A stretch of 34,996 bases of DNA, from the NCBI GenBank assembly GCA_003170555.1, contig PMZC01000052.1, forward strand, positions 7,613-42,608, given 5' to 3'. Shown here one piece after another: positions 1 through 34,996 of this stretch. The stretch is from Deltaproteobacteria bacterium (lineage in GTDB: Bacteria > Lernaellota > Lernaellaia > Lernaellales > Lernaellaceae). The notes beneath the pieces are model-generated. The model made no database searches and was not told where the DNA came from. It saw only the letters and a program-made list of their open reading frames with translations. Position numbers and translations under genes: made by a program. How positions within the stretch are numbered: position 1 is the first letter of the stretch; each line of letters starts with the position of its first letter.

Positions 1-1
1 C

Positions 2-568
2 ATCATGAAGTTCACCGAAGGCGGCTTTATGCGCTGGGGTTACGACGTGGCGCGCGCCGAATTCGGCGAATTGACGATCACCGAAAAAGAAGTGCACGAG
101 CGACACGGCGGCCGCGCGCCGCAAGGGCGGATCATCATCAAGGACCGCATCGCCGACGCGATGTTTCAGGAGCTGATTCTGCGGCCGGATGAGCACGCGG
201 TGATCGCCACGACCAACCTGAACGGCGATTATCTATCCGACGCGGCGGCGGCGCTGGTCGGCGGGCTCGGTTTCGCCGCGGGGGCGAACATCGGCGACGG
301 ACACGCGATCTTCGAAGCGGTGCACGGCACGGCGCCGGATATCGCCGGCCGGGACGCCGCCAACCCCAGTTCGCTCATCCTCACCGCGCGCGAAATGTTG
401 CGCTTTCTCGGCTGGCGTGAAGCGGCCGACCTGGCGCTCGCCGCGTTGCAGCGCGCGATCGACCACGGCTGCGCCACCGCCGACGTCGCCTGCTTCTTGC
501 CGGAGATCGAGGCGCTCTCCTGCAGCGAGTTCGCGAATTCGGTGGTGAAGGAAATCAAAAAGGGGTAG
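2..568 (+). CDS. icd: NADP-type isocitrate dehydrogenase, C-terminal part (5' end outside window)
   Basis: This is the C-terminal part of a TCA-cycle isocitrate dehydrogenase, which oxidatively decarboxylates isocitrate to 2-oxoglutarate. The reading frame is already open at the left edge: codon 2-4 is Ile, giving IMKFTEG, so the ATG at 5 is internal and not a start. IMKFTEGGFMRWGY, the NLNGDYLSD metal- and substrate-site segment, GANIGDG and FEAVHGTAPDIAGRD follow the order of the bacterial homodimeric NADP enzyme and match remembered E. coli Icd closely. About 188 residues are visible, roughly the last 45 percent of a 416-residue protein. The ending CSEFANSVVKEIKKG corresponds to the E. coli C-terminus, so the 3' end is intact. 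Isopropylmalate dehydrogenase is a relative, but the MKFTEG block favours Icd. Cofactor preference cannot be proved from this part. Confidence 0.93.
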   Translation: MMKFTEGGFMRWGYDVARAEFGELTITEKEVHERHGGRAPQGRIIIKDRIADAMFQELILRPDEHAVIATTNLNGDYLSDAAAALVGGLGFAAGANIGDGHAIFEAVHGTAPDIAGRDAANPSSLILTAREMLRFLGWREAADLALAALQRAIDHGCATADVACFLPEIEALSCSEFANSVVKEIKKG

Positions 569-570
569 GG

Positions 571-643
571 GCGGTTCGTGAACCGCTGCGATTTCATTTC
601 GCGAAAACAGATTCTCTTGATAACAAGGGGCGTAAGCCCCTTG
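571..643 (+). other. Two hairpins downstream of icd
   Basis: Two short inverted repeats follow the icd stop codon. The first is GCGGTTC/GAACCGC (571-586) with a 2-base loop. The second is CAAGGGGC/GCCCCTTG (624-643) with a 4-base loop. Neither is followed by a clear T-run, so they are not classical intrinsic terminators. They could protect the icd 3' end or belong to a dispersed palindrome family: the first is preceded by GTAGGGGCG, which recurs at 18891. Confidence 0.5.
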
Positions 644-677
644 CTAGATTCGAAGCCTATCGCCTAAACACGCGCGG

Positions 678-1706
678 CTAGCCGCCGTAGTGCAATATCG
701 TGCCGCCGTCTCCCACCGCGAACACATCCGTGCCAGAGCTTCCCCAGACGCCTAATAATAAAAAGTCCCCGCCAACATACATCTCCAACCACGAAAACCC
801 GTCGTAGTGAAGAACCACGTCGCCGACCACAAACACGTCCGAGGCCGAATTTCCCCAAATGCCGTTCAATGTCCACGGCCATTGGTCTTGGTTAACCAAC
901 GACCACGAGGATCCGTCATAGTGGGAAATCACACTGACGTAAATAAAGTTGTCACAGCTTTCATAAAAGTAATATCCCACCGTAAACACATCCGTAGCAG
1001 AGCTGCCCCAGACGGCGCCCGCCGCCAACCCCCACCACCCGATGTACATCTTCGACCACGAGGAACCGTCGTAGTGAAGAACCACATCACCACACACGGC
1101 GAACACGTCGGAGGCGGAACTTCCCCAAACGGCGCACAACGGCGATGTCACCCCGCTGTGCATTTTCGACCACGAGGAACCGTCGTAGTGCAAAATCGTG
1201 CCGGAGCCGCCCACGGCGAAAACGTTTGTGGCCGAACTTCCCCATACTCCGGCCAACCCATGTGTCGTCCCGCTCGTCATCGCCGACCACGAGGCGCCGT
1301 CGTAGTGTAGAATCGTGCCCCGATCACCCACGGCGAACACGTCCGAGGCCGAACTTCCCCATACTCCTAGCAACTCATACGTCGTCGCGCTCGTCATCGC
1401 CGACCATGAAGAGCCGTCGTAGTGAAGAATCGTGCCGGATTCACCCACGGCGAACACGTCCGAGGCCGAACTTCCCCAGACGGCGAGCAGATATTCCGAC
1501 GTACCGCTCTTCATCGCCGACCAGAGAGACGTGCTATCGTCGTCGGTTGAATCGTCGTCGGCCGAATCGTCGTCGGCCGAATCGTCGTCGGCCGTATCAT
1601 CGTCAGCCGGCTGTCCGCCGCCGCCGCCGGAACCGCCGCAGGCGGTCGCGCCGGCGAGCAATAATATCGAGATGAGAATCAACAAGACCCAACTGGTGCG
1701 TTCCAT
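678..1706 (-). CDS. Asp-linker lipoprotein with seven propeller-type repeats
   Basis: This is a predicted surface lipoprotein of 342 residues. The ATG at 1706 has a GGAG Shine-Dalgarno 7 bases upstream. The signal peptide has a long hydrophobic core and a lipobox ending at Cys23 (AGATAC), then Gly-rich and Asp-rich linkers of the ADDDSADDDS type to about residue 58. The rest is seven tandem repeats of about 38-50 residues, each with SSWS, a variable stretch, VWGSSASDVFAVG and G(T)ILHYDG. Seven such units suggest a closed seven-bladed beta-propeller. Repeat 5 carries an insertion with one Cys, and repeat 4 has Cys in place of Val-Gly contacts. No enzymatic motif is visible. The gene lies 118 bp beyond rhaA on the same strand but has its own Shine-Dalgarno and unrelated content. 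A binding or adhesion role is a guess. Confidence 0.85.
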   Translation of the reverse strand: MERTSWVLLILISILLLAGATACGGSGGGGGQPADDDTADDDSADDDSADDDSTDDDSTSLWSAMKSGTSEYLLAVWGSSASDVFAVGESGTILHYDGSSWSAMTSATTYELLGVWGSSASDVFAVGDRGTILHYDGASWSAMTSGTTHGLAGVWGSSATNVFAVGGSGTILHYDGSSWSKMHSGVTSPLCAVWGSSASDVFAVCGDVVLHYDGSSWSKMYIGWWGLAAGAVWGSSATDVFTVGYYFYESCDNFIYVSVISHYDGSSWSLVNQDQWPWTLNGIWGNSASDVFVVGDVVLHYDGFSWLEMYVGGDFLLLGVWGSSGTDVFAVGDGGTILHYGG

Positions 1707-1824
1707 GAGGCGTCTCCAAGAGTGTATTGGTCCCGAACTCAGTTGAAGGTTCTTTTGTCGCCGTCGCCTATTTTATGGATACGCCACTCGTTCTTTGCTG
1801 TCAAGATTAGTTCACGAACCGCGC

Positions 1825-3087
1825 CTACCGTTTACTCAGCACCTTCGTTTCGTAATCGCGCACCGCGGCGATCCACCGGTCGTTCGGCGGCACATTGGCG
1901 CGCGCGCAATATTCATCCCACACCGCGCCGAACGGCAGCGACTTGAGTTCTTCGAGCAGCGCGAGTCGCGCGAAGTTGTCGCCGGCGTCTTCGTATTCGC
2001 GCAGGCGCGCGGTCGGTTCGAGCAGCGCGTACAGCAGCGCCTTTTGCGTCGCGCGCGCGCCGATCACCCACGCGCCGACGCGGTTGATCGACGCGTCGAA
2101 AAAATCGAGCGCGAAGTACACGCGGCCCAGCGCCTCGGCGCGGACGATTTCTTCCATCAGCGCGCGCAATTCGTCGTTGAAAATGACGACGTGGTCGCTG
2201 TCCCAACGCACGCCGCGGCTGACGTGGATCAGCATCTCGTCGATGAACAGCAGCAGCGCGGAAATTTTGTCGGCGACCGATTCGGTCGGGTGATAGTGCC
2301 CCATGTCGAGGCACAACAGCGAGCCGTGCTTCGCCGCCCACGCGAGATAGAACTCGTGCGAGCCGACGACGTACGCCTCGGAGCCGATGCCGAACAATTT
2401 GCTTTCGACCGCGTCCTTCAAATGCTCGCGTGGGTGTGTTGCGGCAAAAATCTCGTCGAGGCTGGCCAGTAAAATTTCGCGATGGCGGTAGCGGCTGACC
2501 GTCAGGTCTTTGCTGCCGTCCGGAATCCAAAGATTGTGAATTGACGGCGAGGCGAGTTGCGCGCCCAGCCACGCGGCGATCTCGCGGCAGTGGCGAATGT
2601 GGTCGATCCAAAATCGCCGCACGCGTTCGTCGCTGCTGCTCAGCGTGAAGCCGCTCGCCGCCATAGGGTGCGAAAAGCAAGTCGCATTGAAGTCGAGACC
2701 GAGATCGCGCGCGCGGGCCCAATCGACCCAACTCTGAAAATGTTCGCGATTGATGTTCTCGCGCGCGACGCCCTGCGGTCCGAAGTCGCCGTAGGTCGCG
2801 TGCAGGTTCACGCGCTGGCGGCCGGGGATCAGCAACCGCGCGCAGTCGAGGTCGGCGCGCAGTTCGTCGATGTTGCGCGCGCGGCCGGGATGATTGCCGG
2901 TCACCATGATGCCGCCGCCGGACAGCGCGGCCTGCGGTGTTTCGAAGCCGGCCAGGTCGTCGCCCTGCCAGCAATGCAGCGACAACGGCACACGCGCCAA
3001 AGCCGCCAGCGCCGCTTCGACGTCGACGCCCAACGCGGCGTAGCGCTCGCGCGCGAAATTGAATGTGCCGGCAGGTTTATGATTCAT
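1825..3087 (-). CDS. rhaA: L-rhamnose isomerase
   Basis: Converts L-rhamnose to L-rhamnulose, the first step of rhamnose catabolism, in the cytosol as a metal-dependent TIM-barrel enzyme. The N-terminal block RYAALGVDVEAAL...VPLSLHCWQGDDLAGFE is characteristic of RhaA. Metal and substrate residues are seen in SEAYVVGSHEFY and LDMGHYHPTES. The chosen ATG at 3087 (MNHKPAG) gives 420 residues, matching the usual length of about 419. Its first base is shared with the last base of the TGA of the small upstream ORF (TGATG), which suggests translational coupling. A TTG at 3117 would add ten residues with no family support. No strong Shine-Dalgarno precedes the ATG, consistent with coupling. It is the last rha gene transcribed in the cluster. 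Confidence 0.95.
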   Translation of the reverse strand: MNHKPAGTFNFARERYAALGVDVEAALAALARVPLSLHCWQGDDLAGFETPQAALSGGGIMVTGNHPGRARNIDELRADLDCARLLIPGRQRVNLHATYGDFGPQGVARENINREHFQSWVDWARARDLGLDFNATCFSHPMAASGFTLSSSDERVRRFWIDHIRHCREIAAWLGAQLASPSIHNLWIPDGSKDLTVSRYRHREILLASLDEIFAATHPREHLKDAVESKLFGIGSEAYVVGSHEFYLAWAAKHGSLLCLDMGHYHPTESVADKISALLLFIDEMLIHVSRGVRWDSDHVVIFNDELRALMEEIVRAEALGRVYFALDFFDASINRVGAWVIGARATQKALLYALLEPTARLREYEDAGDNFARLALLEELKSLPFGAVWDEYCARANVPPNDRWIAAVRDYETKVLSKR

Positions 3088-3320
3088 CAAGCGCGCAGCG
3101 ATTGTCGAGGACGACAACGCTTATTGTGTGATTTATATTCATTGACCGTGCATGTCGGTTCGCCGCGTCGTTCTTCAATCACCGCCAGGTCCATGAGGTC
3201 GCGGCGCAGGCGTTCGTCCCGCAGCGCCCGGCAAAGCATTTCCCGCTGATCTTTTTTCGGCAGCCCCTTGAACGCGAACCAAACAAGTTCAGCCGTCGCC
3301 TGAGTTTTGGTCATGGTCAC
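3087..3320 (-). CDS. Small antitoxin-like protein inside the rha cluster
   Basis: A small, charged, predicted all-helical protein of 75-77 residues between rhaB and rhaA on their strand. The central part, LPKKDQREMLCRALRDERLRRDLMDLAVIEERR, looks like the short orphan antitoxin-type proteins often paired with RelE/ParE-like toxins; this resemblance is from memory and not tested. Two starts are possible. GTG at 3320 has AAGGA six bases upstream, and ATG at 3314 has GAGGTG three bases upstream. The stop overlaps the rhaA ATG by one base, so its translation probably feeds rhaA. No toxin gene is adjacent. It could be an orphan antitoxin, a small regulator, or simply a coupling peptide. Confidence 0.6.
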   Translation of the reverse strand: MTMTKTQATAELVWFAFKGLPKKDQREMLCRALRDERLRRDLMDLAVIEERRGEPTCTVNEYKSHNKRCRPRQSLRA

Positions 3321-3393
3321 CTCGCTTCCTTCTCGCGCTGGTCATTATCCATTGACCCGAGACGAACGTAAACCGCGACATCCGCCTGCTCGT

Positions 3394-4854
3394 TCACTCG
3401 CCAAATCGTTTGCGCGCCGCTTCCCACGCCTCCGGTTCCCGCGGTTCGTAAATCTGCGGCGGGAACGAACGGCGGACGATGTCGCGCAGCGCGGCGAGTG
3501 AATCGATTCGCCTGAGCGCCATGGCCTGGACGAGTAAGTTGCCGATCGCGGTGGCCTCGACCGGCCCGGCGTACACCGGCAGGCCGGTGGCGTCGGCGGT
3601 GAACTGGCAGAGCAGCCGGTTCTGCGCGCCGCCGCCGATGACGTGCAGACGGCGAATCGGCGCGGGCCGCAGTTGTCGCAGGCCGTCGAGCACGACGCGG
3701 TACTTCAGCGCGAGGCTCTCGAGCAGGCAGCGCATCATCGCGCCGACCGACGCGGGTTCCGGCTGATGAGTGCGGCGGCAGTACGCGCGCACGGCGGCGG
3801 GCATGTCGGGCGGGTTGGTGAAGTCGGGGTCGTCCGGATCGATCAGCGCCACGAACGGCGCGGCTTCGGCGGCCGCGGCGGCGAGTTCGTCGTAGGTCCA
3901 CGGTCGCTCGCCCGACCACGCGCGCCGACATTGCTGCACGAGCCACAGCCCGGCGATGTTTTTCAGCACGCGGAACGTTCCGCCGACGCCGCCTTCGTTG
4001 GTGAAGTTGTTTTGGCGCGCGACGTCGTTGATGATCGGCGCGCGTGACTCGACGCCCATCAGCGACCACGTGCCCGAACTGATGAACGCCCAGTCGTCGC
4101 CCTCGGCCGGAACCGCCGCGACCGCCGAACCCGTGTCGTGCGTGGCCACGGCCGCGAGCGGCGTGCGTGCGCCGCCGGTCTCGACGGCGATCTCGTCGCT
4201 GATTTCGCCGAGCATCGTTCCGGGCGCCACGACTTCCTGAAAAAGCGCATAGGGCAAGTCGAGCGCGCGCAGCAGCACGCCGTCCCAATCGTGCTTGTGC
4301 GGATTGAAAAGCTGCGAGGTGGTCGCGAAGGTGAACTCGGTTTTTTTCACGCCGCTCAGCAGGTAATGAAACAGGTCCGGCATGAACAAGAGGTCGGTCG
4401 CGATGTCGAGCAGCGGCGAGCGGTCGCGCACCATCGCTTCGAGTTGAAAGAGCGTGTTGATCGGCATGAACTGCACGCCGGTGCGCGCGTAAACCTCGTC
4501 GCGCGTCATCTTGCGGAAGAACGACTCCATCGCGCCGGCGGTGCGGCGGTCGCGATAAGCGTAAGGCAAGCCGAGCACACTTCCGTCGCGCGCCAGCAGC
4601 GCGAAGTCCACGCCCCAGGTGTCGACGCCGAGGCTATCCGGCGCAACGCCTTCGCCGGCGACGAGGCGCAGGCCGTCTTTGAGGTGCTCGAACAACCGGA
4701 ACACGTCCCAGTGCAGATGCCCGCGCAGGTTGATCATGCCGTTCGGGAAGCGGCTGATCTCGCGGACCGTCAGGCGCTCGTCTTCAAGCCGGCCCAGCAT
4801 CGCGCGGCCGCTTTCGGCGCCGAGGTCGAACGCGAGCAGGGTGCACGGGCGCAT
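3394..4854 (-). CDS. rhaB: Rhamnulokinase
   Basis: Phosphorylates L-rhamnulose to L-rhamnulose 1-phosphate with ATP, the second step of rhamnose use. The 486-residue product is normal for this FGGY-family sugar kinase. The N-terminal ATPase fold begins LLAFDLGAESGRAM. GVDTWGVDFALL and GLPYAYRDRRT follow as in RhaB. The ATPase core continues with ATHDTGSAVAAVP (catalytic Asp), SSGTWSLMG and HVIGGGAQNRLLCQ (adenosine site). The ATG at 4854 is used because homology begins there; the frame stays open upstream only as a shadow of rhaD. The start lies 2 bases after the rhaD TAG, so the two genes are almost certainly cotranscribed. The small antitoxin-like ORF starts 73 bp downstream of the rhaB stop. 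Confidence 0.95.
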   Translation of the reverse strand: MRPCTLLAFDLGAESGRAMLGRLEDERLTVREISRFPNGMINLRGHLHWDVFRLFEHLKDGLRLVAGEGVAPDSLGVDTWGVDFALLARDGSVLGLPYAYRDRRTAGAMESFFRKMTRDEVYARTGVQFMPINTLFQLEAMVRDRSPLLDIATDLLFMPDLFHYLLSGVKKTEFTFATTSQLFNPHKHDWDGVLLRALDLPYALFQEVVAPGTMLGEISDEIAVETGGARTPLAAVATHDTGSAVAAVPAEGDDWAFISSGTWSLMGVESRAPIINDVARQNNFTNEGGVGGTFRVLKNIAGLWLVQQCRRAWSGERPWTYDELAAAAAEAAPFVALIDPDDPDFTNPPDMPAAVRAYCRRTHQPEPASVGAMMRCLLESLALKYRVVLDGLRQLRPAPIRRLHVIGGGAQNRLLCQFTADATGLPVYAGPVEATAIGNLLVQAMALRRIDSLAALRDIVRRSFPPQIYEPREPEAWEAARKRFGE

Positions 4855-4856
4855 GG

Positions 4857-5678
4857 CTAATCCTTCAGATGAAACAGGCGCACCAACTCGGCGAGCTGCG
4901 CGTCGTTCAGTCCCGGCGACGCGACGCCCGCGCCGCGGCGAAGGAGAATGATCTGCGCCGCCTTGTTCAACGTGTCGACGAGATCGAACGCCTCCATCAC
5001 CTCCCGCGCGACGGCGACGATGCCGTGCATCGCCCATACCGCCGCCGGATGATCGCGCCGCAGCGCCGCGACCGTCGCCAGCGCCAATGCCTCGGTGCCG
5101 GGCGCCGTATACGGCACAAGCCCGACGCCGCGCGGCACGGTGACTTTCACCTCGGGGTGCGCGCCCCACAACGCGCGATTGAGCGCCGCTTCGTTCTGAT
5201 ATTCGGGCAGGTGGGTGAGGGCGATCAACTCGGTCGGATGCGTATGCAGCACCACGCGCTCGGCCGCGCTGCGCTGCCGCAGAAATTCGTGCACGCGCAG
5301 ATGCGCCGGGAACTCGGAGGTCGGCCGGAAGTCCGGATCGTCCTCGCCGCCCCAGACCAAATGAAACACCCGCCCGTCATCCGACAGGTGCAGCACGCAC
5401 GCGTGGTGCGGCGCATCGTGCGCCAGATCGCGAAAGCGGTGACCCGTACCGGTGACGATGAAATAGCGGCCGGCCAGTTGCGGATACGCGAACGACAGAT
5501 CGCGGCACAGCGGGTCCGCCGCACAGGCGCTCTGCTCCGTGATGATGTCGGTCACGTCGATCGACAGGTTCCCCGCGTTGCGTTCCGCCCAACCTTTGTC
5601 CCACAAATAGCCGGACAACTCGGCCGTTTGCTCCAGCCACGGCGCCAGCCCCGGACAGTCGTTCAGCAAATCGAACAT
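4857..5678 (-). CDS. rhaD: Rhamnulose-1-phosphate aldolase
   Basis: A class II zinc aldolase that splits L-rhamnulose 1-phosphate into dihydroxyacetone phosphate and L-lactaldehyde. The ATG at 5678 has a near-perfect Shine-Dalgarno, AGGAGGAAT, just upstream and gives 273 residues, against 274 in E. coli RhaD. The open frame continues upstream to 5849 but is unlikely to be coding. Family signatures are AERNAGNLSID, the phosphate-binding VTGTGHRFRDL, the Glu in TSEFPAHLRVH, the zinc histidines in LHTHP and the third histidine in AMHGIVA. It is the first gene of the rhaD-rhaB-small ORF-rhaA unit. No rhaR/rhaS-type regulator, transporter or RhaM mutarotase lies next to it. Confidence 0.95.
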   Translation of the reverse strand: MFDLLNDCPGLAPWLEQTAELSGYLWDKGWAERNAGNLSIDVTDIITEQSACAADPLCRDLSFAYPQLAGRYFIVTGTGHRFRDLAHDAPHHACVLHLSDDGRVFHLVWGGEDDPDFRPTSEFPAHLRVHEFLRQRSAAERVVLHTHPTELIALTHLPEYQNEAALNRALWGAHPEVKVTVPRGVGLVPYTAPGTEALALATVAALRRDHPAAVWAMHGIVAVAREVMEAFDLVDTLNKAAQIILLRRGAGVASPGLNDAQLAELVRLFHLKD

Positions 5679-5706
5679 CGATTCCTCCTGAGCCTGTCGA
5701 ACCGCG

Positions 5707-5735
5707 ATTGTAGCCCCGGCCGCCGCGGCAGACCA
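5707..5735 (-). promoter_or_regulatory. Possible sigma70 promoter for the rha cluster
   Basis: On the minus strand TACAAT (5707-5712) matches a -10 hexamer in five of six positions. TGGTCT lies 17 bases upstream as a weak -35. Initiation would give a leader of roughly 20 bases ending in the strong rhaD Shine-Dalgarno. No operator palindrome is obvious. Confidence 0.3.
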
Positions 5736-5823
5736 GTCGTTCGCGCCGGGTGGCGCCGGCACACGAAGCGCCGCGTGGTTTGCCGGTTGTTCATCAACCT
5801 TCGGTTCACACCGACGGATGAAA

Positions 5824-5920
5824 CGACCTCCCCCAACCCCCTCCGACACGGAGGGGGAGTAGTCGCATCCGTCGGCGACGGCTCTCCCCCCGTGTCGGGG
5901 GGAGTCGGTGGGGGGTCCAA
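5824..5920. repeat. GC-rich double-hairpin intergenic element, copy 1
   Basis: This element occupies most of the 333-bp divergent gap between rhaD and the radical SAM gene at 6012. It starts CGACCTCCCCCAAC. It has one hairpin CCCCCTCCG/CGGAGGGGG (loop ACA), a spacer, then a second hairpin CTCCCCCCG/CGGGGGGAG (loop TGT), ending near GTCGGTGGGGGG. The same start, first-hairpin layout and GGCTCTCCCCCCG segment recur at 34921, so it is a dispersed element. Apart from the possible rhaD promoter nothing else is seen in this gap. Confidence 0.75.
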
Positions 5921-6011
5921 CGGAAGCGACGAGGTTTGTTTTCTAAACAGAGCTGGGCAATAGCGACCCTAGCCCGGTAAGACGAAAAGGGACACAATCG
6001 CGGCGAGGAAA

Positions 6012-6761
6012 ATGGCCGTGGCCGAGAAACATCCGTGCAAAACCGCGTTGACGCCGTCGGGCATTCCGGGGGCGGATTGGGCGGCCAACCCGTACTACGG
6101 CTGCACGCACGCGTGCGCGTATTGCTACGTGCCGAAGGTGATTCACTACGACGACCCCGCGCGGCCGTGGGGCCGGTTCGTCATGGAGAAGGAAAACTAC
6201 CTCGAGTTGCTCGCGCGGCAGGCGCCCGCCAAACGCCAACGCGGCTGCGCGTATCTGTCGACTTCGTGCGACCCGTATCAGCCGCTCGAACAGAAAACGC
6301 TGCTCACGCGGCGCTGCATCGAAGTGCTGCTGCGCGCGGATTTCGACGTTTCGATTCTGACGAAAAGCCCGCTGGTCACCCGCGACGCGGATTTGCTGCG
6401 CGGCGACCGCGCGCACGTCGGCGTCACCGTCACCACCGACGACGAGGCGACGCGGCGGTTGTTCGAGCCCGGCGCGCCGCCGATCGGGCAGCGCATCGCC
6501 GCGTTGGCCGCGCTGCGCCGCCGCGGGGTTTCGACGCACGTCTTCGTCGGGCCGATCCTGCCGATTAAAAACCCGCGCGCCTTCGCCGAACGCCTCGCGC
6601 GCGTGACCGACCACGCCATCCTTTGCGCGATGAACCACCGCGAACGCACCGCCGAGTTGTACGCGCGGCATGGCCTGCGGCGTTTCCTGAGCCGCGATTA
6701 CCGCGATGAAGTGCGCGAAGTTTTCGGCCGGTGCTTCAAGGTTGATGCGGAATGCACGTGA
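6012..6761 (+). CDS. SPL-like radical SAM protein
   Basis: A 249-residue radical SAM protein of the spore-photoproduct-lyase-like (SplB / Rv2578c-type) group. The 4Fe-4S ligands are Cys31, Cys35 and Cys38 in GCTHACAYCYVP, with the CX3CX2C spacing and aromatic residue typical of this group. Other group features are YLSTSCDPYQPLEQKTLLTRRCIEVL, ILTKSPLVTRDADLL and VTVTTDDEATRRLFEPGAPPIGQRIAAL. The substrate of most members is unknown, and true photoproduct lyase activity is not implied. The ATG at 6012 has GAGG three bases upstream. It stands alone: a repeat element lies upstream and the convergent fba gene downstream. Confidence 0.85.
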   Translation: MAVAEKHPCKTALTPSGIPGADWAANPYYGCTHACAYCYVPKVIHYDDPARPWGRFVMEKENYLELLARQAPAKRQRGCAYLSTSCDPYQPLEQKTLLTRRCIEVLLRADFDVSILTKSPLVTRDADLLRGDRAHVGVTVTTDDEATRRLFEPGAPPIGQRIAALAALRRRGVSTHVFVGPILPIKNPRAFAERLARVTDHAILCAMNHRERTAELYARHGLRRFLSRDYRDEVREVFGRCFKVDAECT

Positions 6762-6806
6762 TTTGTCGCTGATCCGCTACATCGTCGCGGTTGCGCTGCG
6801 TTCCTG

Positions 6807-6838
6807 AATCCGCAATCCGCAATCCGAAATCCGCAATC
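6807..6838. repeat. Heptamer tandem repeat AATCCGC
   Basis: Four to five copies of a 7-bp unit (AATCCGC, one copy AATCCGA) lie in the short gap between the convergent radical SAM gene and fba, 16 bp after the fba stop. It is one of several unrelated 7/8-bp arrays in this window. Confidence 0.8.
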
Positions 6839-6853
6839 GACTAACGGCCTCGT

Positions 6854-7825
6854 CTACGCTTTGCCGGCGCTGCCCAGCACCTTCTCGTTCTTGTGCTTCA
6901 TCAGCGCGATGAGTTCGGTGCGCGCGGGGCCGAGGTACTTGCGCGGGTCGAATTCCTTCGGGCTGGTGGCGAGGACTTCGCGAATCTTCGCCGTCATCGC
7001 CAGGCGGCCGTCGGAGTCGATGTTGATCTTGCACACCGCCGACGCGGCCGCGCGGCGAAGCTGATCTTCCGGCACGCCGACCGCGCCTTCGAGCTTGCCG
7101 CCGTACTTGTTGATCAGCGCCACGTATTCCGGCACCACGCTCGACGCGCCGTGCAGCACGATCGGAAAGCCGGGAATGCGGCGCTCGACTTCCGCGAGAA
7201 TATCGAAGCGCAGCGGCGGCGGCTGCTCGCCGGGCTTCACCTTGAACTTGTACGCGCCGTGACTGGTGCCGATGGAAATCGCCAGCGAATCGACGCCGGT
7301 GCGCGAAACGAAATCTTCGACCTGTTCCGGCTTGGTATAGTTGCTCGCCTCGTGCTTCACCTCGTCCTCGATGCCGGCCAGCACGCCGAGTTCGCCCTCG
7401 ACGGAAATGTCGCGCGCGTGCGCGTATTCGACGACCTTCTTGGTCAGTGCGATGTTGTCGTCGTAGGTATGGGCCGAGCCGTCGATCATCACCGACGAGA
7501 AGCCGGTCTCGATGCAGCTCACGCAAAGCTCGAACGTGTCGCCGTGGTCGAGGTGCAGCGTGATGGGAATGTTGACGCCCATCTCGCGCCCCATCTGCAC
7601 CGCGCCCTGCGCCATGTAACGCAGCATGGTCTGATTGGCGTACTTGCGCGCGCCGCTGCTGACCTGCAGGATCACCGGCGACTTCGACTCGACGCAGGCG
7701 ATGATGATCGCCTGCAACTGCTCCATGTTGTTGAAGTTGTAAGCGGGGATGGCGTACTTGCCGGCCATCGCCTTCTTGAACATCTCGCGGGTGTTCACCA
7801 GACCGAGTTCTTTGTAGCTGACCAC
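6854..7825 (-). CDS. fba: Class II fructose-1,6-bisphosphate aldolase
   Basis: A zinc-dependent glycolytic and gluconeogenic aldolase interconverting fructose 1,6-bisphosphate with dihydroxyacetone phosphate and glyceraldehyde 3-phosphate. The protein has 323 residues, usual for the class IIB form. Family landmarks are IPAYNFNNMEQLQAI, the zinc/catalytic LHLDHGDTFE, IDGSAHTYDDNI, EGELGVLAGIEDE, GTSHGAYKF and VLHGASSVVPEYV. The start is GTG at 7825, with AAAGGAG seven bases upstream; no nearby ATG fits. A monocistronic unit is likely: the upstream neighbour at 7912 is on the same strand but ends 86 bp away, with a candidate promoter between. The triose phosphate made by RhaD would be a substrate for this enzyme. 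Confidence 0.95.
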   Translation of the reverse strand: MVSYKELGLVNTREMFKKAMAGKYAIPAYNFNNMEQLQAIIIACVESKSPVILQVSSGARKYANQTMLRYMAQGAVQMGREMGVNIPITLHLDHGDTFELCVSCIETGFSSVMIDGSAHTYDDNIALTKKVVEYAHARDISVEGELGVLAGIEDEVKHEASNYTKPEQVEDFVSRTGVDSLAISIGTSHGAYKFKVKPGEQPPPLRFDILAEVERRIPGFPIVLHGASSVVPEYVALINKYGGKLEGAVGVPEDQLRRAAASAVCKINIDSDGRLAMTAKIREVLATSPKEFDPRKYLGPARTELIALMKHKNEKVLGSAGKA

Positions 7826-7855
7826 AGCGCTTCTCCTTTGTTCGTCTTTGCCTCT

Positions 7856-7884
7856 ATCTTGAACACCCGCCGTTCGTTTGTCAA
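7856..7884 (-). promoter_or_regulatory. Candidate promoter for fba
   Basis: A perfect TTGACA (minus strand, 7879-7884) sits 17 bases from CAAGAT (7856-7861), a weak -10. It is correctly placed for the GTG at 7825 with a short leader. The -35 is the main support. Confidence 0.35.
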
Positions 7885-7911
7885 AAACGATAACGAGAGA
7901 GCGCGGCGGGG

Positions 7912-9708
7912 TTACTTCCAGGCGCCGTAGATCGCCAGCCGATGACCCGCGGCGCCGAGCTCGGCCAGCACGACGGCGTAATTGGTCGCGGTGTCATACA
8001 GGCGCACCTGGCCGCCCTGGGTGTCGGTCGACTGGCGCAGCTCGCAAATTTCCGGGCGCCCGTCGTTGTCGAAATCCCACGTCGAGCACGGAAACGCGGT
8101 GACGCCGGCGGGCATATCTTCCTGATGCAGCGGCGCGGCGTGGTCGCCGGCGAATACCGCCCAAGCCGAGTGGATGGTCGACGGCGCCGAGCCTTCGGCG
8201 GTGAGCGCGTACGCCAGCAGCGCGGGATCGGCGAGGGGGCTCAGGTACAACGACCAGCCGCCGGCGGTGAGCAAGCCGCCTGCGGGCAGCGGCATGTCGT
8301 AATAGAACCCGGCCGGCTGGAGATCGGTTCCATACAAATCAATATGCAGCGCGCCGCTGACATCGGTGGAGAAGGGCACGATGGCGAACTCCTGCTCGCC
8401 GTGGCCGCGCAAATCAACCGCGGCGGCGAGCCAGGGTTCGACGGTCCAGGCTACCGGATAATACAGACCTGACGCCAAACCTGACGCGACCTGCTGCAGG
8501 GCGAAATTGTCGCTGTTCGGCCCGACCCACAGCGACGGCGCGCCGCCGGCGTCGGAACCCCACAGCACCACATCGGGCAGCTCATCGCCGTCGAGGCTCA
8601 TCGAAACCACGCCACTGATCGCGGTGATATTCGCGAGCGTACCTTGCGCCAACGTCGCGCCGCCGCGGTCGAACAAGACGAAGCGCGAGCCGGATGAATC
8701 GGCTTTGGGGTACGCCACGAACCCGGCGCAGGTGCGGTCGTCCGGCGAGCGCACCATCAGTCCCGCCGAGCTCAAAGCGGCCTGGCGCAGATCGAGCGGA
8801 CCGAAATCGCCGACCGCGTGGCCGCCGCGGTCGATCCACTGCGCGCGCCACTGCGGGCTGTTCGTGTCGTATAGATCGTATCGCTCGAGCAGAAACGCAT
8901 CGGGTCCGCTCGCGTCGCCGCAGGCGGAGCCCACCGCGCCGGAAAAATTGACGCCGTGCAGCGCCAGCCCTTCGCCGTTTCCGCCGTTGATCGTCCACAA
9001 CTCGTCGTAGCCGTTGGCGGCGTCGATCGCCTTCAGCGATCCGCTGTGACCGTCGTCGATCGGCCGCGAAGAAAGCAGCAGGTCGGGCCGCCCGTCGCCG
9101 GTGATGTCGAGGTTCGGGTACGCGAAAACGTATTCGTTGTTCAGCCAGCCGGTGTCGTAGGCGACGGTGAAGCCCGGCCCGTCGAACACGATGACGCGGC
9201 CCTTGGTGACGACCGTCGATCCGTTGAGGTCGATGTACTGCCGCTGGCTGATTACCTCGCAGCGGCCGTCGCCGTCGAGGTCGGCGAGATAGTGGTAGCC
9301 GAAACCGTAAGCGCCGAGCGCGACCGGATCGATAACGTGCACGACGGCGCCGTCAACGGTCTTCACCGTGACCTTGACGTTCATCTGCCCGCCGTCCGTG
9401 TAATGCTCTTCGAGCAAATATTCCGGGCCGTCGCCCGTGATGTCGCACGGCGTTTGCAAGCCGTAGTACGGCGCGGTGTCGTCGTCGCTCGTGTCGTCGT
9501 CGACATCGTCGTCTATGTCGTCATCGACATCGTCGTCGGCGTCGTCATCGAGATCGTCGTCGCTCGAATCGTCATCCGCGTCGTCGTCGACCTGATCGTC
9601 GTCGGCGTCGTCATCGCTCGACGAACCGGCGCCGCCTCCGCCGCTCGAACACGCCGCGCACAGGCAAAGCAGCGCCGCGAAGATCATTACCCAATACGGT
9701 CTCTTCAT
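7912..9708 (-). CDS. Large Asp-linker lipoprotein with FG-GAP/VCBS-type repeats
   Basis: A predicted exported lipoprotein of 598 residues. The ATG at 9708 gives a signal peptide with a lipobox ending near Cys20 (LCAAC). A short Gly/Ser run follows, then an Asp-rich linker of about 55 residues built from DDD plus A, S, V, I or T. The rest resembles an integrin-type FG-GAP/VCBS propeller. Calcium-loop motifs recur: DLDGDGRCEVI, DITGDGRPDLLL, SLDGDELPDVVLW and DFDNDGRPEIC. The region before the first of these, PCDITGDGPEYLLEE, also fits the pattern. No catalytic motif is visible. The linker is encoded by a GAC-rich quasi-repeat at 9477-9620 that may be prone to slippage. The likely role is a surface-exposed binding or structural protein, held off the membrane by the charged linker. 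Confidence 0.82.
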   Translation of the reverse strand: MKRPYWVMIFAALLCLCAACSSGGGGAGSSSDDDADDDQVDDDADDDSSDDDLDDDADDDVDDDIDDDVDDDTSDDDTAPYYGLQTPCDITGDGPEYLLEEHYTDGGQMNVKVTVKTVDGAVVHVIDPVALGAYGFGYHYLADLDGDGRCEVISQRQYIDLNGSTVVTKGRVIVFDGPGFTVAYDTGWLNNEYVFAYPNLDITGDGRPDLLLSSRPIDDGHSGSLKAIDAANGYDELWTINGGNGEGLALHGVNFSGAVGSACGDASGPDAFLLERYDLYDTNSPQWRAQWIDRGGHAVGDFGPLDLRQAALSSAGLMVRSPDDRTCAGFVAYPKADSSGSRFVLFDRGGATLAQGTLANITAISGVVSMSLDGDELPDVVLWGSDAGGAPSLWVGPNSDNFALQQVASGLASGLYYPVAWTVEPWLAAAVDLRGHGEQEFAIVPFSTDVSGALHIDLYGTDLQPAGFYYDMPLPAGGLLTAGGWSLYLSPLADPALLAYALTAEGSAPSTIHSAWAVFAGDHAAPLHQEDMPAGVTAFPCSTWDFDNDGRPEICELRQSTDTQGGQVRLYDTATNYAVVLAELGAAGHRLAIYGAWK

Positions 9709-9797
9709 CGACTAATCTCCCGACGAACGTTCATTACTCGCCTTCCATCTCTCACCGCTATAGGCGCTAACTTACGTCGTCGACCCAGTGATGAGGT

Positions 9798-9990
9798 TGT
9801 CATTTCGACCGAGCACCGAGTGCATTCGAGGGGCGAGCGGAGAAATCCCTCCCTTGCTGATTCGTCCATCCTTTTCTGCGACGGCAATCAAAGGAAGAAT
9901 GATAATCTCAAGAGAGCGATCCCTCCACTACGCTCCCGCGCTCCGCTTCACTTCGTTTCGCTCCGCGCGTCCGCTCCGGTCGGGATGACA
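9798..9990. repeat. TGTCATTTCGA-type inverted-repeat element
   Basis: A 193-bp intergenic segment starts TGTCATTTCGACCGAGC and ends GCTCCGGTCGGGATGACA. These are imperfect inverted copies of each other. The interior contains further GAGCGGAGAAATCCCT and GCGCTCCGC-like internal pairs. This layout matches the widespread small palindromic elements seen between genes in many bacteria. It has no ORF. It fills half of the 383-bp gap between the lipoprotein at 7912-9708 and the GT39-type gene; the other notable item there is the heptamer array at 10036. Confidence 0.7.
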
Positions 9991-10035
9991 CCAGGAAAAC
10001 AATTTCGCCTAAAGTTAGCTCCTACGCGCCTCACC

Positions 10036-10080
10036 CCTCAAGCCTCAAGCCTCAAGCCCCAAGCCTCACCCCTCAAACCT
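10036..10080. repeat. Heptamer tandem repeat CCTCAAG
   Basis: About six degenerate copies of a 7-bp unit (CCTCAAG, with CCCCAAG and CCTCACC variants) lie 11 bp beyond the stop codon of the GT39-type gene. Confidence 0.8.
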
Positions 10081-10091
10081 GCCTCCGGACC

Positions 10092-11720
10092 TTACCGCCG
10101 CCGAAAAATCTCCACCAGGGCGGGAGTCTGATCCGGCGGCGGAAGCGTCTCGGTCATGAATTTCGTCTGCCGTTCGCCGACCACAATCACCGCGGCCTCG
10201 CGCACGTATTGCGCGGCGATCATCTTCACCGTCTCGTTCTGCAAAAACTTCGGCGCCCGCTCATTGAGGTAAAACGACGGACCGATGTTGACCGCCACGA
10301 TGTAACGCGGATTGTTGCGCTGCACTTCCGCCAGCGCCTGCCGCTGCCATTCGAGCGCGCGCGGGTGCGTGCCGCCGAGCGGATAGGTGAAGACGAACCG
10401 CGTCGCGCTGCGCCGCCGCGCGTGAAAAAGAAACTCGCCCTCCGTGCCGAACACGAACACCGTTTCGTCGGGGGTCGTATGGGCCGCGAGGTAATGGCCG
10501 ACGGCCTCGCCTTCCATGAAGGGGTTGAGCCCGTAGACCAGGCGCGCCAATTGCGGACCGGCGAGGTACGACCGGGCGTCGAGCACAATCGGGTAAATCG
10601 TGACCAGCATCAGAATCATTCCGATAGCGGCCCATTTCGACGCGAGGTTTACGTGACGCGCGTCGATCGCGTCGATGATCCGACTCACGCCGATCGCCGC
10701 CAGCAGACCCACGGCCGGCAGGCATTGTTGAAAGTAGTGGCCGGTCCAGCGGCCGGACGCCGAAACGCCGACGAACGACGACAGCATCCAAACCAGCGGG
10801 AAAAGGCGCGCCAGCGGCGCACGCGACCGCGCCAGGCCGACGGCGCCGACTCCGGCCGCGAGCCAGATGGCCCAATCGCGGAGCAGCAGGCCGCGAAAGA
10901 CGACGCGGTAAAGCAGCGTTTGGATGCGTGCCGCGGCCGATAAGTCGGTCGAGTATTGCAGGTTGTAGGTGAACGCCCAGAAGACCATCTCGCGCGCCGC
11001 GCCCCACCACGCGAAGAGCGCTACGCACAGGCCAATCACGGCGACGAAACCGACGCCCGCCGCGATGCCGCGCGCGCATTTCGTGCGCCACGATCCTTCG
11101 CCGACGGCGATGACGAACGCGATCGGCAAGGCCTCGGTCAGCGCGACCGGCTTGATGAGCACCGCGGCGCCGAGCAAGACGCCGCAAAGCAAATACGACC
11201 ACCAGCCGCGTGACGCCCGGCCAAAGGGAAGACAAAGAAACGCGCCGAGAATGAATGGCATCATGACCATTTCGGCGTTGAGCGTGAAGCCGAGATAGCG
11301 CGGCGCGACCATCAACAGCGTGGTGACGGCGACAGCGAGGCCGGCGACGCGCGCGCCGTATGCGCGACGGACGAAGCGCCATAACAGCAGCGCGGTGAGC
11401 AGCGCGACGGCGAGACCCGCGAGGCGAATCGCTTCCACGCTGCGGCCGAATTGCAGGATCAGCGCATAGGCCGCGAAGACGCCCGGCGGTTTGGTTTCCA
11501 GCGCGTGCACATACGGCGCCTGGCCTTGCCGCCATTGGTCGGCGATATACGCGTAACCGCCTTCGTCGCGTTCCAGCGGAACCGCGATCAGCAGCAGGCG
11601 CAACACGATCATCAGCGCGACCGCCGCCAGCGCGAGCGCCCACCAACGGCGCGCCGGGACGCCGGCGTCTTCCCGCTCATACCAGTTCAGCAGGAAGCAG
11701 CCGTCAGATACACTGGGCAT
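10092..11720 (-). CDS. GT39/ArnT-type membrane glycosyltransferase
   Basis: A polytopic membrane protein of 542 residues with the layout of the PMT/ArnT (GT-C fold) superfamily. These enzymes use polyprenyl-phosphate sugars to glycosylate proteins or lipids on the periplasmic face. The first transmembrane helix (about 24-48) is followed by the key acidic pair Asp52-Glu53 in ERDEGGYAYIADQWRQGQAPYVHALETKPPG, the expected first periplasmic loop. About ten further hydrophobic segments run to residue 400, and a soluble C-terminal domain follows. The ATG at 11720 was chosen because it has AAGG six bases upstream; the frame open to 11996 shadows the Cys-rich gene. The start overlaps the end of that gene by 17 bases, so the two are probably cotranscribed. 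Donor and acceptor are unknown. Confidence 0.83.
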   Translation of the reverse strand: MPSVSDGCFLLNWYEREDAGVPARRWWALALAAVALMIVLRLLLIAVPLERDEGGYAYIADQWRQGQAPYVHALETKPPGVFAAYALILQFGRSVEAIRLAGLAVALLTALLLWRFVRRAYGARVAGLAVAVTTLLMVAPRYLGFTLNAEMVMMPFILGAFLCLPFGRASRGWWSYLLCGVLLGAAVLIKPVALTEALPIAFVIAVGEGSWRTKCARGIAAGVGFVAVIGLCVALFAWWGAAREMVFWAFTYNLQYSTDLSAAARIQTLLYRVVFRGLLLRDWAIWLAAGVGAVGLARSRAPLARLFPLVWMLSSFVGVSASGRWTGHYFQQCLPAVGLLAAIGVSRIIDAIDARHVNLASKWAAIGMILMLVTIYPIVLDARSYLAGPQLARLVYGLNPFMEGEAVGHYLAAHTTPDETVFVFGTEGEFLFHARRRSATRFVFTYPLGGTHPRALEWQRQALAEVQRNNPRYIVAVNIGPSFYLNERAPKFLQNETVKMIAAQYVREAAVIVVGERQTKFMTETLPPPDQTPALVEIFRRR

Positions 11721-12192
11721 AGCAGGCCTTGGTTTTAGGTATGCAATTGTTGCGGTAGCAATTCCAGTCGCCGCCGCAGACGTCGTAGCATTTCTGGTCG
11801 ACGGCGTCGCATTGCGCCAGGCAATCTTGGTCCCAACCGCACGCCGCCTGGCACTGCGGCAAACCGGCGTCGCACTCTTTGTCGCAATCGTGTCGGCCGC
11901 CGCACGCCTGGTAGCACAGCAGGTACAGCGTGATGCAGCCGTTGCACGCGGCGGAGCAGTCGGACCATTCCTGATGGCAATTGTTCTGGCACACACCCTC
12001 CGGCGCGTCGCAGGCGGCGACGCAGTCGAAGTCGGCGAGTTTGCAGTCGCGGTCGCAAGCGCAGGCCGTCGGCGAGATGTTGGAGAAATCGGGCAGGCCG
12101 CCGGCGTCGGTCGCTTCTTTTTTCTTTTGGCCGGTGGAGCAGGCGACGACGAGCACGGCGCAGCATATTGCCAGGAAAAATTTCGCGCGCAT
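11704..12192 (-). CDS. Cys-rich lipoprotein with repeated twin CX3C motifs
   Basis: An exported lipoprotein of 162 residues. The ATG at 12192 has GGAGGG upstream. The signal peptide ends at lipobox Cys18 (LVVAC), followed by a charged linker. The mature part contains 24 further cysteines in about 120 residues. They are arranged mostly as CX3C-X6-CX3C units, for example CVAACDAPEGVCQNNC and CLAQCDAVDQKCYDVC, with one X9 and one CX4C variant. Twin CX3C pairs in short helices are what small disulfide-stapled helical hairpins look like, so a ladder of four or five hairpins is a reasonable prediction. I recognise no family. Metal binding or a redox role is also possible. It is transcribed into the GT39-type gene, with a 17-base overlap. 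Confidence 0.8.
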   Translation of the reverse strand: MRAKFFLAICCAVLVVACSTGQKKKEATDAGGLPDFSNISPTACACDRDCKLADFDCVAACDAPEGVCQNNCHQEWSDCSAACNGCITLYLLCYQACGGRHDCDKECDAGLPQCQAACGWDQDCLAQCDAVDQKCYDVCGGDWNCYRNNCIPKTKACYAQCI

Positions 12193-12268
12193 GATCCCTC
12201 CGCGTTTTCGACGTTAGTGGCGTCGCGTCGGTTTTGTCAACGCGGGCGCGACGTGTTAAAGAGGAGCG

Positions 12269-13207
12269 ATGCGTAACCTGCTGGTGCGCCGGAGCAATCG
12301 TCGCAAGCTGTTCGCGGTCGCCGCGGTGGTGCTGAGCCTCGTCGCGTTCACGGTGGCGCTCGAAACCGGACTGCGCACGCTGGCCTGGTGGTCGCTGCGG
12401 CACAATCCGAACCGGCACGTGGACCTGCGGCACGCGAACTACGTCATCGTCTGCACCGGGGACAGCCACACCTTCGGCAAGGGAGCGCCGCCGGGTTATG
12501 ACTATCCCAGCCAACTCGCCAAGCGTTTGCCGGAAGCGCACCGCGGTCTGCGCTTCGCCGTCGTCAACCTGGGTCACGCCGGCAGCAACAGCAGCGAGTC
12601 GGCGAACCGCGCGATCGAATTTCTGGCGACCGTGCCGCGCGGCCCCGACGTCATCATCTTCAACGCCGGCAAAAACAACGACCACAACTTCGCCGAAGCG
12701 CGCATCCTGCCCGCCGAAGTGGGCCGCCTCGGATTCAGCGGGCAGGTCAAATACCTGCTGGCCAACAGCCGCGCGTTTCGGCTCGGGCAGATCAGCGTCG
12801 CGCGCCTGCAGCAACTCGTCGAGATGGAGCCGACGACGCAAAGCATGCGCTGGAACAAGGTGCTGGATATCCAAGGCCAGGCCGAACAGGAACTGCTGCG
12901 CTCCTGGATCCGCCGCGACGTGGAGGTGCTGCTCGAGAAGACCGCGCCGCGCGGCGCGCGCATCGTGCTGCTCAACTACTGGCATCCGGTGGACGCGGTC
13001 GACCAGGTGTTCACCGACCTGAGTCACCGCGACCGCGTGACCTTTCTCGACGCGCGGGGTTTCGGCTACCGGGTGAGCGGCGGCATGCGTAAGATGCAGA
13101 GCCTGATCTCGACCGACTATCATCCGAACGAGTACGGCTATGCGGTCATCGCGCGCCTGGTGGAAAAGGGGCTCGAAGCGAACCATCTGATTCCGCCGCC
13201 GGATTGA
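12269..13207 (+). CDS. Membrane-anchored SGNH/GDSL hydrolase
   Basis: A predicted esterase or acyl-hydrolase of 312 residues. An N-terminal transmembrane segment (about 14-32) after a very basic start (RNLLVRRSNRRK) places the domain in the periplasm. SGNH blocks are visible: the nucleophile in VCTGDSHTFGKG, Gly in NLGHAGSNSSES, Asn in IIFNAGKNNDHN, and the Asp-His pair in STDYHPNEYGYAVIA. Members of this family act on acylated polysaccharides, lipids or peptidoglycan; the substrate here is unknown. The ATG at 12269 follows AGAGGAG closely. It is divergent from the Cys-rich lipoprotein, sharing a 76-bp promoter region, and sits near GT39- and GT2-type enzymes. This suggests cell-surface carbohydrate remodelling. 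Confidence 0.82.
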   Translation: MRNLLVRRSNRRKLFAVAAVVLSLVAFTVALETGLRTLAWWSLRHNPNRHVDLRHANYVIVCTGDSHTFGKGAPPGYDYPSQLAKRLPEAHRGLRFAVVNLGHAGSNSSESANRAIEFLATVPRGPDVIIFNAGKNNDHNFAEARILPAEVGRLGFSGQVKYLLANSRAFRLGQISVARLQQLVEMEPTTQSMRWNKVLDIQGQAEQELLRSWIRRDVEVLLEKTAPRGARIVLLNYWHPVDAVDQVFTDLSHRDRVTFLDARGFGYRVSGGMRKMQSLISTDYHPNEYGYAVIARLVEKGLEANHLIPPPD

Positions 13208-13278
13208 TCGGCCCGCGCGCGCTGCTAGTATTGTCGCTTACGGAACGTTGATTGCCCGAGATGAGGAGAAGGTAGGGT

Positions 13279-14277
13279 TTGGCTGCGAGCGTAAAGTCCG
13301 AAACGATTCTTGATCCGCAAACGCGGGCGCGGCGCTGCGGTCCTCAACTTTTCATTTTTCATTTTTCATTTTTCATTTCGCTTGCCGTCGCCGCAATCGC
13401 CTGGTCGCAAGCGACCGGCAACGTGCAGGCCTGGCGCACGGCCGACGGCGCGGTGTTGTGGCGCGGCGGCGAGCGCGGCGGGCTGGCGTGGGAGCTGTTC
13501 GACGCCGACGGCGACGGCCGGCCGGAGGTGGCCGTGTTCTTCGCCGGGCCGCGCTACACGCGGGTGGAAATCGACACCAACGGCGATCACGTGGCCGACC
13601 GCGTGCATCTCTTCGAACCCGACGGCACAGTGACCTCGTACCTCGATGAAAACGGCGACGGCGTGCTGGAAACGCCGCCGGGAACGCCCAGCGAACGGCA
13701 ACGCGCGATCCGCGAGATCGGGCGCGGCGGCGAGCTTTTCGAGCGCGCGCTCCAGGCCCGCTTTGACGCCGACGCCGGCCTGCTCACCGCGGTCAACGTT
13801 CCGGCGCCGCCGATCGCCCCGCCGATGAAACGCCCGGGCGGTCCGCCGGTGACGGTGCGCCTGCGCCTGTCGCTGATCCCCGGCGCGCCGGCGATCATGC
13901 TGCAGCGGCAGGACGATCTGGCGCACCTGGGCGAGTTCACGATCGCCGCGCCAACGGCGGTGGGCGTCATCGAGCAGCACTTCGCGCTGCACATCCGCAC
14001 CGACCCGACCGCCACCCGCGCGGACGAAAACGGCGAGCTCGACCTGGGCGTTTATCCGGTCTTCGTGCGCGAGCCGACGGCCGACGGGACAATCGTGCAA
14101 ACGCTCGTGCTGCAGATCACCGGCCGCCTGCGCCGCGCCGACCTTTCGCCCGAAACGTTTTTCGTCTCGGCGCGCCTGCGCGAGGCCGGCCCGGTTTTCG
14201 CCGAAGCGCCGGTGCGCGACCTCGCCGGCCGCCCGGCCGGCCAACTGGCCATCGAGATCGTCCGCCCCGCCCAATAA
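13279..14277 (+). CDS. Exported protein with EF-hand-like Asp loops
   Basis: An exported protein of 332 residues and unknown function. No in-frame ATG or GTG lies upstream of the mature part. The best start is TTG at 13279, preceded by GGAGAAGG. The signal peptide is unusual: an Arg-rich n-region, then a hydrophobic core (LFIFHFSFFISLAVAAIA) encoded by four tandem TTTTCAT heptamers at 13351-13378. The mature N-terminus has three calcium-loop-like motifs, DADGDGRPE, DTNGDHVAD and DENGDGVLE, as in dockerin or thrombospondin type-3 repeats. The C-terminal 200 residues look beta-rich, without a motif I recognise. It follows the SGNH gene by 71 bp on the same strand and could be cotranscribed with it. 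Confidence 0.68.
   Translation: MAASVKSETILDPQTRARRCGPQLFIFHFSFFISLAVAAIAWSQATGNVQAWRTADGAVLWRGGERGGLAWELFDADGDGRPEVAVFFAGPRYTRVEIDTNGDHVADRVHLFEPDGTVTSYLDENGDGVLETPPGTPSERQRAIREIGRGGELFERALQARFDADAGLLTAVNVPAPPIAPPMKRPGGPPVTVRLRLSLIPGAPAIMLQRQDDLAHLGEFTIAAPTAVGVIEQHFALHIRTDPTATRADENGELDLGVYPVFVREPTADGTIVQTLVLQITGRLRRADLSPETFFVSARLREAGPVFAEAPVRDLAGRPAGQLAIEIVRPAQ
13351..13378. repeat. Heptamer repeat TTTTCAT x4 inside a signal-peptide region
   Basis: Four perfect copies of a 7-bp unit lie within the coding sequence of the exported protein above and encode its hydrophobic core. Because 7 is not a multiple of 3, gain or loss of one unit would shift the frame, as in a contingency locus. Confidence 0.85.
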
Positions 14278-14299
14278 TTTCGCGCCCGCAATTATTCTG

Positions 14300-14329
14300 T
14301 TGACAAACCTTTCCACGCGGCGGGAGAAT
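14300..14329 (+). promoter_or_regulatory. Candidate sigma70 promoter
   Basis: A perfect TTGACA at 14300-14305 lies 18 bases before GAGAAT at 14324-14329, a four-of-six -10. It is about 80 bases upstream of the ATG at 14411, whose gene it probably serves. Confidence 0.4.
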
Positions 14330-14410
14330 TGTCTTGCAGCAGCGTCATCCGGCCGCCGCTTCCGCTGGTTGCAGCCAGGCGGGTCCGCGCGACGGCCACG
14401 GGAGGGAAAA

Positions 14411-15766
14411 ATGAAATACGCTCTTACTCTCGGTTTGTTGTCTCTCTTTCTGTCACCGGCGTTGGCCTTGGCCGACGGCGATATCGGTCAGGACTACTAT
14501 TCGCTCTATTTCGACACCGCGAAATTTCGCCCTGACGGCAGCCAGGCGTGGGAAAAAGTAGAATCGATGACGGCCGATTCGGAGACCAACTCCGACCTTG
14601 GCGAATTACGTGCTCTGGCCGTAGACGACGGCGGATATGTTTACCTTACCGGGAGGTTGACCTCAATTTACGAGAACGACACGATCATCTTGGTTTACTC
14701 GCCCGACGGTAGACTCGGCGAAGAATATCAACTGAAGTATCTTGACCCGTACGCGTTGGCGACTGGCGCCGATCGGCATCTTTTTTTGACTGGTACAGAC
14801 AACGGCCTTCTTGCCACGGCATTGGTAAATGCTTGGGAAGTCGATTACCCCAAGTCGATAAATATCCATGCGCGGGGCATCGCCGTAGACGACAACGGCA
14901 ACGTATACGTCGGTGCGCTCGATGCGTCAAAAACTCCTCCCGAATTGCTGATCATCTGCTACTCGGTCGACGGAAAATTGCGCGGCGTTCGCTCGTCAAA
15001 TTTCCAATCCGGTGTTTCGTGGGTGGTTGGCGTCGCGGTCGATTCCTTGGGTGACGTGGTGGCCGTCGGGACATCGGTTGATCACAACATCGTGGCCGTG
15101 TCGTACGATCCCGACGGCAATCAACGGTGGTCTACACGTTACGCCGCGCCGAACAGCCAGGTGGCCGCAGAGTCGTTCGCTCTCGATTCCCAAGACAACA
15201 CCATCATCGGCGGCAGCATGACGAAAGGTCCCGCGACGGTCGCGAACGTGTTGAAACTCGATCCGGCCGGTGAGGTTTTGTGGACGCGGCAAGTCAACTC
15301 CTCATCCAACGGCAGCGTCAAAGTTGCGGTCGACGGACTCGACAACATCTATGCCGTTACGGACTCTAACGCCGTCAAATTCGATGCCGAGGGCGGCAGA
15401 TCATGGGTGATTACCCCGGATTTCGCGCCGATTTTTGTTGCGGTCGATGCGGGAGGAGATGTCTTCGCCGCCATTGTAGAATATGAATCCGTTAACGTTT
15501 CTAAACACGGCCCCGACGGTTCGTTGCTGTGGAGCCTTGTCGTCAACTCCGCCGGTAGTGACGTCGACCTCTTCGAGGTAAAGGGCTTGGCCGTCGACCC
15601 AGAAGGGAATGTCGTCGTCGCGGCCTACGAGATCGACCATCAATACGAAGGCGGCGGCGGTTACGGCGACGACACCTACACCGGCGATGATACCTATTCC
15701 GATGACGACACCGGCGCCGGTTCCGACGACGATAACGGCGGCTCCGGCTGCGGGTGTAACCTGTGA
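14411..15766 (+). CDS. Exported propeller-type protein with C-terminal Asp linker and Cys-Gly-Cys tail
   Basis: An exported protein of 451 residues. The ATG at 14411 has GGAGGG upstream; the open frame extends back to 14300 but homology to a signal peptide starts here. The signal peptide ends near ALALA-DG. The body is a series of about seven repeats containing LAVDDGGYVYLTG, IAVDDNGNVYVGA, VAVDSLGDVVAVG, LAVDPEGNVVVAA and similar, as in SBBP/NHL-type beta-propellers. The last 45 residues are a Gly/Asp-rich linker with DDD groups, ending GGSGCGCNL. The domain order mirrors the protein at 23688-25196, which also ends in an Asp linker and GCGC. The terminal cysteines may be an attachment signal; that is inference. 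No enzyme motif is seen. Confidence 0.8.
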   Translation: MKYALTLGLLSLFLSPALALADGDIGQDYYSLYFDTAKFRPDGSQAWEKVESMTADSETNSDLGELRALAVDDGGYVYLTGRLTSIYENDTIILVYSPDGRLGEEYQLKYLDPYALATGADRHLFLTGTDNGLLATALVNAWEVDYPKSINIHARGIAVDDNGNVYVGALDASKTPPELLIICYSVDGKLRGVRSSNFQSGVSWVVGVAVDSLGDVVAVGTSVDHNIVAVSYDPDGNQRWSTRYAAPNSQVAAESFALDSQDNTIIGGSMTKGPATVANVLKLDPAGEVLWTRQVNSSSNGSVKVAVDGLDNIYAVTDSNAVKFDAEGGRSWVITPDFAPIFVAVDAGGDVFAAIVEYESVNVSKHGPDGSLLWSLVVNSAGSDVDLFEVKGLAVDPEGNVVVAAYEIDHQYEGGGGYGDDTYTGDDTYSDDDTGAGSDDDNGGSGCGCNL

Positions 15767-15803
15767 CGGCGGAGATCGAGGGCCGCGAGCGCTGACGCGC
15801 CGC

Positions 15804-16067
15804 TCACATCATGCCGCCGTGCATGTCGTCGTCGCCGCTCTGGCCCATGTGGCAATTGCCCATTTGCGGGCTGTACGCCGACCACTCCGCTTCGGTCTGC
15901 GGCTGCACGACGCCGTCGGGCGCGGTATCGCCGACCAGCGGCCTGACCAGGCTCGGCATGGCCGCGATGTCATGGCCATAGAGTTTGCGCTCCAGCCGGT
16001 CGAAGGTGACGCGTGAACCGAATTTTTCTTGCAGCCAGGTTTGTTGTTCGCGTGTGATGGCGCCCAT
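15804..16067 (-). pseudogene. Truncated N-terminus of a GlcD-type FAD-linked oxidase with a Met/His tail
   Basis: An 87-codon ORF starting at ATG 16067, with GGGG upstream. Residues 14-59 (KFGSRVTFDRLERKLYGHD, then AMPSLVRPLVGDTAPDGVVQPQTEAE) match from memory the first 50 residues of FAD-binding glycolate oxidase / D-lactate dehydrogenase subunits. In full-length enzymes the FAD-binding domain follows immediately. Here the frame instead continues as WSAYSPQMGNCHMGQSGDDDMHGGMM and stops. No FAD-domain sequence is visible downstream in any frame. It is therefore a gene remnant, or a fragment reused as a small protein with a possible metal-binding tail. It is convergent with the propeller-type gene, separated by 37 bp. 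Confidence 0.5.
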
Positions 16068-16191
16068 GATTTTTCCCCGCCTCAGTCCCGGTGACTTGTA
16101 GCAATATTCATAAGTCGATATTTATCTATATCGCGAGACGAAAGTCAAGCGCGTTCGCGCCCGGATCTAGCTTTGGATCACGGAGAGGAGA

Positions 16192-16259
16192 AACCGCGAA
16201 ACAACGCGAATGAACGCGAATCCAGACGTATTAGCGTCTATTAACGTAAATTCGCGGTT
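16192..16259. repeat. AACCGCGAA inverted-repeat hairpin element
   Basis: AACCGCGAA (16192-16200) and TTCGCGGTT (16251-16259) flank direct copies of AACGCGAAT and an inner hairpin AGACG/CGTCT. It looks like a small dispersed stem-loop element. It sits in a 415-bp gap (16068-16482) that otherwise shows nothing recognisable. Confidence 0.6.
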
Positions 16260-16482
16260 GAGAGACGGCTCTGACTTATAATTCGACCCGGCGCCGCGGC
16301 GAATTTTCATCCCACGGGGTGAACGAAGGCTCATCAACAACTGGCGAACTTCACTTCGTTCCGTGTACCCGCGCCGCCTGGTCGCTCCACTGTTCCCGTC
16401 CAAAGATGTACCGGAGCGAACGCCGCTTGCCAAGCGCGTAGCAGCAGTGTACCTAGAACCGAACAGCAACACGGGCGGAGCG

Positions 16483-17259
16483 ATGAGCCTGAAAACCATC
16501 GTCGTCATGCCGGCCTATAACGCGGAAACCACGGTGGAGCGCACGGTTCGCGATATCCCGGCCGGGCTGGCCGACGAAATCATTTTGGTGGACGACTGCA
16601 GCGCGGACCGCACGGTCGAGGTCGCGCGGCGGCTGGGCCTGACGGTGATCGAGCACGAGCGCAACCAAGGCTACGGCGGCAACCAGAAGACGTGCTACAC
16701 CGAGGCGCTGCAGCGCGGGGCGGACATCGTGATCATGATCCATCCCGACTATCAGTACGACAGCCGCCTGGCCCCGCACCTGATCCGCTTCATCGCCGAC
16801 GGCTACTTCGATATCATGCTCGGCAGCCGCATCCGCACGCGGCGCGAATCGCTGACCGGCGGCATGCCGATTTGGAAGTATCTCTCCAACCGCTTCCTGA
16901 CCATCACCGAGAACATCCTGCTGGGGCAAAACCTCTCCGAATATCACACCGGCTACCGTGCTTACAGCCGGCGGGTGCTCGAGACGATTCCGTGGCGGAG
17001 CAACAGCGACGATTTCGCTTTCGACGCGCAATTTCTGGTGCAGGCGATCTACTTCGGCTTCCGTATCGCCGAGATTCCGGTGCCGGTGCGATATATGGCC
17101 GAGGCGTCGAGCATCAACTGGCGCCGCTCGGTTCGCTATGGGTTGGAAAACCTGAAGGTGATCGGGCAGCTTTGGCTGCACCGGCTGGGCGTGAAGCGCA
17201 ACCCGCTGTTTATCCCCGCCGCCGCCGACGCGCCAGCGCCAACAAAGACCACGACATAA
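16483..17259 (+). CDS. GT2-family glycosyltransferase, dolichyl-phosphate-mannose-synthase type
   Basis: A 258-residue GT-A fold glycosyltransferase of the family 2 group that makes polyprenyl-phosphate sugars or transfers sugars at the inner membrane. The N-terminal nucleotide-binding part is [21 protein letters not shown]...[25 protein letters not shown] follows, then a modified DXD motif, MIHPDYQYD, and MLGSRIRTR. There are no C-terminal transmembrane helices, unlike many DPM/GtrB relatives. The ATG at 16483 starts the homology; the frame open to 16363 shows no family sequence. Its last 50 bp overlap the 3' end of the convergent protease gene. It could supply a lipid-linked sugar to the GT39-type enzyme, but the two are not linked in an operon. 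Confidence 0.85.
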
Positions 17260-18859
17260 AGAGCAGCGATTCGACGCCGCCCATGCCGCCCACCGCGCAG
17301 CCGCCGCTTTTGGCGCCGCCGCTGTGTTTTTCCCCGGGCGTGACGTGGATGGTGGTCTGGTCGGACCCCGATGCGCCGAGGTCGTCGGTGACGGTCACCA
17401 TCACGGTGATGTCGCCGGCCTTCTTGAAAGTGTGCACGAACGAAGGCACGCTATTCGTTTCGCCGGTGGAGAACGACCAGAGGTAGTGAGCGATCGTGCC
17501 GTCCGGATCGCTGGCCGAGGCCGTGAAGGTGACCGCCAACGGCGCGCGGCCCTGGATCGGCGAGGCCATGATCTTCACGACCGGCGGTTCGTTGGGGATG
17601 TCGCCGCTGTAGGCGACCATCGCGTCGGCGACGTTCACTTCGCCCCAACCGAGCTCGACGTCCCAGCCCGTCCCCGGCTTCCGCGTGGCGGTCGTTTCTA
17701 ACGCGTTGCGGATTTGGGACACGTCGTGCTGATCGGGCTTCGACGCGATCAGCAGCGCCGCCGCGGCGGTGACGTGCGGGCAGGACACGCTGGTGCCCGA
17801 GTTGATGTAGAAGCCGACGCCCGAACTGCCGAACGTCTCCGACACGATGTTCTCGCCCGGGGCGACCATCGACAGCCCGTCGCCGTAATTCGAGAAATCG
17901 CTGCGGACCGGCAGATCGCCTTCGGAGTGTTGGTTGCAACTGCCGACCGCGATCGCGTCCGTACACGCGGCCGGGTAGCTGATGGCGCCGAGGTAGTCGT
18001 TGCCGGAGGCCGCGACGACGACCACGCCCGCGGCCACGGCGTCGCTGATGACGCTGCATTCCGGACCGCCGCCGCCCTGGGCGCCCAGGCTGAGGTTGAT
18101 CACGTTGGCGTTTTGTTGCACGGCCCAGTTCATGCCGTCGATGATGTCGCTGTCCGAGGCCCCGCCGGAGTTGTCGGGGAAGACCTTGACCGGCAGCAGG
18201 CTCACGTCAGGCGCCGCGCCGGCCGCGCCGATGTGGTTGTTCGTCGCCTCGGCGATGACGTTGCCGACCGCCGTGCCGTGGCCTTCGGTGTCGGTCGGGT
18301 CGTCATCGTGGTTGCCGAAATCGTAGCCGGGCAGCAGGTGGATAGCCGAGTCGGTCATGCCGGACGTGCGATAGCCGGTATCGCATTGCGCCACGATCAC
18401 GCCCGCGCCGCGCGTCCGGCTCCAGGCGCGCTCGAGTCCGATCTGGCGCAGATTTTCCTGGCTGCCGTAAAGCGGATCGTTCGGGATCCAGGTGATGTGC
18501 AGCACGAAATCGGGCCACACCTCGCGGACCCCGGGCAGGGCGGCGAGCTGCGCCAGCGCCGCGGCGTGGTCGGCTTGCGGATCAAAGGTCACCAGCAGGT
18601 AACTCACTTCGTCCGCGGCCCCCGACCACTCGCCGACCGCGAACCGTTCGCCGGTGCGCAGGCTGAACCGCTCCATGCCGAAGCCTTGCGCGGTCACGTT
18701 GGCGCGCAACAACCGCAGATTGGCGTTTGCCGCCGGCATCACCAGCGCGCGACCGGCCACGATCTCGCGGCCGTCCAACCAGGTCGTGTCCCACGCGAAT
18801 GCCGAAGTGCAGAGCAGCAAAACGAAAACGAGGGCCAGGGCGCAGCGCTTGAAGTTCAT
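17210..18859 (-). CDS. Exported subtilisin-like (S8) protease with PKD domain and C-terminal sorting tag
   Basis: A secreted serine protease of 549 residues. The ATG at 18859 is preferred: AGGT lies eight bases upstream and [22 protein letters not shown] is a good signal peptide. An ATG at 18883 lacks a Shine-Dalgarno. An inhibitor-like propeptide (about 24-125) precedes the S8 domain. The triad is Asp160 (AQCDTGY), His194 (EGHGTAVGN) and Ser357 ([11 protein letters not shown]), with oxyanion Asn287. A PKD-type Ig domain spans about 425-507. The C-terminus is GGC (Cys521), a hydrophobic segment, then RRRRR, the layout of the MYXO-CTERM, Synerg-CTERM and GlyGly-CTERM families. A membrane protease would cut this tag and anchor or release the enzyme. 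Its 3' end overlaps the convergent GT2 gene by 50 bp. Confidence 0.92.
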
Positions 18860-18893
18860 CTGATCGACCTGTGTTTTTCGCATTTCAAACGTA

Positions 18894-18915
18894 GGGGCGC
18901 ATGCTCATGCGCCCC
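18894..18915. repeat. Perfect 10-bp palindrome
   Basis: GGGGCGCATG and CATGCGCCCC are separated by CT, preceded by GTA. It lies 34 bp upstream of the protease start. A second GTAGGGGCG palindrome occurs after icd (566-586). Confidence 0.6.
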
Positions 18916-19007
18916 ACCGATACGCGCCCAGCATAAACGATCCCAGGCGCGAAGCAAGCGAAAACGGGGAATCGGGCTCGTGGTTAGGCCGGATGTGGGT
19001 TGTCAGG

Positions 19008-19367
19008 TCAATGCGCAGCCATGACCACGTCGACGGCCCGCGGCCTCGTCGGCTTGACGCCGTGGCTGATGGCGCGCGTCACCGGCTGTTCGCCCGTCGT
19101 CGCGGGTGAGAGGGCGGACGAAAGCGGGGCGCCGGCGCCGCTCGGCGGGACGAGGGCGCGGTCGCGATTCAGATCGACCGCCCGATGGTGAATCGGGTGC
19201 GCTCCGAGAATGTCACCCGCGTTCGTCACGGCGTCGGCCGGGACGCTCGGGCTGTTGGCCTGTGCGGTCTGGATGAGCATCCAGCAACCGCCGACCAGGG
19301 TGATCAACAACGCAACGGCGACCGCCGCCGTTCGGAACACGGTTTGGAGCGCTCTGATTGTTTTCAT
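19008..19367 (-). CDS. Small hypothetical membrane or exported protein
   Basis: The ATG at 19367 has AAGGAG eight bases upstream and gives 119 residues; the frame is open to 19448 but lacks a better start. An N-terminal hydrophobic segment (about 13-30, VAVALLITLVGGCWMLI) is followed by a polar, Pro/Ala/Arg-rich region without recognisable domains. Cys near residue 27 is not in a clear lipobox. No family is recognised. It precedes the protease gene by 148 bp on the same strand. Confidence 0.5.
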   Translation of the reverse strand: MKTIRALQTVFRTAAVAVALLITLVGGCWMLIQTAQANSPSVPADAVTNAGDILGAHPIHHRAVDLNRDRALVPPSGAGAPLSSALSPATTGEQPVTRAISHGVKPTRPRAVDVVMAAH

Positions 19368-19498
19368 CGCCGCGTCTCCTTCTCCCTCAAAACCGCGTTC
19401 AACATAGAACAATGCGGTTTTCGATGATATCGGTGCTTCCCTGATCAAAGGCTTCGAAAAAACCGAGACGCCGTAAGGGGAATTTCGCCGGCGCGGAA

Positions 19499-19531
19499 CA
19501 AAAAACGCCCGACCCCGAAGGGCCGGGCGTT
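19499..19531 (-). terminator. Intrinsic terminator for the lipoprotein at 19557-21344
   Basis: On the minus strand AACGCCCG pairs with CGGGCGTT. Between them GCCC/GGGT closes around TTCG, and TTTTTTG follows directly. It begins 25 bp after the stop codon. This is a classical stem plus U-tract. Confidence 0.88.
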
Positions 19532-19556
19532 ACGGTGTTTAGACCGTGAGGCGAGG

Positions 19557-21344
19557 CTAGAACGTCGGGAGGATCGTCGAGAGGTCGAAGTTCGTCCAGA
19601 GGTTCATCGCCAGGCTGTCGTAGTTCAGCAGGTGGGTCGGATCAAAGGCGTTCGGATCGACGCCGGCCGGCAACTGGATGCCGACCAACACGACGATGTC
19701 CGAGTCGCTGGGGGTCACGCCGAGGTCGGCGACCGGCGGCGTGTAGGACGTCTCCGCGCCGTTGATGACCGCGAGGCTCCAGGGCCCGGTGGTCGGCACG
19801 TAGATCGCCAACACGACGCTCACGTCGGCCGCGGACTGGAAGGCCCAGGTCACGGTCGCCGTGCCCGAATCCCAAGCGGTATTGAGGCTGTCGAACAGCG
19901 GCAGGAAGTCGCTGTCGGCTATGGCGACGCCGCTCGACCATTCGCTCAAATCATTGGCGAACTTGAACACGAAGCCGAGATTCAGGCTGGTCAGTCCGGA
20001 GGTCAGCAAGTCGGTCTTGCCGGCGACCAGGTCATAGCGCGCATCCGGCACGTCCACCGACTGCACGGTGACGGAATTGCCGGTATCCTTGATTTTCATG
20101 CCCAACGGCAGCAGCGCGCGATTCGGGATTTCCGCGGCCAACACCGCGAGGTAATCGTAATCGCCGCTGGCGCCGCTGAACGTGACCGTCGTGCCTTTCG
20201 CCGCGGCGGGAGTCAGCATGTCGATGTTCGCAGCGCCCGTGCCGTCCCACGTCGGGTTGGCGCCCACGTAGTTGAAGTTGAAGCCGTTGTTGATCAGCGG
20301 TTTGACCACGAGGTCGGCGACCGCGCCATAGTTTCCGCCGATCGCATCGATAATGATCTGACCGAGGGAAATCACGTTGAAGCCGGCGCCGCCGATATTC
20401 ACCTCCGCGGTCAGGCCTTCGATCGGATACTGGCTCAAACCGGCTAGCATCGGCACCATGATCTGGGTATTGCCGTCGCTCGTGGCGGTGACGCCGTAGG
20501 TCAGAATGGACACGTTGAGGTCAACGGCCGGGAAGTAGATGCTGCGCGGCGCCGCCAGCGTGTCGCTGGTCGGCGTGCCGAAGTTGTACGAGTAGTTGAT
20601 GTCGAACGTCGCGGTCGAGAACAGGCCGTTGAAGTCCTGGGACAGGAGCGTGTAGCGCGAGACGCCGGGAATCGCCGCGCCGATGTAGATGGGCGAGCTC
20701 AGCAATTGAGTGAGACCGCCGGTCGGGTTCTGCAGGCCCAGGGGCGAACCGCCGGTGAGGAAATCACCAGGGGTCGAGTCGGCGTAGGTCAGGCCGTAGT
20801 CGTTCGGGCGGAGGCGGAACGCCATGATCGCCGCGTCGACCTGATAAGCCCAGCTCCAGTAGCCGTCTTTGAACGCCGTCACCAGGACGTTGGCCCGGTC
20901 GGCGGTGACCGTCGCCATGCCGCTCGCGTCGGTGGTGTAGGTGTTGCCGCCCGACAGCACGGTCGCGCCTTCGAGAGGCGTGCAATCGGAATCGTTGAAT
21001 ACGTACACGGTGATCGTGCCGCTGATCGACCCGCCGCCCACGGTCTGGCCGGCATCGAGGCCGGTGATCGCCGGCAGATCGCAGTACCAATCCGGCGGCG
21101 GCATTACGGTGTCGTCATCCGGAGCGGTGTCGTCGTCGACGGTGTCGTCGTCCACCGGGGTGGTGTCGTCATCCACCGGGGTAGTGTCGTCGTCCACCGG
21201 AGTGGTGTCGTCGTCCACCGGGGCGGTGTCGTCGTCGGCGCCGTTGTCATCGTCGCTGCTGCTCTTGCTGCTGCCGCCGCACGCCGTCATCAGGCCGGCC
21301 ATAAGCAACGCAACGAGAATGAGGAGAAACCATTTACTCTTCAT
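19557..21344 (-). CDS. Asp-linker lipoprotein with carboxypeptidase-regulatory-like domain
   Basis: A surface lipoprotein of 595 residues. The ATG at 21344 has GGGAG six bases upstream; the TTG at 21350 is less likely. The lipobox ends at Cys22 (LMTAC). A Gly/Ser run and an Asp linker with five near-identical PVDDDTT-type repeats follow, to about residue 90. Residues about 95-165 (GSISGTITVYVFNDSDCTPLEGATVLSGG, TTDASGMATVTAD, VTAFKDGYW) look like a carboxypeptidase-regulatory/CnaB-type beta-sandwich. The remaining 400 residues are beta-rich with no motif I recognise, though the end (VQSAADVSVVLAIYVP-like stretch and TPPVADLGVTPSDSDIVVLVG) suggests another sandwich domain. The linker DNA at 21111-21240 is a GAC-rich tandem repeat. 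Confidence 0.82.
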   Translation of the reverse strand: MKSKWFLLILVALLMAGLMTACGGSSKSSSDDDNGADDDTAPVDDDTTPVDDDTTPVDDDTTPVDDDTVDDDTAPDDDTVMPPPDWYCDLPAITGLDAGQTVGGGSISGTITVYVFNDSDCTPLEGATVLSGGNTYTTDASGMATVTADRANVLVTAFKDGYWSWAYQVDAAIMAFRLRPNDYGLTYADSTPGDFLTGGSPLGLQNPTGGLTQLLSSPIYIGAAIPGVSRYTLLSQDFNGLFSTATFDINYSYNFGTPTSDTLAAPRSIYFPAVDLNVSILTYGVTATSDGNTQIMVPMLAGLSQYPIEGLTAEVNIGGAGFNVISLGQIIIDAIGGNYGAVADLVVKPLINNGFNFNYVGANPTWDGTGAANIDMLTPAAAKGTTVTFSGASGDYDYLAVLAAEIPNRALLPLGMKIKDTGNSVTVQSVDVPDARYDLVAGKTDLLTSGLTSLNLGFVFKFANDLSEWSSGVAIADSDFLPLFDSLNTAWDSGTATVTWAFQSAADVSVVLAIYVPTTGPWSLAVINGAETSYTPPVADLGVTPSDSDIVVLVGIQLPAGVDPNAFDPTHLLNYDSLAMNLWTNFDLSTILPTF

Positions 21345-21490
21345 ACTCAACTCCCTTTCCTTTGGTTAGTTTGTGTAAAACCCTTGCCTCTTCGGAAATG
21401 CACATGTCGGTATACGCCAGGACCGATTCGCCCGAACCGGTCATATACCCCATCCATCAGCTTACCCCGCGCCGCCCCCTAATATGCCAC

Positions 21491-21519
21491 AAAAGCAAAA
21501 GGGGGCCAAGAGAGCCCCC
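21491..21519 (-). terminator. Intrinsic terminator downstream of the Ser/Thr kinase
   Basis: On the minus strand GGGGGC and GCCCCC form a stem around a 7-base loop, followed by TTTTGCTTTT. It is 110 bp past the kinase stop codon. Nothing else is recognised in the 284-bp gap 21345-21628. Confidence 0.78.
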
Positions 21520-21628
21520 ACTCAGCTGCTAGTGTAATCGAAGCACGCGGAAATAGTCAAGAAAAAAACAGACCGTCCCGCCCGGGCAAAAGGTGTTTTC
21601 GGTGAGCGTTTGAACAACGCCGGGTCGG

Positions 21629-23560
21629 CTATCTCAGGCTCCGGCGGACGGCGATCTTCGCGTCCAACAAACTGATCTTGTCCACGAGCGATGAGTCGTC
21701 GGGATCGTAGGAATAGGCCTTCTTGTACCACTGCTCGGCCTGCTCGAGGTCGTCGCGCCCTTCGGCCTCTTCGCCCAGTTGCTGATAGCGTTTCTTGGCC
21801 GCGGCGGCGATTTCCTTGATCCGCTGCCCGATACGTTCTTCCTTGAGGCCCAGCTTCTGGCAATAGGCGTACAGCGTGAGCGCGCTGTAGGTGGTTTCGT
21901 AAAGCGATTGGGTGTCGCCTTTCGCGTACATGCGATCGGCCAGCTTCAGCAGCCCAGGCCGCAGGCCGAAAGCCAGGCCGACGATCGCGATCAGGATCAG
22001 CGCGACCAACACGCGCGGGCCGTTGAGGATCGGCTCGCGGTTGACTCTCTTCTTGCGGGTCCGGCGTCGCGATTGCAGGCTTTCGCGGCGGCCGCGGATA
22101 TCGCCGGCCTCGATGTCGAGCTTCTCGACGCGCGCCAGCAATTTGAGCGCCGGCCGATTCTTGCCTTTGTCGGCGAGGAAACGCACGCGAGCGTAAAGCC
22201 GTTTGGCTTCGTCGACGATCAGCCGCGTTTGTTGCAGCTTGTCGGCCACCGCGGCCATCGGATAGTGCTGCAGGACGCGCTCGTAGTCCGCAATGGCCTG
22301 CCGCGGACGCGTTTGCTCCATCATCTGCTCGGCGTGGGTCAGGCTTTGGTTGATCAGACTTTGCATGTCGTAATAGATCTTTTGGCGGCTGAGAAGCTGC
22401 TGGCGGTCGGGGTAGCGTTTGTCCAGCTTGTCGATCAGCGCGAGCGCCTTGTCGAGTTCACCGCGCGAATAGAACTCGTCCGCTTGCGCGCTTTGGCGCC
22501 AGAGGTCCTTTTCCTCGTCGGACAACTCTTCGTGCGGCGCGTTGCGGACCTCGGTGGAGCTTTCCCTGGCCGGCGTCGAGATTTCGTAGGGATCGGACGG
22601 CGCGGCGGCGGCCTCTCCGGGCGGCGCGGCCGGCGATCGTTCGAGCACCTCGGCCAATTCCTGCCCGTTGGCGAAACGCCGGTGCGGATCTTTCTCCAGG
22701 CAACGCAGAATGATGGCCTCGAGCCCCGGCGTCAGGCCCGGCGCGAAGAGACGCGGCGGCTCGGGCGGCATCTCCTGGTGCATCTTCATCAATTCGTAGG
22801 TGTTCTTGCTGGTGAACGGGTAGCGCCCGGTGGCCAGTTCGTACAAGACCACGCCCAGGCTGTAGAGGTCGCTGCGGCCGTCCACCTCGCCGTACCACTG
22901 TTCCGGGCTCATGTACTCCGCGGTGCCGACGATCTGACCGGGCAGGGTGATGTCGCGGCTCTCGCGCGTGCGGGCGATGCCGAAATCCATCAGCATGATG
23001 TTCCCGTCGCGGCTGATGTGAATGTTGTTGCTCTTCACGTCGCGATGGATGACGCCCTTGCTGTGCGCGTAGTGCAGCGCGCGGGCGATCGGCGCGATGG
23101 TTTTTCGCAACTCATCGTCGGCGAACGGGCCCCGCAATTTCATCCGCTGATACGCGGTCTGGCCGTCCAGCAGCTTCATCACGTAGAAGTACACGCCCTG
23201 GTGCTCGCCCAGGCTGTAGATCGGCACGATGTTCGGATGGTCGAGCTGCGCCGCGATTTTGATCTCTTCGCGGAACCGGCTCATCAGGCCTTCGTCGAGC
23301 ATCAGTTGCGGCGGCATGATCTTGATCGCGACGTTGCGCCGGATGCCGAGGCTTTCCTCTTCGGCGGCATAAACCTTGCCCATGCCGCCTTTGCCTACCT
23401 CGGTCAGAATGCGGTAACGCCCGGCCAATACGTTGCCGGGTTCGATGACCGGCAAGCGCGGTGCGCCCAGGGTGGTCTTTTGCGGCATGGCCGAGCCGCA
23501 CCACTTGCAGACCGTCGCCTGGTCCTCGTTCCCTTTGCCGCAGAATGGACAAGTCTTCAT
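21629..23560 (-). CDS. Membrane Ser/Thr protein kinase with N-terminal zinc ribbon and periplasmic TPR-like region
   Basis: A Hanks-type kinase of 643 residues. It opens with a zinc ribbon (Cys4, Cys7, Cys18, Cys21; CPFC and CKWC). The kinase domain (about 49-310) has the Gly-rich loop GKGGMGKVY, Lys80 in VAIKI, the catalytic HRDVKSNN (Asp174), DFG (Asp192) and the SPE of the activation segment, so it should be active; it is an RD kinase. A linker and helical TPR-like repeats (about 345-500) follow, then a basic patch, one transmembrane helix (VLVALILIAIVGLAFGL, about 525-545) and a second TPR-like tail with GRDDLEQAEQWYKKAYSYDPDD. This implies a sensor or docking domain outside the membrane. 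The ATG at 23560 is placed exactly before the zinc ribbon. It has its own terminator. Partners are not evident. Confidence 0.93.
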   Translation of the reverse strand: MKTCPFCGKGNEDQATVCKWCGSAMPQKTTLGAPRLPVIEPGNVLAGRYRILTEVGKGGMGKVYAAEEESLGIRRNVAIKIMPPQLMLDEGLMSRFREEIKIAAQLDHPNIVPIYSLGEHQGVYFYVMKLLDGQTAYQRMKLRGPFADDELRKTIAPIARALHYAHSKGVIHRDVKSNNIHISRDGNIMLMDFGIARTRESRDITLPGQIVGTAEYMSPEQWYGEVDGRSDLYSLGVVLYELATGRYPFTSKNTYELMKMHQEMPPEPPRLFAPGLTPGLEAIILRCLEKDPHRRFANGQELAEVLERSPAAPPGEAAAAPSDPYEISTPARESSTEVRNAPHEELSDEEKDLWRQSAQADEFYSRGELDKALALIDKLDKRYPDRQQLLSRQKIYYDMQSLINQSLTHAEQMMEQTRPRQAIADYERVLQHYPMAAVADKLQQTRLIVDEAKRLYARVRFLADKGKNRPALKLLARVEKLDIEAGDIRGRRESLQSRRRTRKKRVNREPILNGPRVLVALILIAIVGLAFGLRPGLLKLADRMYAKGDTQSLYETTYSALTLYAYCQKLGLKEERIGQRIKEIAAAAKKRYQQLGEEAEGRDDLEQAEQWYKKAYSYDPDDSSLVDKISLLDAKIAVRRSLR

Positions 23561-23687
23561 CAGGCTCGCTTACCTGAATAATCTCTTTCACTTATTTAGC
23601 AAAACCGTTGGGAAAAGGGAAGGTTATTGTTGAACGGCTAAATATTCCGCAAGGTTGGGAAATCCGCGCGTTCGAGCTTCGCCGGTG

Positions 23688-25196
23688 CTAGCAACCGCAG
23701 CCGGTGACCGACGAACTTCCGTTGTCCGGCGCGGGAGAGTTCTGGGCGTCGTCGTCGGCCGCGTCGTCATCGGCCGTCGCGTCGTCGTCGGGCGCGGCGT
23801 CGTCATCGGGAACGAGATCATCGTCGGGCGATGCGGAGTCGCCGAGCTGCACGATCAGGAAATCCCAAGTCCAGCACGGCGGCATGTGGGGGACGTTGTT
23901 GACGCCGAACACGCACAGTCCGCCGGCGGCCCACGCGCGGCCCGCGGAATCGACCGCCAGATCGGCTGCGTCGGACCCGTACGCTGACACGTGCGAGGCC
24001 GTTTCCAGCACGTTGCCGTCGGCGTCGTAGCGGGCTACGGCCAGGTAGTCGTCGAGCGGGTTGTCGACGGCGCCGGTGATGAAGTTTCCGGCGGCCGACA
24101 GGTTTTCCGCTTGATCGACGAAAAGGGCGCGAGGAGCGAAGGAATCATCGGTCGCGCGCCAAACCTGCTGACCGTCGGCGTCGTATTTGGCCACGAAGTC
24201 ACCGGCCGCGGTCAGATAGGTGTTGTTGTCGCCGTCGACCGCCATGTCGAAAACGTAGCCGCATCCCGCTCCCCGGGTCGGTCCGCTCCGTTGGACCGCG
24301 GGAAACTCGCGGTTCCAAATCAGATCGCCGGCGGCCGTGTACTTGGCGAGGAAGCCGGCGCCGCCGCCGGACTTGTCTCCCCCGACCAACAGGTTCCCGT
24401 CGCCGTCGAGCTTGAGGGCGCAGACTTCCTCGGCGGGGCGCTGGGCGTTCCACAGCAGCGCGCCGTCGGTGTCCCGTTTGAGGATGATCGCGCCCGGAAT
24501 GCCGACGTACGCCTCACCCGCCTGGGTCACGGCGATCACGCTGCCCGCGTCGATGTAGTAGTTGTTGTCCGGATATTTCTGCACCCAGAGTTCGTTGCCG
24601 TCGGGATCGTACTTCACCGTCACGGCTTCCATGTTGTTGCCGTAGACGTCGTCGGACGAGGCGCCGGACACGTAGACGTCGCCCGCGCCGTCGATGGCCG
24701 CCGCGTGGGGCACATCGTCGTAGGCCGGACCGGCCCAACGAGCCGCCCACAGTTGTTCGCCGTCGGGGTTGTACTTCACGGTGGCGAAGTCGTAGTCATT
24801 CTCGCCGTTCCATGAGCCGCCGACGACCACGACATTGCCTTCGGCGTCCATCACCTGCGCCTCCGGCATGTGATTGCCTTCGTTGTCGTAGTGGTATTGC
24901 GCCACCCAGAGAAGCTGCCCGGCGGCGTCGTACTTGGCGGTGGTGAAGCGTGCGTTCCGCCAGGAGAAGTAGTAGCCGTTCACTTCCAGGAAGTAGCTCG
25001 GCCCGGTCACCACCGCGTTCCCGTCCGGGCCGATCGCAATCGCGAAAGCCGTGTCCTGCGACGCGCCCTGCCAGTTGTAGGTGGCCGTCCAGTTCTCGCC
25101 CCAATCGGCCGCGGCCGGCGAATACGCGCCCCATGCCGCCAGAATGACCGTGGTGACAACCAGCCCGACGATTCTCGAGTAATGATTGCTCGACAT
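23688..25196 (-). CDS. Exported SBBP-type propeller protein with C-terminal Asp linker and GCGC tail
   Basis: An exported protein of 502 residues. The ATG at 25196 has GGGAGG six bases upstream and gives a good signal peptide (IVGLVVTTVILAAWGAYSPAAA); upstream in-frame starts to 25268 lack one. The body carries repeated beta-propeller units, each with ALAIGPDGNAVVTG or similar, then TVKYDPDGNELWVQKY or KYDAAGQLLWVAQY, as in SBBP repeats. A C-terminal linker with DDD groups (about 445-485) ends GSSSVTGCGC at the stop codon. This is the same design as the protein at 14411. A promoter candidate lies just upstream. The 127-bp gap to the kinase at 23560 shows no hairpin terminator. The ligand is unknown. 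Confidence 0.83.
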   Translation of the reverse strand: MSSNHYSRIVGLVVTTVILAAWGAYSPAAADWGENWTATYNWQGASQDTAFAIAIGPDGNAVVTGPSYFLEVNGYYFSWRNARFTTAKYDAAGQLLWVAQYHYDNEGNHMPEAQVMDAEGNVVVVGGSWNGENDYDFATVKYNPDGEQLWAARWAGPAYDDVPHAAAIDGAGDVYVSGASSDDVYGNNMEAVTVKYDPDGNELWVQKYPDNNYYIDAGSVIAVTQAGEAYVGIPGAIILKRDTDGALLWNAQRPAEEVCALKLDGDGNLLVGGDKSGGGAGFLAKYTAAGDLIWNREFPAVQRSGPTRGAGCGYVFDMAVDGDNNTYLTAAGDFVAKYDADGQQVWRATDDSFAPRALFVDQAENLSAAGNFITGAVDNPLDDYLAVARYDADGNVLETASHVSAYGSDAADLAVDSAGRAWAAGGLCVFGVNNVPHMPPCWTWDFLIVQLGDSASPDDDLVPDDDAAPDDDATADDDAADDDAQNSPAPDNGSSSVTGCGC

Positions 25197-25226
25197 GACC
25201 GCCCTCCCGTAAGCTGTCTGGCAGTA

Positions 25227-25253
25227 ATTGTACCACAAATATCGCATCCGCAA
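25227..25253 (-). promoter_or_regulatory. Candidate promoter for the SBBP-type gene
   Basis: On the minus strand TACAAT (25227-25232) is a strong -10. TTGCGG (25248-25253) lies 15 bases upstream, a little short (16 if read as GTTGCG). The leader would be about 25 bases. Confidence 0.45.
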
Positions 25254-25321
25254 CTTTTTTTTCGCCAAAAGCGCCGGCGAGAGTTAGCCTATGGTCAGAG
25301 AGGGAACCAAGGAGGCATACC

Positions 25322-25627
25322 ATGGCCATCGCTCAGATCACCGTCATCCCTATCGGGACGAAAACGACGTCGCTATCCGATTACGTGGTCGAGGTGCAGA
25401 AGGCGCTGCGGGCCACCGGCGTCAAACACCAGCTCACGCCGATGGCGACCATTCTCGAAGGCGGTCTCGACGAGATTTTCGCCGCGATCCGCGCCATGCA
25501 CGAAGCCGGCTTCGCCGCCGGCGCCGGGCGCGTTTCGACCAGCATCACCATCGACGACCGCCGCGACAAGCCGACCAGCGCCAGCCATAAGGTAGATGTG
25601 ATTCGGCAGAAACTAGGGGAGAACTAG
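25322..25627 (+). CDS. MTH1187-family thiamine-binding protein
   Basis: A small cytosolic protein of 101 residues in the MTH1187/YkoF-like (DUF77, thiamine_BP) family, whose members bind thiamine or related compounds as ferredoxin-like oligomers. The fingerprint is AQITVIPIG, the strand-helix ...YVVEVQKALRATGVKHQLTPMATILEGGLDEIFAAIRAMHEAGF, then RVSTSITIDDRRDK. The ATG at 25322 has AAGGAGG six bases upstream. It is convergent with folE2; an inverted octamer array lies between them. A role in thiamine or folate-linked metabolism is plausible but the context does not show it. Confidence 0.9.
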   Translation: MAIAQITVIPIGTKTTSLSDYVVEVQKALRATGVKHQLTPMATILEGGLDEIFAAIRAMHEAGFAAGAGRVSTSITIDDRRDKPTSASHKVDVIRQKLGEN

Positions 25628-25630
25628 TTA

Positions 25631-25738
25631 GGCTGAAAGGCTGGAAGACTGAAAGGCTGAAAGGCTAAAAGACCGGAAGGGAAGTGGCGGTCCTTTCCTA
25701 CCTTCCAGTCTCCCAGTCTATCAGTCTTTCAGCCTCTC
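25631..25738. repeat. Converging octamer tandem arrays forming a large hairpin
   Basis: Six degenerate copies of GGCTGAAA (25631-25680) are followed, after a 20-bp spacer, by about four and a half inverted copies on the other strand (AGTCTCCC, AGTCTATC, AGTCTTTC, AGCCTCTC; 25701-25738). The two arrays are imperfect inverted repeats. The second array covers the folE2 stop codon and supplies its final codons. It lies exactly between convergent genes, so it may act as a bidirectional terminator. Confidence 0.8.
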
Positions 25739-26520
25739 TTGTCACGCTCCACGTACGCGTACGCGCTGTGGTTGTGGATCGATTCGAAGTTCTCCACCTC
25801 GACCGTGTACCACGTCACGCCGTCCAGCGCGTCGAGCTTTTCGGCGACGTTGCGCACCACGTCCTCGACGAACACCGGGTGATCGTAGGCGTGCTCGGTG
25901 ACGAACTTTTCGTCCTCGCGCTTGACGACGGAATACACCGCGCTCGAAGCGCTTTGCTCGGCGATTTCGATGATCTCTTCGATCCAGATGAACCGGCTCA
26001 TGCGGTAGCTGATGCGGATCTCGCCGCGTTGGTTGTGCGCGCCGCGCTCGGCGAGTTCCTTCGAGCACGGGCACAGCGTCGTGACCGGCGCCTGCACGGT
26101 GATCACCAGATCGCGTTCGCCTTTTTTGCGCGAGCCGGACAGGCGGCAGGCGTATTCCATCAGCCCGCGCGCGCCGCTGACCGGCGATTCCTTCTCCACG
26201 AAGTAGGGGAACTCCACTTCCAGGTGGGCGGTTTCGGCGTCGAGGTGTTTGCGGATGTCGGCCAGCAGTTTGAAGAAGTTGCGCACCGAGATTTCGCCGT
26301 GATGCTCGTTGAGCACCTCGACGAAGCGGCTCATGTGCGTGCCTTTGAAGTGGTGCGGCAGGTCGACGTACATGTTGAACGTGGCCACGGTATGCTGCGT
26401 GCCGTTGGCGCGGTCGAGCACGCGGATCGGATAGCGGATGTTCTTCACCCCGACCTTGTCGATGGGAATGTTGCGCTCGTCGCGCTGACTGGCCACGTCG
26501 AACAACTCGTCCTTGCGCAC
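25729..26520 (-). CDS. folE2: GTP cyclohydrolase FolE2 (type IB)
   Basis: Converts GTP to 7,8-dihydroneopterin triphosphate, the first step of folate, biopterin and queuosine synthesis, using a metal-flexible tunnel-fold enzyme. The protein has 263 residues, typical for FolE2. Family features are IPIDKVGVKNIRYPIRVLD, TFNMYVDLPHHFKGTHMSRFVEVL, the zinc/catalytic Cys in TTLCPCSKELAERGAHNQRG, and VENFESIHNHSAYAYVE. The start is GTG at 26520, with AGGAGG seven bases upstream. The 5' end and upstream region are duplicated at 27842-27911. The final codons AGAGGCTGA lie inside an octamer repeat array. Confidence 0.94.
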   Translation of the reverse strand: MRKDELFDVASQRDERNIPIDKVGVKNIRYPIRVLDRANGTQHTVATFNMYVDLPHHFKGTHMSRFVEVLNEHHGEISVRNFFKLLADIRKHLDAETAHLEVEFPYFVEKESPVSGARGLMEYACRLSGSRKKGERDLVITVQAPVTTLCPCSKELAERGAHNQRGEIRISYRMSRFIWIEEIIEIAEQSASSAVYSVVKREDEKFVTEHAYDHPVFVEDVVRNVAEKLDALDGVTWYTVEVENFESIHNHSAYAYVERDKRG

Positions 26521-26545
26521 GTTCTCGCCTCCTGCGAAAGACAGG
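26476..26545. repeat. Direct repeat, copy 1 (folE2 start region)
   Basis: A 70-bp segment covering the Shine-Dalgarno, the GTG and the first 15 codons of folE2. It matches 27842-27911 at 68 of 70 bases in the same orientation, 1366 bp away. Confidence 0.9.
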
Positions 26546-26681
26546 CGGAGTTCTAGCGCCGAACCAACAGGCGTGCAAGGGGCGCGGGACGCTCAAGACT
26601 GCTCGTGGATGGTGCTCGCGTATTTTTCTCTTGACCGCGCCAACCTTCTCCTTGGTAACATTCCGCCGGCGGAGTTTTTTC

Positions 26682-26708
26682 TTGACGATCAGAAGTCCGT
26701 GATATGAT
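26682..26708 (+). promoter_or_regulatory. Candidate promoter for the FGE-like gene
   Basis: TTGACG (26682-26687) and TATGAT (26703-26708) are 15 bases apart, a little short but both strong hexamers. The ATG at 26762 follows at a normal distance. Confidence 0.45.
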
Positions 26709-26761
26709 CGACGGCGAGATGGAGTTGCTGGCTATCCGCCGACGCGAAACGGGAGGGCGCC

Positions 26762-27790
26762 ATGGCCGGAACGTTGTTCACCAAGGTGCGGGAAATAATA
26801 TCCGCCATATCCCCGGAACGAAGCTCAGTAACTAAGTATGTCGTCCCCGGAATTCGCCCGCCGCGCGTCACGCTTTGCGCGTTTGTCGTTCTGTCGTTCA
26901 TTGGCTGGTCCGGCGGATGCTCGGGGAAAACGAGCAATAGGCCCTCACTAGACGCACCACCGAAAGCCGCTATTGACATGACAATCCAGGTGTACGGACC
27001 GGTTGAGAGCCAGCGGGATTGGACGAATTCGCTTCGCGAAAAACTGATATCGGACATCCGTAGCGGGATCACGGAACGCAAACCGGACACCTCGGACATG
27101 ATCAAGATTCCCGCCGGGAAGGCGATCATCGGCTGCGAGGACTCTCCGGACGCGTGTCTGCCTTTTCAGACAAGAAACATCGGCGCGTTCTACATCGATC
27201 GCGACGAAGTGACAAACGCCGAATACAATCGATGCGTCGCCGAAAAGCAATGCCTGCCCCCGACGAATTTTCCGCACATGCCCGGCAGCAGCGAACCGGA
27301 TCATCCCGCCCTGCTGACCTTCAAGCAGGCCGAGCGATATTGCCTCTGGGCGGGAAAGAGGCTGCCCACCGAATACGAATGGGAAAAGGCCGCGCGCGGC
27401 AAGGACGGTCGCCTTTACCCCTGGGGAAACGACGCCCCGTTAAAACCGGTCGCCAACGTCTGCGGCGCGGAATGCACGATGAATTGGGCCGACCCGACAT
27501 GGTCCGATGGTTACGCCTACACCGCTCCCGTGGGAAGATTTCCGGAGGATCGAAGCCCGTACGGCCTGCTCGACGTGGCGGGAAACGTCAAGGAATGGGT
27601 GGCCTCGGTCGCGCCACTGCCTCAATACCATTTCATCGCGCGGGGTGGTTCCTGGTACACCAAGCGCGAACAGTTGCGCGCGTGGGAGCGACAGGAATGG
27701 CGACAGGGGATTCGCCTCGACGACAAGGGCGTCCGCTGCGCCGCCGATGGCCGAGGTCCCATTAAAAAATCTGCAACGAGGCCGAGGTGA
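26762..27790 (+). CDS. Formylglycine-generating-enzyme-like (SUMF1) lipoprotein, probably non-catalytic
   Basis: A protein of 342 residues with a long N-terminal region. A hydrophobic segment (about 36-52) is followed by a probable lipobox Cys53 (GWSGGC), and an FGE-sulfatase/SUMF1 domain occupies the C-terminal 220 residues. Domain landmarks are MIKIPAGKAIIG, FYIDRDEVTNAEYNRC, TFKQAERYCLWAGKRLPTEYEWEKAARG, LYPWGND, YGLLDVAGNVKEWV, ARGGSWYT and GVRCAAD. In active FGE the stretch after GGSW carries two catalytic cysteines (C-X4-C). Here GGSWYTKREQLRAWERQ has neither, so formylglycine formation is not expected. A ligand-binding or structural SUMF1 role is more likely. The ATG at 26762 has GGGAGG upstream. 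It sits between the two folE2 repeats. Confidence 0.85.
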   Translation: MAGTLFTKVREIISAISPERSSVTKYVVPGIRPPRVTLCAFVVLSFIGWSGGCSGKTSNRPSLDAPPKAAIDMTIQVYGPVESQRDWTNSLREKLISDIRSGITERKPDTSDMIKIPAGKAIIGCEDSPDACLPFQTRNIGAFYIDRDEVTNAEYNRCVAEKQCLPPTNFPHMPGSSEPDHPALLTFKQAERYCLWAGKRLPTEYEWEKAARGKDGRLYPWGNDAPLKPVANVCGAECTMNWADPTWSDGYAYTAPVGRFPEDRSPYGLLDVAGNVKEWVASVAPLPQYHFIARGGSWYTKREQLRAWERQEWRQGIRLDDKGVRCAADGRGPIKKSATRPR

Positions 27791-28094
27791 GAAAGCCGAG
27801 AGTCGACGAGATCCGACACACTTTCAATTCGTCTCCCCACTCTCGTCGCGCTGACTGGCCACGTCGAACAACTCGTCCTTGCGCACGATCTCGCCTCCCG
27901 CGAAAGACAGGGGCTCTTTATCGCCGAATCGCGGAATCTGCAAGCCTTGGAAGCGTTGAGTGTTTTGTACCTGTTGGGAGGTTTGCCTTGTGGGTTCACG
28001 ACCAGAGCGTTAGAATCAAAAAAGGCGATAGAAAAGGGATTCGCGACTGACTGGGTCGACATCGAAAAGAGGTTCGGCGGAGGCCTCAAAGACG
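27791..28094. other. 304-bp gap with a folE2 remnant and an unassigned open frame
   Basis: The left part holds the second folE2-start copy. From about 27902 the plus strand is open without a stop to 28135 and would encode FIAESRNLQALEAL, VLYLLGGLPCGF and similar. Its only start is a TTG at 27947 without a Shine-Dalgarno, and it overlaps the next gene by 41 bases. I cannot support it as a gene. Confidence 0.4.
27824..27911 (-). pseudogene. Truncated second copy of the folE2 5' end
   Basis: This copy (27842-27911) of the folE2 start region keeps the Shine-Dalgarno and the GTG at 27886, followed by RKDELFDVASQRDE. Homology then ends, and the frame closes after a few unrelated codons. Similarity to the first copy decays gradually beyond 27911, with scattered matches such as CGCCGAA and TGCAAG. 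This suggests an old duplication rather than a recent insertion footprint. Confidence 0.75.
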
Positions 28095-28682
28095 ATGGAA
28101 ATTCACCCGACGAGAATACCCGGTCGATGGCGTGAAGGGTACGCGCTCGATATTCAGACAGTAAAAAGCGTTTGTCTGGGCGAGGATGAGTATGGTCATC
28201 CCCGCTTTGAAAACGAGCGGTCGGCGATGGGAGAATGTCTCAAACAGCTTAAGTACGACGGAGATTTGTCCGTCGTACCGAAACTTGTCGAAACGGCGGT
28301 CGCCTTCATCGAATGGTGGCAGGTCGAACCGGACCTCATCGTACCCGTTCCACCGTCGAGACCGAGAAATTTACAACCGGTGATTTTGTTGGTCGAGGAG
28401 TTCAGCAACCGCCTCGGGATTCCGGCGGTCTTTGATGCGGTGACGGCGAGTCGAGTACCAAAAGAAATGAAGGACGTTGATGACTTCAACGAGAGAATGC
28501 GGTTGCTCGATGGAGCTTATACGGCCAGCCGGGAAAAAACGGAAGGCAAACGAGTTCTGCTCTTTGACGATTTGTTCCGCTCCGGTGCGACGATGAATGT
28601 GATCACTTCTCTCATCCTGGATCAAGGCGGCGCCATCGACGTTTATGCTCTGACGCTCACCCGCACGCGGAGCAACCGATGA
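28095..28682 (+). CDS. ComF-like phosphoribosyltransferase
   Basis: A type I phosphoribosyltransferase-fold protein of 195 residues. The PRPP-binding motif VLLFDDLFRSGATMN (about 154-168, acidic pair Asp158-Asp159) is intact. A ComF-like DLIVPVPPSRPRNLQPV lies at about 80-97. The N-terminal GRWREGYALDIQTVKS...RSAMGECLKQLKY block is typical of a subset that pairs with unknown genes rather than competence operons. There is no zinc-finger N-terminus as in true ComF. The ATG at 28095 is followed at once by family sequence; its Shine-Dalgarno (GGAGG) is ten bases away. The last four bases overlap the start of the SLOG gene (ATGA), so the two proteins are translationally coupled. The substrate is unknown; a nucleotide-like substrate is an inference. 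Confidence 0.85.
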   Translation: MEIHPTRIPGRWREGYALDIQTVKSVCLGEDEYGHPRFENERSAMGECLKQLKYDGDLSVVPKLVETAVAFIEWWQVEPDLIVPVPPSRPRNLQPVILLVEEFSNRLGIPAVFDAVTASRVPKEMKDVDDFNERMRLLDGAYTASREKTEGKRVLLFDDLFRSGATMNVITSLILDQGGAIDVYALTLTRTRSNR

Positions 28683-29230
28683 CCAAGGTCTTCATTGGCG
28701 GATCACGCAAGATCAGCCGGCTCAGCGCCGACGTTCGGCGAAAAATCGACATGATGGTCGAGAAACGACTTCATGTTCTGGTTGGTGACGCCAACGGTGT
28801 CGACAAGGCGGTGCAGTCTTATCTGCAAGACAAGCGTTACGAGCTCGTCGAGGTCTTCTGCGCGGGAAGTGACTGTCGAAATAATGTTGGTGGATGGCCC
28901 ACCCGCGCCGTCGCGGTCAACTCCAAAAAGAGAGACTTTGATTTCTACGCGACCAAGGATCGCCTCATGGCGTACGAGGCGTCGCTCGGGTTCATGATCT
29001 GGGATGGTTCGAGCGTCGGTACGCTGCTCAATGTGCTCCGCCTGATTTGGCGGCAAAAGAAAGTGGTGGTGTACAACGTCCCAACGAAAGCTTTTTCTGA
29101 ACTGAGCAACGAAACGGACTGGGAATCCTTTCTTTTGCAATGCCCGCCTGATCTTCGACAACGTCTCGAGCACAAGACAATAGATGAACGGTTCTCGGAT
29201 GCGCCAAGCTTGCAGATGAAGTTGATCTGA
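28679..29230 (+). CDS. SLOG-domain (DUF2493/YspA-like) nucleotide-sensor-type protein
   Basis: A 183-residue Rossmann-like SLOG protein. The LOG/YspA pattern is visible: KVFIGGSRKISRL (first strand and loop), VLVGDANGVDKAVQSYL (about 33-49, the GxxxGxD-type ligand loop), KDRLMAYEASLGFMIWDGSSVGTLLNV (about 93-118, with the DGxSxGT segment) and KKVVVYN. SLOG proteins bind nucleotides or their derivatives and appear as sensors or processing enzymes in stress and conflict systems (established for the superfamily). The start ATG overlaps the TGA of the phosphoribosyltransferase gene by four bases. The last about 50 residues are unlike the core and may be a partner-binding extension. No effector such as a nuclease or membrane pore is adjacent, so function is open. 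Confidence 0.82.
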   Translation: MTKVFIGGSRKISRLSADVRRKIDMMVEKRLHVLVGDANGVDKAVQSYLQDKRYELVEVFCAGSDCRNNVGGWPTRAVAVNSKKRDFDFYATKDRLMAYEASLGFMIWDGSSVGTLLNVLRLIWRQKKVVVYNVPTKAFSELSNETDWESFLLQCPPDLRQRLEHKTIDERFSDAPSLQMKLI

Positions 29231-29367
29231 TTGCGGGCGGCGGTCCGGCGCTTTTCACCGGTGCGTCGGCGGTAATCACGAATGGGGTTGGCAGCGATTC
29301 TTTCGTTGACAGGGTTTCATACAACCGGTATCCTTCCAATCAGACAAACGCGCACCAGGAGAAGCCG

Positions 29368-29418
29368 ATGAAGTGGCGCCCTTCGCCGAAACCCAGACCG
29401 AATCCTCCTTCTCGCTAG
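29368..29418 (+). CDS. Possible 16-residue leader peptide
   Basis: A very short ORF, ATG to TAG, encodes MKWRPSPKPRPNPPSR. AGGAG lies six bases upstream, better than for many real genes here. It is Pro/Arg-rich and ends 101 bp before the methyltransferase gene. It could be a leader peptide, a tiny peptide precursor for the downstream radical SAM enzymes, or chance. The frame is open upstream but without start codons. Confidence 0.22.
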   Translation: MKWRPSPKPRPNPPSR

Positions 29419-29433
29419 TTGAGAGCGGGCACG

Positions 29434-29511
29434 GCCGGTTTTTCGACCGGCGGCGGGGGACGTGTGTGACAGCAGGCAAACTCGCTGGGCTGAACGTGTA
29501 GGAACGTTCAG
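29434..29511 (+). promoter_or_regulatory. Structured leader before the methyltransferase operon
   Basis: Two hairpins: GCCGGT/ACCGGC (29434-29451) and the perfect CTGAACGT/ACGTTCAG (29490-29511, loop GTAGGA). The second ends on the first base of the GAGGG Shine-Dalgarno of the gene at 29520, so it could influence translation. It does not match any riboswitch consensus I know; no cobalamin-riboswitch box is seen. The rest of the gap from 29231 holds only the short ORF at 29368. Confidence 0.35.
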
Positions 29512-29519
29512 AGGGCGCG

Positions 29520-30422
29520 ATGAACCGACTTCACTTGAATCGTGTCGCCTCAGGCCGCCTCGCCGCGTTATTCGATGACTCCCGCGAAGCAGAAGCCATG
29601 CTGGCCGCCGATCCGGGCTTGCACAATATCGTCGGCCTGGAACGCGCCTTCGCCGCCGACCCGCGAGCGATGGATTTCCTCAATTCGGATTCGCCCTTCT
29701 TTCATCTGAAGCAATTGTCCACGCGGCTGTACCTCGATTTCTTTTGGCCGGCGATCGAGAGCGTTGCAATCGACGCGCACGTGCTCGATGCCGGGTGCGG
29801 CGTCGGCCGCTTCACGCTGCCGCTGGCGAAGCGTTTCGCGCATGTGACCGCGTTCGATGCCTGCCCGTCGCCGTTGGACGCGTGCGAAAGTCATTTGCGC
29901 GAGGCGAAGCTGGGCAACGTCGATCTACAGTGGGCCGATTTCGCCTGGCTCGACGAATTGCCGGCGGCGTCGTTCGATCTGATCTGCGCCGTCGAGGTGT
30001 TGTGCTACACGGCGGAGGCCCCGGCGGCGTTGCAGCGGCTGACCCGCGTCGCCAAGCCCGGCGCGCCGCTCCTGCTTTCCGTTGAAGCGCAGCCCGGCGC
30101 GTTGTGCGGCCAGGCGATGGAGCCGGCGCAACTGGCCGCGGTGCTGGCGGGTAATCCGCTGTTCCTGGCGCACGACCGCTGGGTGCGTTATTACGACCGT
30201 GCGGCCGTGGCCGAATTGCTGACCGGCTGCGGCTGGCGCAACATGCATCTCGCCGGCTCGCACTATCTCGCCGAGGGCGCCTTCTGGCAGGCGATGGACG
30301 ACCGGCGGCTCGACGATCCGGCGTATGTCGAGCGCATCGTCGCCGTCGAGAACCTGTGCCGCGAGCATCCGCTGGCGCGCGATCTGGCGCGCGTGCTGTG
30401 CGCGATCGCGAGGAAAGAGTAA
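29520..30422 (+). CDS. Class I SAM-dependent methyltransferase
   Basis: A 300-residue Rossmann-fold methyltransferase. Motif I is VLDAGCGVGRFTLPLA (about 88-103). The motif II Asp is in VTAFDACPSPLDACESHL, motif IV is FDLICAVEVLCYTAEAP, and motif V/VI is PGAPLLLSVE. The first about 85 residues are a distinct helical extension with DFLNSDSPFFHLKQLSTRLYLDFFWPAIE. The ATG at 29520 follows GAGGG by four bases. The next gene starts 3 bases after its stop. It is the first gene of a four-gene unit with three radical SAM enzymes, so its substrate is probably an intermediate of that pathway. Substrate identity cannot be read from the sequence. Confidence 0.87.
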   Translation: MNRLHLNRVASGRLAALFDDSREAEAMLAADPGLHNIVGLERAFAADPRAMDFLNSDSPFFHLKQLSTRLYLDFFWPAIESVAIDAHVLDAGCGVGRFTLPLAKRFAHVTAFDACPSPLDACESHLREAKLGNVDLQWADFAWLDELPAASFDLICAVEVLCYTAEAPAALQRLTRVAKPGAPLLLSVEAQPGALCGQAMEPAQLAAVLAGNPLFLAHDRWVRYYDRAAVAELLTGCGWRNMHLAGSHYLAEGAFWQAMDDRRLDDPAYVERIVAVENLCREHPLARDLARVLCAIARKE

Positions 30423-30425
30423 GCG

Positions 30426-31856
30426 GTGGCGCGCGTCTTCCTCATCAACCCGGGCATGGATGTCGCCGCCGGCTTCGGCGAATACCAAAGCTTGATGGAG
30501 CCGATGCCGAGCATCGGGCTGGCCTACCTCGCCGCGGCGTGTCGCGCGGCCGGGCATGAAATCCGCGTGCTCGACAACTTCGTGAACAACCATTCCGTCG
30601 ATCGCGTGGTGGAGCTCACGCGCGAATGGCGCGCCGACGTGGTCGGCCTGTCGATGCTCACGCCGACGGCGATGTCCACCGCCGCGCTCGGCCGGGCGAT
30701 TCGCGAACGCACGGGCGCCAAGGTCGTGCTGGGCAATCTGCACGCCGCGCTCTTTCACGAAGACCTGCTCCGCGAAGGCGCCGGCGACGCGGTGGTGCAC
30801 GGCGAGGGCGAGGTCGTTTTTCCGAAACTGGCGCAGGCGCTGGTCGACGGCAAACTCGGCGAGCCGCCGCCCGGCGTCAGCACGCGCAACGGCGACGGCG
30901 TGCGTGCGAACCTGCCGCCGGTGCTCATCGAAGACCTCGATGCGCTGCCGCGACCGGCGTGGGATCTGTTCCCTTGGCGGCGCTACACCTTTCTGCCGTT
31001 CGTCACGGTGGCCAAGCCGTGCCTTTCGATTTTGGGTACGCGCGGCTGCCCGTTCCGCTGCAAGTTCTGCGCGCTGGGCTACCAGGGCAATCGCGTACGC
31101 ACGCGCTCGCCCGACAACATCGCGGCCGAGGTCGAATGGCTGGTCCGCGAGTTCGGCATTCGGCACGTGGGCTTCGTCGATCCGATTTTTCCACTGAGCA
31201 AGAAGCACGGCCTGGCGACCTGCGAGGCGATTCGCGCGCGCCGCATCCCCGGCGAGTGGTGGTGGACCAGCGAAACGCGCGTCGATGTGATCGACGAAGA
31301 GATGTGCCGCGCGATGAAGGCGGCGCGGTGCAAGCGCATTCTCTTCGGCGTCGAATGCGGGGTGGATGAACTGCTGGCGGGCGTCGGCAAGAATTTCACC
31401 ACCGATGATGCGCGCCGCGCGATCGGCGCCGCGCGGGCGGCCGGGCTGCAAATCTCCGCGTTCTTCATGCTCGGTCTGCCGGGCGAGACGGCGGCGATGA
31501 CCCGCCGCACGATCGACTTCGCGCGCGAGCTCGATATCGACTTCGCGAAATTCGGCATCACCATTCCGCTGCCGGGCTCCGAACTCTACGACAACCTGGT
31601 GCGCGAAGGGCGCATCCAACCCGGCGACTGGGGCAAGTTCACCACGTTCAACCCGGACCCCGACGCGCTGCCGTACGTGCCCGCCGGCCTGACCGCGCGC
31701 GAGTTGCAGCGCCTGCACCGTTGGGCGACGTGGCGCTTTTACATGCGGCCGAAAATGATCTTCAAACATGTGTTCGTGATCCGCTCCATCGGCCTGAAGC
31801 AGATCGTCAACGGCGCGTCGATTCTGCTGCGCCAACTTTTCCGAGGGCGGCTGTAA
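30426..31856 (+). CDS. Cobalamin-binding-type radical SAM enzyme 1
   Basis: A 476-residue radical SAM protein of the BchE/HpnP/HpnR-like group. The N-terminal cobalamin-binding-like Rossmann domain (about 1-150) has PSIGLAYLAAACRAAGHEIRVLDN, ADVVGLSMLTPTA and GDAVVHGEGE. The usual linker ALPRPAWDLFPW follows. The cluster ligands are Cys208, Cys212 and Cys215 in TRGCPFRCKFC. SAM-binding elements such as GHVGF-type strands and FFMLGLPGETAAM are normal. The GTG at 30426 lies 3 bases after the methyltransferase stop, with AGGAAAG upstream. The basic, aromatic C-terminus is typical of members acting on lipid-like substrates, though not diagnostic. It probably methylates an unactivated carbon or performs a ring or linkage rearrangement. 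Confidence 0.9.
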   Translation: MARVFLINPGMDVAAGFGEYQSLMEPMPSIGLAYLAAACRAAGHEIRVLDNFVNNHSVDRVVELTREWRADVVGLSMLTPTAMSTAALGRAIRERTGAKVVLGNLHAALFHEDLLREGAGDAVVHGEGEVVFPKLAQALVDGKLGEPPPGVSTRNGDGVRANLPPVLIEDLDALPRPAWDLFPWRRYTFLPFVTVAKPCLSILGTRGCPFRCKFCALGYQGNRVRTRSPDNIAAEVEWLVREFGIRHVGFVDPIFPLSKKHGLATCEAIRARRIPGEWWWTSETRVDVIDEEMCRAMKAARCKRILFGVECGVDELLAGVGKNFTTDDARRAIGAARAAGLQISAFFMLGLPGETAAMTRRTIDFARELDIDFAKFGITIPLPGSELYDNLVREGRIQPGDWGKFTTFNPDPDALPYVPAGLTARELQRLHRWATWRFYMRPKMIFKHVFVIRSIGLKQIVNGASILLRQLFRGRL

Positions 31857-33404
31857 ATGCGCGTGCTGCTGGTGCGCCCACCGAAATATCTGTGGCCGTA
31901 TATGAACGAGCAGGACAACTACCTGCTGCCGCAGGCCATCGTATATCTCGGCGCGGAAGCGCGGCGGCGCGGGCACGCGGTGACGCTGATCGATTGCCTG
32001 CCGTCGCGCCTGGGTTGGCGCGGTCTCGAGCGCACGATCCGCGAACTGCAGCCGCAGGTCGTCTGCGCGGGCGACAGCGAAACGCTTTATCAACACGAAA
32101 GCGGCCGCGTGTTTCGGCTGGCGAAGTCGATTGATCCGCACATCTTCACCGTCGCCGGCGGCGTACATTTTTCGCACGCGTGCGATCATGCGTTCGCGAA
32201 CTACCCGATCGACGCCATCGTGCGCGGCGAGGGCGAACGCACCTTCGGCGAACTGCTCGACACGCTGGCCGGCGGCGGCGAGGTCAGCGATGTCGCCGGT
32301 CTTGCGTTGCCCGACGGCGGCGGCGGCATGCGCTACACCGCGCGGCGCGAACTGATCGCCAATCTCGACGACCTGCCGTTCCCGGCCTACGACCTGCTGC
32401 CGATGGAGCGCTACGGCGCGGCGCGCTATTTGTTTTCGCCCGGCGGCGTCACCATGCACCATAGCCGCGGCTGCGTGGACGGCTGCGCGTATTGCGCGTG
32501 CTGGCTGCAGATGGCGCGGCGCGACGGCGAACCGCCCGGCGAAACGCTGCGGCCGCGTTGGCGCACGCGTTCGGTGGGGCCGGTGGTCGACGAAATGGAA
32601 ACGCTGCGCCGGCGCTACGGCAAATCGTGCATCGTCTTCGTCGACGACACGTGGAACGTCGAACCAAGATGGAGCGACGCCTTCGCCGACGCGTTGTTGC
32701 GCCGCCCGCTCGACGTGGTCTGGTTCGCCTTCATGCGCGCCGATCTGCTCGCGCGCGACGAGGAGTCGGGCCTGTTCGCCAAGCTGATGCGCGCCGGCCT
32801 GACGCACATCTGCATCGGCATGGAGCGCGCCGACGACGCCGAGTTGCGCGAACTGCGGAAGCACAACATCCAGGTGGATCGCACGACGGCGCTGGTGCGC
32901 AAGCTGCGCAAGAAATACCCGTCGCTGTTTTTGCAGACGACGTTCATCGTCGGCCTGCCGCAAGATACGCCGGAAAGCCTCGACCGCCTGCTGGCGTATG
33001 TGGAAAGCATCGACCCGGATTATCCGGCGTTTCATCCGCTCACGCCGGTCCCCGGCACGGCGCTGTGGAACGAGGCGCAACGCGACGGGCGGCTGGAGAT
33101 CACCGACTTCACGCGTTACGACTGGATGACGCCGGTGATGCGCACCGACGCCATGACGCGCGCGGAACTCGAATACAAAATCTGGCAAATGAACTCGCGC
33201 TACCTGAACCCGTGGCGCATTCTGCGCGGCGTGCTGTCGCCCCACACCTACCGCCGGCGCATGTACCTCTGGTGGCTGCTGGTCAGCCTGCGCGTGGGTT
33301 GGGATTACGTGCTCGACCGCGTGCGGCCTTCGCGTTCGACGCGGCGCAAAACGCAATTGTCGGATTACGTCGGCATGGTCAAGCCGGATTGGTACGACCA
33401 GTGA
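31857..33404 (+). CDS. Cobalamin-binding-type radical SAM enzyme 2
   Basis: A 515-residue radical SAM protein whose ATG follows the stop of enzyme 1 directly (TAAATG). The N-terminal domain (about 1-150) has LPQAIVYLGAEARRRGHAVTLIDCLP, QVVCAGDSETL, TVAGGVHFSHACDHAF and DAIVRGEGERTFGEL. The linker LPFPAYDLLPM follows. Cluster ligands are Cys206, Cys210 and Cys213 in SRGCVDGCAYCACW, with a further Cys two residues on. The rest of the barrel includes CIVFVDDTWNV, THICIGMERADDAELRELRKHNI and TFIVGLPQDTPES. The C-terminal extension is long and basic, with a WLLVSLRVGWDYV segment that may touch the membrane. Its last base pairs overlap the next gene (GTGA). Function within the operon is unknown. 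Confidence 0.9.
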   Translation: MRVLLVRPPKYLWPYMNEQDNYLLPQAIVYLGAEARRRGHAVTLIDCLPSRLGWRGLERTIRELQPQVVCAGDSETLYQHESGRVFRLAKSIDPHIFTVAGGVHFSHACDHAFANYPIDAIVRGEGERTFGELLDTLAGGGEVSDVAGLALPDGGGGMRYTARRELIANLDDLPFPAYDLLPMERYGAARYLFSPGGVTMHHSRGCVDGCAYCACWLQMARRDGEPPGETLRPRWRTRSVGPVVDEMETLRRRYGKSCIVFVDDTWNVEPRWSDAFADALLRRPLDVVWFAFMRADLLARDEESGLFAKLMRAGLTHICIGMERADDAELRELRKHNIQVDRTTALVRKLRKKYPSLFLQTTFIVGLPQDTPESLDRLLAYVESIDPDYPAFHPLTPVPGTALWNEAQRDGRLEITDFTRYDWMTPVMRTDAMTRAELEYKIWQMNSRYLNPWRILRGVLSPHTYRRRMYLWWLLVSLRVGWDYVLDRVRPSRSTRRKTQLSDYVGMVKPDWYDQ

Positions 33405-34873
33405 GTGCGTCGTCGCCTTCCACCGCGCGCGTGGCTTTCCTGCAAGGCAACGCGATCAACGAATCGCTGGGGTTGTGCGACCTCGCGGGACATCTGCGCG
33501 ATCTCGGCGTGACGACGCGGCTGCTCATCCGGCGCGAGGAGCGGCGGCTGGCGGACGAACTGCGTGCGTTCGCGCCCGACCTCGTCGTCATTCCGGCCGA
33601 TCTGCTCGGCCACAACTCGGCGCTCGCGCTCGCGGCGCTGGCGAAATCGGCGACGGCCGCGCCGACGGTTTTGGGCGGCACGCACCCGACCTTTTTCCCC
33701 AATGTGGTGCATCGGCCGCACGTTGATTACGCCTTTGCGGGCGAGGCCGAGGGCGTGGTCACTGATTTGCTCGCGGCGGTGCGCGAGCGGCGCGACCCGT
33801 CGGCGATACCCAACCTGATCGTGCGCGAAGGCGAGGGCGAGCGCGTCAATCCGCTGCGGCCGCTCGTCGAAACCCTCGACGACCTCGCGCTGCCCGACCG
33901 CGAAATCTACTACCGCTATCCGTTTCTCTCGGCGTTCCCCTGGAAGAAGTTCGCCACCGGCCGCGGCTGCTTGAATGCGTGCGGCTTCTGCTTCAACCCG
34001 GCGTATCGCGGCCTGGTCGGGCCGCGCGGCTTTTTCCGGCGCAAGAGCCCGGCGCGCATTTGCCGCGAGATCGACGACGTACGCCGCCGCTGCCGGCTCG
34101 ACATCGTGCACTTTTCCGACGACCTGTTTTCGAGCGGCGAGGGGTGGCTCGAATCGTTCGTCGACGCTTACCGCCGCGCGGTCGCGCTGCCGTTTTCGTG
34201 CAACGTGTTCGCCACGACGATCACCGAGCGCACGGTGCGCCTGTTGCGCGACGGCGGCTGCCGCGTGCTGGCGATGGGCGTCGAGATCGCCGACGAGGAC
34301 GCGCGCGTCCGCCTCTTGAACAAGCCGGTGACCACGGCGCAGATCGTCGCGGCGGCGGCGCTGGTGAAGCAGGCGGGCATCCGGCTGGTGACGTTCAACA
34401 TCCTCGGTCTGCCGTGGTCATCGCCGGCGGGCGACGTGGACACTCTGCTGCTCAACCGCGAGCTCGGCAGCGACCACACGCGCGTCGCCGGGCTAGTCCC
34501 GTTTCCCAAAAGCGCGTTGACGCGGAAGATGATGGACGAAGGCTTCTTGGCCGCCGATTACGACAAGCGCATCTACGAATTGGATGACCTGCCGCATTGG
34601 CCGGCGGAGAGCATTTTCAAAAGGCGCGACGCGGCGGAGACGACGCGGCTCTATCGCCTGTGGCATCTGCTGCTGCGCTGGCGACTGCCGAAGACGACGA
34701 TCCTGCGCCTGCTCCGTTCGCGCTGGGCGGCGGTGCTGACGCCGTTGGCGCTGCTGCTGGGCCTGACCAACGAAAAGCGCATCTTCGGCTTCAGCTGGCT
34801 CACCGGCTTCCGCTACTTCCTGCACGTGAAAAGCCCGGCGCTCAAGACCACGAACTACGTGTCGTTCATCTAA
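33401..34873 (+). CDS. Cobalamin-binding-type radical SAM enzyme 3
   Basis: A 490-residue radical SAM protein. The start is GTG at 33401, overlapping the TGA of enzyme 2 by four bases (GTGA); the frame is open far upstream only as a shadow of enzyme 2. The N-terminal domain has ARVAFLQGNAINESLGLCDLAGHLRDLGV, DLVVIPADLLGHNS, VLGGTHPTFFPN and DYAFAGEAEG. Cluster ligands are Cys190, Cys194 and Cys197 in GRGCLNACGFC. Later SAM-barrel elements include IVHFSDDLFSSGEGW, VLAMGVEIADEDARVRLLNKP and LVTFNILGLPW. A hydrophobic helix near the C-terminus (AAVLTPLALLLGLT, with more aromatic residues after) suggests membrane association. It is the last gene of the unit inside the window. Confidence 0.9.
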   Translation: MSASSPSTARVAFLQGNAINESLGLCDLAGHLRDLGVTTRLLIRREERRLADELRAFAPDLVVIPADLLGHNSALALAALAKSATAAPTVLGGTHPTFFPNVVHRPHVDYAFAGEAEGVVTDLLAAVRERRDPSAIPNLIVREGEGERVNPLRPLVETLDDLALPDREIYYRYPFLSAFPWKKFATGRGCLNACGFCFNPAYRGLVGPRGFFRRKSPARICREIDDVRRRCRLDIVHFSDDLFSSGEGWLESFVDAYRRAVALPFSCNVFATTITERTVRLLRDGGCRVLAMGVEIADEDARVRLLNKPVTTAQIVAAAALVKQAGIRLVTFNILGLPWSSPAGDVDTLLLNRELGSDHTRVAGLVPFPKSALTRKMMDEGFLAADYDKRIYELDDLPHWPAESIFKRRDAAETTRLYRLWHLLLRWRLPKTTILRLLRSRWAAVLTPLALLLGLTNEKRIFGFSWLTGFRYFLHVKSPALKTTNYVSFI

Positions 34874-34920
34874 AAGAGGTTCTACCCGGAATTTTGTGGA
34901 AAGCTGTCGCGGTCGTCACA

Positions 34921-34996
34921 CGACCTCCCCCAACCTCCCTCCGTATTGCGGAGGGAGAATGCAAGATGCTGACGCGTGCGGCGGCTCTCCCCCCGC
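34921..34996. repeat. GC-rich double-hairpin intergenic element, copy 2 (cut by window edge)
   Basis: It starts CGACCTCCCCCAACC like the copy at 5824, with a first hairpin CCTCCG/CGGAGG (loop TATTG). It then runs through a diverged spacer to GGCTCTCCCCCCGC at the window end. It lies 47 bp after the last radical SAM gene. Confidence 0.75.

What the first reader, a model, noticed from the sequence alone, without database searches (positions are those of the whole stretch)
11704..12192. Lipoprotein built from repeated twin CX3C units
The protein has 24 cysteines in about 120 mature residues, mostly CX3C-X6-CX3C. This is consistent with a stack of disulfide-stapled helical hairpins or a metal- or redox-active surface protein. 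I do not know a bacterial family with this layout. It is cotranscribed with a GT39-type glycosyltransferase that might act on it.
Basis: partly seen in the sequence, partly recalled or inferred. Interest (0 to 1): 0.62.

Follow-up and report, generated by a model that had tools for sequence, protein, structure and literature searches.

The report
Bacterial lipoprotein of disulfide-stapled helical hairpins
A cysteine-packed surface-type lipoprotein turns out to belong to an unnamed bacterial protein family built from small paired helices that are probably riveted together by ladders of disulfide bonds; what it does in the cell is not yet known.

Summary
In detail: window 11704-12192 (-) encodes a 162-aa lipoprotein with 24 Cys in its last ~120 residues and five exact CX3CX6CX3C stretches (20,000 shuffles gave at most three). 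No significant Pfam, NCBIfam, PHROG or PDB sequence match. The Cys spacing, not the sequence, is conserved: scanning for it gave 42 convincing relatives among 176 pattern loci; a profile matched 5 of 7 own-phylum genomes and 60 of 282 genomes of another phylum. The unit CX3CX6CX3CGX4CX3CX6CX3C is predicted as an antiparallel helical hairpin (AF2 pLDDT 96). Units that lost exactly two Cys lost predicted ladder partners (1-37, 5-33, 12-26, 16-22) in 11 of 17 cases, 2.7 expected, which favours a disulfide ladder over metal thiolates. Best reading: about three such hairpins on a lipid anchor, a rigid scaffold with freely varying faces. The GT39 partnership is not supported: no second PMT_2 near 8 own-phylum loci, and 76 PMT_2 matches in this genome. 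Nearest known architecture: neurotoxin B-IV-type hairpin (weak fold match, homology not shown). Function is inferred. Against: no VKOR or DsbB found in the own genome.

The parts
11704..12192 (-). Cys-rich lipoprotein gene, 162 aa
   Evidence: ORF and translation; ribosome-binding-like GGAGGG at 12196-12201; GC3 0.80
12142..12192 (-). signal peptide, residues 1-17, ending in a lipobox before Cys18
   Evidence: sequence MRAKFFLAICCAVLVVA|C; type read by eye, no signal predictor run
12139..12141 (-). Cys18, predicted lipidated residue
   Evidence: lipobox VVAC by inspection
12064..12138 (-). linker without Cys, residues 19-43
11944..12057 (-). hairpin 1, residues 46-83: complete 8-Cys unit with a 6-residue turn; predicted pairs 46-83, 50-79, 57-72, 61-68
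   Evidence: template scan; AF2 confidence below 50 over most of this stretch
11839..11937 (-). hairpin 2, residues 86-118: 7 of 8 template Cys (position 82 is Ala); predicted pairs 86-114, 93-107, 97-103
   Evidence: template scan; helices in AF2 model
11710..11823 (-). hairpin 3, residues 124-161: second helix shifted by one residue (Cys145 instead of 146)
   Evidence: template scan; helices in AF2 model
11776..11886 (-). alternative register, residues 103-139: also a complete 8-Cys unit with the canonical CG turn
   Evidence: template scan; the stretch to which relatives aligned in A3
10092..11720 (-). downstream GT39-like (PMT_2) membrane glycosyltransferase gene, overlapping the lipoprotein gene by 17 nt; probably same transcript, no evidence of a functional link
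   Evidence: PF13231; start checked

Best explanation
It is an exported, lipid-anchored protein whose Cys-rich part is a row of about three antiparallel alpha-helical hairpins. Each hairpin is riveted by a ladder of up to four disulfides between facing helices (positions 1-37, 5-33, 12-26, 16-22 of a 37-residue unit, turn CGx[DN]xxC). Shown here: the framework, its recurrence in otherwise dissimilar proteins, the predicted hairpin of a relative's unit, and the tendency of predicted partner Cys to be lost together. Inferred: that the bonds form in the cell, and that the protein works as a rigid, protease-resistant surface or periplasmic scaffold in which disulfides replace a hydrophobic core and the outer faces are free to vary for binding or shielding.
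For: Cys framework far above chance. The same unit in 42 of 176 pattern loci after a filter for few extra Cys, and further lipoproteins in the own phylum by profile (read). In the 42 units, D or N at position 19 in 31 of 42 and near absence of Pro inside the helices were not part of the search pattern. AF2 of the unit with 40 rows: helices 2-18 and 22-39, pLDDT 95.8, pTM 0.70. AF2 of the window protein: helices at mature residues 59-79, 83-101, 105-123, 126-144. The four Cys of a helix fall within a 60-degree face. Co-loss: 11 of 17 two-Cys-loss units lose a ladder pair, marginal-shuffle mean 2.7, 0 of 20,000 shuffles reach it; 7 of 9 when units with an extra Cys are excluded; the ladder is the best of 24 cross-helix matchings. 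Cys count of the mature part is even in 54 of 73 relatives (starts and cleavage set by rule of thumb, and the selection of 7- and 8-Cys units, mostly 8, itself favours even).
Against: Neither VKOR nor DsbB was found in the own genome (84% complete), nor in two own-phylum genomes at 98-99% completeness; VKOR was in 3 of 7 and DsbB in 1 of 7, and two of the VKOR carriers had no profile match to the unit. AF2 of the window protein is poor overall (pLDDT 63.7, pTM 0.39; first 59 mature residues below 50). 6 of 17 co-losses do not fit the ladder, and 6 of the 11 that fit are the outer pair 1-37, which end effects could favour; without that pair 5 of 11 fit, binomial P 0.004. Hairpins 2 and 3 of the window protein are imperfect and a second register is possible. 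No experiment, localisation or function is known.
Confidence: 0.6

Rival explanations
1. Metal store or metal carrier: the Cys face of the helices binds Cu(I) or another soft metal as thiolates, in the manner of the exported copper storage protein Csp1.
For: Many CX3C motifs on helices in an exported protein. Csp1-type proteins are exported four-helix bundles that bind Cu(I) through Cys (PMC7558416, passages seen). No VKOR or DsbB found in the own genome.
Against: No Pfam match at E up to 10. Two-Cys losses pair across helices (11 of 17) rather than within a CX3C (0 of 17 lost 1+5, 12+16, 22+26 or 33+37). No Met or His column stands out in the 42 units.
Confidence: 0.13
2. Redox-active or vanabin-like protein: some disulfides cycle and reduce or bind metal ions at the surface.
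For: Vanabins have 18 Cys in nine disulfides, some redox-reversible, and reduce V(V) (PMC9486056, passages seen). Vanabin2 is among the six weak Foldseek hits, Z 3.0.
Against: The fold match is weak (TM 0.46 by query, E 9.3). The Lys/Arg metal sites reported for Vanabin2 have no conserved counterpart among the 42 units.
Confidence: 0.08
3. Diversifying antagonism peptide or binding module: small secreted members act on other cells, as alpha-hairpinins or nemertean B toxins do, and the lipoprotein is a surface-held version.
For: Only Cys and turn residues are conserved while faces vary. Many relatives are single-unit exported proteins of 40-80 mature residues. The B-IV toxin is the best Foldseek match, itself weak.
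Against: No immunity or export gene is recurrent among 130 neighbour proteins. The window protein is anchored and large. Fold likeness says nothing about activity.
Confidence: 0.1
4. Substrate of a modifying enzyme: glycosylated by the adjacent GT39-like enzyme, or Cys cross-linked by a radical SAM enzyme as the name of TIGR04117 proposes for CXXX-repeat targets.
For: 17-nt gene overlap with PMT_2. Two relatives hit TIGR04117 weakly (E 0.016 and 0.024).
Against: No second PMT_2 among 60 neighbour proteins of the window and 7 other own-phylum loci, with 76 matches genome-wide. TIGR04117 scores are about 15 bits against a cut-off of 50, and the window protein has no hit. Radical SAM is not among families matched by 2 or more neighbours.
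Confidence: 0.06

Closest known systems
Nemertean neurotoxin B-IV (PDB 1vib), helical hairpin with four disulfides
   Same: Two antiparallel helices cross-linked by disulfides (PMC6410017, passages); CX3CX6C spacing aligned by the profile (E 1.8); VIA Z 4.0, rmsd 1.9 over 40 residues
   Different: Animal toxin of 55 residues, single unit, no lipid anchor; sequence match not significant; Foldseek E 5.1
Vanabins of ascidians
   Same: Cys-rich protein with many disulfides (18 Cys, nine bonds; PMC9486056 passages)
   Different: Animal, metal-binding; fold match to the unit weak
Plant alpha-hairpinins
   Same: Helix-loop-helix with a fixed Cys motif (PMC11591084, start of abstract in search listing)
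   Different: Four Cys per peptide (same abstract); here eight in a unit and tandem units on a lipoprotein
Copper storage proteins (Csp1/Csp3)
   Same: Helical bacterial protein with Cys along helices; Csp1 is exported (PMC7558416 passages)
   Different: Four-helix bundle with Cu(I) thiolates in its core; no sequence match here
NCBIfam TIGR04117, Cys-Xaa-Xaa-Xaa repeat radical SAM target
   Same: CXXX repeats; two relatives hit it weakly
   Different: Far below cut-off; no radical SAM partner seen

Membership tests
Neurotoxin B-IV-like helical hairpin | antiparallel helical hairpin cross-linked by four disulfides | tested here: inconclusive
   AF2 hairpin for the 8-Cys unit of a relative, fold match TM 0.69/0.54 but E 5.1, Z 4.0; disulfides inferred from co-loss only
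Neurotoxin B-IV-like helical hairpin | significant sequence relationship | tested here: not met
   profile hit E 1.8; window protein itself no such hit up to E 10
Copper storage protein / Cys-rich four-helix copper-binding family | match to a Pfam model of that family | tested here: not met
   window protein 0 Pfam families at E up to 10
Copper storage protein / Cys-rich four-helix copper-binding family | Cu(I) binding by Cys thiolates | not testable with these tools
   needs purified protein
Vanabin | 18-Cys, nine-disulfide bow-shaped fold | tested here: inconclusive
   unit model to 1vfi: E 9.3, Z 3.0 over 41 residues; whole-protein model too poor to judge
alpha-hairpinin | four Cys per peptide | tested here: not met
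   units carry eight Cys; window protein 24 in its core
TIGR04117 CXXX repeat radical SAM target | score above the NCBIfam cut-off (50 bits) | tested here: not met
   window protein no hit; relatives 15.3 and 14.7 bits
TIGR04117 CXXX repeat radical SAM target | radical SAM gene next to it | tested here: inconclusive
   none among 10 window proteins scanned; not among families with 2 or more members, but single matches beyond the 25 listed families cannot be excluded there
Unnamed bacterial 8-Cys helical-hairpin family (defined here) | CX3CX6CX3C, short turn, CX3CX6CX3C in an exported protein | tested here: met
   two complete units in the window protein, residues 46-83 and 103-139; lipobox

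The most novel reading that the evidence does not exclude
Bacteria of several phyla use an undescribed fold that resembles an animal toxin hairpin by convergence: a core-less helical hairpin held by a four-rung disulfide ladder. It is a diversifying surface scaffold, deployed either as small secreted single units or as tandem arrays on lipoproteins, and one small phylum carries several paralogues per genome and oxidises them without recognisable DsbB or VKOR enzymes.
Probability: 0.35. Interest if true: 0.65.

Novelty: new variant of a known kind. Interest (0 to 1): 0.47.

Why it matters
The unit escapes Pfam and NCBIfam, presumably because almost nothing but Cys and a turn is conserved, yet its spacing recurs in exported proteins of several phyla. 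If the ladder is real, it is a bacterial counterpart of disulfide-laddered animal hairpins, a ready scaffold for binders, and a demanding substrate for disulfide formation in genomes where no DsbB or VKOR was found.

Tried and rejected
Ordinary sequence searches: tblastn-type search of the own phylum found only the gene itself. In 290 relatives the rows at E 0.01-1 were short partial matches, several with stops inside, and were not pursued beyond a Cys count. Plasmids: none. Viral contigs by peptide pattern: none. PHROGs: no hit for the window protein. Best PDB sequence hit of the unit profile was beta-defensin 106 at E 0.087, taken as a chance match of Cys and Gly.

Pattern scans: most of the 176 loci are TGC/TTG microsatellites, out-of-frame matches or Cys-saturated frames; 42 were kept by the rule stated (at most 9 Cys in the 37-residue unit, under 16% Cys in the frame). 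The reversed-pattern control gave many matches in the GC-rich own-phylum genomes, so the DNA pattern alone proves nothing; the open frame, signal peptide and turn residues do the work.

GT39 partnership: rejected as above. In one search, 130 of 134 neighbour proteins were scanned (the four of L223 were left out). Both neighbour surveys list only the 25 most frequent families. A GDSL/SGNH neighbour recurs at 2 of 8 own-phylum loci (window and L246 by position), but the genome has 52 such matches and the orientations differ; left as a lead.

Whole-protein fold search: 66 weak hits, mostly long helical proteins, uninformative because the model is poor. A2 used 40 of the 42 units (L076 and L223 dropped); A3 used the window protein and 29 of those 40. 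Literature: the listings showed no paper on this bacterial unit; that holds only for these terms and this open-licence library. The hits were not used, as the organism of the window is not established.

Full report
What is in the sequence. The ORF at 11704-12192 on the minus strand encodes 162 residues: a signal peptide ending in a lipobox (VVAC, lipid Cys at 18, read by eye), a 25-residue linker without Cys, and a Cys-rich part with 24 Cys between residues 44 and 161. The Cys spacing follows 3,6,3,5 or 3,6,3,6, a period near 21. CX3CX6CX3C occurs five times in the last 122 residues, while 20,000 shuffles of the same residues never gave more than three. A GGAGGG lies just upstream of the ATG. 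The gene has no match in Pfam up to E 10, only a below-cut-off hit over its signal region in NCBIfam, none in PHROGs, none in the plasmid collection, and no meaningful PDB sequence hit. A search of the 7 held genomes of its phylum with the protein found only itself.

The family is defined by Cys spacing. Because sequence searches failed, I searched DNA for the Cys framework. A six-Cys pattern found, besides chance hits, Cys-rich exported-type proteins at three further loci, in the own genome, G001 and G003. Of these 176 loci, 42 carry the unit in an open frame with few extra Cys. Of these 42, 29 have titles: 11 Myxococcota, 7 Acidobacteriota, 3 Lysobacterales and 8 others, including one archaeal and one Patescibacteria record (grouping by me from the titles); 9 had no title printed and 4 are viral contigs. 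A profile of 40 of the units (A2; the window protein is not in it) matched 5 of 7 own-phylum genomes at E up to 0.1, with six matches in the own genome, two of them in the window gene. Reading these loci gave further lipoproteins, several with long Asp-rich linkers after the lipobox. At E up to 0.001, 6 of 290 genomes matched, 4 of them among the 7 of the own phylum. In the unnamed phylum of G252, 60 of 282 genomes matched at E up to 0.01.

The fold. In the 42 units, position 17 is Gly by search design. Position 19 is Asp or Asn in 31 of 42, positions 9 and 30 are hydrophobic in about half, and Pro is nearly absent within both Cys-bearing segments. This places the turn at CGx[DN]xxC and puts each X6 inside a helix. 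AlphaFold2 on the unit with 40 rows gave helices 2-18 and 22-39, mean pLDDT 95.8, pTM 0.70. On an ideal helix the four Cys lie within 60 degrees, so each helix presents one Cys face to a single partner. In the antiparallel hairpin the facing pairs are 1-37, 5-33, 12-26 and 16-22 (inference; no model coordinates could be read). The window protein itself modelled poorly (pLDDT 63.7, pTM 0.39), with helices at mature residues 59-79, 83-101, 105-123 and 126-144 and nothing reliable before residue 60. Template scanning finds two complete eight-Cys units, residues 46-83 and 103-139. These cannot both be single hairpins of one simple three-hairpin row; the simplest non-overlapping reading is 46-83, 86-118 and 124-161, which makes eleven bonds and leaves Cys44 and Cys118 for a possible twelfth. 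The register of the last two hairpins is not settled.

Test of the disulfide ladder. If the bonds are real, partners should be lost together. From the family loci I collected 118 distinct units allowing 3 to 9 residues in the turn and at most one extra Cys. Of these, 92 have all eight Cys, 9 have seven and 17 have six. Of the 17, 11 lost a ladder pair: 1-37 six times, 16-22 three times, 5-33 once and 12-26 once. Shuffling the missing positions with their own frequencies gives 2.7 on average, and 0 of 20,000 shuffles reach 11. With no extra Cys in the unit, the count is 7 of 9 (mean 1.3, 1 of 20,000). Among the 24 ways of matching the two helices the ladder scores highest, with the next at 9. 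Six of 17 do not fit, and without the outermost pair it is 5 of 11 (binomial P 0.004). None lost both Cys of one CX3C, as one might expect if CX3C were a metal site. Mature Cys counts were even in 54 of 73 relatives whose start and cleavage could be guessed; 17 of 90 frames without a usable start, signal or end were left out, and the selection for (mostly eight-Cys) units biases this towards even.

Results against. VKOR was found in 3 of 7 own-phylum genomes and DsbB in 1 of 7; neither was in the own genome (84% complete), nor in G002 (99%) or G004 (98%), which also had profile matches to the unit, while two VKOR carriers (G005, G006) had none. The bonds may therefore form by another enzyme or without one, or may not form.

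Neighbours. The PMT_2 gene (10092-11720) starts inside the last codons of the lipoprotein gene, so the two are likely cotranscribed. But PMT_2 was not matched by a second member among 60 neighbour proteins from the window and seven other own-phylum loci, is not among families with two or more members in 130 neighbours of wider relatives, and has 76 matches in this genome. No neighbour family was conserved; protein kinase domains were the most frequent (6 of 130).

Comparison with known kinds. By Foldseek the nearest solved structure is neurotoxin B-IV (E 5.1, TM 0.69/0.54; VIA Z 4.0, rmsd 1.9 over 40 residues). Several unrelated chains score as high by VIA (up to Z 5.0), so the fold match by itself is of a common arrangement. 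What is specific is the combination of hairpin and cross-helix Cys pairs, described for B-IV in PMC6410017 (passages). Vanabin2 follows at Z 3.0. Neither is a demonstrated relative. The unit works like a disulfide-laddered hairpin; membership in any named family is not shown.

Verdict. The function is inferred: a rigid, lipid-anchored scaffold whose variable faces bind or shield something. The finding is a new variant of a known architecture and an unnamed bacterial family rather than a new kind of system.

Noticed in passing
window 7912-9708 (-); L052, L247, L248, L249, L250: Lipoproteins of this phylum often carry a long Asp-rich linker right after the lipid Cys, including several hairpin lipoproteins and the neighbour gene at 7912-9708; it may be a surface-localisation signal.
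   Followed up: no
own genome G000, 76 places: PMT_2 (GT39-like) glycosyltransferase matches number 76 in a 4.66-Mb genome, a striking expansion.
   Followed up: partly
window 12269-13207 (+) and L246:3328-4380 (-): A GDSL/SGNH hydrolase gene sits next to two of the own-genome hairpin lipoproteins, though in different orientation, in a genome with 52 such matches.
   Followed up: partly
L092, frame with the unit: An alphaproteobacterial protein with a prepilin-like N-terminus (GFSLIEVAIAL) carries an 8-Cys unit, suggesting a pilus-borne hairpin.
   Followed up: no
G005 and G006: The two own-family genomes with a VKOR gene have no profile match to the hairpin unit, while the own genome has the unit and no VKOR or DsbB match.
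   Followed up: partly
G503:C380:802-1296: One frame of 293 aa holds six overlapping or tandem profile matches (a seventh in that genome lies on contig C218), i.e. a long hairpin array.
   Followed up: no
L053:8180-9307, L248:7456-8505: Genes next to two hairpin lipoprotein genes encode other Cys-containing lipoprotein-like proteins (19 and 18 Cys) not analysed further.
   Followed up: no

Follow-up and report, generated by a model that had tools for sequence, protein, structure and literature searches.

What is the function of two overlapping genes, one for a phosphoribosyltransferase (PRTase) and one for a SLOG protein, that lie in a low-GC block of a deltaproteobacterial genome? Both open reading frames were found in the window (the whole stretch of DNA that was analyzed, 34,996 nucleotides) where the initial annotation had placed them, together with their ATGA overlap. 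The features of the locus are the following:

28095–28682, forward strand: PRTase gene, a ComF-like phosphoribosyltransferase and proposed toxin (195 aa, ATG start)
28557–28592, forward strand: PRPP-binding motif LLFDDLFRSGAT, residues 155–166 of the PRTase
28679–28682, forward strand: ATGA overlap, read from the sequence as the SLOG start plus the PRTase stop
28679–29230, forward strand: SLOG gene, a DprA-core protein and proposed antitoxin (183 aa, ATG start, pI 9.3)
28784–28816, forward strand: motif GDANGVDKAVQ, SLOG residues 36–46, which on alignment to DprA is the equivalent of the SGxAxGID motif of that protein
29000–29032, forward strand: motif WDGSSVGTLLN, SLOG residues 108–118

The shared bases suggest that translation of the SLOG gene is coupled to that of the PRTase gene. 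In base composition the pair stands apart from its surroundings, with a GC content of 53.7% (PRTase) and 53.4% (SLOG) versus 63.5% for the window and 62.0%, 66.1%, and 66.8% for the neighboring folE2, methyltransferase, and radical SAM genes, respectively. The accessory block and the adjoining duplicated folE2 fragment that had been noticed by eye were thus both real: the 5′ end of folE2 (26476–26545) recurs at 27842–27911 as a 70-base direct repeat of 97% identity, which looks like a trace of insertion or recombination beside the gene pair. The repeat brackets a gene with an FGE-sulfatase domain (26762–27790) and, on the other side, downstream of the methyltransferase, successive genes (30426–34873) resemble by sequence radical SAM proteins of the cobalamin-binding type. 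A comparison with an empty site gave no answer, since genomes of the same family carry folE2 and the methyltransferase on unrelated contigs. In a tree of pairs, the nearest relatives of the window pair were pairs from deltaproteobacterial metagenome-assembled genomes (MAGs).

The arrangement recurs widely. An alignment-based scan that located genome loci from the SLOG side yielded 80 of them, where the gene directly upstream of SLOG was an intact PRTase at 60, a broken or partial PRTase at 12, and no PRTase at 7, while the remaining locus met a contig end. On viral contigs, the alignment-based scan found the pair, intact or near-complete, at 20 of 23 loci. SLOG homologues were detected by tblastn on 98 plasmids, many right behind a gene annotated as “ComF family protein” or PRTase, and with a joined PRTase-SLOG query, the two halves matched at a single site in 55 of 100 plasmid records; the hosts of such plasmid pairs included Agrobacterium, Xanthomonas, Methylorubrum, Klebsiella, Serratia, Acinetobacter, Roseomonas, Sinorhizobium, and Listeria. 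Used as a single-sequence pattern, the window SLOG matched nothing in the viral and genome collections, whereas the alignment-based scans did, and an annotated phage set contained no homologue of either the window SLOG or a prophage homologue. The genes overlapped by exactly 4 bases in 46 of 80 intact pairs, and none was separated by a gap of more than 17 bases. Pairs span at least 17 phyla, which are intermingled on the tree, and near-identical pairs were found across families or phyla (Agrobacterium/Asaia and Nitrospirota/Nitrospinota), which suggests transfer between distant hosts, with the reservation that bins may contain stray contigs. The spread over plasmids, prophages, and chromosomes is patchy, and the pair is common on conjugative plasmids, where ParA, relaxase, recombinase, or rep genes adjoin it.

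The two proteins also change together. Pairwise distances among PRTases and among SLOGs correlated with r = 0.80 (85 non-redundant pairs), a value reached in 0 of 2000 permutations, and this correlation shows joint inheritance and transfer of both genes. With the arrangement recurring across phyla and the sequences co-evolving, the pair is a conserved unit beyond chance. This upholds the initial annotation on the unity of the two genes, for which it had named co-occurrence in many unrelated phyla as support. Some chromosomal pairs adjoin restriction-modification or other PADLOC families, but neighbors are mixed (methylases, HNH, DRT, and HipA, as well as argininosuccinate synthase) and, because there is no matched baseline for them, we claim no enrichment in defence islands. 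Neighbors vary from locus to locus, and no third conserved gene was found at the pair loci.

The first gene encodes a PRTase with a conserved PRPP site, in which D158, D159, and G164 are invariant (alignments of 11 and 64 homologues; 85 non-redundant pairs). Its best match among PADLOC models was to PsyrT, within the PRTase part at positions 537–686 of 689 (E = 3e-18), followed by ShosT (E = 5.9e-9), a model that widely matches ComF too; matches to NCBIfam comF (1.3e-12) and to Pfam both fell under the cut-offs of the models. Across the family, the PsyrT model matched 64 of 64 PRTases and the ShosT model 63 of 64, while the housekeeping ComF of the same genome, which served as a control, scored much more poorly (1.2e-8 for PsyrT and 0.0015 for ShosT). 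The structure model (pLDDT 92.8) has a type I PRTase fold and resembles numerous PRTases, among them PRPP-Mg-bound ShosT (8zvc); against the ComF of Helicobacter pylori (7p0h), the TM score was 0.66 by query length. The N-terminal cysteine clusters present in the other ComF of the genome are absent from the sequence of the window PRTase.

The second gene proved harder to place by sequence. Residues G36, D37, A38, G40, D42, and Q46 of the first motif and W108, D109, S112, and G114 of the second are invariant among 66 sequences, and N118 is almost so. The window SLOG had no significant Pfam, NCBIfam, or PADLOC match, including to the ShosA and PsyrA models; its weak Pfam match was DprA. Among the 66 homologues, the ShosA and PsyrA models matched just 4 to 5, and weakly (ShosA, 4 of 66). 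The homologue in Listeria innocua scored 1.4e-4 for DprA, 0.0026 for ShosA, and 0.0053 for PsyrA. An hhalign comparison of the SLOG family with one ShosA-like protein was insignificant (E = 0.21), versus 0.0047 with DprA, and profile searches of PDB sequences gave no SLOG match with E ≤ 1. Matches came from the fold search alone: for the AlphaFold model built on the 66-sequence alignment (mean pLDDT 93.6), the top PDB structure was ShosA of Escherichia coli APEC O1 (8zva; E = 6.5e-6, TM 0.57 by query length), followed by DprA structures, with the SLOG domain of ThsA bound to 3′cADPR at rank 12. The protein had initially been labeled YspA-like, a label that we replace: it shares with YspA-type SLOGs (YAcAr, PF10686) the SLOG Rossmann fold and a short single domain, but PF10686 did not match it at E ≤ 1 while recognizing a DUF2493 protein used as a positive control (L005; E = 1.5e-31), and DprA and ShosA are nearer. 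The SLOG cores are basic throughout (median pI 9.2), which fits binding of nucleic acids or nucleotides.

Antitoxin candidates of this family come in a short form of ~183 aa (73 of 91) and a long form of ~285 aa (17 of 91). Both long forms that were scanned (L003 and L004) carry a C-terminal helix-turn-helix (HTH) domain, dnstrm_HI1420 (PF21716, E down to 7.5e-23), which is labeled “probable addiction module antidote protein,” and some of the tblastn SLOG homologues are themselves annotated as “addiction module antidote protein.” This domain is absent from the window SLOG. We considered whether it had been lost there by a frameshift and rejected the idea, as tblastn of long homologues past position 29230 found no remnant and the short form is the more common.

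The two genes differed in how often each was found alone. SLOG was solitary or next to a broken PRTase at 19 of 80 genome loci. Damage to the PRTase was seen on the Enterobacter plasmid pM308-NDM1, where an IS3-family transposase sits inside the PRTase gene and SLOG is intact (L011, 522–3052), and in Allorhizobium, where a PRTase with frame breaks lies beside SLOG (L022). When loci were approached from the PRTase, an intact SLOG was present at 8 of 8 viral loci and at two plasmid loci (L169 and L170), and the sole opened PRTase locus lacking SLOG (L171) held a truncated PRTase split over two frames. Frequent SLOGs without a PRTase, and hardly any intact PRTase without SLOG, are the asymmetry that a toxin and its antitoxin would predict, in a comparison weakened by SLOG-side sampling, which under-counts broken SLOGs beside intact PRTases, and by sequencing errors that may account for part of the PRTase breaks in MAGs.

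Other solitary SLOGs were seen in settings of their own. Homologues on plasmids of Mesorhizobium, Agrobacterium, and Shinella (L005 4001–4534, L008 2501–3037, and L009 2501–3037; ~40% identical) share a constant order of a toprim gene, a DUF2493 (YAcAr SLOG) gene, SLOG, and DUF736, and are candidate anti-addiction or anti-defence antidotes. On two cyanobacterial plasmids (L016 and L017), ~120-aa homologues without a PRTase lie shortly upstream of another “SLOG family protein” gene. More distant SLOG proteins without a PRTase neighbor on viral contigs (L148–L159; 76 to 107 bits) form a separate phage group.

The initial annotation knew of no described system with such a pair, which was mistaken in kind, for ShosTA shares the layout, as do PsyrTA and RqlHI with an added helicase (PMC9122126, PMC4670107, PMC12593503). 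Together with a PRTase, a DprA-like protein protects E. coli from T7 and lambda; in shosTA, psyrTA, and rqlHI, the antitoxin is a DprA homologue (PMC9122126). In RqlHI, the toxic part is the PRTase domain, mutants of the PRPP pocket mostly lose toxicity, and RqlI consists of a DprA region plus an HTH (PMC4670107). As reported in a review from 2025 (PMC12593503) that cites Pu et al. 2025, ShosT is both a PRTase and a pyrophosphatase; it perturbs purine metabolism and gives rise to DNA duplications and filamentation, while ShosA binds DNA and counteracts ShosT, with T7 Gp0.7 as a trigger.

Like ShosTA, the window pair consists of two genes in an operon, one for a PRTase and, right next to it, one for a SLOG/DprA-like protein, with a PRTase of similar size that retains the PRPP site, and a SLOG model of ShosA/DprA fold. 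It differs in that its SLOG (183 aa versus 303 positions in the ShosA model) is without the extra regions of ShosA and escapes the ShosA sequence model, and in that its PRTase has a conserved N-terminal region of its own (GxW..G...LD.H). In a ShosTA-like pair from a different genome (L195), the genes stand in the same order and overlap by one base; the PRTase of that pair aligned to the present family (E = 7.8e-13) but its 330-aa SLOG partner did not do so significantly (0.21). To PsyrTA and RqlHI, the resemblance lies in the PsyrT-type PRTase, the DprA-like partner, and the C-terminal HTH that long-form antitoxins share with RqlI, whereas the 195-aa window PRTase is without the RecQ-like helicase domain and the antitoxin is at most half the size. 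The ComF/ComFC and DprA proteins of competence belong to the same superfamilies and folds, but the window PRTase is without their cysteine-rich N terminus, its SLOG is the DprA core only, and the pair is mobile and patchy. The PADLOC models PDLC03961 (ShosA) and PDLC03962 (ShosT) were tried as specific markers and dropped, since nearly every genome matched (more than 180 of 193, apparently through DprA and ComF); ShosTA calls made from them could not be relied on unless a score threshold were applied. In literature of incomplete coverage, we found no paper describing the compact subfamily. As the ShosA model is unmatched and the function of the pair is a prediction from sequence and structure models, we do not file the window pair as a ShosTA member.

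Taken by its anatomy, the pair appears to work like ShosTA, and we conclude that it is very probably a minimal toxin-antitoxin module of the ShosTA/PsyrTA/RqlHI kind, with a PRTase toxin and a DprA-core SLOG antitoxin. The first gene would yield a small toxin that binds PRPP and, by analogy with ShosT and RqlH, interferes with purine nucleotide pools, with DNA integrity, or with both. The second gene, whose translation would be coupled at the overlap, would supply the antitoxin, which may neutralize the PRTase by direct contact and/or by a nucleic acid–linked action as proposed for ShosA. Addiction would keep such modules on plasmids, and on prophages and chromosomes they are probably retained for phage defence too.

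A narrower form of this reading, compatible with it, holds that the module serves plasmid or prophage addiction only and plays no part in defence. The frequency of the pair on conjugative plasmids agrees with this, as do the standalone SLOGs on rhizobial plasmids, which fit anti-addiction, but the pair is also chromosomal in many phyla, at times next to the defence families named above, and a DprA-PRTase pair does protect against phages (PMC9122126), so that we regard addiction alone as possible and not probable. We think it unlikely that the pair belongs to a separate toxin-antitoxin family, in which the bare DprA-core SLOG would bind PRPP or the nucleotide product of the PRTase, as a sensor or a sponge and not as an inhibitor of the enzyme; the solitary SLOGs of rhizobial plasmids would, on this view, act as anti-addiction or anti-defence antidotes.

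The initial annotation had suggested a division of labor between a maker and a sensor or cleaver of a nucleotide-like molecule. In such a signaling pair, the PRTase would produce the molecule on infection for SLOG to sense or cleave, with a logic as in Thoeris or CBASS. The invariant ligand-site motifs of both proteins would suit this, as would the 3′cADPR-bound Thoeris ThsA among the fold matches, albeit at rank 12. Neither protein has a recognizable effector domain, though, and the loci offer no conserved third gene; SLOGs persist without a PRTase while intact PRTases hardly occur without SLOG, PRTases lie broken next to intact partners, and the antidote HTH fusions point toward neutralization, all of which favors a toxin and antitoxin and makes the signaling pair rather improbable. 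Still less credible, and to our minds highly improbable, is a housekeeping role in DNA uptake (competence) or in nucleotide or base salvage. The kinship of the two proteins to ComF and DprA in fold and family speaks for it, but the genome encodes, apart from the pair, a ComF with cysteine clusters at its N terminus (C235) and a DprA (C364), homologues of the pair are missing from 6 of 6 relatives of the same family or class that were searched (G001–G006), and the pair is low in GC and often found on plasmids and prophages.

As a toxin-antitoxin module, the pair would add to the PRTase/DprA theme known from ShosTA and PsyrTA a compact form that occurs in at least 17 phyla and on many plasmids and prophages. 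The PADLOC antitoxin models fail to recognize this form, and it is often annotated as a “ComF family protein” and a “hypothetical protein.” With its SLOG reduced to the core, it would be a simple system in which to ask how DprA-like proteins hold PRTase toxins in check, the question that ShosTA poses too.

Follow-up and report, generated by a model that had tools for sequence, protein, structure and literature searches.

What brings a methyltransferase gene and three genes for radical SAM proteins with B12-binding domains together, head to tail, in a Lernaellota genome, and on what kind of molecule might their products act? Radical SAM enzymes with a B12 domain carry out reactions that few others manage, and most of them are without an assigned role. 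The four genes lie near the right end of a stretch of 34,996 nucleotides, all of which was analysed and which is called the window below (C199:7613-42608). It comes from a metagenome-assembled genome of 4.66 Mb in 405 contigs, 84% complete, within the FEN-1099 phylum, proposed as Candidatus Lernaellota (PMC13248872). The comparison covered a cross-lineage sample of 386 genomes, seven of them from that phylum (G000 to G006, the source genome being G000) and 379 from outside it.

All four genes are on the plus strand. The first, MT1 (29520..30422, 300 aa, ATG start, with an alternative start possible at 29598), encodes a class I SAM-dependent methyltransferase that matches Methyltransf_11 (4.8e-18) and Methyltransf_25 in Pfam, and its LDAGCGxGRxT motif is invariant among the aligned homologues. 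Three B12-binding/radical-SAM proteins follow: A (30426..31856, 476 aa, GTG start), B (31857..33404, 515 aa, ATG start) and C (33401..34873, 490 aa, GTG start). In each of them PF02310 exceeds its cut-off of 32.1 bits (77.3, 43.7 and 43.1 bits for A, B and C; 1.2e-21, 2.9e-11 and 4.4e-11), PF04055 (Radical_SAM) is likewise above cut-off (2.1e-23, 1.7e-12 and 2.6e-15), and a CxxxCxxC motif lies inside PF04055, as CPFRCKFC, CVDGCAYC and CLNACGFC, respectively. Domains and motifs thus bear out the preliminary description of one SAM methyltransferase with three B12-binding-type radical SAM proteins. A motif check of A, B and C found DxHxxG in none of the three; its absence is usual in the B12-binding radical-SAM class, in which cobalamin is held base-off, His-off (PMC13331322). 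Judged from sequence, cobalamin binding by A, B and C is plausible. The epithet "cobalamin-type" holds for the PF02310 domain only, and use of the cofactor is putative, the nearest solved relative of A being the sugar dehydratase AprD4.

The junctions are tight. Between MT1 and A stands TAA-GCG-GTG, the sole 3-base gap, where several had been reported; the abutting TAAATG between A and B and the GTGA overlap at the B/C junction, CAGTGAGTG, in which the GTG start of C overlaps the stop of B, are as first described. A promoter scan returned one TTGACA-17-TATCCT at 29306-29334, which is uninformative with 0.6 expected by chance, and terminator-like sites showed no excess over chance. An antisense ORF of 1143 aa across the operon was rejected as an artefact of high GC3. 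All four ORFs are confirmed as real, with no truncated B12-binding/radical-SAM protein among A, B and C, and conservation of order and sequence in other genera carries the four-gene observation beyond chance. B ends in a KPxWY tail that is kept in most of the B clade, a few members having the P without the K, and C ends in ..KTTNYVSFI, of the TxN[YF] type in most C proteins; both tails probably matter for function and provide markers for tracking the set. An AlphaFold model of B, with its own sequence alone as input, reached a pLDDT of 41.

Do the four genes travel together? Within Lernaellota, the orthologues of A are 62-76% identical, those of B 60-73% and those of C 58-70%. Three of the seven genomes have MT1-A-B uninterrupted, namely G000, G006 (C38:175219-179077) and G001 (C53:61143-65006), and three others have it disrupted or only in part: in G005 A and B lie near the start of contig C8 and MT1 near the end of another contig, C87; G003 holds MT1, two copies of A, and B, with damaged frames; and G002 has B and MT1. 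MT1 homologues lie upstream of A/B in G006, G001 and G003. The search for A, B and MT1 in G004 gave paralogues of 37-38% only. Between two A copies in G003 (L107:12732-14426) we noted a tryptophan-halogenase-like FAD gene.

The placing of C varies from genome to genome. In the window it directly follows B; in G001 one extra gene, a second methyltransferase (MT2), stands between B and C and overlaps C; and in G006 an overlapping MT2-C pair lies 10 kb on from MT1-A-B. Since C overlaps MT2 in both G001 and G006, at a distance of about 10 kb in the latter, the unit in the window, where MT2 is not adjacent to C, brings together two modules, MT1-A-B and (MT2-)C. The single operon of the preliminary description therefore survives as a multi-enzyme unit with conserved clustering, but C belongs in relatives to a second module with its own methyltransferase. 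One scan of genome contigs with C as query found a single relative, in JAOSJX, the same genome as G003.

In other lineages identity is 39-46% for A and 44-49% for B. Orthologues of both, and MT1, occur in G173, G311, G156, G294 and G125; beyond these five, B is found in G075 and G345, A in G262, and MT1 in G262 and G345. MT1 stands next to B in G173 and G311, and B is followed by A in G156 and G294. The best outside matches of C come from G125, G262, G173 and G311, and G156 has C at a distance of about 10 kb from B-A, with an MT2-like gene close by. Counted over the 379 outside genomes, MT1 occurs in seven, A in six (all within those seven) and B in seven, six of them shared with MT1; the overlap of these sets has hypergeometric p values of 2e-7 to 2e-12 when genomes are counted and of 6e-6 to 6e-9 when they are collapsed to families, the latter assuming 250 families and both using cut-offs that we chose, with the C set defined by tree membership (C-like proteins at E 1e-50 occur in 38 of the 386 genomes). 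Even where unlinked, MT1, A, B and C tend to share the same few outside genomes. As a control, G040, G045, G047 and G092, rich in B12-radical-SAM proteins (30-38 domains), have none of MT1, A and B when the same cut-offs are applied. In a maximum-likelihood tree of 67 radical SAM proteins the B orthologues group at 99/99 and the C orthologues at 100/100, and the A orthologues form two supported groups inside one poorly resolved branch. The set is thus spread patchily across unrelated bacterial lineages. The suggestion that all four genes move as one is upheld by the MT1-A-B linkage, the cross-lineage pairs and the co-occurrence, but not by C, which in relatives sits in a separate module. As a co-occurring set of four, the genes define a testable pathway.

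As to the nature of the substrate, the flanking proteins from 14 genomes were compared all against all. The only families common to at least three genomes, besides radical SAM proteins and methyltransferases, were GT2 (5 genomes), nucleotide-sugar epimerase (NAD-epimerase; 4) and DegT aminotransferase (3). A GT2 gene follows the unit in G001, which also has heparinase II/III (Hepar_II_III), GT1, a Polysacc_synt flippase, an asparagine synthase (AsnB) and a Gfo/Idh-alcohol dehydrogenase fusion beside it. The neighbours in G005 comprise two DegT genes, GT2, an epimerase, Gfo/Idh and a TPP enzyme, and in G173 C stands beside rml-type dTDP-sugar genes, GT2 and an asparagine synthase (AsnB). PMT_2 (GT-C) genes lie within 5 kb of six of 22 loci, where 1.05 would be expected (p about 8e-4, in a test picked only after examples had been seen). 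Of the inert skeletons proposed at first (lipid, hopanoid, tetrapyrrole or glycan), only the glycan is favoured by this comparison; hopanoid, tetrapyrrole and lipid-scaffold genes are not recurrent neighbours. We put at about one in two the probability that MT1, A, B and C modify a sugar of a surface glycan or glycolipid through a so far uncharacterised series of radical steps.

Under this proposal the four genes would encode most of a patchily distributed pathway. A, B and C, proteins of the BchE/HpnJ/AprD4 type, would act in turn, together with MT1, on a sugar unit. Most likely this unit is already part of a cell-surface polysaccharide or a polyprenyl-linked glycolipid, or is later added to one. 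The three successive radical steps, driven by the 5'-deoxyadenosyl radical or assisted by methylcobalamin, might be dehydration or deoxygenation, ring rearrangement, or C-methylation at unactivated carbons, and MT1, an ordinary SAM methyltransferase, would add a methyl cap. The single common substrate, its being a sugar, the types of reaction and the use of cobalamin are what we infer. For A, the thought of sugar chemistry comes from AprD4 and HpnJ, its nearest studied relatives BchE apart, which are distant relatives and both act on amino-sugars. AprD4, the closest solved chain to A in the PDB search (6fd2, E 4.2e-35), is the apramycin C3' radical-SAM dehydratase and deoxygenates paromamine (PMC5461906); HpnJ forms the cyclitol ether from BHT-glucosamine (PMC12583986).

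Several observations weigh against a glycan. Glycan genes are common and tend to cluster anyway. The linkage to sugar genes is clear in G001, G005 and G173 but absent beside the operon in the window, whose flanks hold no clear glycan locus and whose nearest PMT_2 gene is about 18 kb upstream. The MT1-B pair lies amid housekeeping genes in G311 and G173, and B in G125 comes directly after an apparent alternative heme cluster (names read by eye). That the window contains no scaffold enzyme, as first described, is borne out. NN scaffold joints lie just beyond both of its ends, and the contig runs 3.3 kb further to the right, across a joint that starts at the next base; the neighbours there (a lipoprotein-like gene, an SGNH lipase and a chimeric GH2/carbamoyltransferase ORF) are therefore to be used with care. 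At the contig end (L004:8579-8941) a GH2 sugar-binding domain is fused to a carbamoyltransferase C-terminus, which may be an assembly join. To the left, two genes at 28095-29230, one phosphoribosyltransferase-like and one for a 183-aa protein without assignment, have a G+C content of 54% versus 64% and a lower GC3, and were possibly acquired horizontally. Elsewhere in the window, at 678-1706, 7912-9687 and 19557-21344, several predicted lipoproteins carry extended runs rich in Asp (DDDDT/DDDS) close to the N-terminus, as is seen again in other phylum genomes.

Alteration of a lipid skeleton, be it an isoprenoid, a hopanoid or a fatty-acyl chain, strikes us as unlikely. A does score with HpnJ (TIGR03471, 145.2 bits; B 97.5, C 64.3), HpnR (TIGR04367, 134.6; B 97.6, C 41.6) and the ladderane-associated rSAM_ladder_B12 (TIGR04072, 132.6; B 82.4, C 71.0), yet all these values are far under the curated cut-offs of 577.6, 650 and 360, and no Tes-named (tetraether synthase) model appeared among the NCBIfam or PDB matches of the proteins. 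An MMPL transporter with a sterol-sensing match stands beside B in G173, but a recurrent lipid-scaffold family was found in the flanks of none of the 14 genomes. Basic C-termini could bind membranes, and basic and hydrophobic ends had been taken as a hint of lipid substrates. The net charge of the last 60 residues, however, has a median of +8 in 68 sampled B12-radical-SAM paralogues and orthologues; basic ends are general to such proteins and do not discriminate, so the hint has to be given up. The context points to surface glycans more than to lipids.

Could A, B and C instead share no pathway, each being a separate product of a vast paralogue expansion and a neighbour of the others by chance? 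The expansion is real: G000 has 73 B12-binding matches and many contigs dense with radical SAM genes, all seven phylum members carry at least 38-39 B12-radical-SAM domains, or just under, and 91 other genomes mostly carry 0-15, a few 21-38. In relatives C goes with another methyltransferase, and G125, G173 and G311 do not have A, B and C all side by side. Chance is nonetheless quite improbable in our judgement, given an order conserved across genera and pairs conserved across lineages, the finding that MT1, itself no radical SAM protein, co-occurs with them, and the lack of A and B in radical-SAM-rich genomes that lack MT1. MT1-A-B-C is one cluster of many in a phylum packed with such enzymes.

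Other dense loci were seen in passing. Contigs C238 (L113-L114), C392 (L115-L116) and C292 (L121) of G000 are dense with B12-radical-SAM genes, other radical SAM genes and GT-C-like membrane proteins, and C238 holds paralogues of A (47%) and B (38%) as well as a C-like ORF that is truncated and lacks CxxxCxxC. Pairs of a B paralogue with a further radical-SAM gene stand at L118:4423-7030 in G004 and, overlapping, at L119:6752-9329 in G006; the gene that a B paralogue overlaps in G123 (L157) is one for a GT-C-like membrane protein.

A role in a specialised-metabolite or RiPP cluster is very unlikely. It would fit with the weak matches of A, B and C to the ApyD and rSAM_ocin models, with a weak condensation-domain match near the unit in G001 and with the fact that B12-radical-SAM C-methyltransferases are common in such clusters, but no leader-peptide binding domain or biosynthetic core was noticed beside the operon in the genomes seen. 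Least probable of all is a tetrapyrrole route in which MT1 and B, like BchM and BchE (the Mg-protoporphyrin IX monomethyl ester anaerobic cyclase), would methyl-esterify a carboxylate and then oxidise or cyclise the ring: BchE (TIGR02026) is the best NCBIfam match of A and B, BchM-ChlM is among the matches of MT1, and the place of B in G125 would suit it, but A (168.1 bits), B (179.3) and C (57.8) are under the BchE cut-off of 481.35, MT1 reaches 38 bits against 159 for BchM-ChlM, tetrapyrrole genes do not recur in the flanks of other genomes, and BchE is the generic best match for this radical SAM branch.

Returning to the surface sugar, a wider and more tentative proposal can be made. Lernaellota stand out for their extreme stock of B12-type radical-SAM enzymes. 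MT1-A-B-C might possibly represent an undescribed cross-lineage pathway that remodels a surface sugar through three radical-SAM reactions in turn, giving for instance a branched, deoxy or carbocyclic residue. The phylum would then have many pathways of this sort and would use B12-type radical chemistry as a main tool at its cell surface. A literature search pairing cobalamin-dependent radical SAM with exopolysaccharide returned no match.

How, then, does the set compare with known systems? MT1, A, B and C reach no curated NCBIfam cut-off, and close homology of each enzyme to a separate characterised pathway was not found, while clustering is conserved. C scores 76 bits with the BzaD model (cut-off 450); in the PDB search B had only weak matches, to TM_1862, TokK and RimO, and C a weak match to AprD4. 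OxsB, TokK, TsrM and Mmp10 have in common with A, B and C the cobalamin-binding domain, the radical-SAM barrel and the lack of a His-on DxHxxG (PMC13331322), whereas sequence similarity to them is weak or sub-threshold. BchE resembles the unit in that its pathway pairs it with a methyltransferase, but A and B score about one third of its cut-off and no bacteriochlorophyll genes were seen. TIGR04295 (B12_rSAM_oligo), a curated B12-radical-SAM family whose name presumably points to oligosaccharide clusters, gives A 76.6 bits against a cut-off of 400, so A is not of the same family. HpnJ, the second-best NCBIfam match of A, shares its domain layout and works on a lipid-linked glucosamine, but its cut-off is far off and hpn-like genes do not recur beside the operon. 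AprD4, whose substrate is an amino-sugar, shares with A the layout of a B12-binding-like and a radical-SAM domain; its diol-dehydratase model (NF033070, cut-off 500) gives A 138.5, B 45.4 and C 34.0 bits, and A, unlike AprD4, belongs to a multi-radical-SAM set with MT1 and B. No gene for an NADPH-dependent reductase of the AprD3 type, the partner of AprD4, was noticed in the flanks. Set beside these systems, the unit is genuine, conserved and uncharacterised, and it lies within a known enzyme class.
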